Assembly: GCF_000499845.2 (NCBI RefSeq)
Contig: NC_023756.2
Coordinates: 45,523,947-45,587,946, forward strand
DNA: 64,000 nucleotides
Direction of reading: 5' to 3'
DNA from: Phaseolus vulgaris
Lineage: Eukaryota; Streptophyta; Magnoliopsida; Fabales; Fabaceae
Below the pieces are notes generated by a model. It was not told the DNA's origin and did no database searches. It was given only the letters and a program-made list of their open reading frames with translations. Positions 1 through 64,000 of this stretch are shown piece after piece. The first letter of the stretch is position 1. Every line of letters starts with the position of its first letter. The position numbers and the translations under genes are program-made.

Positions 1-1033
1 TTCAACTGAGGGAACTTTAGACTATTTTCCAAAGAGACAAGGTTCAAGACTTGCAATATGCTGCTGATCCTTTATTTCTGAAGGAAAAGATTAATTCTCA
101 AAGTTATCGACAGTAAACTATATATAGTAGTGTAGTGTAGTAGTGAGGAGCAGCCACGGGCAACCTCAGTTTTCAAATGTGAAGCCTTTTTTAGTTGAAG
201 CTGCAATCAGGGCCCAGCCACATCAATGAGGCTCTATTTGAAAACCCATTTTGCCCTCAAAACAGTGTCATTAGGAGGGAAAAAAATGAGATTTCTCCCA
301 TTTCTGTAATTTCAAAAATCCCTAATTTGAAGTTTCCCACCCTTTGATATACAGTAACACCCCTACCCACTGTTCGACTAACACCCACTCACCTCTGGCA
401 TTATTTCTGGAAATACTCACATTCCATTCCTTTCTCTACTTTGAACCCATTGTAAACTCCAAATTATCAGCCTCCTCTGTTCTTTTCACTGTGCAACGCC
501 AATCCCAGCTGCTTTTCATTGAATATTAAAGATGTCTTGTATTTCAAATTAGAAATCGGATTGAATTTAGTTTGTTGCCTTGACTTTTATTATTTACTTG
601 TATGTTTTTTTATCTTGAAACCTGTGAACTTTTACCTTCAATTAATACTATGGTAAAGTTGAGTATTTTTTTTTAGTATTTATATATATGGTATAAATTG
701 TTCAGTCTATCTGTAAAAATTAAAAAATAACAGTCATCACACTACATCTCTGATATCATTATAGCGTGTTTGGGGTCAGCCAACTCACACCATTATTTGA
801 GATTGATAACATGTTCTAAATCATTAACATTTGTGTCTTATTTCTTGGTGCCTCAACCAACCAAAAGATAAATAAATCTGAGTTCCAAACAATGCAACTC
901 GGTTAGAATGGCTGTACAGATAACAACCAAAGCCAAGCAATAACTTTCAATAGATTTTTCAGTTTGCCGCGGCCTTAAGTGGCTAATTGATAAAGTATAC
1001 ACAAAATTAGACCAAGTAAACACACCAACTCAC
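1..1033. other. Left edge: probable second intron of the PP2C gene
   Basis: Between the window edge and PP2C exon 2 I find no further PP2C motifs on the minus strand, so this is most simply a long intron 2, with later exons beyond the left edge. On the plus strand a short open stretch from about 21 to 116 follows a possible acceptor and ends in TAA, but I cannot match it to a family. The rest is A+T-rich with nothing recognisable. Confidence 0.4.
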
Positions 1034-1916
1034 GTGGTAATCCTGCAGAAAGAACATTCCTATGCAAATGCTTTTGAGCATATTCTGCAGCTAACCGCCC
1101 TCCATGTCCATCATAAATTGCAAAATGTGCACATCTGAAAACCAAACAGCCAGAGTTACCAAGAAATCAAGTACACAATAAGTCCACAAGCACACATAAG
1201 TGCTACTTGAATAGCAATTCTTCCATGAGCACAACCAATGAAGAACTCATATAACACTAAAAAGAACTTCAAAAAAGGTCTTGGTTGTCTTCAACTATTA
1301 TTTTAATGTACCTAGACTCTTTGATTGATTGCTCTAGCGTGCGCCATTCTCATTGGCATATCCTTTCACTCAAACTACCCAACAAATAACCAACATAAAC
1401 AACAACGAAGTGAAACAAGAATTTGATATATCTAACGAGAGAAAAGTGCAGTGACAATGCACTGTTGACAGTGTAGTAAACATATGAACGTGTATCGCAT
1501 GTCCTCACATTGTTAAAAAGTTCCAATCTAAAAGAAATCCCTAAATCTAGAAGAATAAAAACATCACACCTTTTTTCTCTCTCAAAAAGCAAGAAACTGG
1601 TTCTTGAAAATAGACTTCATGGAATTAGTACATGAATATGACAATAAATAAGCTTAAACAAAAGAAAAAAGAACCTCAATTTTCCAGGATAATCTAAACT
1701 TGCATCGAGAAGCACGACCCACGCATCCTCCATCGTGAGCCTGGAGCCCTTGTCTTCGGCGGCATCCGCTTCAACGAGGAAAGATGGCTCCTTTACGCCA
1801 TTATCATCGGAACCCTTTGCACAAGACTCAATCTTTGGCTTCTTGGATGCAACACCATCCTTCTCGCCCTCTGAATCGGCACATTCACGCTTCTGGGTCT
1901 CTGTGCTTTCGCTCAT
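1034..1916 (-). CDS. Protein phosphatase 2C, 5' part only (two exons, PP2C 8-like)
   Basis: Ser/Thr phosphatase of the metal-dependent PPM/PP2C family. Exon 1 (1916 down to 1675) starts at ATG and encodes a hydrophilic N-terminus with a KKPK basic patch, then VEADAAEDKGSRLTMEDAW, the first PP2C metal-site motif. Exon 2 (1134 to 1034) continues in frame with CAHFAIYDGHGGRLAAEYA, which holds the DGHGG motif. Donor and acceptor dinucleotides are canonical and the phases fit. The sequence closely follows Arabidopsis At1g18030 (PP2C 8) as I remember it. Exon 2 ends at a GTGAGT donor, and the rest of the catalytic domain must lie to the left of the window. The usual His in RHTMED is Leu here, a position variable in the family. 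The gene is divergent from the dioxygenase gene about 1 kb away. Confidence 0.9.
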
Positions 1917-2925
1917 TTTCTTCTTCCCTTGTTTTGCTACAACGAATGGGAAAGGGCTTCAAACCCTAGAAATCAAGTACTCTCATTTCTATTGGCCACT
2001 GCTGCTGTCAATCAATAACCACTCTTTACAAGAAACTAGTTAATTGCATTTTTAGTTTTTCACTGTTAATCTTAAGATTTTTTATATATTATTTTTATAA
2101 ATCTAGATTATATAAACTAGGAAAGAGTATAACCTATGTAGCAAACAGTGATACGGACACGGAGATATCATAATTTTTAAAATGTAAGATATGGAGACAC
2201 GGATCTACATATTATATAAATTGTGTGTTAAAATTTTAAAAAATTCAACAAATATATTTTTGAATCGAATACTTTACCGATAGGTGTCTTACGAATATCT
2301 ACGAATGTCGACACCGATACGTGTGTTCATCACGGATACAGTCATTTAAAAGAAGTGTCTAAGCTTCGTAAGTAATATTAGAAAGTAAAATTTGTTCAAC
2401 TACCTGAGTAATTAAACTCAAATTCTAGGGTTAGTTAGGGTTTCTTCACCTAATTTTACATAAACTTCATGATTATTACTTATTATCATCATTATTAAAA
2501 AAATTTGAGAAGTGAAATAAATGAAATTTATACATATTTATGAGATTTTTATCAAACTGAAATCAACAACCAAATAAATTATTTATATATTAATATAATA
2601 CTAGGTTTTAATTAATAATTAATAATGATAATGCATTTACTTTTCCCCAGTATTTCCTTGTTGTGTTTATTCAGACAACAAAGCAGTGGCCCCATGGCAA
2701 AAACAAAAATAAAAAAATGTTTTTTATGTTTCCAAATTCATTCACTAATTAGTTCATTTATAAAACCCAATCACTTCTCTTAATAACTCTCTCATCTTCT
2801 TCCCCCAACGTAACTCAACAAAACCCTAATCTGCAACTCCGATTTCGCTTCTTCTCCGACAAAACCCTAATTTCCCTCCGCTCTTCCCTATGCCCACCTC
2901 GTAGCTCACTTACCCCGCTCCGAGG
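1917..2925. promoter_or_regulatory. Shared upstream region of the divergent PP2C and dioxygenase genes
   Basis: About 1 kb lies between two start codons pointing apart, so it should hold both promoters and 5' UTRs. A TATA-like TTATAAAAC at about 2758-2766 is followed by pyrimidine-rich leader sequence up to the dioxygenase ATG. The stretch around 2140-2350 has degenerate inverted GATACGGACACGG-like words at both ends (near 2150 and 2325), suggesting an old dispersed repeat. The rest is A+T-rich. Confidence 0.5.
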
Positions 2926-5900
2926 ATGTCGCTACACGGCAGCGACCGCCGTGATACGTCGAGCGCCGGCGGAAACGGCACCGTGGCGGCGGCGAGCCTG
3001 AGGCTGCGGCTGAACCCTAACAAGGAGCATAAACCAGATGGCTACGAGGACCTGCAGTTGGATTTCAGCCCTAACATCTTCAGCTCCTTGGAGAGGTACC
3101 TCCCTCCGAGCATGCTCAACGTGCCTCGTGACGATAAGGCCAAGTTCATGCGCGAGATTCTGCTCAAGTATCTACCCCTCGGGGAACGCAGCAGAGTGTG
3201 TTTCTCATTTTGGCCTTGATTTCTTTTTCCATTGCTAGCAGTTGTGAATTTAGAAGTTGTTTTTGGTTTTAAATGTTTGTTTATTTGTTTGGGAAATGGA
3301 AGTAAATTTGTATAAATGAGGTGAGGGATTGGGGTTTTTAGTTTTAGGTGGGGGAATTGTTACTTGTGTGTCAAGTTAGGGTAGTTTATGTTAACATAGT
3401 AGAATGATTTCTTAGATCAGTGATCTAATTTGTCTCTATAATAACACATTTGCCCACAACAGCCAATTTGTTCCATTCATTTGGGCTCACCTATTTGACT
3501 ACTTATTTAATTATTATAATCCCCCTAATCAGCGAATTTATCTGATTTAAATCACTTGACTTACGAATTCTCTATATGATTAGGTCAAAATTTCTCCACT
3601 ATTATATTATTGATTATATAGAATTTTTTTATCTTTTAGTTGTTTTATTAATTTCTTACTCAACCATTATTCTAAATCTAAAGTAAAATCTTCTAAACCT
3701 ACATGTATTATTGCATATATATGTGTTTGTATGGAGATTTTTAAAGTATTGTGATTTTTCAGTGTGTGTTTAGTATACAATTTATAGGTTATAAATTTTA
3801 ATTCTTAATATATACCAATTCATGCTATTTAACTAGTGACTCACGGGTTCTACCATTCACTCAACCCCTTGACCAGAGTGAGTGATCACTGGTCTGAGTT
3901 CTGACTCTAATACTTCAAAATAGTGGCCATGCTTGAGTTGTGCATACTCATTTGGAAACTTAAAAATGCTTGTAGCTGTGTTTTATAATTAGCTTTTTAA
4001 TTTTTTTTATACCAATAACTGTTGAGGGAATGTTACAATTCTTTGATAAATTGTGGCGTTTTCTTATTTAAACTACAACTTATGATCAATACTTCAACTT
4101 TGATTCCCTCTTTTGATTCTGGATTTGCTTGTTACATTAATTCTATATTTTGTATTGTGGCAAGTCTTGTTTTGCTATCCTGATGTCTGCATTGTATTTT
4201 GTGTCGTTGTGATTTCTAGTTAAATTCTGAAAATTGAGGTTAGGATGATGGGGAGGAAGAACAACTCATGGGAATGAGAAGTTTTGATAACATTTTCATG
4301 CTATGCTGTAATGGTTTAGTTTATTAACTTCCTTATGTTATATTTACGGACAGGATTTGAAGAAAGAGTCTTTGAATGTTTTTCCATTTATATTAGTAGG
4401 TTTAATTTCTTTAATATAAAAAAAATAGAGTATGCAAAAGCATCACTATATAACATATGATCCCAACTAGGTTGGCATCCTATCCTACTATTCTAAACCG
4501 GCTATCTGTAATTCTATCTGCCTTAAGTGTTCTAATGGCTTTAGCTTATGTAGCACCGGGTTTTCCTTACACTTCTTTTTTCTAAGACCAGCTTCTATTT
4601 GCTAAAGCTTCACTTGCTCAAATTCGATCAGACTCTTGTAAGCAGCTTTTTTTGTGCAACATCAATCATTTGCTGCATATTCAAAGAACATAAAAATAAT
4701 GAACAGAAATACAAAAGTGTAGAGGGATTATACCAAACCTACCCAAGAAACAAACCTATAGTAGGGTTGAGAACACCTATTCCTATAGAAATCATATATG
4801 TAAAAATCTGGGATGTCATTCCACCATTGCTTACATCTTTCTTTTACACCAAAGCATGCAAGCTTATCAACACAATGATTCCTTCCCTATAAATATGAGA
4901 AACATGAAATCTCATATTTTTACATTTAAGCTTCATATTGTGCTATCTAGATCGAATTGAAAACCAAGAAAAACAGAAGAAAATAAGTCTAAATTTGTTT
5001 CACCTTATTTTGAAGAAATAATTGCATATCTTGTCCTGCTGTCTAAGAGAACTTTTGAAAAATAATTGATCATTTCTGAAAAAATAATCTTTGTCTTAAT
5101 CATTATTAACACATCCTTGTGTCTTTTTGTTATTTTAATTCGTGTTTTTTTATATGATAGTTTCTCTGTTACTTTGGCAGTCTCAAAAGCATAGAGAATA
5201 CAGACAGAAGATAATAGAAAATTATCAGGTACGTAATAACACAATATGTGAAGTATGATTATTCATAACAATCTTTCCCTTGTTTATGCCACCTCCTCCT
5301 TTCTTGTATTTCTTAGAAAATCTTACAGATTCTTAAACACAATTTGCAGCCTCTTCATCGGGAGTTGTACTCTGTGAATCCTGCTACATTCTTTGTCCCT
5401 TCATTTCTGAGAGCAATTAATGATAATACTGAGCAAAGCTTTAGAAGTATAATGTCTGAACCCTCTCCAGGCATTTTTTTATTTGACATATTTCAGACCA
5501 ACTTTTGTGAGTTATTGCTATCTGAGGTACCTAATCATTTTAACTGTCATTACCTATGATATAAGCAGTGGGTTATCTTTTAAATTGGAAGGTTTAAAAA
5601 GATGACTGTGTTAAAATTTATTTGTTGTCTCCCTAGATTGAAAATTTTGAGAAGTGGGTGACTGAAACAAAGTTTCGGATCATGCGTCCCAATACAATGA
5701 ATAAATATGGTGCTGTACTTGATGACTTTGGACTTGAAACAATGCTTGACAAGCTTATGGAAGGTTTTATTCGTCCTTTATCCAGAGGTAAATGAAGACT
5801 GTATTATAATCTCATGGAAGTTTGACATTCTTTTCATTCACATAAGACATTTCAGTCACTCTATTATTTGTTATACAGTCTTATTTGCGGAAGTTGGTGG

Positions 5901-8413
5901 GGCAACCCTGGATTCTCATCATGGTTTTGTTGTAGAATATGGTAAAGATAGAGATGTTGACCTGGGTAAGATTTCTGATTGATGTGTTTGTTTTATCATT
6001 CCATAGGTCATTGCATAATATATAATAAATGAACCCACATCATGGTATTATTATACTATGGGGTTTTGTGGTTAATAATCAAATTAGACAATTTAATACT
6101 TCTTTTGAAGCTTCAAATTCAAACTAAGCTTGGATAGAGACCATAAATGCTTTACTATGGTAACAAATATTTTGATGATGATGCATTCATATGATATACT
6201 GGTTAATACAGCTGCATGTTAATATGTCTCATGTATTTTACAATTAAGAGTCTCTTGCATCTGTAGGTTTCCATGTGGATGACTCAGAAGTAACCTTGAA
6301 TGTTTGCTTGGGTAAGCAATTTTCTGGAGGGGAATTGTTTTTTCGGGGCATACGATGTGAAAAACATGTAAATACTGGAAGTCGTCCAGAGGTGAGTCAC
6401 AGTGATTGAATAATATAAAATTGTATTGGTCTTAGGAAGATTTAATGCCTGATATTTCTTTGTAACTGTTAGTGTATGATGATCTACTTTCTCTAAACAA
6501 GTAATGCTCAATCAGCGAGAAGATTAACACCTGTGTGTCAACTATGCATGTTGTCCTCACCAAGATGCTTTAGGTGCTAACTTTTGTCACCCTTACATCA
6601 TATTTCTATTTTTCCGTTTAGTTTTAGCAGTATATATAGTGAAAGCAAATCCAAATGTTCTGTGTTTGTTTCAATTAAGCTAGTTAGTGTTGTCTGTTTA
6701 CTATTGTAAGGAGATTTGTGGACCATTGCTTCTTGCTACATCTCATAGTTGGTTGTACACTTTTCTTATGGAGTCCATTATTTGAAAGTAGGAGATCTTT
6801 GATTATTCTCATGTTCCTGGACAAGCTGTGCTTCATCGTGGTCGTCATCGCCATGGTGCTAGAGCTACAACATCCGGTAATCGGGTCAACCTACTTCTGT
6901 GGTGCAGAAGGTGATTTACTTTTTGCTTCAGTTTGTCTAATGATTTTGAGTTTGCTTCGTATTAAATTGCTCTGGTCTACACACTAGTTTCAGAAATCAC
7001 ACGTCTGATTTCTGTTCATTTTCTCCATCGGTAAATTAAGTACGAAGTTTGTATGTTGTTTTAGTTCTGTCTTTAGGGAGATGAAACGGTATCAAAAAGA
7101 TTTTTCCAGCTGGTGTGGCGAGTGCAGTCGTGAGAAAAAGGAAAGGCAACGCTCAACAATTGCTGCTACCAAATTGGTAAGTCTTTATTTAATCTGAATG
7201 TTTAATGCATGTGCATTAAACACGGTCGAAGATGCAGGCTGTGTTGTTTTTTTCTTTTTCCCTCTCTACCCATCTGTTTCCCCATTTTCTTTGTAACCAA
7301 TTTCCATCTCAATTTTTATGGTGGCCACTTCTTCCTCAGCATCAATGACAGATGCTTCTCCTTGCTGCTGTGCCTGAAAGCATCATTGTTGTACCTTATT
7401 TCCTGCTCGCCCGTTACTCCCTCAAGCAGTGAACATGAATCAATCCAGATCTGTTCCAACATAGCACATAATTCAATATTACCCCACTTCCACAAAGTAA
7501 ATTTCAAGGTTTTGTTTGGTTTCCTTGTTGACAGATTTTTTTGGGATTCAACTTGCATACAAGCCAATTGATCAACCCTCAGTGCTTTTGTTGAGGAAGG
7601 GAAAACCTTTTTTAGCCAGAGAAACTTTTGTGTTTGGTTGTGTTGCAGTGACGAGGAGGGTGTGGGATGTCTTTGATGTTCCTGCTTTGCTTGTCAACGT
7701 TGTTACATTTTTTTTTGTAGAGTTGTGTGTATGCTTGGAAATTACATAGAAATAGAAAATATGGGGAACAAAGTGAAGGAAGGATAGACAAGGGGGAGTG
7801 CTGCGGCCTATGGCTTCTGTCACAGGGACGTTGAGGGAAAAGAAGAAAGGAGAAAAACAACAAAGAGGGATAAGTAGAATGGGAAAGTGATAACTAAATA
7901 AATAATTGTTAATGAAATAATTTATATTATCTGTAAGGGTGTAAATCTCCTCTCCTGCAATGGGAGACATGATCTACTCTCCTACTGAAGCCACTGTCAT
8001 AAGCAAATGCCAATTCACTTGACTTCCAATCTTGTGTTGGCAAATTGCTCCTAGATTGCTAGCTGCTTACCAAAGTAATAATACTTTCGGATTACTTGAG
8101 ATACAGAGGAACTGTCAACTGTGTAAAACTTGTTTAAATATAGGATTGTAAAAGACAAATTGAATTAGAATTCATATTCTTAAAGTAAAAGTCGTGTACT
8201 TTTTTCACCACGGGGTTTAGTCATATATTGAAGTTTAAGGATTAAAGCAAATTGGACTTTTCAAGTTTTCATGGTTAGACTGAGAAGTTTTTCTGACATA
8301 AGTTTGTTCTTGTTCAGTATGCTTAAAAATGCATACCCGAGGTTGTGGAATATAACTTTGATCTGATGGTATTACAGGAGTTGTTCAGGAGGGAAGGTGA
8401 ATCCACTGCATAA
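2926..8413 (+). CDS. ICU11/CP2-like: 2-oxoglutarate/Fe(II)-dependent dioxygenase, ICU11/CUPULIFORMIS2 type (374 aa, 9 exons)
   Basis: Nuclear prolyl-4-hydroxylase-like dioxygenase. The Arabidopsis relatives INCURVATA11 (At1g22950) and CUPULIFORMIS2 (At3g18210) are epigenetic repressors linked to Polycomb silencing. Exons: 2926-3195, 5181-5228, 5350-5526, 5637-5787, 5879-5965, 6267-6391, 6792-6910, 7065-7176, 8378-8413. All introns are GT-AG and all phases join, giving 374 residues, a normal length for the family. The iron ligands are visible: HVD (His247, Asp249) in GFHVDDSEVTLNVCLG, and His301 in GQAVLHRGRHRHGAR, where a following Arg would bind 2-oxoglutarate. RIMRPNTMNKYGAVLDDFGL and DSHHGFVVEYGKDRDVDLG are family signatures. 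The N-terminal ~45 residues are low-complexity. Intron 1 is 2 kb and carries a LINE relic. The substrate cannot be told from sequence. Confidence 0.93.
4728..4888 (-). mobile_element. LINE RNase H-like C-terminal relic inside dioxygenase intron 1
   Basis: On the minus strand an open stretch reads GRNHCVDKLACFGVK, then WWNDIPDFYIYDFYRNR, then QPYYRFV, and ends in TAA. It resembles the C-terminal RNase H domain of plant L1-type LINE polyproteins (the REGNxxADxLAxxG motif and the WW..P tail). The 5' part is missing. Downstream on the same strand, to about 4560, may be LINE 3' UTR. It is antisense to the host gene and would be removed with the intron. Confidence 0.65.
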
Positions 8414-10204
8414 TCTGTTTTACTCGGTGGATCATTGTAAAAGTGTTGTACCTGCAATCATTTGTTAATACTGGTACGCTATATGATTCCTGATCCAGGT
8501 GTTTGTACAATATAGCTGCTGTATTTAGATAGTTTTCTGAGTAACCTTGGAGTTTTCCTTAAAAGTTGTGCGGTTTTTCGGATGCCTATTTATTGTCTTC
8601 GAAGAAAGGAGGAGCTGGTTATATAGGCCATTTTTTAAATGCGTTAAACCGCAGAAACATGTCCAGAAATGTAGATGTAGACTGTAATTAGTGTATACTG
8701 AAATCTTTCTGAGGTTCATTGGCTACTGTAGCAGCTGCATTTTCTGTTTTTTATTTATTTATTTATTAATTTTTGGTAGAGTTTAGGGTGAGCCATGGAT
8801 GAATGGTAAGCTTATTCTTAGCATTTAAGACGTGTTTTAGCTTTAAAAAAGGTGATTTATGTTTTAGAGACACTTTCTTTATTTAGTTTTTCCATTATGA
8901 AATGACACATTTTACTTTAAATTATAATTGTAACTTATATAACTATATAAATGGTTTTTTTTTTTCAGGAAGATTATACTTTTCTTTTGCTTTAAATTTT
9001 TGTTTCTAAATGTAAATAAATATGTAACTTTTTAGAAGTGGTTTTTCTTATATAAAGAAGGTTGAAACAATTGGGTTCTTCAGAAATGAGGATTCTATTG
9101 ATGGTAAAGACATGTGCAAAGGACTTTTTGATCATTCAGGAAAGATGCACCAACTATGCTTTATATTTCTCACTCCCCTATGAAAAAGAAGGAAACAAGA
9201 AAGAACTAAGATGTTTTCGTAAAATTCCTGAAAGCACTTCCCTTCCAGATTAGAAATTAAGAGAAATAAATTATATTTTTCACCTTTTTTAATTTTTAAT
9301 TTCATGGTATTAATAAGTTATGAAAAGAATAAACATTTTTAATAAGCATATTTTTATAGTTAATTGATTAAAACAATAAGTCCGTAACACTAGGTTTACC
9401 TACTAGCTTGTTTAAGATCATATTAAAAAATTACTTAATTTACAAATCATATTTTACTAATTTTTTTATATTTTATATTTTATGATTTTTTTATAGTGTA
9501 AGGTCACTTCTATATTCATGATTAAAAATTCAATTTTTACCTTTTTTTATGGTGTTGGTATTATATCGGTATGGATTATTCATCATTAAATTATCTTTAG
9601 TTTTTTATAAGATAAAGGGTTTGTTATTTTATAATTTTAAAAATCATCATTTAAAATAAAAGAAAATAAAATCTTGTTGAATAACACTGGTAAGATATCA
9701 TTCCGCTTTTCAAATAAAATAAAAGCATATATTTATGGACTGTTATTTTAAATCAGACTTTTCTGTTATTTATATTTTTTATACTATCTCACTTCCTTCC
9801 GCAACTGTTAATATCTAAAATTATTTTCTTAGAAAATATTTTATCATATATCAATTATAATATCAATATTGACTACAAATCAATAAGTTTATATATATAA
9901 AGTTTGGTCTCAACCACATGTTACAATATAAATTCGTAATTTCAATAGAAGAATTTAAAATTCAGTTAAAAAAACATTTCAGAATCCTAAAATTTTATAG
10001 TTAGTTAACAAACAAATTTTAATTTCGTTATAAGGAAATCCTAAATTCAGCAATAGATCATATCTCAATATCAAAATCATAATAAGAAAATCTTAAATCC
10101 AACAATAGATAATATCTCAATATCAAAATCATAACAAGAAAATATAATATATAACCTCTATTTGAAAACAGTCAAACCTTAAAGATCTTGTTGGGACACA
10201 TTTT
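8414..10204. other. Dioxygenase 3' UTR and A+T-rich spacer
   Basis: The first few hundred bases (to about 8830) look like 3' UTR of the dioxygenase gene. The rest is A+T-rich. A 63-codon open stretch at 9062-9253 begins with TTG, has no recognisable domain and is not called. The last 100 bases before the next ATG should hold the phosphatase 5' UTR. Confidence 0.5.
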
Positions 10205-11614
10205 ATGAACATTGCAGAGCCAAATATGGTGTTTTCCACTCTCATGAAGACATTACTAGGAGCTGCAGATTGCAACTTTGGAAAATCGTGTGAAAGGTTT
10301 CAACAAAATTATGATCTTCTGTGGTTTAATAATCTCTTCTGCCCTCAGATCATTCCCTTTACTCAAGAACTTCATGTCATCAACTCCAACCACTCTCAAG
10401 AAACATTTGCTAAGAATTCTTTAGACACATTGCCTTCATTGGTTAGCCACAAAACAACCCAAAAGAAGAATATAACCCTTGTTCTTGATTTGGATGGTAA
10501 TTTTCCTCTATCTTTAAACTCTAGGGTTTCTCATCTATTACAATTTTGCTTTTTATATAACATCTCTGAGATTAATCTCTATCAGAAAACCTAGCTAGTT
10601 AGGTTTTGTGGAGTTCTTCGTATCTTCTCACTTTTTTTCTGATATAAAACAATATCTGGTACTTTTTTCCCATCCAAATTACTATACAATCTTATGATAT
10701 AAGGGTTTTTCTTATGAATGTTATCAATTTTGTTGCGGTTGTCTTGTATAGGGTTCATTTTTTAGTAGTTGTTTTGAAAGTTATTATCTTGTTAGGGTGT
10801 CTATGTTTCTTTGTATATGAGTTGGATCATTTGTTGATAAAAGAAACAATGTTATGATACATATGTGATTTGTTGATACACAGAAACGTTGGTTCATTCT
10901 TCTTCGATGCCATGCAATGCTGACTTCGCATTTACAGTGTTCACTGATAGAGAGAAAACTGTGTATGTTAGAAAGAGACCTTATCTTGAAAAGTTTTTAG
11001 AAAAAGTATCAGAGATGTTTGAAGTCGTAATCTTCACAGCAAGTCAAAGCGCATATTCTGCAAAATTGCTTGATATTCTTGATCCTCATAATAAGGTTTT
11101 TGCGCGAAGAATGTACAGAGAATCATGCAAATGGATAGATGGTCGCTGCTTCAAGGATCTCACACTTCTTGGAATTGACCTAGCCAAAGTGTTCATCATT
11201 GACAACACTCCAGGGGTATGTTATTTCTTTCTTCCTCTTCTGTTCATCTTTTTTTCTCTTCATTTTTTCTTCCACTGTCATAATATCTACCATGCAATCT
11301 TGAAAGTGTGTCAAAGTGTATGTGCTGTTGACATTTTTTTCTTACAAAAAGTGTTTATTTTAGAAAACCCTAAACCCTATACTGAAACTTGAAATCTGTT
11401 CTTATGACAGGTATTTAGATTTCATGTTCACAATGGAATTCCTATCAAAAGTTGGTACTGTGATCCAACAGACCATGCTCTGCTTCATTTGCTCCCATTT
11501 CTGGAGAAACTGGTTGATGTGGATGATGTCAGACCCATTATTGCAGCAAAATATGGGAAAGGAATTAATTGTGAATACTCTTCCCTTTCCCCACCTCAAA
11601 CTATAAGAATATAG
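10205..11614 (+). CDS. FCP1/SCP-like CTD phosphatase (HAD superfamily, 275 aa, 3 exons)
   Basis: A HAD-type phosphatase of the kind that removes phosphate from Ser residues, typically in the RNA polymerase II C-terminal repeat. Exons 10205-10496, 10884-11215 and 11411-11614 join in phase with GT-AG borders. The catalytic DxDxT signature is split by intron 1 and restored by splicing: VLDLD from exon 1 and ETLVHS from exon 2 (Asp95, Asp97, Thr99). Motif II is VIFTASQSAYSAKLLDILDP, and the acidic motif near the end is FIIDNTPG at the exon 2/3 border, followed by GIPIKSWYCDPTDHALLHLL. The ~85 residues before the domain are Asn/Gln/Ser-rich with no recognised motif. It is shorter than plant CPL1-4 because it lacks BRCT or dsRNA-binding domains, so it belongs to the small SCP-like group. 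Confidence 0.88.
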
Positions 11615-12040
11615 ATCCTTTAACCAAACCCTACTTAATTTTCATATATGACTAGTTAGGGTTTTTGGTTATTTTAATTTTGATGAATTTTTATACAAAG
11701 GGCTATATATGTATATATGATTCTATTATAGCCAAAGTATACCTTTATGATATATAAAAGAGGAAAATTATACTTAACAATTTGCCTTTTGTTAAAAAGT
11801 TTGTTGTTTCATGTATTATCTTTTGAGCTATGTTCACCATTTAGATTATTTATATTATTGTGTTTGGTGTGTGATAGGATTTGTACAAAAAATTTGATTA
11901 AAAAGATTATTTAATAAAGACTAATTATAAAACTAAAAATAAGTAATCATTATATTAATTAAATTAAATATTATTTTATAAATAAATATTATTGATATCT
12001 AATTTAATTAGGTTTTATTATTAATAAATAGTTTTTAAAA
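11615..12040. other. 3' UTR and A+T-rich spacer with a MITE relic
   Basis: This starts with the phosphatase 3' UTR. From about 11890 the words AATTATAAAACTAAAAATAAGTAATCATTATATTAA resemble one half of the foldback CACTA MITE family found intact at 36 and 42.7 kb, but degraded and without ends. Confidence 0.35.
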
Positions 12041-12223
12041 AATAAAATTTATTTTGAATTATCAATTTACAATTATCTTGACACTACAAGAAAAAAAGGT
12101 TTTAATGTTTTACCTTCATTAAATTCTAAAGGTTTATTTTAAAACCTTAGTAAGATAATGGAGGTTTTTTTTAAAATTAGTTAAATTTCAAAGGTTTATT
12201 CTAAAACCTGAGCAAAATAACAG
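12041..12223 (+). repeat. Direct repeat, copy A (partner 13243-13425)
   Basis: About 183 bp is shared with 13243-13425 in the same orientation, roughly 85% alike by eye. Both copies start with AAATTTATTTTGAATTATC, contain a CACTACAAG-like word (CACTAAG in B), then ACCTTCATTAAA and AGTAAGATAATG, and end in AGCAAAATAACAGA. Copy A ends where the nested CACTAGTACAAAA sequence begins. Confidence 0.75.
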
Positions 12224-13242
12224 ACACTAGTACAAAATATTTCATCAACGATATTCTTCAAAGACGGTTTGGAGATAACCATTGTAAAAAACGAGGCGGT
12301 GGCAGTTCCGTAATTTTTTTGAATTTTCTTGCATTTTTGCATTTTTTTTGAATTTGTTTTGCACTTTTATGCGCAAAACACTTTGCCTCCCTTTCTCATT
12401 TTCACACAAATCTCACTTCTTTCTCACACTCTCATCTTCATTCTCACACTTTGCCTCCCTTTCTCATTCTAGCACCGTCCGCTCCGTTGCCAGCACCGCG
12501 TCCTGTGACCGTCGTCCAGCGACCGCCGCCCCGCGACCCACGCCCTGCAACCGCAACCACCGCCCTGCGAGCCGTGCCACCTGCCCTCGCGATCGTCACC
12601 CCTACCACGCATCGCCCTTTGCGAGTCCCGCGACCACACCCCTTTTGAGGTTAGTATATTTTTATTTATTATTGAATTATATATTAAATATTATTAACTA
12701 TATTTTGAAAGTGTTTGTTTTGAGTTAGATATTGATTCTATATATTGAACTATAGTTAGGTATGGATAAGGAGGCATAGAAAACATATGGTGAGCTACAA
12801 CAATGGTCAAAGAGTCTAATATAGCTAGATTAATAGATAATTGAGCATGCCATGACGTTGTTAGGATCTCATATAGACCTTTATGACCCTGGCCTATAAA
12901 TGGACCTTTATGTGCCTCTAAAATGTCTTTTATATTGTGACCAATGCCCTAATTGGTTCTATACATGTGACCCGCTATCAAGAAAAGAATTACAATAGCT
13001 AAATGATGGTGTCCGACCTTCGACAATTTTGATTTAATTTTCAATAATTATATATTGTTTTGACATATTGAACGCATTGGTTCTGAGTCCGGAGGTGTCC
13101 GACCTTCGGCAATTTTGATTTATTTTTAATGATTTCATTTTGAACGCATTGGTTTTAAGTCCGCACTGGTTCTTAGTTTAGCAGTTCTATGGATCGAAGT
13201 TGGATTAATACACCACGAAAAAAAAAATTAAAGGTTTATTCA
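12224..13242 (+). mobile_element. Nested element starting CACTAGTACAAAA with a G+C-rich exon-like segment
   Basis: Sequence that separates the two direct repeats. It begins CACTAGTACAAAATATTTC, then has pyrimidine-rich DNA in which CTTTGCCTCCCTTTCTCATT occurs twice (about 12383 and 12450). A G+C-rich segment at 12470-12645 could encode a Pro/Arg/Ala-rich peptide and is followed by GAG|GTTAGT, a good splice donor. Such layouts are common at the 5' side of plant DNA transposons. GTGTCCGACCTTCG recurs at about 13010 and 13096. No transposase domain was recognised. Confidence 0.4.
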
Positions 13243-13425
13243 AAATAAATTTATTTTGAATTATCATTTTTACAATTATTTTTTACACTAAGAAAAATTC
13301 TTAATGTTTAACCTTCATTAAAATTCTAAAGGTTTATTTTAAAACTTTAGTAAGATAATGAAGGTTTTTTTAACATTCGTTAAATTTCAAAGTTTTATTA
13401 TTAAAATCTAAGCAAAATAACAGAG
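13243..13425 (+). repeat. Direct repeat, copy B (partner 12041-12223)
   Basis: Second copy of the ~183-bp repeat, about 1.0 kb downstream of copy A. Its terminus-like word is CACTAAGAAAAA rather than CACTACAAGAAAA. It runs on into more of the same ~58-bp unit array to about 13600. Confidence 0.75.
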
Positions 13426-13625
13426 ATTTTTTTTTACTTTCAATAAGTTTCAAACTTTTATTCTACAACCTTAGCAAATTAACGCAAGTTTTTTCAACCT
13501 TTGTTACGTTTCAAATGTTTATTTAAAATCTCAATAAACGAAGGTTTTAGTAACCTTCATTAAATTTCAAAGATTTATTGTAGAACCTCAATAAAACACT
13601 CCACATTTTTCAAACTTTAATAAAT

Positions 13626-14554
13626 ATAATTGAATCTATTTATAAATAAATAATTAAAAACTATATAGTTTTAATATATGTTATAACTAAATTCTCTAAA
13701 ATTTTGAAAGCGTAACTCTACATTACAAATAAGTTTTCTAAAGTTTCATAAATTTATTTCAAAAATTCAACAAAATTACCTTGGATAATAAGTATTTCAA
13801 CAACTAATCTTGGATAATAAGTATTTCAACAGTATTTGCATTTTTTTTATGATTGATGGTAGTTAGCTTATATGATTATATTTTATGTGCAATTTTACTT
13901 TTAGTTATAATTGTTAATATTTAATTCTCATAATTTTGAAACATTTTAAATTAAGGTCTTTATTTTAAAATGTATCTAATAATTAATTGAATGTGAAAAT
14001 GAGAAGTAATAAAGTTAATTTCTCCTCGCAATATGTTCTTGCCATCTTTAGTCAAGAACACACATGGTTTTAAAGCCCACATCTAACTGATAATGCAATT
14101 ATTTAGGATATATAAAGTACTGATAAACATTAGTTGTTGTCGAGCTATATAACAGTGGCTTGTGACCCAAGTTGGGAAAGTAAAGTGATGGAAGAAGCAA
14201 TATAGGAGTAAGAAGAAAATAGTTGTGTTATTTAGTTTCTTCTATCTAGTATAATAAACATAAGTGTGGCTGAATTGTGATTTTTTGTTATGACTGTCGT
14301 CAACGGCCATTGAGTCTGTATTGGAAAGTAGTGTGTCTGTGGTAGAAGAGAGAAGTTATGATGATCATTAAAGATGGTGGAAAATGGAGTTGAAGGGTTA
14401 TTTCAAACGACAAGTCATTTTATGAAAATTTTGAAACTCGTGGTATTTTATGGAGGTTTTTAAACCCATGATATTTAACAAAGGTTTTGAAACCTATGAT
14501 ATTTTATGAAGGTTCTTAAACCTTGGTATTTAAAAGGGGTTCCAAAAGACTTTA
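13626..14554. other. A+T-rich spacer inside the CACTA-like remnant
   Basis: No gene seen. 13790-13830 repeats the phrase CTTGGATAATAAGTATTTCA twice. The segment 14160-14400 is less A+T-rich but has no long open frame. The end holds the three ~36-bp units noted for the CACTA-like remnant. Confidence 0.3.
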
Positions 14555-14985
14555 CTTGTTACTTGTTACCTGTTACCTGTTACCTGCTACCTGCTACCTG
14601 TTACCTGCTACCTGCTACCTGCTACCTGCTACCTGCTACCTGCTACCTGCTACCTGCTACCTGCTACCTGCTACCTGCTACCTGCTACCTGCTACCTGCT
14701 ACCTGCTACCTGCTACCTGCTACCTGCTACCTGCTACCTGCTACCTGCTACCTGCTACCTGCTACCTGCTACCTGCTACCTGCTACCTGCTACCTGCTAC
14801 CTGCTACATATTACCTGCTACCTATTACCTGCTACATATTACCTGCTACCTATTACCTGCTACCTGCTACCTAGGTTTACCTGTTACCTGCTACCTGCTA
14901 CCTAGGTTTACCTGTTACTTAGTACCTGGTACCTGGTACCTAGGTATCGCTACCTGGTACTTAGGTACCGCTACGCTACCTCATA
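14555..14985 (+). repeat. TACCTGC heptamer minisatellite
   Basis: A near-perfect tandem array of the 7-bp unit TACCTGC, about 45 units from 14565 to 14873, with TTACCTG variants at the left and ACATATT/ACCTATT variants at the right. A degenerate tail (CCTAGGTTTACCTG, CCTGGTACCTAGG) runs to about 14985. Because 7 is not a multiple of 3, every plus-strand frame reads the same cyclic peptide, so the long open frames here are artefacts. The minus strand reads a stop every 21 bases in each frame. It is not a telomere repeat (plants use TTTAGGG). Confidence 0.97.
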
Positions 14986-15052
14986 CGTATTACACTTTTT
15001 TTCGTATGATATTAATTATTTTAAATTTAAACACGTTGCAGTTTTAAAATTA

Positions 15053-15421
15053 GGCAATTTCTTTATGCACCATATCAAATTTAACCTGCACCTTATTATT
15101 TTTTTAAATTCCCAAAATTACCCTTGTTCTGAATTTTAAATTTTGGAATAGTAAATATAATTAAAAAATAAAAAAATATATTCTAGATAAAAAAAATCTG
15201 GAACACAAAATTGAAAATGCAGGATAAAAATTTCCAGAATTTAAAAATATGTTCAGATATCCAAATCCAGAATATTGTTGATTAAAAGGTTTCAGAAGTA
15301 ATTTTTATTTACATCCTCTTTTTATTTAAGGTTATTTTCGTAATTTTGAAGTGACATTTTGATATTTTCAAAAATAGGTTGGGTGGATGTTGAAATTAAT
15401 ATGGTGCAGGGAGCATTTGCC
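15053..15421. mobile_element. Mutator-like MITE with 9-bp target duplication
   Basis: A 369-bp element with inverted ends of about 40 bp: left GGCAATTTCTTTATGCACC, right (reverse complement) GGCAAATGCTCCCTGCACC, continuing with ATAT.AA.TT.AAC. It is flanked on both sides by the identical 9-mer TTAAAATTA (15044-15052 and 15422-15430), the target-duplication length of Mutator-like elements. There is no coding capacity. A related copy is at 61735-62068. Confidence 0.85.
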
Positions 15422-15430
15422 TTAAAATTA

Positions 15431-17587
15431 TAATTGGAAAACTTTATTATTTCCATAATAGTTTAAATTAATTTCTAAATTCAATTAAATTACTCAAATT
15501 CAGTTACGAATTTCGATATTAAAATTATAATCATGAAAAAATAAATCCAATTACGGATTGCATCTCAATCTCATAGTTATAACAATAGAATTTTAAATTC
15601 AATTACGAACACATCTCAATCTCCAAAATATTACTATTCATATCTCTTAAACCAAATATATTCATATAAAATATAGGTTTAATAGTTTTTTCTTTATTTA
15701 TAATTTTTTTCAATTTTAGACAATATATTACAAATAGCACCGTTAAATCACAACACAATTAATTTTATCAACGTTACACAACAATCAATTTTGCTATTAT
15801 ATGAACGTTAACATTAACAGAAGAAACTATTTCATTAATTTTAATAAAATTAAGATTAAATTAAAAAAAAATAACAAATAAAGAGATAAAAGCTATTAAA
15901 CCTTAAATATATTAACACATTTTTTCTCATTTCTTTTAATTAATATTATTCCAAGGTTTTGACATCTATATAATGTCACTGTCGGTTCATTAAATGCTGT
16001 CTTCTAAACTATTTCCAATTTGTTTTTCTTCTTTCCATGTGCTATGTTCCTTTATTTAAATTATTATTATCTTTAATTTATTTTCTTTCTGATCTAATAA
16101 AGCATAAATGTTCTTTAACACCAACATTCACAAGGCAATCTTTTAATAATAATTCTCTCACATTTTTTTATTACTACCCTCTTATTATAAAGTACAAATA
16201 ACGTGGTGTTGGGTGGGAATATTATATATGACTTGGTAAAAAGAAAAACTTTATGAACCATCATTGTTCTTTAATCTTAAAAATTAAAACTAATGTTTGG
16301 TTGCAAGTTTAGTTGACTTTTAATGTCATTCTTCATCACAAAATATTTGCTTTCAATGCAAGATTATGACATTGTCTAAACTATTTAAATTTTTATAATA
16401 AATTTGATTAAGATACTCATATTTACTTTTCCACAATTTCTTAAAGTCAAATATATATTCACTTCTTAAACAAATGACTAATTTTAGGGTTTTTTTTTAT
16501 AATTTTACTAAAAAAATTATTAAATAAAAATAAGCTTTAAAAAAATCATTATATTAACTAAATTATATATAATTTAAAAATTAAATAAGTATTAATATAT
16601 AAATAATTTTTATTATTAATAAAATTTATAAACTAATTTATTATTATTACTTTAAAAATTATCCACATCCACTAGGTATCTTCTATTCTAGGACTTTTCT
16701 ATTGATAATTTTAATTTTGTAGTAATTTTTTATTTCAGAAAATGTAAGAAAATAAGATAATATAATTTCTAACAATAAAGATGAAATGAATAATAAAACT
16801 TAAAAATATTAGTTGCTGATGAGAGAAGAAACAGTATGCATGTTGCTGTACTTTAAAATATACAAAAATGTGTCACACTCAACACCTTAAAATCTCCAGT
16901 TGTTAAGATTCTTCCATCCAATCCAAATCATTGTTTTTAAAAATGGAAAATACTAATATCTCTCTAAAACTAGTTAGAATTTTTCAAAAGGTTTTTTTAA
17001 TTGAAATAGGTTAAAATGTATGATATTTATAATATTAAAAAATATTAACCTAAGATACCTATTAAAGAATAAAAAAACTTAGTTTTTACATTCTTTAATT
17101 GGCATCTCAAGATATTACTCCCTGGTGTTCCAAAACAGTAATATTTTAATGTTTTTTATTCTGATTAAGGAATATTTAATTAATACAAATTTAAGAAAAA
17201 TACTGCTTTAAATAATTTCTGTCGCTTTCTCAGTTACAAACTAATTATTCTTATTTATTATAGAAATATTATAAGAACAGCTTCAAGTTAAAAGAATGTC
17301 GTTTTAAGTTGAAAGAGGTATTTAGTATTATTTAAGTGAAAATTTTATTCTGTTCTAATTTTTTTTAATATACTCATATAACTTTGAATTGTTTTTTTTT
17401 TAATTTATTAATCTGGGTTTTTACTATTAGTAATGAAAAAGACCTTTGAACAAGAAGAAGATCTTCACCATCACACATGTGCAGTGGTGAATAACCAAAC
17501 ACCAAATACACATAACAAACACACACTTCCATTAACAGAGACAAACAATAACAACAACATAGAAAAAACAGAACACAGAGAAAGAAG
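15431..17587. other. A+T-rich spacer and LEA_2 promoter
   Basis: No gene seen. 16500-16650 resembles half of the foldback CACTA MITE family. The last ~100 bases before 17588 are A/C-rich (CAAACAATAACAACAACATAG) and look like the LEA_2 5' UTR. No clear TATA box could be fixed. Confidence 0.45.
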
Positions 17588-19243
17588 ATGCATGCCAAAA
17601 CAGATTCTGAGGTAACAAGCCTTGCCGCGTCTTCTCCCACGCGCTCCCCTCCTCGCCGCCCTCTCTACTACGTTCAGAGTCCTTCCAGGGACTCCCACGA
17701 CGGCGAGAAGACTGCCACGACATCGTTTCACTCCACCCCTGTTTTGAGCCCTGTTGCTTCCCCTCCCCACTCGCGCCACTCCTCCTCCACGCGCTTCTCC
17801 AAGAAGGACCACAGCCACAATCTGAAGCCCTGGAAGCAAATCGATATCATTGAAGAGGAAGGCCTTCTCCAAGGTGATGATCGCCGCAATGGGCTCCCTC
17901 GTCGCTGCTACTTTCTCGCCTTTGTTGTTGGGTTCCTGCTTCTCTTCTCCCTCTTCTCGCTCATCCTCTGGGGGGCTAGTAGACCCATGAAGCCCAAGAT
18001 CTCCGTCAAGGTCTATTTCCATTTTGTCTCTGCTTCTTTTTGGTTTTGATCCTTGGTTTGAGCTTTTCAGGGTGGATGGTGAGGTGGGGCATGATCAAGT
18101 TTGAGTTTTCAGGATGGAGTCTGAGATGGTTCGTGGTCAAAAAATTTCATTTTTACACTGGAATACGAACTGGGGCTTAATGGTTTTTCAATTTTAGTAT
18201 GAAATATTACAGTCAATTTCGCGTTTTTAGGATGAAATCTGATCTGGGTCTTCCTAGTTTTTGAATTTCGGAATGCAATCTTAACTGGGTCTGGATAACT
18301 TTTAAACTTTAGAATGAAACACAAAGTGAGTCTTGATCGATCTCGTGTACTTAGAATGAAATCTGGAGCGGGTCAATCTTTTAATTTTACAATGAAACGT
18401 GAACTGGATCTTGGTAGTAATTTTTCTCTTTTTAGAATGATTTATACGAGCTTGGTGATGATCAATTTTGAAGTTTTAGGACGAAATCTGAAGTGGGCAT
18501 TGGTGAAGTTTTCAATCTCAGAATGAAACATGAACTGTGTGTTGATCAATACGAAATCGGAAGTGGGCCAAGTTGTAGTTCGAAATGTCATTTTTGGAGT
18601 GAACAGTGTAGCTCTTGATTAATTTGATGTTATTAGGATGAAATCTGAAGTGGGTCTATTTTTTGGGTCATTTTGCAGAGCATAAAGTTTGATGATGTTA
18701 GAGTACAAGCTGGTTCAGATCCAACTGGTGTGGCCACCGATATGATCACAATGAATTCCACTTTGAAGTTCACATACCGCAACACAGGCACATTTTTCGG
18801 GGTCCATGTCACAGCCACACCCGTGGAACTCTCCTATTCAGACATCGTAATTGCTTCTGGCAATGTAAGATTCATGGAAACCAAGCAACACAGCACAGAG
18901 ATGTTTGGTGTTTCACTTTTTCTAACGTTGGAACTGGTTGTTGTTGTTGTTGTTGTAGATGAAGAAGTTTTATCAGTCTAGGAGGAGCCAAAGGTTGGTG
19001 AGTGTAGCAGTGATGGGTAACAGGATCCCTCTATATGGAAGTGGTGCTAGCCTAAGTAGCACAACGGGTATGCCCACAGTGCCTGTGCCATTGAACCTAA
19101 ACTTTGTCCTACGATCTAGGGCTTATGTGCTTGGGAAATTGGTGAAGCCTAAGTACTACAAAACCATTCAATGTTCCATCACTTTGGATCCCAAGAAGCT
19201 CAGTTCTCCAGTTTCTCTCAAAAAATCTTGCAGACATGATTGA
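17588..19243 (+). CDS. LEA_2 / NDR1-HIN1-like single-pass membrane protein (297 aa, 3 exons)
   Basis: Member of the plant 'late embryogenesis abundant hydroxyproline-rich glycoprotein' group (like At1g45688 and At5g42860 as I recall). Exons 17588-18010, 18679-18864 and 18959-19243 join in phase. Residues 1-106 are Ser/Pro-rich and cytosolic, with the group signature RRPLYYVQSPSRDSHDGEK. A hydrophobic segment at about 107-129 (CYFLAFVVGFLLLFSLFSLI) is the membrane anchor. The rest is the LEA_2 beta-sandwich domain (SIKFDDVRVQAGSDPTG; MNSTLKFTYRNTGTFFGVHV), ending with KYYKTIQCSITLDPKKL. Such proteins sit in the plasma membrane with the LEA_2 domain outside or associated with the wall; the exact role is unknown. 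Exon 3 follows a (GTT)n-rich polypyrimidine tract. Intron 1 is filled by a tandem repeat. Confidence 0.9.
18068..18668 (+). repeat. Degenerate ~43-bp tandem repeat filling LEA_2 intron 1
   Basis: About 14 successive units, each starting near TTTTAGGATGAAATCTGAA and going on with .TGGGTCTTGGT..A, then a T-rich tail. Clear starts lie near 18111, 18225, 18310, 18351, 18388, 18433, 18476, 18519 and 18634, and length varies from about 33 to 45 bp. Each unit carries its own T-rich stretch plus TTTTAG, the shape of a plant splice acceptor. Confidence 0.8.
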
Positions 19244-21598
19244 TACATACACATGTGGTAGAGATTATGTGGAATGCACATGCAAAAGAATTATTTGAAA
19301 AGATAAAATAAAAATAAGAACATTATTATTCTATGTTCAATGGATTCTTCTGATGTTTGGGAAGAAATGGAGGTAACAGCTCAGACAAGGACGCGTTTTT
19401 GGGAGTATTTGGCTGCACAAATTGCCTCAAATTGCGGAAAGACAAAGACATGATGTTGGGTTGGGTAGAGAAATGTGACATTGTGGATTTGTGATTGGTC
19501 ATTTCAAGAAGACTTTTTATGTGTGTGTGTTGATTATTTGTCTGATTTTAATCTATTAATTGTAAAAGTGACAGGTAATTTGAATTCATTGAGTCTAATT
19601 GTTGTAATTGCATCTTTGTCCTTGTAATTATGGTGTAATTATAGGTTTTTGAGAGTTGTTTTTATCTGTTAGGTGAGTTTTATGATGGTGGAGTCATCAT
19701 GGTTCAGTGCATCATAAAGATCAATTCAATGGGTCTTCTTGGATCTTTCAATTCATCATTACTCAAGAAGAGAATTATTTAATATCCTTTTTGCAAAATA
19801 TTTACTTACTTACTTTTCATACTTATCTAATATATAAAAAAATTGAATATATTTTATGTTTCTAAAACATTAAATTTATTTTTAAATTTTTATTAAAAAC
19901 AACATTATAATTTCTATTTTTTTTACTATTTCTAAAAATCTGTAATTTTGGTCTATATTTTAAACAATAAATTATTATTATTATTTGTAGTTATAATATA
20001 AAATAAAAAATTTAAATTAAACTATATTTTATAAATAGATGTCTTAAAATTAATAAATTTACTATAAATATTATATAAAATGTTTTTAGTAAAAATAACG
20101 CTTTATTATTAATAGAAAACAATTTTAAAAAATTATACTTTTAGGAGAATATTAAGACAAAATAAAGTTGGAATAGTTTGAAAAACACCATAAACTCTTC
20201 TAAAAATATATTAAATTTATAATACATTCAAATTCATCAAGCTCAACTTTAAACTAGGAAAGAGATAATTGAGTTGGATGATGCTCACCCATTAACGTTT
20301 TCTTTAGAGATTGCTAGTTCTCACATTTGTTTGAAAAATGATTCTTTCACATCACATAAAATAAAACACTCCCATGACCTGTTTTAATAATATAATAATT
20401 TATATTGAATATAGAAAAATATGATTAAAATAAGTGGAAGTATTTATTTTAGCAGTGTCAAACTATTTATTTTGTTTTTTTTTTATGAATAAAAAATTTA
20501 AAGAATTTAAGAGGTAGAAAATGGTAATGGGGGTTAACATGGGAAAAAATGAGGAACATATAGATGTCTCTTTCCATTGTTCCATTTGTGATATTTGTGG
20601 TCATTTTTAACCTCTTTTAAGTGTTATGTTTTTTATATAAAAAAAAAGTGTTAATTAGTTATTACTCTAGATTATAGTTGGAGATACTCCAAATACTCTT
20701 TTTATAATTTATACTGTTTAAGAACAAGGACAAAAAATGTGTAAGTGGGTGGAAGAAACCTTAATTGGTCTGAAAGTGAAAGGTTTTGTTGGGAAAATGG
20801 TTGGTGCATGCATGTGTCTTCTTCAACACAAAGAGATAGATTGTGTTTGTTCCCCAATCTATGAAATATCAATCTCTTTGCACCATGGAATCATTACTTT
20901 TCCTTATCAACTTTGCCTCTTTATTCTACTATTTCAACCACATAGATTCAATTGTTTGCTAACTAAACTAAACATTTAAGCATATGAATATATTAATATG
21001 GACTTTACAAATATACTATTTGCATAGAGGATGATTTAGTGAAATTCAAGGATGTATTATTGTTATATTTTACAAAATCTCATTTTGTACTTTAACATAA
21101 ACAAATTTGTGGTCGTTTGAATTAGGTTAAGTTGGTAATGTTCCACTAACTATGATCCTAAGTCAATTTTAAGTATGTTAAAAAATCCCATTTGTTTATT
21201 TTTTTTTTGAAGTTCCTATAACCTAATCAATTTCTTTAAGCAAGTACCCTATAATTTACATGTTTTGTACACACAACTACAAATTCAGACTCTTGCATGT
21301 ATCAACTTCAATGCTAAATTTAATGAATAATTCAACAAATGTTTCTAATGCGAATGCACTTAGATAGAGTTGGTAAAAAAATCAATTAAATCAACTCTAA
21401 GTTGAAATTAAAAGAAAAATAATAATAAGATTAAATATGATAAATTTAAAGTTGGTTTGGCCGACTCTAAATTTAGCTATTGCTAATAACAAAATTTTAA
21501 TATTTATTTAAGTTTGTGTAAGATAATTTTACGTTAGTCTTACAATTTGTGTGTCATGTGACTTTAAATATGAATTGTTGTTAACTTTTAATTTACGA
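19244..21598. other. A+T-rich spacer with one unassigned 80-codon open frame
   Basis: Begins with LEA_2 3' UTR. An ATG-started open frame at 20737-20979 lies in a pocket of higher G+C and follows TTTATAATTTATAC, but its product has no motif I recognise. A short imperfect inverted repeat (AAAGAGAT...ATCTCTTT, 20830-20880) lies in it. I do not call it a gene. Confidence 0.35.
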
Positions 21599-22292
21599 CA
21601 TTGATTTCGGTAACTCCTATCTTCAATTTGAATTTATTTGTTTTGGGTACATATATTATAATCACTATAATGAAAAAAATTTGCAAAGGCAAATGGCAAA
21701 AACAAATCCTCCAACGTCTGGGTTTCTAACCTTAGATCTCTAAGCTCATTCCATTATAATTGACGATGTAGAAAGGCTTCTGGTTTCGAACAACGTTGAT
21801 TCTCTTACTTGTGGCTTCGTTTTCTTAGAAAAACATTGATTTTGGTAATCCCTACCTCCAGTTTGAACTTATTTGTTTTGGGTACATATATTATAATCAT
21901 TATCATGAAAAACAAAATTGCAAAAGCAAATGGCAAATGGCAAAAACAAATCCATCAACGTTGAAATTTTTGGGTTTCTAACCTTAAATATCTAAGCTCA
22001 TTCCATTTTGGTTCTCTTACTTGTGGCTTTGTTTTCTTATAAAAGCATTGATTTTGGTAACCCCTACCTCCGCTTTGAATTTATTTGTTTTGGGTACATA
22101 TATTATAATCACTATCATGAAAAACAAAATTGCAAAAGCAAATGGCAAGTGGAAAAAATAAATCAATCAACGTTGAAATTTTTGGGTTTCTAACCTTAGA
22201 TCTCTAATCTCATTCCATTATAATAGACGATGTAAAAAGACTTATGGTTTCGAGTTACATTAGTTCTCTTACTTGTGACTTCGTTTTCTTAG
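21599..22292 (+). repeat. Three tandem copies of a ~212-247-bp unit
   Basis: Copies start at about 21599, 21834 and 22046, each with CATTGATTT.GGTAA.CCCTA, then TTATTTGTTTTGGGTACATA, GCAAATGGCAA, GGGTTTCTAACCTTA, and end in TCTCTTACTTGTG.CTTCGT. Copy 2 lacks the ATAATTGACGATGTA.AAAG stretch of copies 1 and 3. No coding signal. The left part of a unit also flanks the first copy only weakly. Confidence 0.85.
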
Positions 22293-22440
22293 GCGATGGT
22301 GGTTTCCCTCATATTCCAACACTTTTTTTATAAGCAAATTTGTGGGCTAAATAACACACAATTGAGTTTTCATCTAATTTTGAAAATTTTGATGACATAA
22401 ATACATAAAGTCAATGTAACTAACTTTACATAGTCTTAGC

Positions 22441-23978
22441 ACGATGTTACGCTATAAAGAGTCAAAATTTTAAAGTCAACTATAATTAACTAACCTATGT
22501 AATTTTATAGTCAACCATATGCAATACAAATTTAATGTTATTTATTAATTAGCTTCAATTTTTTATAGCTAATATCAATTTTTAATAAATATTAATTATT
22601 TCAAAATACAATAAAATAATTAATAATAATATTTTAAGTATATAAATATGTTCTACTAACATAATTATTAATATTAGTTTGAATTGTTAGTCTATTACAC
22701 CATACAATAAAAAAATATTAAAAATTAAATCATTTTGAATGAATTTAGTTAAAAATATACACGCACTCACTAGCAAACACACATATCTACACACGCTCAT
22801 ACATATCCACACACATTCACATTCATTCACATCCATGCACATGCCACACACAACCACACTTTTCAAGAAGTATACATAATTTTTTAAGAGTTTTTAAAAA
22901 ACTAAAAAAAAAAACTAATGTCATGTATATGTATTTAGACACATTAATAATATATATATATATATGTAAAATATTAAATAAGCAATAAAAATTTAAAGAT
23001 AGCACTAATTTACATTCTCATGATAAATTCTTATTTAAGTGAGATTAATATTCGTGATCTATTTTAACTTCTACGTAATTTATAAAAAAGTAAATTTGCG
23101 TTAATAAATTTATTTATTAAATTATAATTAATTGTGTAAATTTATATTATCTAGAAAACATAATTTATCTTTCATATTTTTTTAAGAGTTTTAAAAAGAA
23201 CATAAAAAAAACTAATGTAATGTATTTAAACATTAATACTATATATAATACATAATAAAATATTGAATAAATAATGAGAATTTCATAAATGTAAAATATT
23301 TTTTTTTTCAAAGTTTTGTTATCATAGTGATTATGATTTGATATTAAATATTCTTTTACACTGTTAGAAAATAATTAATTAGAATATATGTATTATTATG
23401 TAAAATTGAAATGTAAAAAGTGCATAGGTATAGGTGGATGTATATGTGTATTTTGAATCTACTTTTTTTTACAAAATAATTATCTTTTTATTAAATTTGC
23501 AGAGTTTAGTTTTATATTATTATTATAGAGTCACATCTAATAAAATAAAATCAATTTAACTAAGATAAGGAGTCAGCTTAACTCATGCTAAAAAAGAGAC
23601 AATATTATAAAATTGATAGTAATTAATTAACATATATAATTTTATAGTCAAACAATCTGCAACACAAATTTAAAGTTATTTATTAATTAATTTCAAATTT
23701 TTATTGTAATGTCAACTTTTAACCGACGCTAAATATTAATTATTTTAAAATACAATAAAATAATTAATAATACATTCTTTTAAGTATAAAAAAACATGTT
23801 CTATTAACATAATTATGTTAGTTTAACTTGTTATCTATCACATTAAACAATAAAAAAATATTAAAAATAAAATCAATTTAAATGAGTTTAGTTAAAAATG
23901 CTGATACACACTCACTCACACACGTGCAAACACACACTCACACACCCATGCACATGCTGCCACACACACCCACACTTA

Positions 23979-24029
<51 letters not shown>

Positions 24030-24060
24030 CTTAATTTTAAATAGTTAATTAATAATTTTT
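22441..24060 (+). repeat. Large diverged duplications in A+T-rich DNA, with CA/AT microsatellites
   Basis: 22441-22800 and 23590-23930 are diverged direct copies (shared words: AATTTTATAGTCAA, CAATAAAATAATTAATAAT, AAAAAATATTAAAAA, GAGTTTAGTTAAAAAT), each followed by a CACACTCACTCA-type simple sequence. 22870-22990 and 23175-23290 share a second unit (TTTTTTAAGAGTTTT, AAAACTAATGT.ATGTAT). A (TA)n microsatellite of about 42 bp sits at 23986-24027. No gene seen. Confidence 0.65.
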
Positions 24061-25217
24061 ATATGTTAAACTTAATTAAAGTTAATAAAATATAACTTAA
24101 TTTATAAATGTTCACGTTTTCAATTACAAACTTGCATATCCACATCATTAAAATACACAACACAAAAAAACAAATATATATATAACCTATTAAATTACAA
24201 CATTCTTTTATTTTAATTTTAACATTTATACATAAAATATAAAATTATATAATCTTTCCTTACCACATTCTCCATAATTTGGTATATTCATATCTATTTC
24301 AACTTCTATCTAATTTATAAAAAGTAAAATTTGTGGTAATTTTTTGAATAGATAACTTGTTTATTGTAAATAATTATTTGAATTTTTAAAAAAATTATTT
24401 GAAAAATATAATTATAAAAAATTGTGTAATTTTTGTTTGTCCTATATTATTGATATTGATAATAGGTACATTACAAGTAACACAGGCCTTAGTAAGATTG
24501 GTTTATATGTCCTTTATGTTCATTGTCCCAAGTGTTTCATCAACACCAAACTGTTACCCAAACCATATCCAGACTTTCCCCTTCTCTCCGTAAGCATTTT
24601 TCTCTCTCTCTCTCTCTGCAAATTTTTTATCTTTCTGAAATGTATTTTTTAATTTATATGATTAAATATGTAATAATTCAATATATATTCTGCAATTGAA
24701 GTTTTTGGGAGGTTCAATTCGACTGTGGTGGAAGTGGGCATCCTCAAGAATTCATCAAGTGGAAGTCTTTTCAGTTCTGATTCATCTGGGTCATCTGGGT
24801 CTCGCGATTTCTAGGTTCTTATTTAGTACTTTAGGGTTTCAAGATTTGAAGTCCCGTAGAAGCTTTGTACTCTGTCTAGGTTTTCTTTTGCAATGAAATG
24901 CTTCTGGGTGGCTTTGTAATTTCTTGCTCGCTTATTGTTTCGTGTTTTTGTGGTCAAAGTTCATGGCTTTGAACGGTTCCCCCAAATAGTGTACAATCAA
25001 CAATTATCACAGCGGTGTTATAGTGTTTTTTTTTTTTTTTAATTTTTTCCTCTTCTAGTTCTTTCATGTTATATTTGTTTTCTTTGAAAAAAAAATGAAA
25101 ATAATCATCAATAACTGGTAACTCTCACAGCTGTTCCCCCTATCGTTCAAAAAAAAAAAAAGAAGATATTATTATACAGTAAAAAAAAGGGAAAAAAAAA
25201 ACTGTCCCTGTTTGTTC
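24061..25217 (+). promoter_or_regulatory. Upstream region and likely 5' UTR of the poly(A) polymerase gene
   Basis: A TATAAAAA lies at about 24413-24420. CCTTCTCTCCG|GTAAGC-like sequence near 24590 followed by a (TC)n stretch, and a G+C-richer segment at 24695-24900, suggest an intron-containing 5' UTR, as is common for plant poly(A) polymerase genes. The exact start site and UTR splicing cannot be fixed. A(n)/T(n) runs occur at 25030-25045 and 25149-25200. Confidence 0.4.
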
Positions 25218-30751
<5,534 letters not shown>

Positions 30752-32242
30752 ACACTTCAAAACTTAATCTGCAGCTATCTGATATATGTAAAATTGACAT
30801 TTCTAGTTCCTCGTTTATTTATGTAACAATTATGATGTAGTAAATAAACCTGAGCTAGAAAACCTTCAATTTTCATTGATATGTACATGAGAATATGTTG
30901 CACCGGCAAAATAAAAAAGATTTTGATGAGTTATGTGCAGTCTATGGAGAAAATCCAAATCCCACATTGACTAAGATAGTGTTAAAATATCATATTGAAC
31001 ATGAGTTCAACTTAATCTATATCATAATATCTGTTTTTTGGATCTTGTTGTCTAAAAGCTTTCTTGATCGTGGAGTTGTGGCTTCTTTGATATTTATCCA
31101 AGTCATGACATGAAAGTCTTGGGTTAATTTTATATTCATTAAAGATATGATTAAAAATAAAATATATTAGTGAAACATAAATATATTCATTAAAGATATG
31201 GTAATTGGATTCAAATACTTTAAGGTGTAAATTTTCCTCAATTTTTTCATTATTTTCTCATCTCCTTTTCAGCAGCAGGCTTTGATTTTGGTTGTGGTAG
31301 CTTTACAACTTTAGGTTTTGATCTTTAATCTTTGTTTTTTTTTTTTTTTTTTTTTTTAATCTTTCTATTTCTATTAAATAAAAATTAATTTTAAAGATCA
31401 AAATAATTACTATTGATATCTAAAATAATTTCTATCAATATAGTTTTTATTATTAATAAAAACTGATAAAATAATGATTTTTAATTATTAATTATTAAAA
31501 TTTTAGTTATTAATTATTTATGTTTTAAATTAGTTTTATAGAGACTAATTTAGAATTTAAAATATTATGAATTAAAACTGTGGTAACAAATTTATATACT
31601 AAATTAAAAATTATTTTATAATATTTTATTAATCATAAAAATTATATTAGATATTAATAATTTTCTAATCTCTAAATTTAGTTATTATTTAATGATTTTT
31701 TTTAGTGGTTGTTTTTATTTTTATAACTTTATTTCATTTTGATTTCAGTCTTAAACATGCCAAATAATAGTCCAAAAATGATTAATCTTACAAGAAAAAA
31801 TGTCAAGGCACATTACTGAAAATGAGGCTATTGTAAAAGTTATATAAAAGATTATGTAAATTCATAATTAAAAAAGTTATTACATTCACCATTCATGTCT
31901 TTTAGATTAAATCTGTAAAAACTCATCCTTTTTTGACCTCTTTACACGTTTATGTCCTTTCTATTCCATAAATGCATGAAAGAAATTTGTATTAGGTTCT
32001 GTCCAACTATTTTTAGACCTTTAAAAAACATTTTCGTTTGAATTAATTTTTTTGTTGTCTTGAAAGCATTTCAAATCGATAAGATTCCTCCACTATTCTC
32101 TTTATGCTATAGTTTATCTCTTTCAACGAATATTTCTAAATTCTCCTACTAATTCTCCACTATTAATCCTATATAATTCTTTGTATAATAAATATTCTTG
32201 GCATTTTTAAGAAATATTTTTTTTTAATTGAATATCTTTTTA

Positions 32243-32275
<33 letters not shown>

Positions 32276-34929
32276 AAGATTTATAAAATAATTAATACAA
32301 TGATACTCTCTTTTAAATAGTTTTTTCGAACTACAACACGCAGACATGTCACTTGTTTCATTTATAGTAATTTTATTTCACTTATTTGAATTCTATAAAA
32401 AAAAATTATAAAAAAATAATAAATAAATATGAAATATTTTAAAAATGTTTAATTCTAAGATTATGATGTTAATATAAGTTTCAAAAAAAGTTTAAAACAT
32501 TACATATTAACCTAAAGATGTTTATGTTTTTCGAAATTTGCCTCTATCTCTTAACATAAGACGATCATTAATAATTTTAATTAAACATTAGTAAAAATTA
32601 AAAAAGCAACGAATTTTAAAAAATATCTAATAACTTGTTAAGAATCCAATAATAAAACTAGTTGAGATTTATAAAAGAGACATATTTTATTATTCTAAGA
32701 GTAACTCTGAAAGTTACTTGCTCATCTTAATCTTTATTTTATCTTAATCTTAAAAAAGAGAGTTTATAATCATTAATCAATAAAAGATGATAAATCATTG
32801 AAATAATTTGAACTCTTCTCATATAATAATAATAATAATTAAAAATATGAAGTTATTCCAAGAATGGTAGATAGATATAAGAGATTACTCTTTATTCTTT
32901 TAATTTTTTTTTTTCTGAATGTAATGATGATAAAAAAGAATTTATGGAATAAGTTGTTAATCTGGTAATAGAATTTTTGGTGGCATCCATGGCTTGTATG
33001 TTAAAAGAGCATATATTGATTTGAGAACATTTTGAAATGAAGAATAATATATATATATATATATATATATATGCAGGTCAATGATTGAAGTTGGAGAATG
33101 GGCAAAACCCTTTTTAATTATTATATTATTCACCATATGAGTGCAGATGTTAAACCAGTAGAATCTGTACCATTGCCAATTTCCATGGCTGCTGTGAAAA
33201 TAAACTCTTTGTATATTCCAAATATTAGATACCCTTATCATCATCAACATCATCATCCATTATAGCAAGTTTTTGTTTGCCCTAGAATATGGCTGCATTC
33301 ATAATGATATAGATCACTCAAATCTTCCAAACCAGAAACTTGCACCCTTTTTTCAAGTCTTCTTTTGCGGCTTATTAATACCACCTGCAACCATGCCATC
33401 TTTCTGTCACTCTTCCATTTTCTATATACAAAGTCTTCACTTAGACCAACGTGGATTTATATATATATATATTTTGTATATAGTGATCATTTGATTAGTA
33501 TATGGTACAATGAAGTTTCGTAATCTTTTATGTGTTAATTAGAGAAAATTTAAACTTACATTTTTTTTTCTTTTGGTATAAATTATTATATTATACTACT
33601 ACTACTATTCTTTGTTGATAAAAATTATTCTATATTTAAACTTATATTATAGTGATTGTTTGTCGATTAAAAAATTTATATACTACTATTATTGTATATA
33701 ATTTACTATTTAGAATTGCTTCATTCATATGGTTATATATTTGTTTTTATCTCAACGTATGTGAAGATTCCACCATTAGTGATCTTAATTTTAAGATGAG
33801 GTTAAGTCTCATCCCTTAATATTTTCCACACAAAATCCTTGTCTGATCTTTTGTTAGAATTGCTGTATTCTTCCAACTATTTTAACAAAATGATTTATAC
33901 GAGAAATATATATCAATAATATACTTTCTTTACTATTTTAGTTTTTTAAATATTATAAAATTATTAGAGTCTTACTTCTTAATAAGTTTTAACCATATAG
34001 AAAATTATGTATTGAAAAAATGTATTTAAGAATTAAAGATAAACGTTTATATATGGATTATTTTAAATTTTTGAACAACGATTATAAAACTACTCTAAAA
34101 TGATTTAAAAAATAGATCTTAGTTAAAATTGATGTATAAAAATAATGGTGATAATCGCAATTGATATAAAAAAAGTAATATTTTACACTGATTGTAATTA
34201 TAATTGATAAATAAGTTAACTTTTATTTTAAGATATGTATTTCACTTTTTTCATTTTTCCCATTAAACAAAAACTAATTTGGAACTGAACTTTACAATAT
34301 CTCATCCTATTATGATCACCACATGCACAATAAAAAAATCAAATGCAAAAATTAATTTGATCGTATATATTACCTTTTTCATTCAAGTGTGATGTGTCTC
34401 TTTTATTTTTATCTAATTATAATATAACAATATGGCCACTTACATTTATCAGATAAAAAAAGTTAAATAATTATTTTTAAACCAATATAATAGCAATTAT
34501 TTCTTAGACTAACCATAATGTCTTCAAGATTTTAAGTAGGAAAAAATATACCTAGTTCAAAGCTGTGAAAAATGTATAGAGAAAACATGGTAAGACAAGG
34601 TCAGGAGTAGTGCAAAAATTAAATAAAGGTGACTATATAAAAGACATCCTGTTAAACTATTTATTCTATTCTATAAAAATTGAAGTATTCTTGAAATAAT
34701 CCTTATTTATATATTTTATTTATTTTGTATTGATAAAGAAAAAATATGTGAGGAAGAAAAAGATGAACTAATGACAACACATTAGTTTCTGATTGGGATT
34801 CTTTGGTTTGTATAAAGATGATCTCATTAAATACTCTTAATAGATGTAGGCTTGAATGTCTTAAGTGATTTTCCGTATAAACATATATGAAAGTATGTTT
34901 AGTGGGAGAAGTTAAAGATTGTGTTTATG
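30752..34929. other. Gene-poor A+T-rich spacer
   Basis: Starts with poly(A) polymerase 3' UTR. A 72-codon open frame at 30895-31113 has an unassigned product and is not called. 31340-31360 is a T-run. 31375-31710 is a degraded relative of the foldback CACTA MITE. (AT)n tracts occur at about 32242-32275 and 33047-33072. A somewhat less A+T-rich pocket at 33080-33440 has no convincing coding frame. Otherwise nothing seen. Confidence 0.4.
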
Positions 34930-35006
34930 TATAAGGGTTTAGGGATGGACAACCCCTAAAAGTGGTTTATATTTAATTTATTTTTTATTGTCGATAAAAA
35001 AAAAAA
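34930..35006 (+). mobile_element. Truncated LINE 3' end
   Basis: GTATAAGGGTTTAGGGATGG, ACAACCCCTAAAAGTGGTTT and TTATTGTCGATAAAAAAAAA give the shared 3'-end signature of this window's LINE family: a GGGTTGGACCACCCC-like block, an AAGTGG block, then GCTGAT plus poly-A. No coding part is left. Confidence 0.65.
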
Positions 35007-35065
35007 CTAATTTCATTAGAAGAAAGAGAAGATAAAATAGTAACATAGTGAATTCAAATTACAAT

Positions 35066-35389
35066 AAAATTATTAATAAAAACCAATTTTAAAGACAAAA
35101 AATAATTAGTTACTATATTGACTAAATTAGATACTATTTCAGAGACTAAAAAAATTATTGGTTTCTAAATTAGTTTTTATTATTGTTAAATAGTTTTTAA
35201 ATTGGTATTTAATTAGTTACCAATTTTTTTTCTACCAAATTTAGAATATAAATAATTTGTAGATAAAATTTTGGTAGTTAATTAGATACTAATTTAGAAA
35301 CTATTTATTAATAATAAAAATTAATTTAGAAACTAATAATATTTTTAGTATATAAAATTGATTTTTATTTAATAACTTTTTAGTAGTGA
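35066..35389. mobile_element. Foldback CACTA-type MITE, degraded copy
   Basis: Related along its length to the copies at 36085-36468 and 42750-43116 (AAACCAATTTTAAAGACAAA, AATAATTAGTTACTATATTG; right end TTTTTAGTAGTG). The left terminus is lost. Inner parts are inverted copies of each other. Confidence 0.65.
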
Positions 35390-36084
35390 TAATAATATGA
35401 ATTTTAAAAGAAATTTAGGTAAATAAAAAAAGTACCTAAATTAATGTATGGAAGACAAATAATTTGACATAAACAAACTTTATCTTAATATTTTATTTTA
35501 TCAACAAAATAAATAAAATAAAAAGAGAAACTTCATAAATATTTCACTCTTATACACAAAAATCAAACTATTAAACATCAATTATAAAAAAAAATCAAAC
35601 TATTAAACATCAGTTATAATCACAAACCAAATATATATAAAAAAAAAACACATGCATAAAAAAAATAAGGTAAAACCATAACAAAACACTAAAACATGTG
35701 TTTAGCATGAATAATGTAATATAAGAAAAAAAGATGATGAGTAGTGAAGAGGTTATGTACTTTATGGATGAGCATGAAGAAGTTAGAGAAAGAGAGACAG
35801 CTGCACATGATAATGGGCCACCTATCCCATGCTAGCTACCCAATTCTCAGCCCAAAGGTACAAATTCTTTCATATAAATTATCAACTCATCTTTTGCCAC
35901 ATAATAAAGACAACAACAACCCTATAATTGTGATACATCTTCATTCATCACCACCAACACACAATAAAAGAACATTTTAATTATTTATTTATTTATTTTT
36001 AAATAAGTTGTTCACATTTTTTTTATTAAATAATTTTATGAAAACCAATTGATATTAAGTGATTTTTCCTTATCAACCCATATA
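35390..36084. other. A+T-rich spacer
   Basis: No gene called. A pocket at 35733-35865 holds a 33-codon ATG-started frame (acidic, MMSSEEVMYFMDEHEEVRER at its start) that cannot be supported as a gene on sequence alone. Confidence 0.3.
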
Positions 36085-36468
36085 TACTACAAGAAAATCA
36101 TGAAATAAAAATCAAATTTTAGATACCAAAATAATTAGTTGTAATATTAACTAAATTAAAGACCATTTTAGAAACTAAATAAAAAAATGGTTTTCAAATT
36201 AGTGTCTATTATTGTTAAATAGTTTTTAAATTGGTATCTAATTAGCAACCAAAGTTTTAGAAACCAAATTTAGAAACTAAATAATTGGTAGTTAAAACTT
36301 TGGTTGCTAATTAGATACCAATTTAGAAACTATTTAACAATAATAGAAACTAATTTAGAAACCAATTTTTTTATTTAGTTTCTAAAGTGGTTTCTAATTT
36401 AGTTATTATTGTAACTAATTATTTTGTTATCTAAAAATTGGTTTCTATTTCATGATTTTCTTGTAGTG
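36085..36468. mobile_element. Foldback CACTA-type MITE, 384 bp, ATA target duplication
   Basis: Left end TACTACAAGAAAATCATGAA (first base changed from CACTACAAG), right end CATGATTTTCTTGTAGTG, flanked by ATA on both sides (36082-36084, 36469-36471). The 3-bp duplication and CACTA terminus put it in the CACTA superfamily. The two halves are near-perfect inverted copies about 190 bp long, so a transcript would fold into one long hairpin. Confidence 0.88.
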
Positions 36469-37688
36469 ATAAATCACTTTAATAATTGAGATAAACCACA
36501 TGCGACTATTCTCTTCTCCATATTGTAATTATTGTCTTCATCCGTTATACATAATTCATGCAAAACTTATATAAAACATGAGATAACTAATAGTTTCCAT
36601 GTATCAGCAACACAACATGAGAAAAGTTTATATTTAAAAATATCATATAAAAAATACAAAATAAATAAAGAACCATATGATAAAGGTAGCTTGTGAGAAT
36701 TCATTTAAACATTAAAAACAGGAATATTTTTAATTAAATCAATAACAATTATTATCTATATGTATTAATTAGTATATAATTTTCTTAGTGTTTGATAATT
36801 TTTCCATAGTTCCAACTATATAAATCGAACTATTTGAATTTGAATGTATTAATTAAATTATGCATTAACAGTAATTAAATTATATGAAAATTAGATAATA
36901 TAAATGTGAATGGTGACACATGCTTTAATTAAAATCTACAGTAAAATGCACACGAGATACTATAAATAAATATAATAATAATCATTATCACAACATTTAT
37001 CTTATACAATTATATTTGGATAATGTTTTGTAAGTGTCTTCTTAAGTAAGAACTAAAATCTTTCAAATTGTTTAATACTATATCAATCTTTCGGACAAAA
37101 ACAATAACTATGTAAACACACAATTTGTTTTATTTCTTTTTAATGAGTCATTTGTTTGGCATTATTATGTAATATCAGAATAAAATGATTGAGACATGAT
37201 GTACTCCTTTGGCAAATTTATTTGACTACTAAAAACACTAATTTGCTTCAACCATTTGATCGAATATGCACCAAATAATAGTGTTTATTGTACCTATTTT
37301 GTTTATTAGTTATCTAAGTTCCATCAAACATTTATTTAATTTTAAAAAAATATCTCTCTTAATATTTCGTATGGTCACCACAGATTAGACAGAGATTCGA
37401 TCTTTATCAAAATGTTCGTTTAGCTACAAACATGGATCCCACTCAAGTTCATTTTTGGGAATATAGATATTTAAGGGATGAAATATTGGTTGATTTCATC
37501 CAATAAAATGCACCCACACATCTAAACCTAATTTAATTTTTTTATATTCCAACCTAATTTCATTTTCATCTCCTATCAAACTTTGTTTCTACTTTTGGTA
37601 AACATTGGAATAATTATCTTACAAGTTAATGATATGAAAAATAATATTCCTTCTACTTCTCCAAAGAAATGCATTACACAAACATTTA

Positions 37689-37724
<36 letters not shown>

Positions 37725-38675
37725 TTTTGAATTTAGCTAGACAACATGAGAATAAAACATAGTATATCAAAACTCAATTAATTACCTAATTTTTGTTTTA
37801 TTAATATCCTAATTAAATGGAAAACTTGAAAATCACGGGTTTACAAATTGTTTACCTTTACATTTTTTTTTTCTTTTCTTTTCAGTAAAAATTGAAATGA
37901 ATTAATTCTTCGTGTTATGTATCAGTCAAAATGTGAATATTATAGGTATATTAGGCATATACCTATAACATGTGGTTAGGGTTTGCTTTTCACACACTCA
38001 TGTAAGTGTGACACATTATTTGTTAAAAACAATTAATTTATTGAATATTGAGAAATTAATATCTAATTCTTAGTTAGAAAATATTCCAAGAAAGAAAGTT
38101 TTTTCTAGATAAGATAGAATATATTCATGAAAAAAGGCATTCCTTATCCAAAATAGTTTTTTTTTGCATAAAATACTTTTTAGGTTACAATAAAAATAGT
38201 TTAAAATTATCTCTCATCCAAATATGACCATATATCACTTTCAAGATATGTTAAATCACATTCACTGAAAAATACTATTTTAGGATTTATTTTATAGGTA
38301 TAATCTTCTAAAGACAGTCCTATTCAAAATATGATATATATTCCTATATTTCTAAAATTATCCTAAGAGTGATTGGTACCTTTGAGTTAGATTTAGATTT
38401 TACTTTTTAATATTACATATTTTGTTTGAACAAGATTTATTAGATCTATAGTGTCATTTAGTACAAAATTGTCATTATAAAACTATCTACAAAATATCTA
38501 ATTTCACATTTAAAATGTCCAATTCTTAATAAATAAGAAAATATATATTAAATTTTTTATAATATTATATTAAAATATATGAATAAGGACAAATCTAAAT
38601 TGAGTTAAGAATTAATTTTTCTTTTAACATTCTTACATAGTTCAAATTACATAGTTCAAATTATAACTAATGGAT
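36469..38675. other. A+T-rich spacer, nothing recognised
   Basis: No open frame with a recognisable product. A short (AAT)n tract lies at about 37690-37715, followed by its inverted form. No termini or repeats could be defined. Confidence 0.4.
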
Positions 38676-38870
38676 TTTATCAGTAATAAAAAATAAATAA
38701 ATGGGAATCACTTTAGGGGTGATCCAACCCTTTTACAAGAACACGTATATTTGACACTCAAAACAGCCGGACAAAGTCCAATCAATCAAACGCTAACTAG
38801 CTTTACCAAATCAACCGTATATACAAGCCAAAAATTCAAAATTTAAAAGGGGTAGGAAACCTAAACTACA
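38676..38870 (-). mobile_element. Truncated LINE 3' UTR
   Basis: The minus strand reads GGTTGATTTGGTAAAGCTAG, TTAGCGTTTGATTGATTGG, then AAAGGGTTGGATCACCCC and TTTATTACTGATAAA. It is colinear with 56565-56740 on the plus strand (GGCTGATTCGGTAAAGCTAG, AAAGGGTTGGACCACCCC), so it is a second, oppositely oriented copy of the same LINE 3' region. Confidence 0.75.
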
Positions 38871-40018
38871 CGGTTGCGGAAATCCAAGATGCATATTAAC
38901 TTAAACCAATTTAAAAATTGAGTTAGTCTATCCAACTATTTATTTCATATTGATCTAATTTGTTTTAAGTTTTATAGTTTTGGGTATTATAAATCTACAT
39001 GTTGATTTATGAATATTCCTGAATACTGTCACCAGCAACTGGATAAAATGATTTTTTGAAGAACCTGTTTTCCACAAAATATTTTTTCCATTAAATACAC
39101 ACTTACTTCTTCCTCTTCAAAGATTCTGTGCAATTGCATTCCAACGAATATGCCACAATTTGGAAGAATAAAATGTTAAGTAGCACTCACCCATAACACA
39201 TTTTTCACTTACTACATGAAAATATATAATAATATGGTTTGTAGTTTCGAATTATAAATGACAAAAAGGAAAGTAGATGTCAAAATCATTCTGCATAACC
39301 TTTCTTTTTCCATGGTTCTACATTATTCCATTTGATTCTTATATGCAAATTTTAGAAAGTAAATTTTACTTGATTCCTCCTTCCACCACCATCCGTCATT
39401 GATTTGATTTTATATCTTATCTTATTCAAGTTTCTTCCCACAATTTTCACTAAATTATTTCATTCAAACAATTTTCTTCACCACTTTAAATTTTACTCGT
39501 GAATGACATCCACTCATTCACCCATCTTATACATTTTTTTTAAGAATAAAATAGTGTTAATTATTCATATATATTTTTTAGTATAATAAGGAAACAAATT
39601 ACAAGTCTTAGTAAACAATTTTTAATTCGTTAATTTTGTTTGAACTCGGTTAATGGCTGTGATTTGAAGAATTATTGGGATAATCATATTTTTACTAACA
39701 TTTTGTTTATGATGATTATGTAACATTGTTGAATATGTAATATAAAGAAAAGATAAGTGGTTATCTACACATAATGCACAAATTAAAAGAATATATGAAC
39801 ATAAAGTCTTTGAAAGTTTTTCAAACGCTATGTAGAGAGTTCAATGTGGGGTTGATTTGAGGGCTTAGATTTCTATTGTAATAAGATAATAATTACAACA
39901 AAAATGGAGCAATTATGAATGACAAGATCTAATATCCATGATATAAATTCTTTTAATGGTTCATTGCATACAAGATGATCAATCCTTGAATCAAAGTATT
40001 TAAAAGATTAGTATTAAC
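38871..40018. other. A+T-rich spacer, nothing recognised
   Basis: No coding frame or defined repeat seen. Confidence 0.4.
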
Positions 40019-40277
40019 GAAAATCATGAAATAGAAACTAATTTTATAGACAAAAAATAATTAGTTACTATAGTGATTAAATTAGAGACTATTTTAGAGA
40101 CTAAAAATATTTTTGGTTTCTAAATTAGTTTCTATTATTGTTAAATGGTTTCTAAATTGGTATTTTGCTACCAAATTTAGAAAAAAAAAGTTTCTAAAAT
40201 GGTCTCTAATTTAGTTACTATAACTAATCATTTTTTTATCTCTAAAATTAGTTTATATTTCATGATTTTCTTGTAGT
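40019..40277. mobile_element. Foldback CACTA-type MITE, shortened copy
   Basis: Left GAAAATCATGAAATAGAAAC, right TTTCATGATTTTCTTGTAGT; the interior matches the 36-kb and 42.7-kb copies but lacks about 110 bp of the centre. The outer CACTACAA at the left is missing. Confidence 0.75.
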
Positions 40278-41118
40278 AGAAGTACAATCACTATATTAAA
40301 ATTGATGTATAAGTGTCTTTTAAGATTTCGCAAAATTATTATAAGTTAGATTATTTTTAAAACACTTCAAGATTTTAATTCATTATCTCACATGCATATT
40401 ATTATGTCTCGTTTATTACTAAATTTCACTTTTATTTTTTCAAGGTGACTATGAAAAATTTATTGTTCTTATAGATTTCACAAGACATATTGGAGGTTGG
40501 TATGTTTAATCATCTATTTGGTATTGACATTTTCTATGATGTTGTAGGAGGAATTGACAAAAGAACACAAATTTATGTTCTAAGATCAACAAGTGAAAAA
40601 TTCAAACTTTCTTTGTCTTATTCTTCAAATTCCTTCACATTTTGTGAATTCAAATAGACAAGGTATCTTGTGTAAAACTTTTTTTTTTTTAAGAAAATCA
40701 GAGTTTGAATGACATGTTAATTGCTAAAAAAAGAAGAGAAATGTTTGGTTAGGAAGTAGATGACACAATCTACGTTGAATTTTTTACTTGACCACCCATC
40801 TTCATCAATACCACTCTCCTCAAACACAAATAAGACATCCTCTTCTTGTAGTAGAATAACATGACAACAATGACAACTTGCAATATTATTATCATTTTAC
40901 TCTAATGAGTAATGATTTTGTAACATACAAAATAATTTAATTTATATTCATGAAAGACATTATTACGATTTTAATATATTTTAGTTTAATATTTATTAGT
41001 AATTTGATTCCTTTTAATATTAATGGGCATGAATGTGCATTTCTTACTTAAGCAACATCACTAACTCGCTTAAATAACATCACTAACTCGCACTAAACTA
41101 CCTCTCATGCTTAAAGTA
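40278..41118. other. A+T-rich spacer, nothing recognised
   Basis: No gene seen. CATCACTAACTCGCTTAAATAA is partly duplicated at about 41055-41090. Confidence 0.35.
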
Positions 41119-41188
41119 TTTTTTTATCGGCAATAAACAGTTAAATTAAATTGGTCCACTTAAAGAGTAGTCCAACCCTCATATACAG
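41119..41188 (-). mobile_element. Truncated LINE 3' end
   Basis: The minus strand reads GTATATGAGGGTTGGACTAC, TCTTTAAGTGGACCAATTTA and TTATTGCCGATAAAAAAA, the shared LINE tail signature. No coding part is left. Confidence 0.7.
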
Positions 41189-42749
41189 AAAATAAAATAT
41201 AAAAGTTTCTTTCCACCTTCATATCTAAAACCCACAGATTAATCATCTACTTTATTTTCCAACACTAATAACTGAAGAATAAAACAATGCACCAACATTA
41301 AATCGAAATCTTAATATCACAAGAGAACATAAAAACACATCTCTCTTTGAATGCTTAATAATCTTTGCAAGGTATGCAATCTCACACATTCACTTCTTAA
41401 AGCTCTTTAACTAAGCTCAAAGTAATTCGAATCCAATGTTCCACTTCAAGCATATGATGGTTGCCTTAAGGGACAACAAAATGATTTTCACTTAAATGCT
41501 TGATTTTAGTTCCAAATGACTAAACTTTCTTGTCTCACTTATAATGTGTACGTAAACCCGCGTTCATTAACGAGATGCCATTCATACCAACTTGTCTTCT
41601 TCCAAACTAATATTGGTTAAGAAGACAATATCCTTTCTTAATTAGACTACTAAACAATTTCTAGCTATTCATCTCCTCACAATTTAAGAAATATAATTTT
41701 ATACAATTTCTATTTATTTTTGTGACGATATTTTTAGCATCTTTATTTATAATGGAGTAATATTTTTTATCACAAAATTTTTAATTATGAATTATGTCAA
41801 AAATATTCTTATGACAAATATTTTAATATTTTATAGCAATTTTATTTTAATATTTTTCAGACCAATCCTTATAGAAGATAAATAGTGTTATAAACCTTCC
41901 TAACATATATTCAAATTATCCCCAAAAAAAACATTAAAATCCTACCAACAACAACGGACAATACACCAGTAAACACTCAATCAAAAACAAGAAATTTGCC
42001 CAACAACTAAAAAAAGTCACTTAATCAAATTCACACAAACCAGATGATGAAGCCACCAGTCAGATTAAGAAAAACGATGAGAATATTTTAAAAGTTACGA
42101 AATATCAAACCTTTAATTGTATTAGAACGAACATTTTTAATACATCAATCATACAATCTTACATTATTCTTGTGTCTCAAATCTCATTTATGTAAAAAAA
42201 AAAAAAATAGAATGTGGATGATGAATTAATCTCTCTAGAATGTGATTTTTTTTCACCTTAGTGATATTTTGTATCGGTATCAAATGATTTGTATGCAGAG
42301 ATAGCATAGTACAAACATAATGAATTTTCACCTCTCTCAGTCTCTTATCTTTCAGTCGTACATTGTTTCCATGTGTTAAGAACATGTTGAATACGAAAGG
42401 CAATGACAGGATTGAGTCTTTCTTTGCAAAGGGTCTTTTTCATTTACAGATATGCTGTGACCTTCAACCCAATACAGACAAATCAAAATTTAATAGCTGA
42501 GCCATTCGCTTAAGACAGCCTTTATAAATGATGTCCCAACTTGCGACCTTCTAAGGGTTCATCTCAATACAGTACATCACCTATAGCTACACACCTACGA
42601 CCTAGGATTCACCAAACACTCTTTTTCTTCTTATTATTTTTTCTTCATTTTGCAATGCATATCTTAAATTGGCAAATAATACACTCCAAGATCTGGTTTC
42701 TATATCTGGAATTATTGCTAAAGAGAAAAGAGAAGATGAAACGCTCATG
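41189..42749. other. A+T-rich spacer, nothing recognised
   Basis: No coding frame with a recognisable product. 42530-42610 is less A+T-rich but unassigned. Confidence 0.4.
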
Positions 42750-43116
42750 CACTACAAGAAAATCATGAAATAAAAACTAATTTTAGAGATAAAAAATAAT
42801 TAATTAATATAATAACTAAATTAGATACCATTTTAGAGACTAAAATTTTTGTTTATTTTTAAATTAGTTTTTATTATTGTTAAATGATTTCTACATTGGT
42901 ATCTGATTAACTAACAATTATTTAGATTTTAAATTTAGTAGCAAAAACCGTGGTCACTAATTAGATACCAATTTAAAAACCATTTAACAATAATATAAAC
43001 TAATTTAGAAATCAAAAAATTTTTAGTATCTAAAATGGTATCTAATTTAATCACTATAGCAATTAATTATTTTTTATCTCTAAAATTAGTTTCTATTTTA
43101 TGATTTCCCTGTAGTG
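42750..43116. mobile_element. Foldback CACTA-type MITE, 367 bp, ATG target duplication
   Basis: Left CACTACAAGAAAATCATGAA, right TTATGATTTCCCTGTAGTG, flanked by ATG on both sides (42747-42749 and 43117-43119). The best preserved terminus of this family in the window. The halves are inverted copies of each other. It lies about 1.8 kb downstream of the MIR156 hairpin in the direction of miRNA transcription. Confidence 0.9.
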
Positions 43117-44944
43117 ATGTAGGTAATGGAAAATATTAATTGACCTAGCACAATTAATTGGAATATGTTGTATGTTTTTTCTATTGACAAATAATTAAAT
43201 CAATTAAAAGAAATAAAAACTGTTCTTGCTATTCTTAATTATAAAAAATAGATAACTTATACTAGAAAAGAAACATTTACTCATTATAATGAATTTTCTA
43301 AAACAGGCCAAAAGAATTAAAAAAATACGAAAACATACTTGGTCAAAACAATCATAATGAAAGAGATAGTTATTTTGTAAAAAAAACACAAAATTTCTGC
43401 AACTACACTCCACAACCGAATATAAAATAATGATATATATAATTATAATCCCAAATGTTTATTTTTGATATTTTAATTAATAATTGCAATATTTTTTTTA
43501 TCAGCTAATAATTACAATATGTTTCACTTTACTAAAAGCTTGAACTCCAACAGAAACTTTAACGTTTTCACTAATTAGTTCATTAATCGAGTGCACTTGC
43601 CCTTATTAATTTATCTTACATGCAAAAACAATCTATATAGGAACTTTACCAATCTTGCACTATTTTTTTTTGGGGTGCATGAGAAGTAAGAAGAGAGAGA
43701 AAGAGAAAATAATAAGATAGAAAAACTGATAAATATGTGTAATGTAAAATAAAGACAGACAGAAAAAAAAAATGTGATGAAAGTACTATATAACAGTACT
43801 ATAAATCCATATATATATATAATTATTAGGAACAACTTGTTTTGTTTGTGAATAGTAAACACTGTTTATAACCAACGGTGTTTCTAATAATGAGTATATC
43901 ACATCAAATCGCCAATGAGAAGTTTGATCCCATTGTAAACCATACGTCCATTGACTGATACAGAGCCCACCTTAGCGAATCAGTGAACAATAAAATTGTG
44001 GGGTACTCACTTGGAAAATTCTGCAAAACCAAAAAAATATATGCCCTACAATATTTCATGGCCATTTTGGATCCGAACATTATAGTTGCTTTGTTTAACT
44101 AGCTTTCTTTGCTTCCATAGTCTTCCAATGCAGAAAAATTCCCATTTTCTCTTGGTCCTTCCACAAAGCAAGTGGTAGTAGTTACTCCTTCCTAGAGAAT
44201 CATCTTGTCACAGTGATTTTTTTCATGAAAGGAGAAAAAGTAAACCAGAATATATTACTTGGTTAACCTCTAATAAGTGTTTCCACCTCTAAAACAATGT
44301 TTAATGCTTTAGATAGGAAAACAATGCTATTTAACATAGAGAACTAGAGGAAAAGAATAAAAAAAAGAGACAAATATAAGTTATATGATCAAAAGAAATG
44401 AGTTATAAATGTTGATGAGGTGTTTGACATGTAGAAATGTTTATATTAATCATCACTCTTTTAGATATAGAGAAATCTATATCCAAACTTTGATTGGAGA
44501 CATTATGTTATGCTTGATTATGAATTCAAAAGAAGAGGTATTTGGAAAGGAATTACAGTACTTGCTCAAGCTAACTCTCCTTCTTCAGCTTGTCACTCTA
44601 ATAGCTTTTTCGTACCATCAACAGACAGATTTATGATCTCCAATAGCCAAAAGTGGTGCGTGTCTAGCTGTAAAATTAATGCAGAAGTACATGCCATTAA
44701 ATGGCTAACTATTTATCTAAAAAAACACTGATGGTTATGAATACTAGCTGAAATTTTGACATGTAATGAAGAACAAGGTTAATTAGCTCACAGTGAAAAA
44801 AAAAAGAGAAGTTTCCTGAACAACTTGTGTGTGTAAAACATTCATATGATCATCATCACATACAAATTATGATTTTAACTTTAGGATTACTATTGCTTAC
44901 ACAGTTTTAGTAATGGAAGAGTGGTGAGAAATGGAGGGTAGTGA
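43117..44944. other. A+T-rich spacer downstream of MIR156
   Basis: No gene called. Two overlapping open frames at 44409-44731 have unassigned products. The part next to the hairpin may belong to the primary miR156 transcript. Confidence 0.35.
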
Positions 44945-45053
44945 AGGTGGATGACAGAAGCCTAGAGAGCACAAAGGAGTGAGACACAATTGCTTTCCCG
45001 TTCCATATGTTTGTGCATATCATCATCTGTGCTCTCTATCTTCTGTCAACAAT
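44945..45053 (-). ncRNA. MIR156: MIR156/MIR157 precursor hairpin
   Basis: Read on the minus strand, 45049 to 45029 is TTGACAGAAGATAGAGAGCA plus C, identical to the miR157-type member of the miR156 family. The opposite arm, 44972 to 44950, reads GTGCTCTCTAGGCTTCTGTC plus ATC, the usual star sequence. The arms pair apart from a small bulge opposite GATA/GGC. The loop (GATGATGATATGCACAAACA and on) and the CACTCCTTTGTGCTCTC flank match the Arabidopsis MIR157 stem-loop layout as I recall it. The mature RNA guides cleavage of SPL (SBP-box) transcription-factor mRNAs and keeps the plant juvenile. The miRNA is on the 5' arm, as usual for this family. Transcription probably starts near 45247. Confidence 0.94.
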
Positions 45054-45275
45054 CCTCTTTCCCCAAACATCCCTTCCTCACAATCACACTGTTCATAAAA
45101 AGAAAAAGAAAATCACATAAAAAAGAATAGCTAGTGAATCAGTCATATATATATATATATAAATATGTATGTATAGAGAAGAAAGAGAGAGAGATGAGGG
45201 GAGATAGAAGAAGTAAAATATATAGAGTTGGGTTGGAACATGGGAGAGTTGAGCTTCTCACCAGCCAATAGCAGC

Positions 45276-45283
45276 TATTTATA
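45276..45283 (-). promoter_or_regulatory. TATA box of the MIR156 gene
   Basis: The minus strand has CCTATAAATAGC, a full-consensus plant TATA box, about 225 bp upstream of the hairpin. A CT-rich leader (CTTCTTCTATCTCCCCTCAT, then CTCTCTCTCTTTCTTCTC) follows at 45215-45175, typical of plant pri-miRNA 5' ends. A start about 30 bases below the TATA is inferred. Confidence 0.75.
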
Positions 45284-46109
45284 GGAAAAATGAAAAGGAG
45301 AAAGGTTTCAATTCACATGAGAGAGAATAGGTGAAAGAGGGCATCAAATATTCCACTAGCTAGTACCAATGACCCTTTTCCATGTACTCTCTAAAAAAAA
45401 GAAAAATCCTCAATAAAAGGACACCCTAGGTAACTTCCCAATCTATTCATTCACGTACTCACATGTAAAACCATGCATGAGAATTGGGTTGTGAAAGATT
45501 TTAATCTCTCCACCACACCCTTCTGGCTAATTCTTACATGGTTGTGGAATGGTTTTTGTGGCACAGCAATGGCGTGTTCAAAACATTTGTATACATATTG
45601 AGTGCAGTACTATGTGGTGTAGCACGGGTCCATTCTTCACTCCGTTTAGGACAGTTACTGATATGATATGCACCCATGTGCAATGAGATTTCTGTAAATC
45701 TTGTGAGATCATCATTATACACTTCCTAGTGCTACTATAACAGCAATCCAAATTCTATGCAGAGTTGTTGTGATTTCTGTGTATGTCCTTGACTTACTAT
45801 CAGTGGTCTGTGGGGCCCACATTCAAATAGCCTTCGTAGGGACCTTAGCAAGTGAAACTGTCTAGTGGTTCAGAAAATTGTTCAATAGATAAGTTCATGC
45901 ACAATGTTTTATTCACACCTAAATGCTAATCTATTTAGAGAGAGAGATTATAAATATATAGGAGATATATGTAACGATAAGAAAAAAGAAGCTCTAGGTT
46001 TTTTCCCCATCTCAACTTAAGGTTTGGTTATGGATTGTTTCAAAGATACTATCAGTGAATTTTTCGTTCTCTTACTGGTGTCTAGAACCCTTAGTATGTA
46101 TGTATTTGA
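45284..46109. other. MIR156 upstream region
   Basis: Expected to hold MIR156 promoter elements. GAGAGAATAGGTGAAAGAGG near the TATA and scattered GA-rich stretches are present, but no individual factor site can be assigned with confidence. No coding frame is supported. Confidence 0.4.
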
Positions 46110-46279
46110 TTTAATGTTCTTTCTTTTGTTGGTAGTGTAGAGGAAGGCAGTAGGAGATTCTTTATGATTTAAATGTGTAGGTGGAAAGGTACTTTTGTTC
46201 ATTCTTACTCTGTATGAGGGTTGGACCACCCCTTAAGTGGGCTGATTTAATTTAGTTGTTTCTTGCTGATAAAAAAAAA
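46110..46279 (+). mobile_element. Truncated LINE 3' end
   Basis: Ends with TGAGGGTTGGACCACCCCTT, AAGTGGGCTGATTTAATTTA and TTTCTTGCTGATAAAAAAAA, the full LINE tail signature. The left limit is uncertain. It directly precedes a LINE reverse-transcriptase fragment on the same strand. Confidence 0.7.
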
Positions 46280-46289
46280 TGTGAGATTT

Positions 46290-46935
46290 CCTTTATTATA
46301 TGATGTGCAGATTGGAGCTCCACTGTAAGTGGATCATATGGGTTAAAGGGTGTCTGGAGTCGACAACGATTTCTGTTTTGGTAAATGGAAGCCCCATGAA
46401 GAAATTCAAACCATCAAGAGGACTGAGGCAGGGAGATCCCTTAGCCCCATTCCTTTTCCTCATAGTAACAGACAACCAAGGTGAACTTACTCAAAGGGGT
46501 GAAGGTAGGGAGAAACGAGGTTGATACTTGTGTGTTACAATTTGCGGATGATACCCTTTTTCTATGCAAAGATTCTTACCACAATGTGCTCACAATCAAA
46601 GCAATTCTTAGGTGTTAGGAGATTGCTTTTGGGATGAAAATCAACTTCCATAAATGTAAGCTGACTGGTTTAAATGTTGATAGAACGTCCCTTGAGTGCT
46701 ATGTAAAGTCCTTGCATTGCTTCGTGATGAGGGTACCTTTCAAATAACTGGGGGTAGAAGTAGGGGGTAATCTAAGAAAGAAGCAGTTTTGGGAGCATGT
46801 CCTTAACAAGTTAAGCAATAAGCTCTGTGCATGGAAAGAGAGGTTCTTGTCGTTTGCAGGAAGAATATGTCTTATAAAGTCGGTTCTAACAACCATTCCA
46901 CTTTTCTACTTGTCTCTCTTTAAAGCCCCAGCCTA
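46290..46935 (+). pseudogene. L1-type LINE reverse transcriptase fragment
   Basis: Frames on the plus strand give SISVLVNGSP-like VLVNGSPMKKFKPSRGLRQ, then GDPLAPFLFLIV, a gap, then CVLQFADDTLFLCKDSYHNV (the FADD catalytic motif at about 46540), LTIKAILRC, LGVEVGGNLRKKQFWEHVLN and GRICLIKSVLTTIPLFYLSL, ending FKAPA. This order is the palm and C-terminal part of plant L1 reverse transcriptase. Internal stops and frameshifts (e.g. after IAFGMK and after CVMRVPFK) show it is dead. The 3' end stops abruptly at a hAT fragment. Confidence 0.9.
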
Positions 46936-47611
46936 GGTTTATAATAAGTGGTCTTCTTTGAGGATCACTTCATCCATCACTAACAATTGTTACACCTTTC
47001 TGATTCCATGAGTTTCATATAGGTTGCAAAAGATTTCCTACATGACTTCTTTCCTTTGAAAGTAAAGGACCTCTCAGTTTATTATATGTTGGTGGTACAT
47101 ATTCACTAAGATTATAAGTATTGGCTGCATAAAAAAATGCACTTCTATAATAAGGACTTCTTGCTAAATGAAACGGTAGTCTTGAAAAATAAAACATTCT
47201 CGCAATTTCACAATCAAGAGTTTCTCTCATTTGAATATTGAAAGTAGCTTGTAAAGAACCTTAGAATTTTGGGTTAACATCACTCCTAGTCTGATTTCCT
47301 TCATCAGATACAGGTGGTAGAGGGACCTTTTTTTTGTTTCAAACCCTCTATTTTCAATTTTGCTTCATTGTCTAATTTTTAAACTCAACAAGTTTTGACG
47401 CAGTCACATACGGACAACTTCTAACTCCTGCTCCCGTAAGTTTTAACAAATGAGCTCTTACTCAAGTGTAAGATCCATTGACTGAAAAATTACACCGACT
47501 ACATTGGATCATATTATTTCCACCACCAGTTGTTTTGCTTAGCTTTGAAACATATCTCCATAAAGGTTTTGTTTTATCTTCTTGTTTGATAGCTTGATTA
47601 GGTATATTCAT
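46925..47611 (-). pseudogene. hAT transposase pseudogene (BED zinc finger + DUF659)
   Basis: The minus strand opens with ATG at 47611 and reads KTKPLWRYVSKLSKTTGGGN, then CSRCNFSVNGSYT, a stop, VRAHLLKLTGAGVRSC: a BED zinc finger with paired Cys and the His. After further stops it resumes with EIARMFYFSRLPFHLARSPY, AANTYNLSEYVPPTYNKLRG and KGVTIVSDG, a stop where Trp is expected, then SDPQRRPLI. The last is the DUF659 segment of plant hAT proteins. The C-terminal dimerisation domain is absent because the copy ends against the LINE fragment. Terminal inverted repeats were not found. Confidence 0.85.
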
Positions 47612-47799
47612 CTTAATTTCCTAACAAAAATAAATTAAATATAACAAATTTACTTAAAAATAAAAATAAAATAAATTCATCTAATAGATATAATTTATGA
47701 ATAAAAAAAACATGTAGCAAATTCAAAATTAATTGTAGTATAATATATTAGATTTTTTTAAAATAAGCATTCTAACCGGGTTAAATAATTTTATGTCAA

Positions 47800-47915
47800 G
47801 TACCCCCAAGTCATAGAACTAGAACCCATGCCACTGTTAATATTGCAAGAAAACTGCAACAACCAGCTTTCAGTGACCAAGGAGGCATTAACCACTAGAC
47901 CAGACAAGTTCTTTA
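47800..47915 (-). mobile_element. tRNA-derived SINE-like unit
   Basis: The minus strand reads TGGTCTAGTGGTTAATGCCT (like a pol III box A) and, about 60 bases on, GGGTTCTAGTTCTA (box B-like). No cloverleaf can be drawn, so this is not a working tRNA gene. It is homologous to the plus-strand unit at 48188-48260. Confidence 0.55.
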
Positions 47916-47924
47916 CTCGTATTA

Positions 47925-48187
47925 TCATTTTTATTATACTTATTATATTAATATAATTTATTTTATTATTATTATATTCATATGTATAAATTATATTCAT
48001 ATTATTAATATTTATTAATATTATATTTATATTATTAATATTTATTAATATTTATTAATATTATTAATATTATTACTAATATTAATAATAATAATAATAT
48101 TATTATTATTATAATTAATATTATTAATATTATATTCATATTATTAATATTAATATTGTTAATATTGTTAATATTATTAATATTAAA
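47925..48187. repeat. TTATTAATA-type A+T simple repeat
   Basis: Almost only A and T, in irregular copies of TATTATTAATATT, with many internal dyads. It lies between the two opposed SINE-like units, giving the whole 47.8-48.26 kb segment a foldback form. Confidence 0.85.
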
Positions 48188-48260
48188 GAATTTGCTTGGT
48201 GTAGTGGTTAAATTTTCTTTGGTTACTAAAGGAACCTGGCTTTGAATCCCATTCATTGCA
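48188..48260 (+). mobile_element. tRNA-derived SINE-like unit
   Basis: TTGGTGTAGTGGTTAA (box A-like), then TTGGTTACTAAAGGAACC and CTGGCTTTGAATCCC (box B-like). Shares the box A and the TTGGT.ACT.AA stretch with the inverted unit at 47800-47915. Confidence 0.55.
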
Positions 48261-48295
48261 AATTTATTTTATGGTATCAAAATTTACATACGGAT

Positions 48296-49005
48296 ATAAT
48301 TTTCCGTGTTTACATACCAATCTATGTAGTTTTTGCAGGATGGCTGTGGAGTCGACAAAACACATGTTGTTTTTGCAGGATGGCTGTGGAGTCGACAAAA
48401 CACATGTTTTTTTATTGCAGGATTGCTTGGTTAGTCTGGAATCAGTGCTATACATGGTTAGGGATTGTGTCGGTTGACCATGTTGTCCCAACAGTTCACT
48501 TCTTGCATTTTATTTTGCTAAATGCTCCGGTGATCGATCCTTCGGAAGTGTTCACTTTGGCACAATTAAAGGTTTGGTCTTAGGTAATTTCTAAAACTGT
48601 TTCTGCTAGTTTTACTTACTCTGAGTGGTGCATTGATCCTAAGGCTTGTATGTTTTCAATAAAGTGAGCTTTTATAAGAATTACTCCTTCGGTTGGGTTG
48701 TTTGTTGTTCTAAGCTTCTGTTGTTCTTTTTGCCCCTTGTTGTGGTTGCAAAAAGATTGTATTGGGTTTGGTTTTGAGTTTGTACGGGTTAGATTTGAAT
48801 TTGTACGGGTTAGTTTTGAATTGGTACGGGTTAGTCTTGAAAGTGAACGGGCTGTACGGGTTTTTAGTGGTAGATTTGTTTGTCTCTCTCTATTTGTTGG
48901 TTTGGGAGACCAGAGAAATTGTCTCATATTTTTTAGGTATGTATAAGGGTTGAACCACTCCTTAAGTGGTTCCTGTTATTCAATCATTTTTGCTGATAAA
49001 AAAAA
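48296..49005 (+). mobile_element. 5'-truncated LINE with 10-bp target duplication
   Basis: ACATACGGAT flanks both sides (48286-48295 and 49006-49015). Inside, frames give zf-RVT-like RMAVESTKHMFFYCRIAWLV, then WNQCYTWLGIVSVDHVVPT and LAQLKVWS, a stop, and SEWCIDPKACMFSIK, the C-terminal end of plant LINE ORF2. The 3' UTR ends in GGGTTGAACCACTCCTTAAG, TGCTGAT and poly-A. A 40-bp segment with GGATGGCTGTGGAGTCGAC is tandemly duplicated at 48329-48408. ACGGGTTAG... is repeated four times at 48785-48865. Confidence 0.85.
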
Positions 49006-49015
49006 ACATACGGAT

Positions 49016-49260
49016 TTTAATTCTCGCTCGATGGCGTCAAAAGTTATCTTTCCTACTAGTTTGGACTTCCTATATGGTCTCGTTAGCTACCAACACACTA
49101 CCAAGCAATCTTCTCCCTCCAATTTATTTATTTTTTTGTCTATAACCTAGTACAAAATCCTATTTAACCTAATAAACAAGATTTTTGCCACAATTTTATA
49201 CATACATCTGATGGAAATCGTCCAGTCACAACATCCATAAAACAAGGAGAATAAATATCT
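49016..49260 (-). pseudogene. Older LINE reverse transcriptase fragment
   Basis: The minus strand reads RCMYKIVAKILFIRLNRIL (the SLxGCxYKIxAKxLAxRL motif), then in shifted frames EGRRLLGSVLVANET and EVQTSRKDNF, matching the consecutive motifs in LINE RT between the fingers and the YDSV region. It contains stops and frameshifts. The younger LINE at 48296-49005 inserted at its left side. Confidence 0.7.
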
Positions 49261-49758
49261 AGAGTTTTGTTTAGAGACTTATTAGCATAAATGGGCCTAA
49301 TTAGACTTTTGTCTATCTTTTGTAAACCTAATAAAGAGGACAACTATAGGAGGAATGAATGTACATAACATATCAAAGAAGGCCTCCACACCATGAAAGA
49401 ATACTAGAGCCTTTGTCAGAGGACTACAAGAAGACTGAAACTCATTTGTACAAAACATCTATCAAGTTTATATTTGTTTGAAAAAAGAAATTCTAAATAA
49501 TAAAGCATTAGTGACCGATTTAGTGACGGAATCAAGATTTTAAAATGGGTCACTATTTAGGTTATACATTTCAATCATATAGTCGATCAGAGATTTAGTC
49601 AGAGATTCAATCACAGATTTCATTCAAGACCAATTCAATATCTTTTAGGGTCAGCCTTTAGTTAAACTAATTTTATAAATTAGTTTAGGATTTTATTTGG
49701 ACCATGTATTGGACCTTAGTTTAATTTGGGCTTTGTATTTGGACTAAAAGAAGAATGA
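49261..49758. other. Unassigned spacer left of the CACTA element
   Basis: Contains tandem-like GATTTAGTGACGGAATCAAG and AGAGATTTAGTCAGAGATTCAATCACAG phrases (49512-49625), perhaps a relic of another DNA transposon. No gene seen. Confidence 0.35.
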
Positions 49759-52066
49759 CACTAGCGCAGAAATGCTAATCAAATACGGCTATTTTACATT
49801 TACAAATGTGGCTAATCAGCACACATTTGTAAATCAGACAGATACAAATGCAGCTATAGAGCTGCATTTGCAAATGCTATTTACGAATGCGGTTATTTCA
49901 AATAGCCGCATTTGTATATTCTTCTGAATGAGCTGAGGGTTTTAGGGGTTTAAGATTTACAAATGCGGCTCTAGTAATAGCCGCATTCGTAAATCACATT
50001 TACAAATGCGGCTTTGGTAATAACCGCATTCATAAATCACATTTACAAATGCGACTTTTACCAAAGCCGCATTTGTAAATCTTGTTTTTTGATTTACAAA
50101 TGCGGCTTTGGTAAATAACCTCATTTGTAAATAGTGCTTTTTTTTTAAGTGCAATTTGTATTGTCCCTAAACCATATAAATTAACCTACATAATGATCAA
50201 ACCCAGCCAGACAAATACAGAAATATAGGGATAAATTGAGAGAATCAAAATGTACATTTACAAGTAATCAGATTACATAATAAAACGTACATTATTGATT
50301 AACTATGCTAGAGTTATAAAAATTTATGAAATATGTGGACCAAGAATCTCTGACATATGAAATGCCTTCCGAATTCATTCATTGGTGTTTCTTCCGTGAA
50401 TAACTGCATTGCAAAATATAGTTGACATAAATTAGTTTTTATATATATATATATATATGTTCAAGAATTATAAAAATGATTTAACATATCATGTTATTAC
50501 CTCTTTCCAACCAGTTTTAACACCTAGTCTTATAATGGTAATCATCCATTGCATAATGTAATAGTCACACTCATAGCTTCCTGGTTGTTTATTACACTAT
50601 AATTCAATAAAAAATAATATGTTAGTATATTGATAAACAATGATAATAGAGAAAGAAAAAAATTACAAACCTTTATTCTTATGTAGTTCAAATTATTTGA
50701 ACTGGATCGACCTTTTAGGATGTTATATCCACGCCATGAACTGGTTAATACAAAAAACCTTGTTAGTAGATGGTTAATTAGTAACATACAAAGTTAAGTT
50801 TATATTGTACTTACATATCAATGATATCCTTAAATTTTGTGAGAATATTCTTGTGTAGGGAACAAAACCACACAACAGTCTTATCAACCATTGATATGAC
50901 AAGTAACTGCCAATGATGCCTATATCATCCATGAAAAGAGTTAGTAAATATTTAAAACATGAAATAGTAATAATTGATTACATATAATTAAACATACTCA
51001 TTAATATAAGGGCATAAATAAATTTGTTTTCCCTCTTTTTCCACGGTGTTAGTGATGTATGCTTGAGTCTCAAATGACCTTGGTCCAACGGGATTAGTAT
51101 ATGCAGGATCTAAGAATCCATACACATTTTCCTTCCCCTCAGTGATACAAAATCTATGCAAAAACCTACAAGGTTTTAGTTAAAGCATAATCAATAATAA
51201 TTTAACATAAAGTAAATTGAATAATAGGTAAAAATACTTACATCATAAAAAATTGAATTATACTTATATTGAGCTCCTGATTCCCAGATATAAATTCTAA
51301 TAAATATGTGTTGTACATCATCAGTGGCAGTTCAATGTTTATTTTAAAAAATGTATCATCCCACGGAACTGGAAAAGGTTCATTACCAATCTGACTAGCA
51401 ATGAGACCTAAAAAACATACAAATTCAAAATATAACAAATACTAAATAATATAAAATTTAAAATACACAATAAATTATAATACATAAAACAAAATCAAAA
51501 AAATGCAAAAAAAAATTTAAAAATTTAAAAATCAACCTTGTGCGTGAACCAAGTTGGTGGTGAAGAGTGGTAGGGGAGCAAGAGGAACAACGGCGGCATC
51601 GGCAGCGGAAGCAGTGGTGGAACAGCAACGGAGAGCCAATGGAATAGTGCCTTCGACCAACAATGGAAGGAAACGAAAGACATTAAAAAAACGAAAGTCA
51701 ATGTGAAGATTGAAAGGAAGAAAGCGAACCTCTGGAATCAATATATGTACATTCGACCAACAATGCAATGAAGTGTGCAAACGAGAGGCAAACGAAAAGG
51801 ATGAACAACGCAAACGATAGAACTGAAAGAAACTACGAAACTGTTGAGGCGCGTAAAAATATTTAGGGTAAAAAGCATTTACAAATGCGGCTAAACGTAA
51901 AAACCGCATTTGTAAATCAAGCTTTTTGATTTACAAATGCGATTATACAAACAACCGCATTTGTAAATCAAATTAATTTCAAAAATGTCACCGCGTTGTT
52001 TACGAATGCGTTTAAGCGCAGAGCCGCACTAAATAAAGAGCGCTCTTTTCTTCTTTTTCACTAGTG
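49759..52066. mobile_element. Complete CACTA element carrying a Ulp1-like gene
   Basis: Starts CACTAGCGCAGAAATGC and ends CTTCTTTTTCACTAGTG, with identical 3-bp target duplications TGA at 49756-49758 and 52067-52069. Both subterminal regions (49795-50140 and 51870-52030) are packed with direct and inverted copies of ATTTACAAATGCGGCT, often as facing pairs that can form hairpins. This is the typical CACTA plan: CACTA ends, 3-bp duplication, clustered subterminal motifs for the transposase. No transposase (TNP2/TNPD) gene is present, so the 2.3-kb element is non-autonomous. Its only gene is the minus-strand Ulp1-like one. Confidence 0.9.
50314..51909 (-). CDS. Ulp1/C48 peptidase-like protein of the CACTA element (355 aa, 7 exons)
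   Basis: Minus-strand exons: 51909-51537, 51407-51242, 51165-50998, 50919-50815, 50740-50671, 50596-50501, 50403-50314. Each has GT-AG borders, phases match at all six junctions, and no stop occurs in 355 codons. Residues 1-125 resemble nothing I know. From about 130 the sequence follows the Ulp1-like proteins of plant transposons: IASQIGNEPFPVPWDD, CITEGKENVYGFLDPAY, then HHWQLLVISMVDKTVVWFCS and CNKQPGSYECDYYIMQWM. His238 and Cys304 fit the catalytic His and Cys of C48 cysteine proteases (SUMO-protease fold). The usual Asp (FDSL) is WFCSL here, and the Gly after Cys is Asp, so activity is doubtful. The ATG lies inside a subterminal ATTTACAAATGCGG repeat. Expression is unknown. Confidence 0.72.
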
Positions 52067-52139
52067 TGAGTACATGTAGTAATAAAGTGAGTACATATTG
52101 TAAAGTGAATCACCACTTACATGGCATGGCAAGTATTGA

Positions 52140-52990
52140 CAAGTATTGACTAGTTGTACTCTTTACAATGATGGACAACATCTTACCTTTCCAAGAGGAA
52201 CACTAGTAATATATCTAAAGTGTTGTCTACTAAGAATACCCTCAAAGAGAGGAACTCCAATATGCATCAAAGGAAAGCCACGATCAAATCCTAGAGCTTG
52301 CTTTAAACTTGACACAACTGTTTGTTAAAATGTCACAATAAACAGACCTTTATCTTTGCTGATCAACTGACCGAAGACTTCATCATAAAGTCTAAACAAC
52401 CGCACAAGACTGTTAATTGTTCATAGTAGCCCGGAAAAAAGATAAAGAAATCATCAGGCTATGAGTTGAAGTGAGAGCAGCTCTAGGGCTAGCCATAGGA
52501 AGAAGAAGCTTCTGTTATAACCAAGTATGGCTCAAGGATAAGACGAATCCAAGAACGTATTTCCAAAACCAAAAGCTTCATCGAGAAGTGTCAATTGAAG
52601 GTATCAAACGCTTTTTTGATATCAACCTCAATACACTGATCAATGATCAAGCAGATTTATGGATTAAGAAGCAACACAAATGTTGTCTGTGATACTTATC
52701 CGTGGTGCAATGAGATTTAACCTATCAACAAGTTTTGAAACTGAAGTTAGCAACTGCGATAGGCCTAGGGTCTTTAACTTGATCAACACCTTGAAACTTG
52801 AGATAAGAAAATCGGCTTTTTTTAGCTCATCAAAGAGAGGAATATTGGAGAACATAACATTATCAGATTCATCAAGCAGACTAATAAGATTATTAAAGGA
52901 AATGTAATTTTCTGAAGCTTAGAGGTTAGAGAAATATTCCAAAACATGCCTTTCAATATCACATTCATTGTTCCTCTAGCGTGACAAAAG
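52140..52990 (-). pseudogene. LINE reverse transcriptase pseudogene
   Basis: The minus strand, through several frames, gives NNLISLLDESDNVMFSNIPL, then DPRPIAVANFSFK, DRLNLIAPRISITDNI, a VDIKKAFDT block, FGQLISKDKGLF, and LGFDRGFPLMHIGVPLFEG. The order is that of plant LINE RT from the fingers through the motif after FADD (the catalytic block itself is missing or garbled). Many stops and frameshifts. It lies just outside the right end of the CACTA element and belongs to a different LINE lineage from 46290-46935. Confidence 0.85.
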
Positions 52991-53047
52991 TTTCTATTAG
53001 TACGTTGTTACATATTTCATCTTATGTTATTTGACGTATAACTATAA

Positions 53048-53214
53048 AAAAAAAATCATTAAAATAAAAATCAATCTTAAGAATAAAATATAATTAGTTA
53101 CTATATTAACTAAATTAAATATTATTTTAAAAATAAAAAATTATTAATATCTAAAATAATTTTTATTATTAATAAAATTTATAAACTAATTTCTAAATTA
53201 ATAATTATTATAAT

Positions 53215-53252
<38 letters not shown>
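53048..53252. repeat. Half of a foldback CACTA MITE followed by an (AAT)n microsatellite
   Basis: 53048-53215 resembles one arm of the MITE family (AAATCATTAAAATAAAAATC, AATTAGTTACTATATTAACT). It is followed by about 12 AAT units at 53217-53252. No right terminus. Confidence 0.55.
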
Positions 53253-53254
<2 letters not shown>

Positions 53255-56160
53255 TTTTTATAAAGAAAAAAGTTTAATGTTGTAGCTCAAACTACATACA
53301 CACTTCTTGCAATATTTTAATTGAAATGGATGGCTTGCATGTTTATATTGCGATTGACCTTAGTTTATTGATCATGAGTGAATTCCAAAAGTTTTTCGTA
53401 TTCTGTTTATAGTGTTGAGTCTTTAGTATGTATAAGATTTGCTAGAAAATTGTAGGTGATTTTTTTTTAAATGTGAGATTTTTTTATGGTTGTCAACTTT
53501 GTTCCTCTATTTTTGTTTATGGTTTCTGTTTAGAGTTTTGATGAATGATTTAGGCTGATTTTATATGAAAGTTGAGAAATACCTCTATTTTATTTATTGT
53601 TTTTTTAAATAAATAAAAAACCTTAGTTTATTGATTTCAATTGGCTGAGAAGTTTTCAACTTCATGGGTCATTTTCTCATCCATGCAAGCCAACTATTGG
53701 AATTTGCTGTCACTCTACCGAAGTTATGATCATATCTTTTTGATGTGAGGACCAGTGATCTCTGAGTAATCATAAAACTGTCAAGGCATTAACTATTAAC
53801 ATCATCATCAATATTATTATATAAAGATTATGAATTCGAAAAGAGTACAACAACATTTATGAATCATATGCATGACACAGATAAGAGAGGGGGGTGTTTG
53901 GCAGTGGGAGAAGGATATTCTCAGAAGATGCAACATGTCAGGAAGCATGGAGAAGATGAAGAGCATCACAGATTTCTTATCTTTTCTAGTGCACACTTGC
54001 ATTAGCAAATGGAAAAACTTGCTAGATCTGAAAAATAAAAGTGAGGATTGCATAATTAAAGTAAGATAGAAAGTGGTTTATGTTAAACACCTGTCATCAC
54101 CCCATACCGTCTTTCCTCATGATGTCTCCTCTCAGTGGCTGGGAATCAGAGACCATATAAGCTGCCACAGAATGTGGACACTGCTGGTCTGCCATTGGAG
54201 AAGACTTATATCTCTTTGGAACCTTTTGGACTTTCCCTTTTTGGGTTTAGGACGATTCTTCACGTGTGGTCATTTCTTAGGGTTTTCTTTCATTTGGGTG
54301 CCATATCACCAACTTGATTGACCAAAAAAAGGTTCTCAGTGGGAAAAAGTTGGGGTGAGTCAGAAACTAGAACAAAAACTAACCAAACAGCATCTCATTA
54401 TTGTTGCAAATATCTTGGTGGTGGCTTTTGGTGGAATTATGGTTGGTATCTTTGAAAACCACTAATCATAGATAGCGTTTACACCACGAATTGGGATTTA
54501 CACGAATTGTTAAGGCCACAGGGCATTCAGAATATAAAAAGTACTTTTCAGTAATGGCTAACTAGCAGATAACGGAACATTTGCATGTGCAGTTGTGGTG
54601 AAGGATAGGGAATGAGAATGAGGGAAGAGAATTGATGATGATGAACCCTAGGGTTTAATTAAACCACTTCGCATGCAAGTTTTAGACCATACTAGTAAGG
54701 GAATTAAACTGTTCAATCTAAATCAAATCTGAAAGGAAAATGATGGCAACAGATCAAGTGGGGTCTTCCCACTATCTAAATTCCATCCCCAATATGGTGG
54801 TGGCTATGCAATATACTTATGGACAAAACATACGGAAAAAACCTATATATATATAGTTCTTGTATATTATAGTTAATTTTGATAATCATAAGACTAATAT
54901 AAATTAAAATTGATGGAATAATGTGTAATTCAACCTTATAATGTCGTCTTATAAGATGAGGTTTGTCCTCACGCTAAAACTATCTATTCGTGTGTATAAT
55001 TATATATTATGGATGGTCCAACAGTCTGATAGTGAGTGGTCTTATAGATCTAACAAACTCTTTGTAATCATAAATTTTAATTTATCTTATTATTATATTA
55101 TCATTATGGAATGTGATGAGAAAACTGCAGAACTCGTCTTCTGATCTTTTCTTATTCAAGAACAGTTTGACTGTAAAGAATATGGTTCTATTTTGAAAAC
55201 GGAATGCAATGAATCGAGCTCTTTTAAGTAACATCCATTAGAGACTTTGATTGCTCAACTGTTACATTGAAAGGACAGTAGCTAGAAGTTGTAATTAGAA
55301 AACAATAATGAGTGTGTTTTAATTAAGAAATTGTTGATGCACACGTTTATAAGTGTTTAACAAAGAGAAGACTGTTACTTCGCATGTTCTTAAAGAAAGA
55401 AGTAGTTGGAATTGAAACAGTATGCAGTCCCCACAAAATCATGGATGAGAGATTATTAAAGAAAGGTATAGTATTGGAGTTGCATGTGTTAATTCAAGTG
55501 AAGGGAATTCAGATTCCATGACTATATATTCCATGAGATAGCTCCTCATGGTGAGTGGGAGCATTAATTCTTATAAAAAAAAGACTTTAAAACTAATGAT
55601 GATATGTAGCTCTATTGTAAAAAGGAGATGAAAAAAAAAAGAAAACAAAAAAGCAAAAGATCTGATAATGAATATTTTCGTTTTTTTATGTTAAAATTAA
55701 AGTTAAAGTATTTAATATATATATAAATATTATACTTATTTTAGGTCTAAAAATCAAACAATTAATAAAAGCTAGACCCTTGAGAAAAAACCAATTAGAA
55801 ATAAGAAAACTACAATTTGATTATGTTAGTTTTCTTCTACAAATAATCTTGTATCCATAGCAGGGAAGTGTATATGGTAAGGCAAATAGGGAAAGGAGGA
55901 TGAGGGAGAGTAGTGGAGGCTGTTGAGAATATAAAAAATAATACTAAGTCAAGGGTAGAGGGTAGTTAGTTTTATTCTGTTAGGATTTTTATTTCGTTGG
56001 GAAGTAAGCCAAGATATTAACTGTTATGCTTCATATCCTTTGTGTTCTTATTTTCTTTTTTGTTAGTATAAAAGTTTTATATCCTTAAAATGTTTCATTT
56101 TATTTATACTGGTAGAGAAAATAAAAACTAGACAACTGTGTAAAAAAACAAATAACTAAA
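53253..56160. other. Spacer with unresolved, less A+T-rich segments
   Basis: 53860-54330 and 54580-54830 are less A+T-rich and hold several short overlapping open frames, none with a recognisable product. They may be old transposon or transcribed non-coding DNA. 55918-56110 begins TGTTGAGAATATAAAAAAT, the look of a Ty1/copia LTR, but the far end and target duplications are not visible, so it is not called separately. Confidence 0.35.
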
Positions 56161-56165
56161 AAGTA

Positions 56166-56740
56166 TAAAAAAATATATTACCATGAAAATCCTGTATGTT
56201 GCTTGTGTGGAAAGGTCGATGAGTCGTCGAGTCACTTGTTCGCCGTTTGTGACTTTGCTTGGAGGGTATGGTGTCTTTGCTTTGAGTGACTTGGAGTGTC
56301 GTTCGTAATCCATTCAGATCCAATGCAAAATTTTATTCAATTCAGGTTGAGTCAGGCATCTGTTTTGGTTAATGATGTTTGGGGGGCAATTTGGGTTGGA
56401 ATTGTGAGTGAAATTTGGAAGCATAAGAACTCGGTCGTCTTTAATGGAGGAGTGGCAGATGTGTTAGAAGTTTTTGCCTCTGCACAAGTAAAGGTGTGGT
56501 CTTGGATTGCTGCAAAGTCCCACGAAGTTTATTTGTCCTATCCCTGTTGGGTTCTGGATCCTTTGGCCTGTATACGGCTGATTCGGTAAAGCTAGTTAGC
56601 GCTTGGTTTGGTTGGTCTTTTGACCGGCGGTTTTGGGTGTCGAGTTAGGAGTTAAATTGTATGTGTGTTTGTAAAAGGGTTGGACCACCCCCTGAAGTGG
56701 TTCTCATTTATTGATTTTTTATTGCTGATAAAAAAAAAAC
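56166..56740 (+). mobile_element. 5'-truncated LINE: zf-RVT end of ORF2 plus 3' UTR
   Basis: The frame from about 56181 reads HENPVCCLCGKVDESSSHLF, AVCDFAWRVWCLCFE, one stop at the place of a Trp, then LGVSFVIHSDPMQNFIQFRL, IWVGIVSEIWKHKNSVVFNG and SAQVKVWSWIAAKS, ending DPLACIRLIR. This is the Cys/His zf-RVT domain and C-terminus of plant L1-like ORF2. The 3' UTR ends with AAAGGGTTGGACCACCCCCT, TTATTGCTGAT and poly-A. Only one in-frame stop makes it the youngest-looking coding LINE remnant here. Target duplications were not found. Confidence 0.88.
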
Positions 56741-56834
56741 CATTTAATTCTATAAAAAATAAAATAACAAAATTGATATTAATTTTCTTTTATAAGCATT
56801 GTGTATACATTATTTGGTCAAATTTTAGATTGAT

Positions 56835-56910
56835 ATTATAAAATTAAATCACCCCTTAAGTGAATCACTTTAATTTAATAGTTTATTGTTGATAAAAAAA
56901 AACATACTAA
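56835..56910 (+). mobile_element. Truncated LINE 3' end
   Basis: AAATCACCCCTTAAGTGAAT, CACTTTAATTTAATAGTTTA and TTGTTGATAAAAAAAAA give the LINE tail signature, about 100 bp after the previous LINE's poly-A. Confidence 0.65.
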
Positions 56911-57475
56911 CTGTTGTATTAAATGATCTATATGTTTTGTTCGATGGATCTATATGAATTAGCAGTTTTTATCCTCTAACCTTATTCTTGATCCAATGTG
57001 GAGACAAGTGTTTAGGAAGAAAAATTGACATGTCTTTCTTACATCCAATGATATAGGTTCAATTTATGTAAAAAAAATAAAAATATAGTGTTTATTTGGA
57101 ATTTTCAAACTAAAGTTAAACATAATATCATATATTTTTCTATAAAAGCTATAACATTCTGCATAATTAATTAAGAGAAAGTTGCTAGTTGCCTATTATT
57201 ATTACATGAGAAATGTAGTATTAAGTTTGACTAACCTCTTTATTTATAATAACACTGTAAAAGCTGTAATTCAATGTCAATTTGCACACCACTCCTCAAA
57301 ATATATAATGTCTTGTACCCTGAATTTGATGTTGTTAAAAGACTATATAGTAATATTTTCAAAGTGAAATTACCCATCCTTTTAGCAAAAGATATTACTT
57401 AAATGTATGCTATGTCACTAAACTCTCTTTTTAAAAACCTACTCTACTCCCACCATTTATAAGCTGGTCATCTTA

Positions 57476-58318
57476 GGATGTGTTTGGATTAGGAAGGAGA
57501 AATGAGAGGATTTAAGAGAGTGAATTTGAAGTGATTTGACGTGAGGAAAGTTTTGTTGTTTGGATTAAGGTATATGTAGAGTGAATTTGTGGAGAAAGTT
57601 TATTAAAGTTTGTAAGTGATGTGATGTATGTAGGAAGATTTTTAATTTTTTAAAATATTAGAATGTAAATTTATAAATTTATCCTAATTTTTAAAAAGGA
57701 AAAATAAATTTTAGTAATTATAATTTTGTATATTTTTTTATTTATTATAAATAATTTTTTATTATTATTAATTATTAGTATTTATATTTATTAATAATAT
57801 TATTAAATATTTTTATTGCTTAAATTTATTTAATATTTAATATTTTTATTGTTAATATTATTATTTAGTAAATTTATTTTAATTATTATTATTTATAATT
57901 TTATTAATTTTTTATATTATTATTATTATTTTTAATTTTATGTATATTATTATTATTTCATAATTTTTATATTTATATTATTAATTTATTTCTTTTATTA
58001 TTATTTTATAAATATATTTAAATTATTATATAAATATATTTATATTATTATATAAATATATTTATATTATTATATAAATATATTTATATTATTATTATAT
58101 AAATATATTAGTTTATTAGTATTATTATATTATATTATATTATATTCTTCCTAATTTTTTGCTTTTCTTTGCATTGGCGCAGGATGTCAATTCCTTCTTC
58201 TTCCACTAATCAGCTCTTTTCATTCTTCGTAATTGACCAGAAACAAACGCGAAATTCTCCTGCAAATCATTGCCTTCCAATTCGAATGAATAGTATTCAC
58301 TCGGATCCAAACACAGCC
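57476..58318. mobile_element. PIF/Harbinger-like non-autonomous element, TTA target duplication
   Basis: Left end GGATGTGTTTGGATTAGG and right end (reverse complement) GGCTGTGTTTGGATCCGAG are inverted and flanked by TTA on both sides (57473-57475, 58319-58321), as for PIF/Harbinger (Tourist-like) elements. 843 bp. The core 57650-58145 is almost pure A/T with tandem TATTATTATATAAATATAT units. No transposase. Confidence 0.8.
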
Positions 58319-59884
58319 TTAATGTTTTTAACTTCTCTTTCGTTAAAACGCTAAAAATATATTACATTAATTTAATTTTTTAAAAATATAGTAAAAGTAA
58401 CCTTAAATTTCCACAACAAAATTGTTCTAAAGCTCTCTCAGACCACCGAAATCAGGAACGCGGTCATTAGGACTAAATCTTTAAAAACAAAATTTGTGTT
58501 GAGAATTGAAAACAACACAACACAAACCTCAACCAATACAACACAAAATCAAAGAAATCGAGGTAGAAATTCATCATGAAAACGAAAATGGAGTGAAATC
58601 TAAGGTTGAGTCTCCAACTTGTAGAGATTGAAAAAAAAATACAAAACTAGGATCAAGTCTCAACTCGCACAAATTCAAAAAAGAAAAAAAAAATTATTTC
58701 ACACCTAATGTTTTTTTTTTCACTTACTAAACTTTACAATATCACACTCATTTATTTTCCTTTTCATATAAGTAACATACCATTCAATCTTTCGTCCAGT
58801 GCACTTACGTCAATTAAAATAAAAAATTAATTGTTTATGTAGACTAAACGTTAATAATTTCATTATCAATTTAAATTTAATTTTAAAATATATATATCAT
58901 GTTTTGCCTAGAATAAATTTTCAAAACTTTAAATTTTTATGACTATTTATATTTTCAATAATAGTGACCGTTTATTTAATTTTTTTTAAACAAATTGATA
59001 GTATATATACTAAAAAATATCATATTAAGATGTTATTGTTCTAAATTTTTAGATAACACACAATGAAACAAAGTAAGTCAAAATAATTTTGCTAAAATTA
59101 CAAGTATTTTTTTAAAAGAACATTTCTGCATAAATTGTGTGATAAAAGAATGGAAAGGGAGAAAGAATCTAAACTGCAATATTTTATGATGTGTGTGTGG
59201 TCCAGACATGCATCATTACATTGAGATTCAGAATTGACTCGTTCTCATTTTATCCTTGGTTCTTTATATAAGATTCAAATAATTAGTTAATCAAATACAA
59301 ATAGTCAAGTTAGTTTGTTTCAATTAATATTATAACAAATTATTCATATAAAATTCAATAATTTAAGGTTAATTGTTTAATGCTTTATTTATAGGTTTTA
59401 GTTTGGTATTTTAAAAAACAATATTCAAATTAAATAAACACTATGCAAATCACATAGAAATGAGTCCTATAAAACAAGCAAAAAATTGAAAAATCAAATA
59501 TTATTGTTTTTAGTTGTTTGTGGAAGTGAGCTTTCATATATGAATTTCACTATTCATAGTTTTATATAGGTGAATATGTCTTAAATAAATTAAAAATAAT
59601 CACAAATTCCACTTAAACTGAAAAAACTATAACTACTTCAAAAAAAAAAAAAATTGACACAAATTTAAATATAAATGACCAAATGTTTTTTTAAAAGATA
59701 AATACCAATCTGAATTCTTAATATTGTAAGAGATAATAATTTTTCTATTAAGTTAGATTAAGGCTCTGAACTTTTTCATAAAAGATAAATATAAAAAAAT
59801 GACTTATAATTAATTTTGTTTCCTTCTAATAGTTCCCTCTTTTAATACAGAAATTACTTAAACATAGTAACACTTAGGATGTGT
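58319..59884. other. A+T-rich spacer, nothing recognised
   Basis: No gene seen. AACACAACACAAAC.TCAACC phrases near 58510-58550 are short-range repeats. The rest is A+T-rich. Confidence 0.4.
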
Positions 59885-60020
59885 TAAGGTTTTGATGGAG
59901 AGTTCTGTGTCCTAAATGATTTTGGTTGGAAGCTCCAAGTTTTGCTACCATGTCTGCATAACTGGTTCCCTTCACAGAATAATGATTGCTGGTAGAAGAC
60001 AAAGTTACTGTTAAATACTC
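59885..60020 (-). mobile_element. Probable LINE RNase H relic
   Basis: The minus strand reads SLFCEGNQ and, one base shifted, YADMVAKLGASNQNHLGHRT, which resembles the REGNxxADxLAKxGA motif of LINE RNase H domains. Short and frameshifted. Confidence 0.45.
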
Positions 60021-60171
60021 TCAAAGTGAAACTCAACTATAGGTCTACAAGCAACACCACCACATGCATGGAGTCAGAGAGTAACAACTGCTTTTCAATA
60101 AATAAAAATTATTTTCAAAGAACAAAAATAATTAATCATTATAATAATTAAATTAGATATTATTTTAAGAT

Positions 60172-60760
60172 TGGTATAGAATATGAGTATTGTACTGGTA
60201 GCCTAAAACCGAGAGGTATAGGCCGAGAACTACATGTTAAATAACAAAAATGATAAGTTAAAACCGAGAGGTCTGGACCGAAACCTGAAAGGATAATATA
60301 AATTATAATAAAGCCCAATTTAAAGAAGAAACTTGCACAAGAGGGTGTAAAAATAATAAAAGGGTGTAAAAAGAAAGTCCAAAAGTACTGTAGAAGGCCC
60401 ATTAACGAAACCCTATAAATAGGAGGTCAGCATAAGAAAAAGGTAAGAGTGATTTTATCTGAAAACCATTAAATTATTTCTGACTTTGGCATCGGAGCGA
60501 CTTGCAGGTACACCCCCCCACCTGTGAGGAATACCAGCCGAGAGGAGCAGCCGGAAAAAGTAGCCGAGAGTCCAGCCTAGGAAGTAGTTCAGCCCAAGAG
60601 GAAACCGAGAGTCCAGCCCGAGAAGTAGTTCAGCCCAAGAGAAAACCGAGAGTCCAGCCCGAGACCGGAAGATTTGTATAAGAGGTCATCTTGTCATTTT
60701 GGTTCGAGTGTTCTTAGTCCTTTTTGTAAGAACAAGTATCATTTTATTGAAAATACAATG
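60172..60760 (+). mobile_element. Solo LTR of a retrotransposon (about 589 bp)
   Basis: The 5-mer AAGAT occurs on both sides (60167-60171 and 60761-60765). Inside are a TATA box in CCCTATAAATAGG (60412-60424), the downstream phrase TGACTTTGGCATCGGAGCG and a C-run typical of Ty3/gypsy LTRs in plants, and a 42-bp unit CCGAGAGTCCAGCCCGAGAA plus GTAGTTCAGCCCAAGAG repeated about 2.5 times at 60573-60665. It interrupts sequence (60095-60171) that looks like one arm of the foldback MITE. The exact 3' base is uncertain by a few positions. No internal region or second LTR. Confidence 0.7.
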
Positions 60761-60765
60761 AAGAT

Positions 60766-61734
60766 AAATGTCTATTTTAAAAAAAATAGGCGAGTATAAG
60801 TTAGTATAATAATCGCAATTTCCTTCTAAGCAATAAATATAGCGTTGTTGTTTTGTCTCCATTTTAAGATCTAAGCAATAATGTTAGAAATGGTTATCTT
60901 ATGGTAATATATGTTTTCCATATTATAAGAAAACAAGAATTAGAAAAGTTGTGTGGTGTAAATATAAATGGATAATTATAATAAAAAATTTAATAGTCAC
61001 GTTACCACTTAAAATTAAGTGTATTTATTTTTTAATCTACACTATTTAAAAGTGAATTTATTTATATTTATTATCCTCATCTCTCATAGCATATACTTTG
61101 TTATTCTCATCTCTCATAAGGGTCCACTGTTGAATTAGATATTAGCTTTTACTACCTGCACCTCCTCATAGTTTCTAACTACAACCCCATTTGTAAAAGT
61201 GACTTCTGGATTACCCATTCTACTAATCTTACATAATAAGATTTTTAAAGTTTTTGGAACATAATTTTCACCAACAGAACTTTTGGACCATTGAAATAAA
61301 TTTTTCAAAATATTTAAAAAAAAAAACACAGAATAATGAGTTTTTTAAAACAAACTTCTCAGAACATATATGAATATACCTTCAGAAGCGAAATTTCTTA
61401 AATGTGTTTTCAATAACAAATTTTCTAGAACACATAAAATATGTTTTAGAATAAGTTTTTTAGAACATAATTTCTCAAAGAAGATAGTTTTTAAAATGAA
61501 TTTTATAGAGTGAGCTATTTTCTTCTTTCTTTCAAATAGTGCAATAAAGAATATTTCAATTGACTTCTGAAATATTGGAGGGTTTTAATAGTAGTTCTGC
61601 GGGTGCCAACAGCAATTCTTTTTTATACACATTTTGAAGGTTATGACCCAATAAGGCTTATGTTGACAAAAACACAAGCCCGATATCTTTCTCTTGACCC
61701 CAAAAAACATGACAAATAGCGACAGACTCTTTTT
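60766..61734. other. A+T-rich spacer, nothing recognised
   Basis: TACTACCTGCACCTCCTCAT at about 61151 resembles part of a MULE MITE end, but no partner end was found. No gene seen. Confidence 0.35.
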
Positions 61735-62068
61735 GGCAATTTCTTCCTGCACCTCTACATTTTTCTTCCTAAATCCTACATTCTTCAAATATACCGAAAT
61801 CACCCTTTACAGTTTTAGATGTTTCCGAAATAGTGATTTTGTAAGTAAAGGATATTTTGAAATAGAAAATCCAAAAGACAAAAAAATCATTCTGGAACCA
61901 TATTTTTTTATTTCCAGATTGATAAAGCTGGAATTCATTTGGAAAAGATGTTCCGAAAATATTTTAGAAAGAATAATCCAAAGTTATTTTTTAAAGGGGG
62001 CAAAATAGTCTTCTCCAAAAATAATAGGGTGCAGGAAGAAATTTGTAAAGGTGTAGGAAGAAGTTGCC
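61735..62068. mobile_element. Mutator-like MITE, second copy
   Basis: Left GGCAATTTCTTCCTGCACCT, right (reverse complement) GGCAACTTCTTCCTACACC, inverted over about 40 bp. The ends match those of the 15053-15421 element. Flanks ACTCTTTTT and TCTCTTTTT agree at 8 of 9 bases, a plausible 9-bp duplication. The open frame across it is accidental. Confidence 0.7.
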
Positions 62069-62512
62069 CTCTCTTTTTCATTCATTTACTATTAGTTGTT
62101 TCAGGTTTATTTTAAACATTCTAAGAAAAATTAATGGTAAATAAATAAAAAAGAAACAAGTTACAAAATTAATCTTATCATCGTTAACTTTTTTTTTTTA
62201 CGTTTACCATTAATATTTTTAGGGATTGCAACAGAAATAATAATATTTATATCAAAAAAATTAAAACGAAACTTATGTACTGGATTAATTTGTTTAGACC
62301 ACAAATATTATGAACAGAAAGAAGTAATATATGTTTGGAATCAAAGGATCTGCACTTTCTTCCCCCAAACATGACTCAAATCCCAAATTATTCATACATA
62401 TAGCTTGCGATTATATCAAAGAAAGTTCAGTTGAATATTTATTTATTTATTTGCATAATTTAAAATGATGTGGTGTGGTGTGGTCCATTGAAGAAGAAGA
62501 ACATGAAATTTT

Positions 62513-62904
62513 CTAGGTCACGGGTAGCACTATTCCAGGCAATGGTGCTGGATAATTTGGATCTGGTGAAGAAAGTGGCGATGGCATTTCACCCAGTTTC
62601 CTCATATTCAAATCTGCAAATTAAACACAGCAAGATCATGTCAACGGTTCAAAGTGTTTTTCCAGAATCAACAAAACCCTACGTTTTGAAGATACACTCA
62701 TTTTTCCAGAAAAAAAAAAAAGATGAACATGCATGCATGACAGATACGTGGTGGAAGTGATCGTGATTATATTCTTCTATGCATTTTCATGATTCACTGC
62801 GAAGACTAACCTGAACCAAAACTCAACTGCAAAAGCAGAACAAAGGCTACGATTAACAGAAGAAAACGTGGAGAGATTAATGAGAGACTGAAGCTGTTAG
62901 CCAT
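62513..62904 (-). CDS. Putative small secreted peptide (64 aa, 2 exons)
   Basis: Minus-strand exon 1 is 62904-62811 and exon 2 is 62613-62513, with a GTTAGT donor and TTTGCAG acceptor joining in phase. The product starts MANSFSLSLISPRFLLLIVA, a clear signal peptide (hydrophobic core about 14-28), with probable cleavage near FGS. That leaves about 33 residues that are Pro-rich, including KLGEMPSPLSSPDPNYPAPL and ending LPVT. No Cys, and no match to CLE, CEP, PSK, IDA or RALF that I can see. Support for a real gene: TTTCACCATGGCT start context, a TATAAAT box about 55 bp upstream with an adjacent TACGTCA, and AATAAATAAATAAATA about 70 bases after the stop (62445-62430 region). Function unknown; apoplastic signalling is possible but unproven. 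Confidence 0.6.
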
Positions 62905-62958
62905 GGTGAAACTTGATAGTGTGTGTGAGACATGCTTCAGAATAAGAAATCAAGAAAA

Positions 62959-62966
62959 ATTTATAA
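62959..62966 (-). promoter_or_regulatory. TATA box of the small secreted-peptide gene
   Basis: The minus strand reads TACGTCATTATAAATTTT; the TATAAAT is about 55-60 bases above the ATG, leaving a 5' UTR of about 25-30 bases. The TACGTCA just upstream has the core of a bZIP (TGACG/ACGT) site. Confidence 0.5.
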
Positions 62967-64000
62967 TGACGTAAGAAGAAAACCCTAACTTTTTTTCTTC
63001 GCAAGAGACGACGGGGATTGATGAAGAAAAATAAAATCAGGTGTATTAGTAATTAGTTTTAGTAGTCAATAATCAAATGAGAAAAATTGCGTAATCGTAA
63101 CGTTCAAATATTTGACTTGGTATTGTAAGACATGAAAGTCCTAATGAGTTGCTATTGGTTGTCCAAATGAGTGGCTATTGGTTTTCATAAGAATATTTTT
63201 TAAGACACTAAAAAAATTTCTACTAATTAGATTTTAAAATTGGTAAGTAAAATTTTGATTAATTTTTCCTTTTTCTCTAGCATTGTTTTTTACTCTTATC
63301 ACACTATCTTAGTTCTCTCCCTTCTCTCTTCATTATTTCTTATCATCTCTTCCTTTTTCTTCTTCTTTCTCTCTGTCAATATATTGATGTAAACAATATT
63401 AATATTTAAACCTAATAAGTTGGAGTAGTGATTAAGCATTTAGTGTTTATACGTTACAATATTGTTCAAAACTCAATTAATTATTATTGGTCTTGCCATT
63501 CATTTTCTTTTTCATTATTTAGTTACTAGCATTTTAATTTTACGTGAAATGGACTGGTAACGTACCAATTCAACATTTCTTTTCCTAAAACGCAAAATTT
63601 TTCATGACTTACGAGATATACATACTAAACATTCCACCCCTCAGTTCTACCATAAATAGAAACGCTAATGATGTAAACATGGAGAAAACCGACCTTGGCA
63701 ATTGACAATTGACAAAGACGTGACAATAGATATGGCAATTCATTGAAATGAGAAACTTGGCAATGCATACTTTCTTCTTCAATACAAACTCTTACCATCA
63801 ATGATGATTTGGTTCAATAAAAAAAATTTATCGACGAACTAGTGCAGAAAAAGTCAAACACAATGATTTTTTTAGCAATTAGACAATAGTTTCAAAACTG
63901 ATGTCTATTAGCATGTAGTCTATTCTATTGAGATATAGACGATGGTTGTTCTAGAACTACCGTCTATAAGTCACATATAGATAAAAAAAATTATTTTTTA
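62967..64000. other. Right-edge spacer with transposon-like fragments
   Basis: 63418-63490 has TTGGAGTAGTGATTAAGC and TTGTTCAAAACTC, spaced like pol III boxes A and B of a SINE. From about 63838, ACTAGTGCAGAAAAAGTC followed by ATAGACGATGG and TACCGTCTATAAG resembles the start of a CACTA element with subterminal repeats that continues past the edge. No gene seen. Confidence 0.35.

What the first reader, a model, noticed from the sequence alone, without database searches (positions are those of the whole stretch)
62513..62904. Hidden two-exon gene for a 64-aa secreted peptide of unknown family
Signal peptide, in-phase intron, good start context, TATA box with adjacent ACGT element and downstream AATAAA-type signals line up in under 550 bp. 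The mature part is short, Pro-rich and Cys-free, like many plant peptide hormones, but carries none of the known hormone motifs I could recognise. Each exon is too short to be found by ORF length.
Basis: partly seen in the sequence, partly recalled or inferred. Interest (0 to 1): 0.75.

Follow-up and report, generated by a model that had tools for sequence, protein, structure and literature searches.

The report
Bean gene family for secreted peptides
A tiny two-exon bean gene is real and is one of ten side-by-side copies of an apparently undescribed, mainly legume family of secreted proline-rich peptides, in which near-identical 'shipping label' exons are paired with different cargo exons.

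Summary
The gene is real. Its spliced 64-aa product is identical to a Phaseolus vulgaris database protein, "hypothetical" PHAVU_004G153042, so it is annotated but nameless. It is the first of ten intact paralogues, plus one broken exon 2, in a 45-kb tandem array running past the window's end. Members were found in eight legume genera, Phaseolus included, with one weak hit in Euphorbia. No Pfam family matched and no paper naming it was found. Each copy has a signal-peptide exon, a phase-1 intron and a ligand exon. The two halves have different histories: promoter, exon 1 and 5' intron differ by 6-11% among nine copies, exon 2's first 62 nt by 22%, the 3' flank by 47%; trees conflict, and PvJ joins an unrelated 5' half to a shared 3' half. 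Best reading: precursors of secreted, probably hydroxyproline-modified signalling peptides, built like Brassicales PROSCOOPs with another motif. Expression, processing, receptor and function are untested.

The parts
62811..62904 (-). Exon 1: ATG and signal-peptide-like MANSFSLSLISPRFLLLIVAFVLLLQLSFGS; mean Kyte-Doolittle 3.1 over residues 14-27
   Evidence: identical in P0002
62614..62810 (-). Phase-1 intron, 197 nt, GT...AG; same phase in the ten intact paralogues (188-784 nt)
62513..62613 (-). Exon 2: DLNMRKLGEMPSPLSSPDPNYPAPLPGIVLPVT and stop; core DLNMRKLGEMPSPLSSPDPN, then variable tail
62711..63014 (-). 5' module as tested (110 nt upstream + exon 1 + first 100 nt of intron): mean divergence 0.092, 0.062 and 0.106 by part among nine array copies
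62433..62653 (-). 3' module as tested (last 40 nt of intron + exon 2 + 80 nt after the stop): mean divergence 0.21 to 0.49 by part among nine copies, with a conflicting tree
62959..62966 (-). TATA motif TTATAAAT, 62 nt upstream of the ATG; motif present in ten of ten copies
62969..62972 (-). ACGT element next to the TATA box; in three of ten copies only
62979..62988 (-). TTAGGGTTTT (resembles the plant telo-box, a recalled name); exact in seven of ten copies
62446..62451 (-). AATAAA polyadenylation-type signal (sequence reading only)

Best explanation
PvA (PHAVU_004G153042) and its nine neighbours encode prepropeptides of a secreted signalling-peptide family found mainly in legumes. Shown: exon 1 encodes a signal-peptide-like sequence that ends at the exon junction; exon 2 encodes a short, Cys-free, Pro-rich peptide whose first ~20 residues (consensus DLKMRKLGxMPSPPPSPxxN) are conserved across legume genera and whose tail is hypervariable; the genes form a same-strand tandem array; the 5' half (promoter, signal exon, 5' intron) and the 3' half (acceptor, ligand exon, 3' flank) have different histories. 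Inferred: the protein enters the secretory pathway and loses its signal peptide near the exon junction; a subtilase-type protease may cut in or after the RKLG stretch; prolines of SPPPxP are hydroxylated and possibly arabinosylated; the peptide is sensed by a leucine-rich-repeat receptor kinase. Recombination within the intron lets one common expression and secretion cassette be paired with different ligand exons, which is how the family would diversify, as expected of immune or symbiosis-related phytocytokines.
For: Exact database match. Ten intact two-exon copies with one intron phase and open frames. Homologues in Glycine, Vigna, Sphenostylis, Spatholobus, Sesbania, Trifolium and Medicago. 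Between genera the core is more alike (0.67) than signal (0.47) or tail (0.14), ten sequences, two of them bean. RKLG in 42 of 45 sequences; no Cys in the mature part in 43 of 45. A Sphenostylis protein, P0005, carries the core twice, as multi-ligand precursors do. Mosaic history: divergence profile; each half rejects the other half's tree in four of four AU tests, p 0.019 at weakest; PvJ's 5' half is no closer to the other nine than shuffled sequence is, but its exon 2 and 3' flank are. The anatomy matches PROSCOOPs (PMC6382344, PMC9784617; passages seen).
Against: No expression, splice-read, proteomic, processing or receptor evidence was available. Pooled dN/dS of exon 2 is 0.57 (core) and 0.67 (tail), so diversifying selection is not shown; the tail value rests on about ten alignable codons per pair with dS 1.2. 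No SignalP run was possible, and position -3 before the exon junction is F in PvA, so the exact cut is uncertain.
Confidence: 0.6

Rival explanations
1. Small extensin-like or proline-rich wall protein: the SPPPPP motif is hydroxylated and glycosylated and the peptide acts as structural glue, not as a ligand.
For: SPPPxP resembles extensin SP3-5 motifs (recalled), and one Vigna homologue is named 'extensin-like' in the database. Pro content of the mature part is 25-41% in the ten bean copies.
Against: Mature parts of the ten bean copies are only 24-39 residues as cut. Extensins are long and repetitive with Tyr cross-linking motifs (recalled); here a run of SPPP or longer occurs once in 31, twice in 5 and not at all in 9 of 45 sequences, and the bean mature parts hold at most one Tyr. 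The best conserved part is the charged KMRKLG, which has no recalled structural role in extensins.
Confidence: 0.15
2. Linear proline-rich antimicrobial peptides acting directly on microbes, with variable tails set by an arms race.
For: Basic KMRK plus a Pro-rich tail, tandem expansion, hypervariable tails.
Against: A short core kept across genera suggests a fixed partner; tails are not uniformly basic (PvA's has no Lys or Arg); no antimicrobial family matched in Pfam. Dedicated antimicrobial-peptide databases were not searched.
Confidence: 0.12
3. The apparent mosaic of 5' and 3' halves is only rate variation: the 5' half is constrained and the 3' half free to drift, with no exchange.
For: Promoter and signal peptide are plausibly constrained; one of the four AU tests is only modest, p 0.019; the compared trees were estimated from the same short data; divergence rises again further upstream (0.143 at 300-111 nt before the ATG).
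Against: The 5' intron, expected to be nearly free, differs by only 11% while the exon 2 core has dS 0.36. PvJ shows the opposite pattern: 5' half no closer than shuffled sequence, 3' half shared. Within bean the signal exon is more alike than the core, between genera less alike.
Confidence: 0.15
4. PvA in particular is a decaying copy with no function, while other copies (such as PvE, PvH, PvI, PvJ) carry the function.
For: PvA and PvB depart from the core (SPLSSP, TRPGSP) and are among the most divergent in exon 2; a broken exon 2 and core-less PvF show decay in the array.
Against: Frame, splice sites and stop are intact in PvA and PvB, and both keep NMRKLG.
Confidence: 0.25

Closest known systems
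PROSCOOP / SCOOP family (PMC6382344, PMC9784617, PMC11331138; passages seen)
   Same: Small secreted Cys-free precursors, exon 1 = signal peptide and exon 2 = conserved motif in most members, tandem arrays, divergence outside a short motif, motif not at the extreme C-terminus, some precursors with two motifs, hydroxylated prolines in PROSCOOP10.
   Different: No fixed SxS/SxT (12 of 45 mature parts hold one anywhere); a KMRKLG-SPPPxP core instead; legumes, whereas PROSCOOPs and MIK2 are reported as exclusive to Brassicales. The passages I saw do not mention mosaic signal exons.
IDA/IDL, CLE, CEP, PIP peptides (motifs recalled)
   Same: Short, Pro-containing, Cys-free secreted precursors; hydroxyproline likely (recalled).
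   Different: Recalled IDA, CLE and PIP motifs in 0 of 45; SPG[IV]GH (CEP) in 1 of 45, P0037.
HypSys, hydroxyproline-rich systemin (review PMC11756074, passages seen)
   Same: Pro-rich secreted peptide with expected hydroxylation.
   Different: The review's table lists it from Nicotiana, Solanum, Petunia and Ipomoea. No sequence comparison was made here.
CTNIP (PMC9191895, passages seen)
   Same: Small secreted family, often unannotated.
   Different: CTNIPs need two conserved cysteines; 43 of 45 mature parts here have none.

Membership tests
PROSCOOP/SCOOP | SxS (or SxT) motif in the mature peptide | tested here: not met
   12 of 45 mature parts contain S.[ST] anywhere, 33 do not; motif definition from PMC11331138
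PROSCOOP/SCOOP | Exon 1 signal peptide, exon 2 motif, Cys-free, tandem array | tested here: met
   bean array; PROSCOOP structure
PROSCOOP/SCOOP | Perception by MIK2 | not testable with these tools
   needs a bench assay; MIK2 homologues reported only in Brassicales
IDA/IDL | P.PPS.PS.[RK]HN motif (recalled) | tested here: not met
   0 of 45
CLE | R..P.GP[DN]P.H motif (recalled) | tested here: not met
   0 of 45; PvH and PvI hold RNPPSGPRPPG and RNSPSGPRPPG, CLE-like by eye but without the [DN] and H positions
CEP | SPG[IV]GH tail (recalled) | tested here: not met
   1 of 45, P0037
PIP/PIPL | SGPS..G.GH (recalled) | tested here: not met
   0 of 45
CTNIP | Two conserved cysteines, 9-11 residues apart | tested here: not met
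   43 of 45 mature parts have no Cys; the exceptions are P0012 and P0042; criterion
HypSys | Hydroxyproline-rich peptide with wound or defence activity | not testable with these tools
   modification and activity need mass spectrometry and assays
Any Pfam family | Match above the curated cut-off | tested here: not met
   0 families for PvA at E up to 10; for 16 and 30 scanned members only unrelated families, best E 0.017 and 0.019; the one score shown, 13.4 bits, is under its cut-off of 31.5

The most novel reading that the evidence does not exclude
A legume peptide array that diversifies by recombination in the intron: one homogenised promoter plus signal-peptide exon is mixed with different ligand exons, so that expression and secretion stay common while the ligand changes. 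The KMRKLG-SPPPxP peptides would be the legume counterpart, by convergence, of the Brassicales SCOOP phytocytokines, with their own unknown receptor.
Probability: 0.35. Interest if true: 0.75.

Novelty: new variant of a known kind. Interest (0 to 1): 0.6.

Why it matters
If true, this is a family of candidate signalling peptides in major crops (bean, cowpea, soybean, clover), for which I found no name in Pfam or in the papers searched, with a defined core that can be synthesised and assayed at once. The array would also be a clean natural case of ligand diversification behind a shared secretion cassette. Seven of its ten copies were not among the database proteins that my searches returned.

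Tried and rejected
The orphan exon 2 at array position 42245 was first taken as an alternative ligand exon for a shared signal exon. A search with soybean- and Vigna-type signal sequences found its own exon 1, so alternative second exons are not needed in bean. The other orphan (28125) has a broken acceptor (AA for AG) and no exon 1 was found; treated as a remnant.

Diversifying selection: pooled Nei-Gojobori gives dN/dS 0.57-0.67 in exon 2, and 1.38 in exon 1 on very few synonymous changes. Not claimed.

Copies elsewhere in the genome: none convincing at E up to 5. Best outside the array: C11 (E 0.42) and C1 (E 0.44), C6 (E 3.1), none. The tool scores only the best candidates and searches exon by exon, so this is a lower bound.

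Literature: motif strings gave six papers, by title and start of abstract none on this subject. Gene identifiers gave three papers, all holding Glyma.15G254000, there a NAC gene or miR164 target, apparently an identifier of another annotation version. Structure prediction was not run: a ~33-residue Pro-rich chain was not expected to give a useful fold. The PDB profile search gave one chance-level hit, E 0.97.

Full report
OBSERVATION. On the minus strand, ATG at 62904, exon 1 to 62811 (94 nt), a GT-AG intron of 197 nt in phase 1, and exon 2 62613-62513 ending in TAG encode 64 residues. The product is identical over all 64 residues to PHAVU_004G153042, a 'hypothetical protein' of Phaseolus vulgaris. 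The window lies on contig C4 (48,048,378 bases, the contig length given for that protein) at 45,523,947-45,587,946. So the gene is neither chance nor entirely hidden: it is in the databases, without a family or function.

ARRAY. A DNA search of the same genome found further copies downstream, all on the same strand. An eleventh exon 2 has a broken acceptor. PvJ has a different signal exon, closest to those of soybean and Vigna. Three whole-genome protein searches found no convincing copy outside the array. PvA, PvB and PvE came up as database proteins; the other seven were not among the hits returned.

RELATIVES. A profile of nine bean copies found proteins of Sphenostylis, Glycine, Sesbania and Vigna (E 2.6e-11 to 3.4e-4). 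A wider profile, built with those, added Medicago, Trifolium and Spatholobus (E about 1e-18) and one Euphorbia protein (E 1.5e-3). The Euphorbia protein keeps MKMRKLG and SPPPSPGLN and would take the family beyond legumes if real. With Phaseolus that makes eight legume genera. The searches need exact 5-residue words, so absence elsewhere is not shown. For motif counts I took 45 sequences: the 10 bean copies and 35 others (P0005-P0030, P0032, P0034, P0036-P0042; not all independent, some fragments or weak hits). P0031, P0033 and P0035 were dropped because they look like signal exons read on into the intron; P0043 was not examined; P0002-P0004 are PvA, PvB and PvE. RKLG is in 42 of 45; the misses are PvC, PvF and PvG. 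No Cys in the mature part in 43 of 45, the exceptions being P0012 and P0042.

WHAT IS CONSERVED. Between genera (ten sequences, two of them bean and one Euphorbia) mean pairwise identity is 0.47 for the signal, 0.67 for the 18-residue core and 0.14 for the tail. Within bean (PvA-PvI) it is 0.85, 0.63 and 0.24; within Glycine (nine proteins, two of them models of one locus) 0.79, 0.73 and 0.16. The core is thus the constrained part over long times, while the signal exon is kept alike within a species.

MOSAIC HISTORY. Among PvA-PvI mean divergence is 0.143 (300-111 nt upstream), 0.092 (110 nt upstream), 0.062 (exon 1) and 0.106 (first 100 nt of intron), then 0.214 (last 40 nt of intron), 0.221 (first 62 nt of exon 2), 0.487 (rest of exon 2) and 0.466 (80 nt after the stop). 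Pooled synonymous divergence is 0.051 in exon 1 and 0.358 in the exon 2 core. Maximum-likelihood trees of the two halves conflict: each half rejects the other's tree in four of four comparisons (AU p 0.019, 2e-75, 1.4e-5, 1.6e-5; KH p 0.03 to below 0.001). The trees come from the same short data, so these p-values are indicative. PvJ is the clearest case. Its 5' half differs from the other nine by 0.470 (upstream), 0.467 (exon 1) and 0.578 (5' intron) on average, against 0.486, 0.521 and 0.542 for ten shuffles of it, all within the shuffled range. Its exon 2 start and 3' flank differ by 0.199 and 0.357, below every shuffle (lowest 0.462 and 0.542), and by 0.11 and 0.13 from PvI. Detectable similarity to PvJ begins 29 nt before exon 2 in six of nine copies (C, D, E, F, H, I), 15 nt before in PvG and 11 nt before in PvA and PvB. 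The proteins of the two signal types still look related by eye, so the 5' halves are probably old relatives, not strangers. The simplest reading is recombination or gene conversion with exchange points in the intron. Rate variation alone does not explain PvJ. Misassembly was not tested.

PROMOTER. The TATA motif is present in ten of ten, TTAGGGTTTT in seven of ten, the ACGT element in three of ten.

MECHANISM. Shown: anatomy, array, family, constraint on the core, mosaic. Inferred from general knowledge of plant peptide precursors: secretion, removal of the signal near the exon junction (many homologues read VSA|D there), proteolysis around RKLG, hydroxylation of the SPPPxP prolines, perception by a receptor kinase. 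P0005 of Sphenostylis carries the core twice, and two models of one Glycine soja locus (P0007, P0008) share the signal but differ in the core exon; both fit a core that is the functional unit, though they are gene predictions.

COMPARISON. The closest published parallel I saw is PROSCOOP: 14 Arabidopsis genes in two tandem clusters, two or three exons, no Cys, in most members exon 1 the signal peptide and exon 2 the motif (PMC6382344, PMC9784617; passages). A 2024 study places PROSCOOPs and MIK2 only in Brassicales, with SxS as the shared motif (PMC11331138, passages). The bean family is built like it but fails the SxS test (12 of 45), so it is not filed as a member. Recalled IDA, CLE and PIP patterns are in 0 of 45 and the CEP tail in 1 of 45; the Cys pair of CTNIP is missing (PMC9191895, passages). 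For plant defensin-like genes, recombination tracks have been counted in signal and mature parts, though recombination was rarer there than in NLR genes (PMC5731061, passages). Searches for motif strings and gene identifiers found no paper on this family, and the listings of wider searches showed none by title (and 10 of 19 papers). Supplementary files and papers outside the held library were not searched.

LIMITS. No expression data, no SignalP, no DNA of other legume genomes, no receptor test. dN/dS in exon 2 is below 1.

Noticed in passing
C4:45,606,671-45,610,363 (beyond the window, in L011): A LINE-type open frame of 1231 codons lies between PvD and PvE; further retroelement-like frames occur near 45,588,500 and 45,598,000-45,598,900 (identities by eye).
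   Followed up: no
window 14500-15047: Tandem repeat readable as (CYLLPAT)n in all three plus frames.
   Followed up: no
window 1617-1958, 10877-11392, 17552-18981, 27793-30184: Open frames that look, by recall only, like a PP2C phosphatase start, a CTD/FCP-type phosphatase, an LEA/NDR1-like protein and a nuclear poly(A) polymerase.
   Followed up: no
P0037 (short contig): One family member ends SPPPPPSKSPGVGHY, a tail like that of CEP hormones (recalled); one of 45 only.
   Followed up: partly
P0007 and P0008 (Glycine soja D0Y65_042206): Two database proteins under one locus name share the signal part and the last 15 residues but differ in the core exon: possible alternative ligand exons in soybean, or a gene-model effect.
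   Followed up: no
P0040 (Euphorbia peplus): A possible non-legume member (E 1.5e-3) with MKMRKLG and SPPPSPGLN; if real the family is older than legumes.
   Followed up: no
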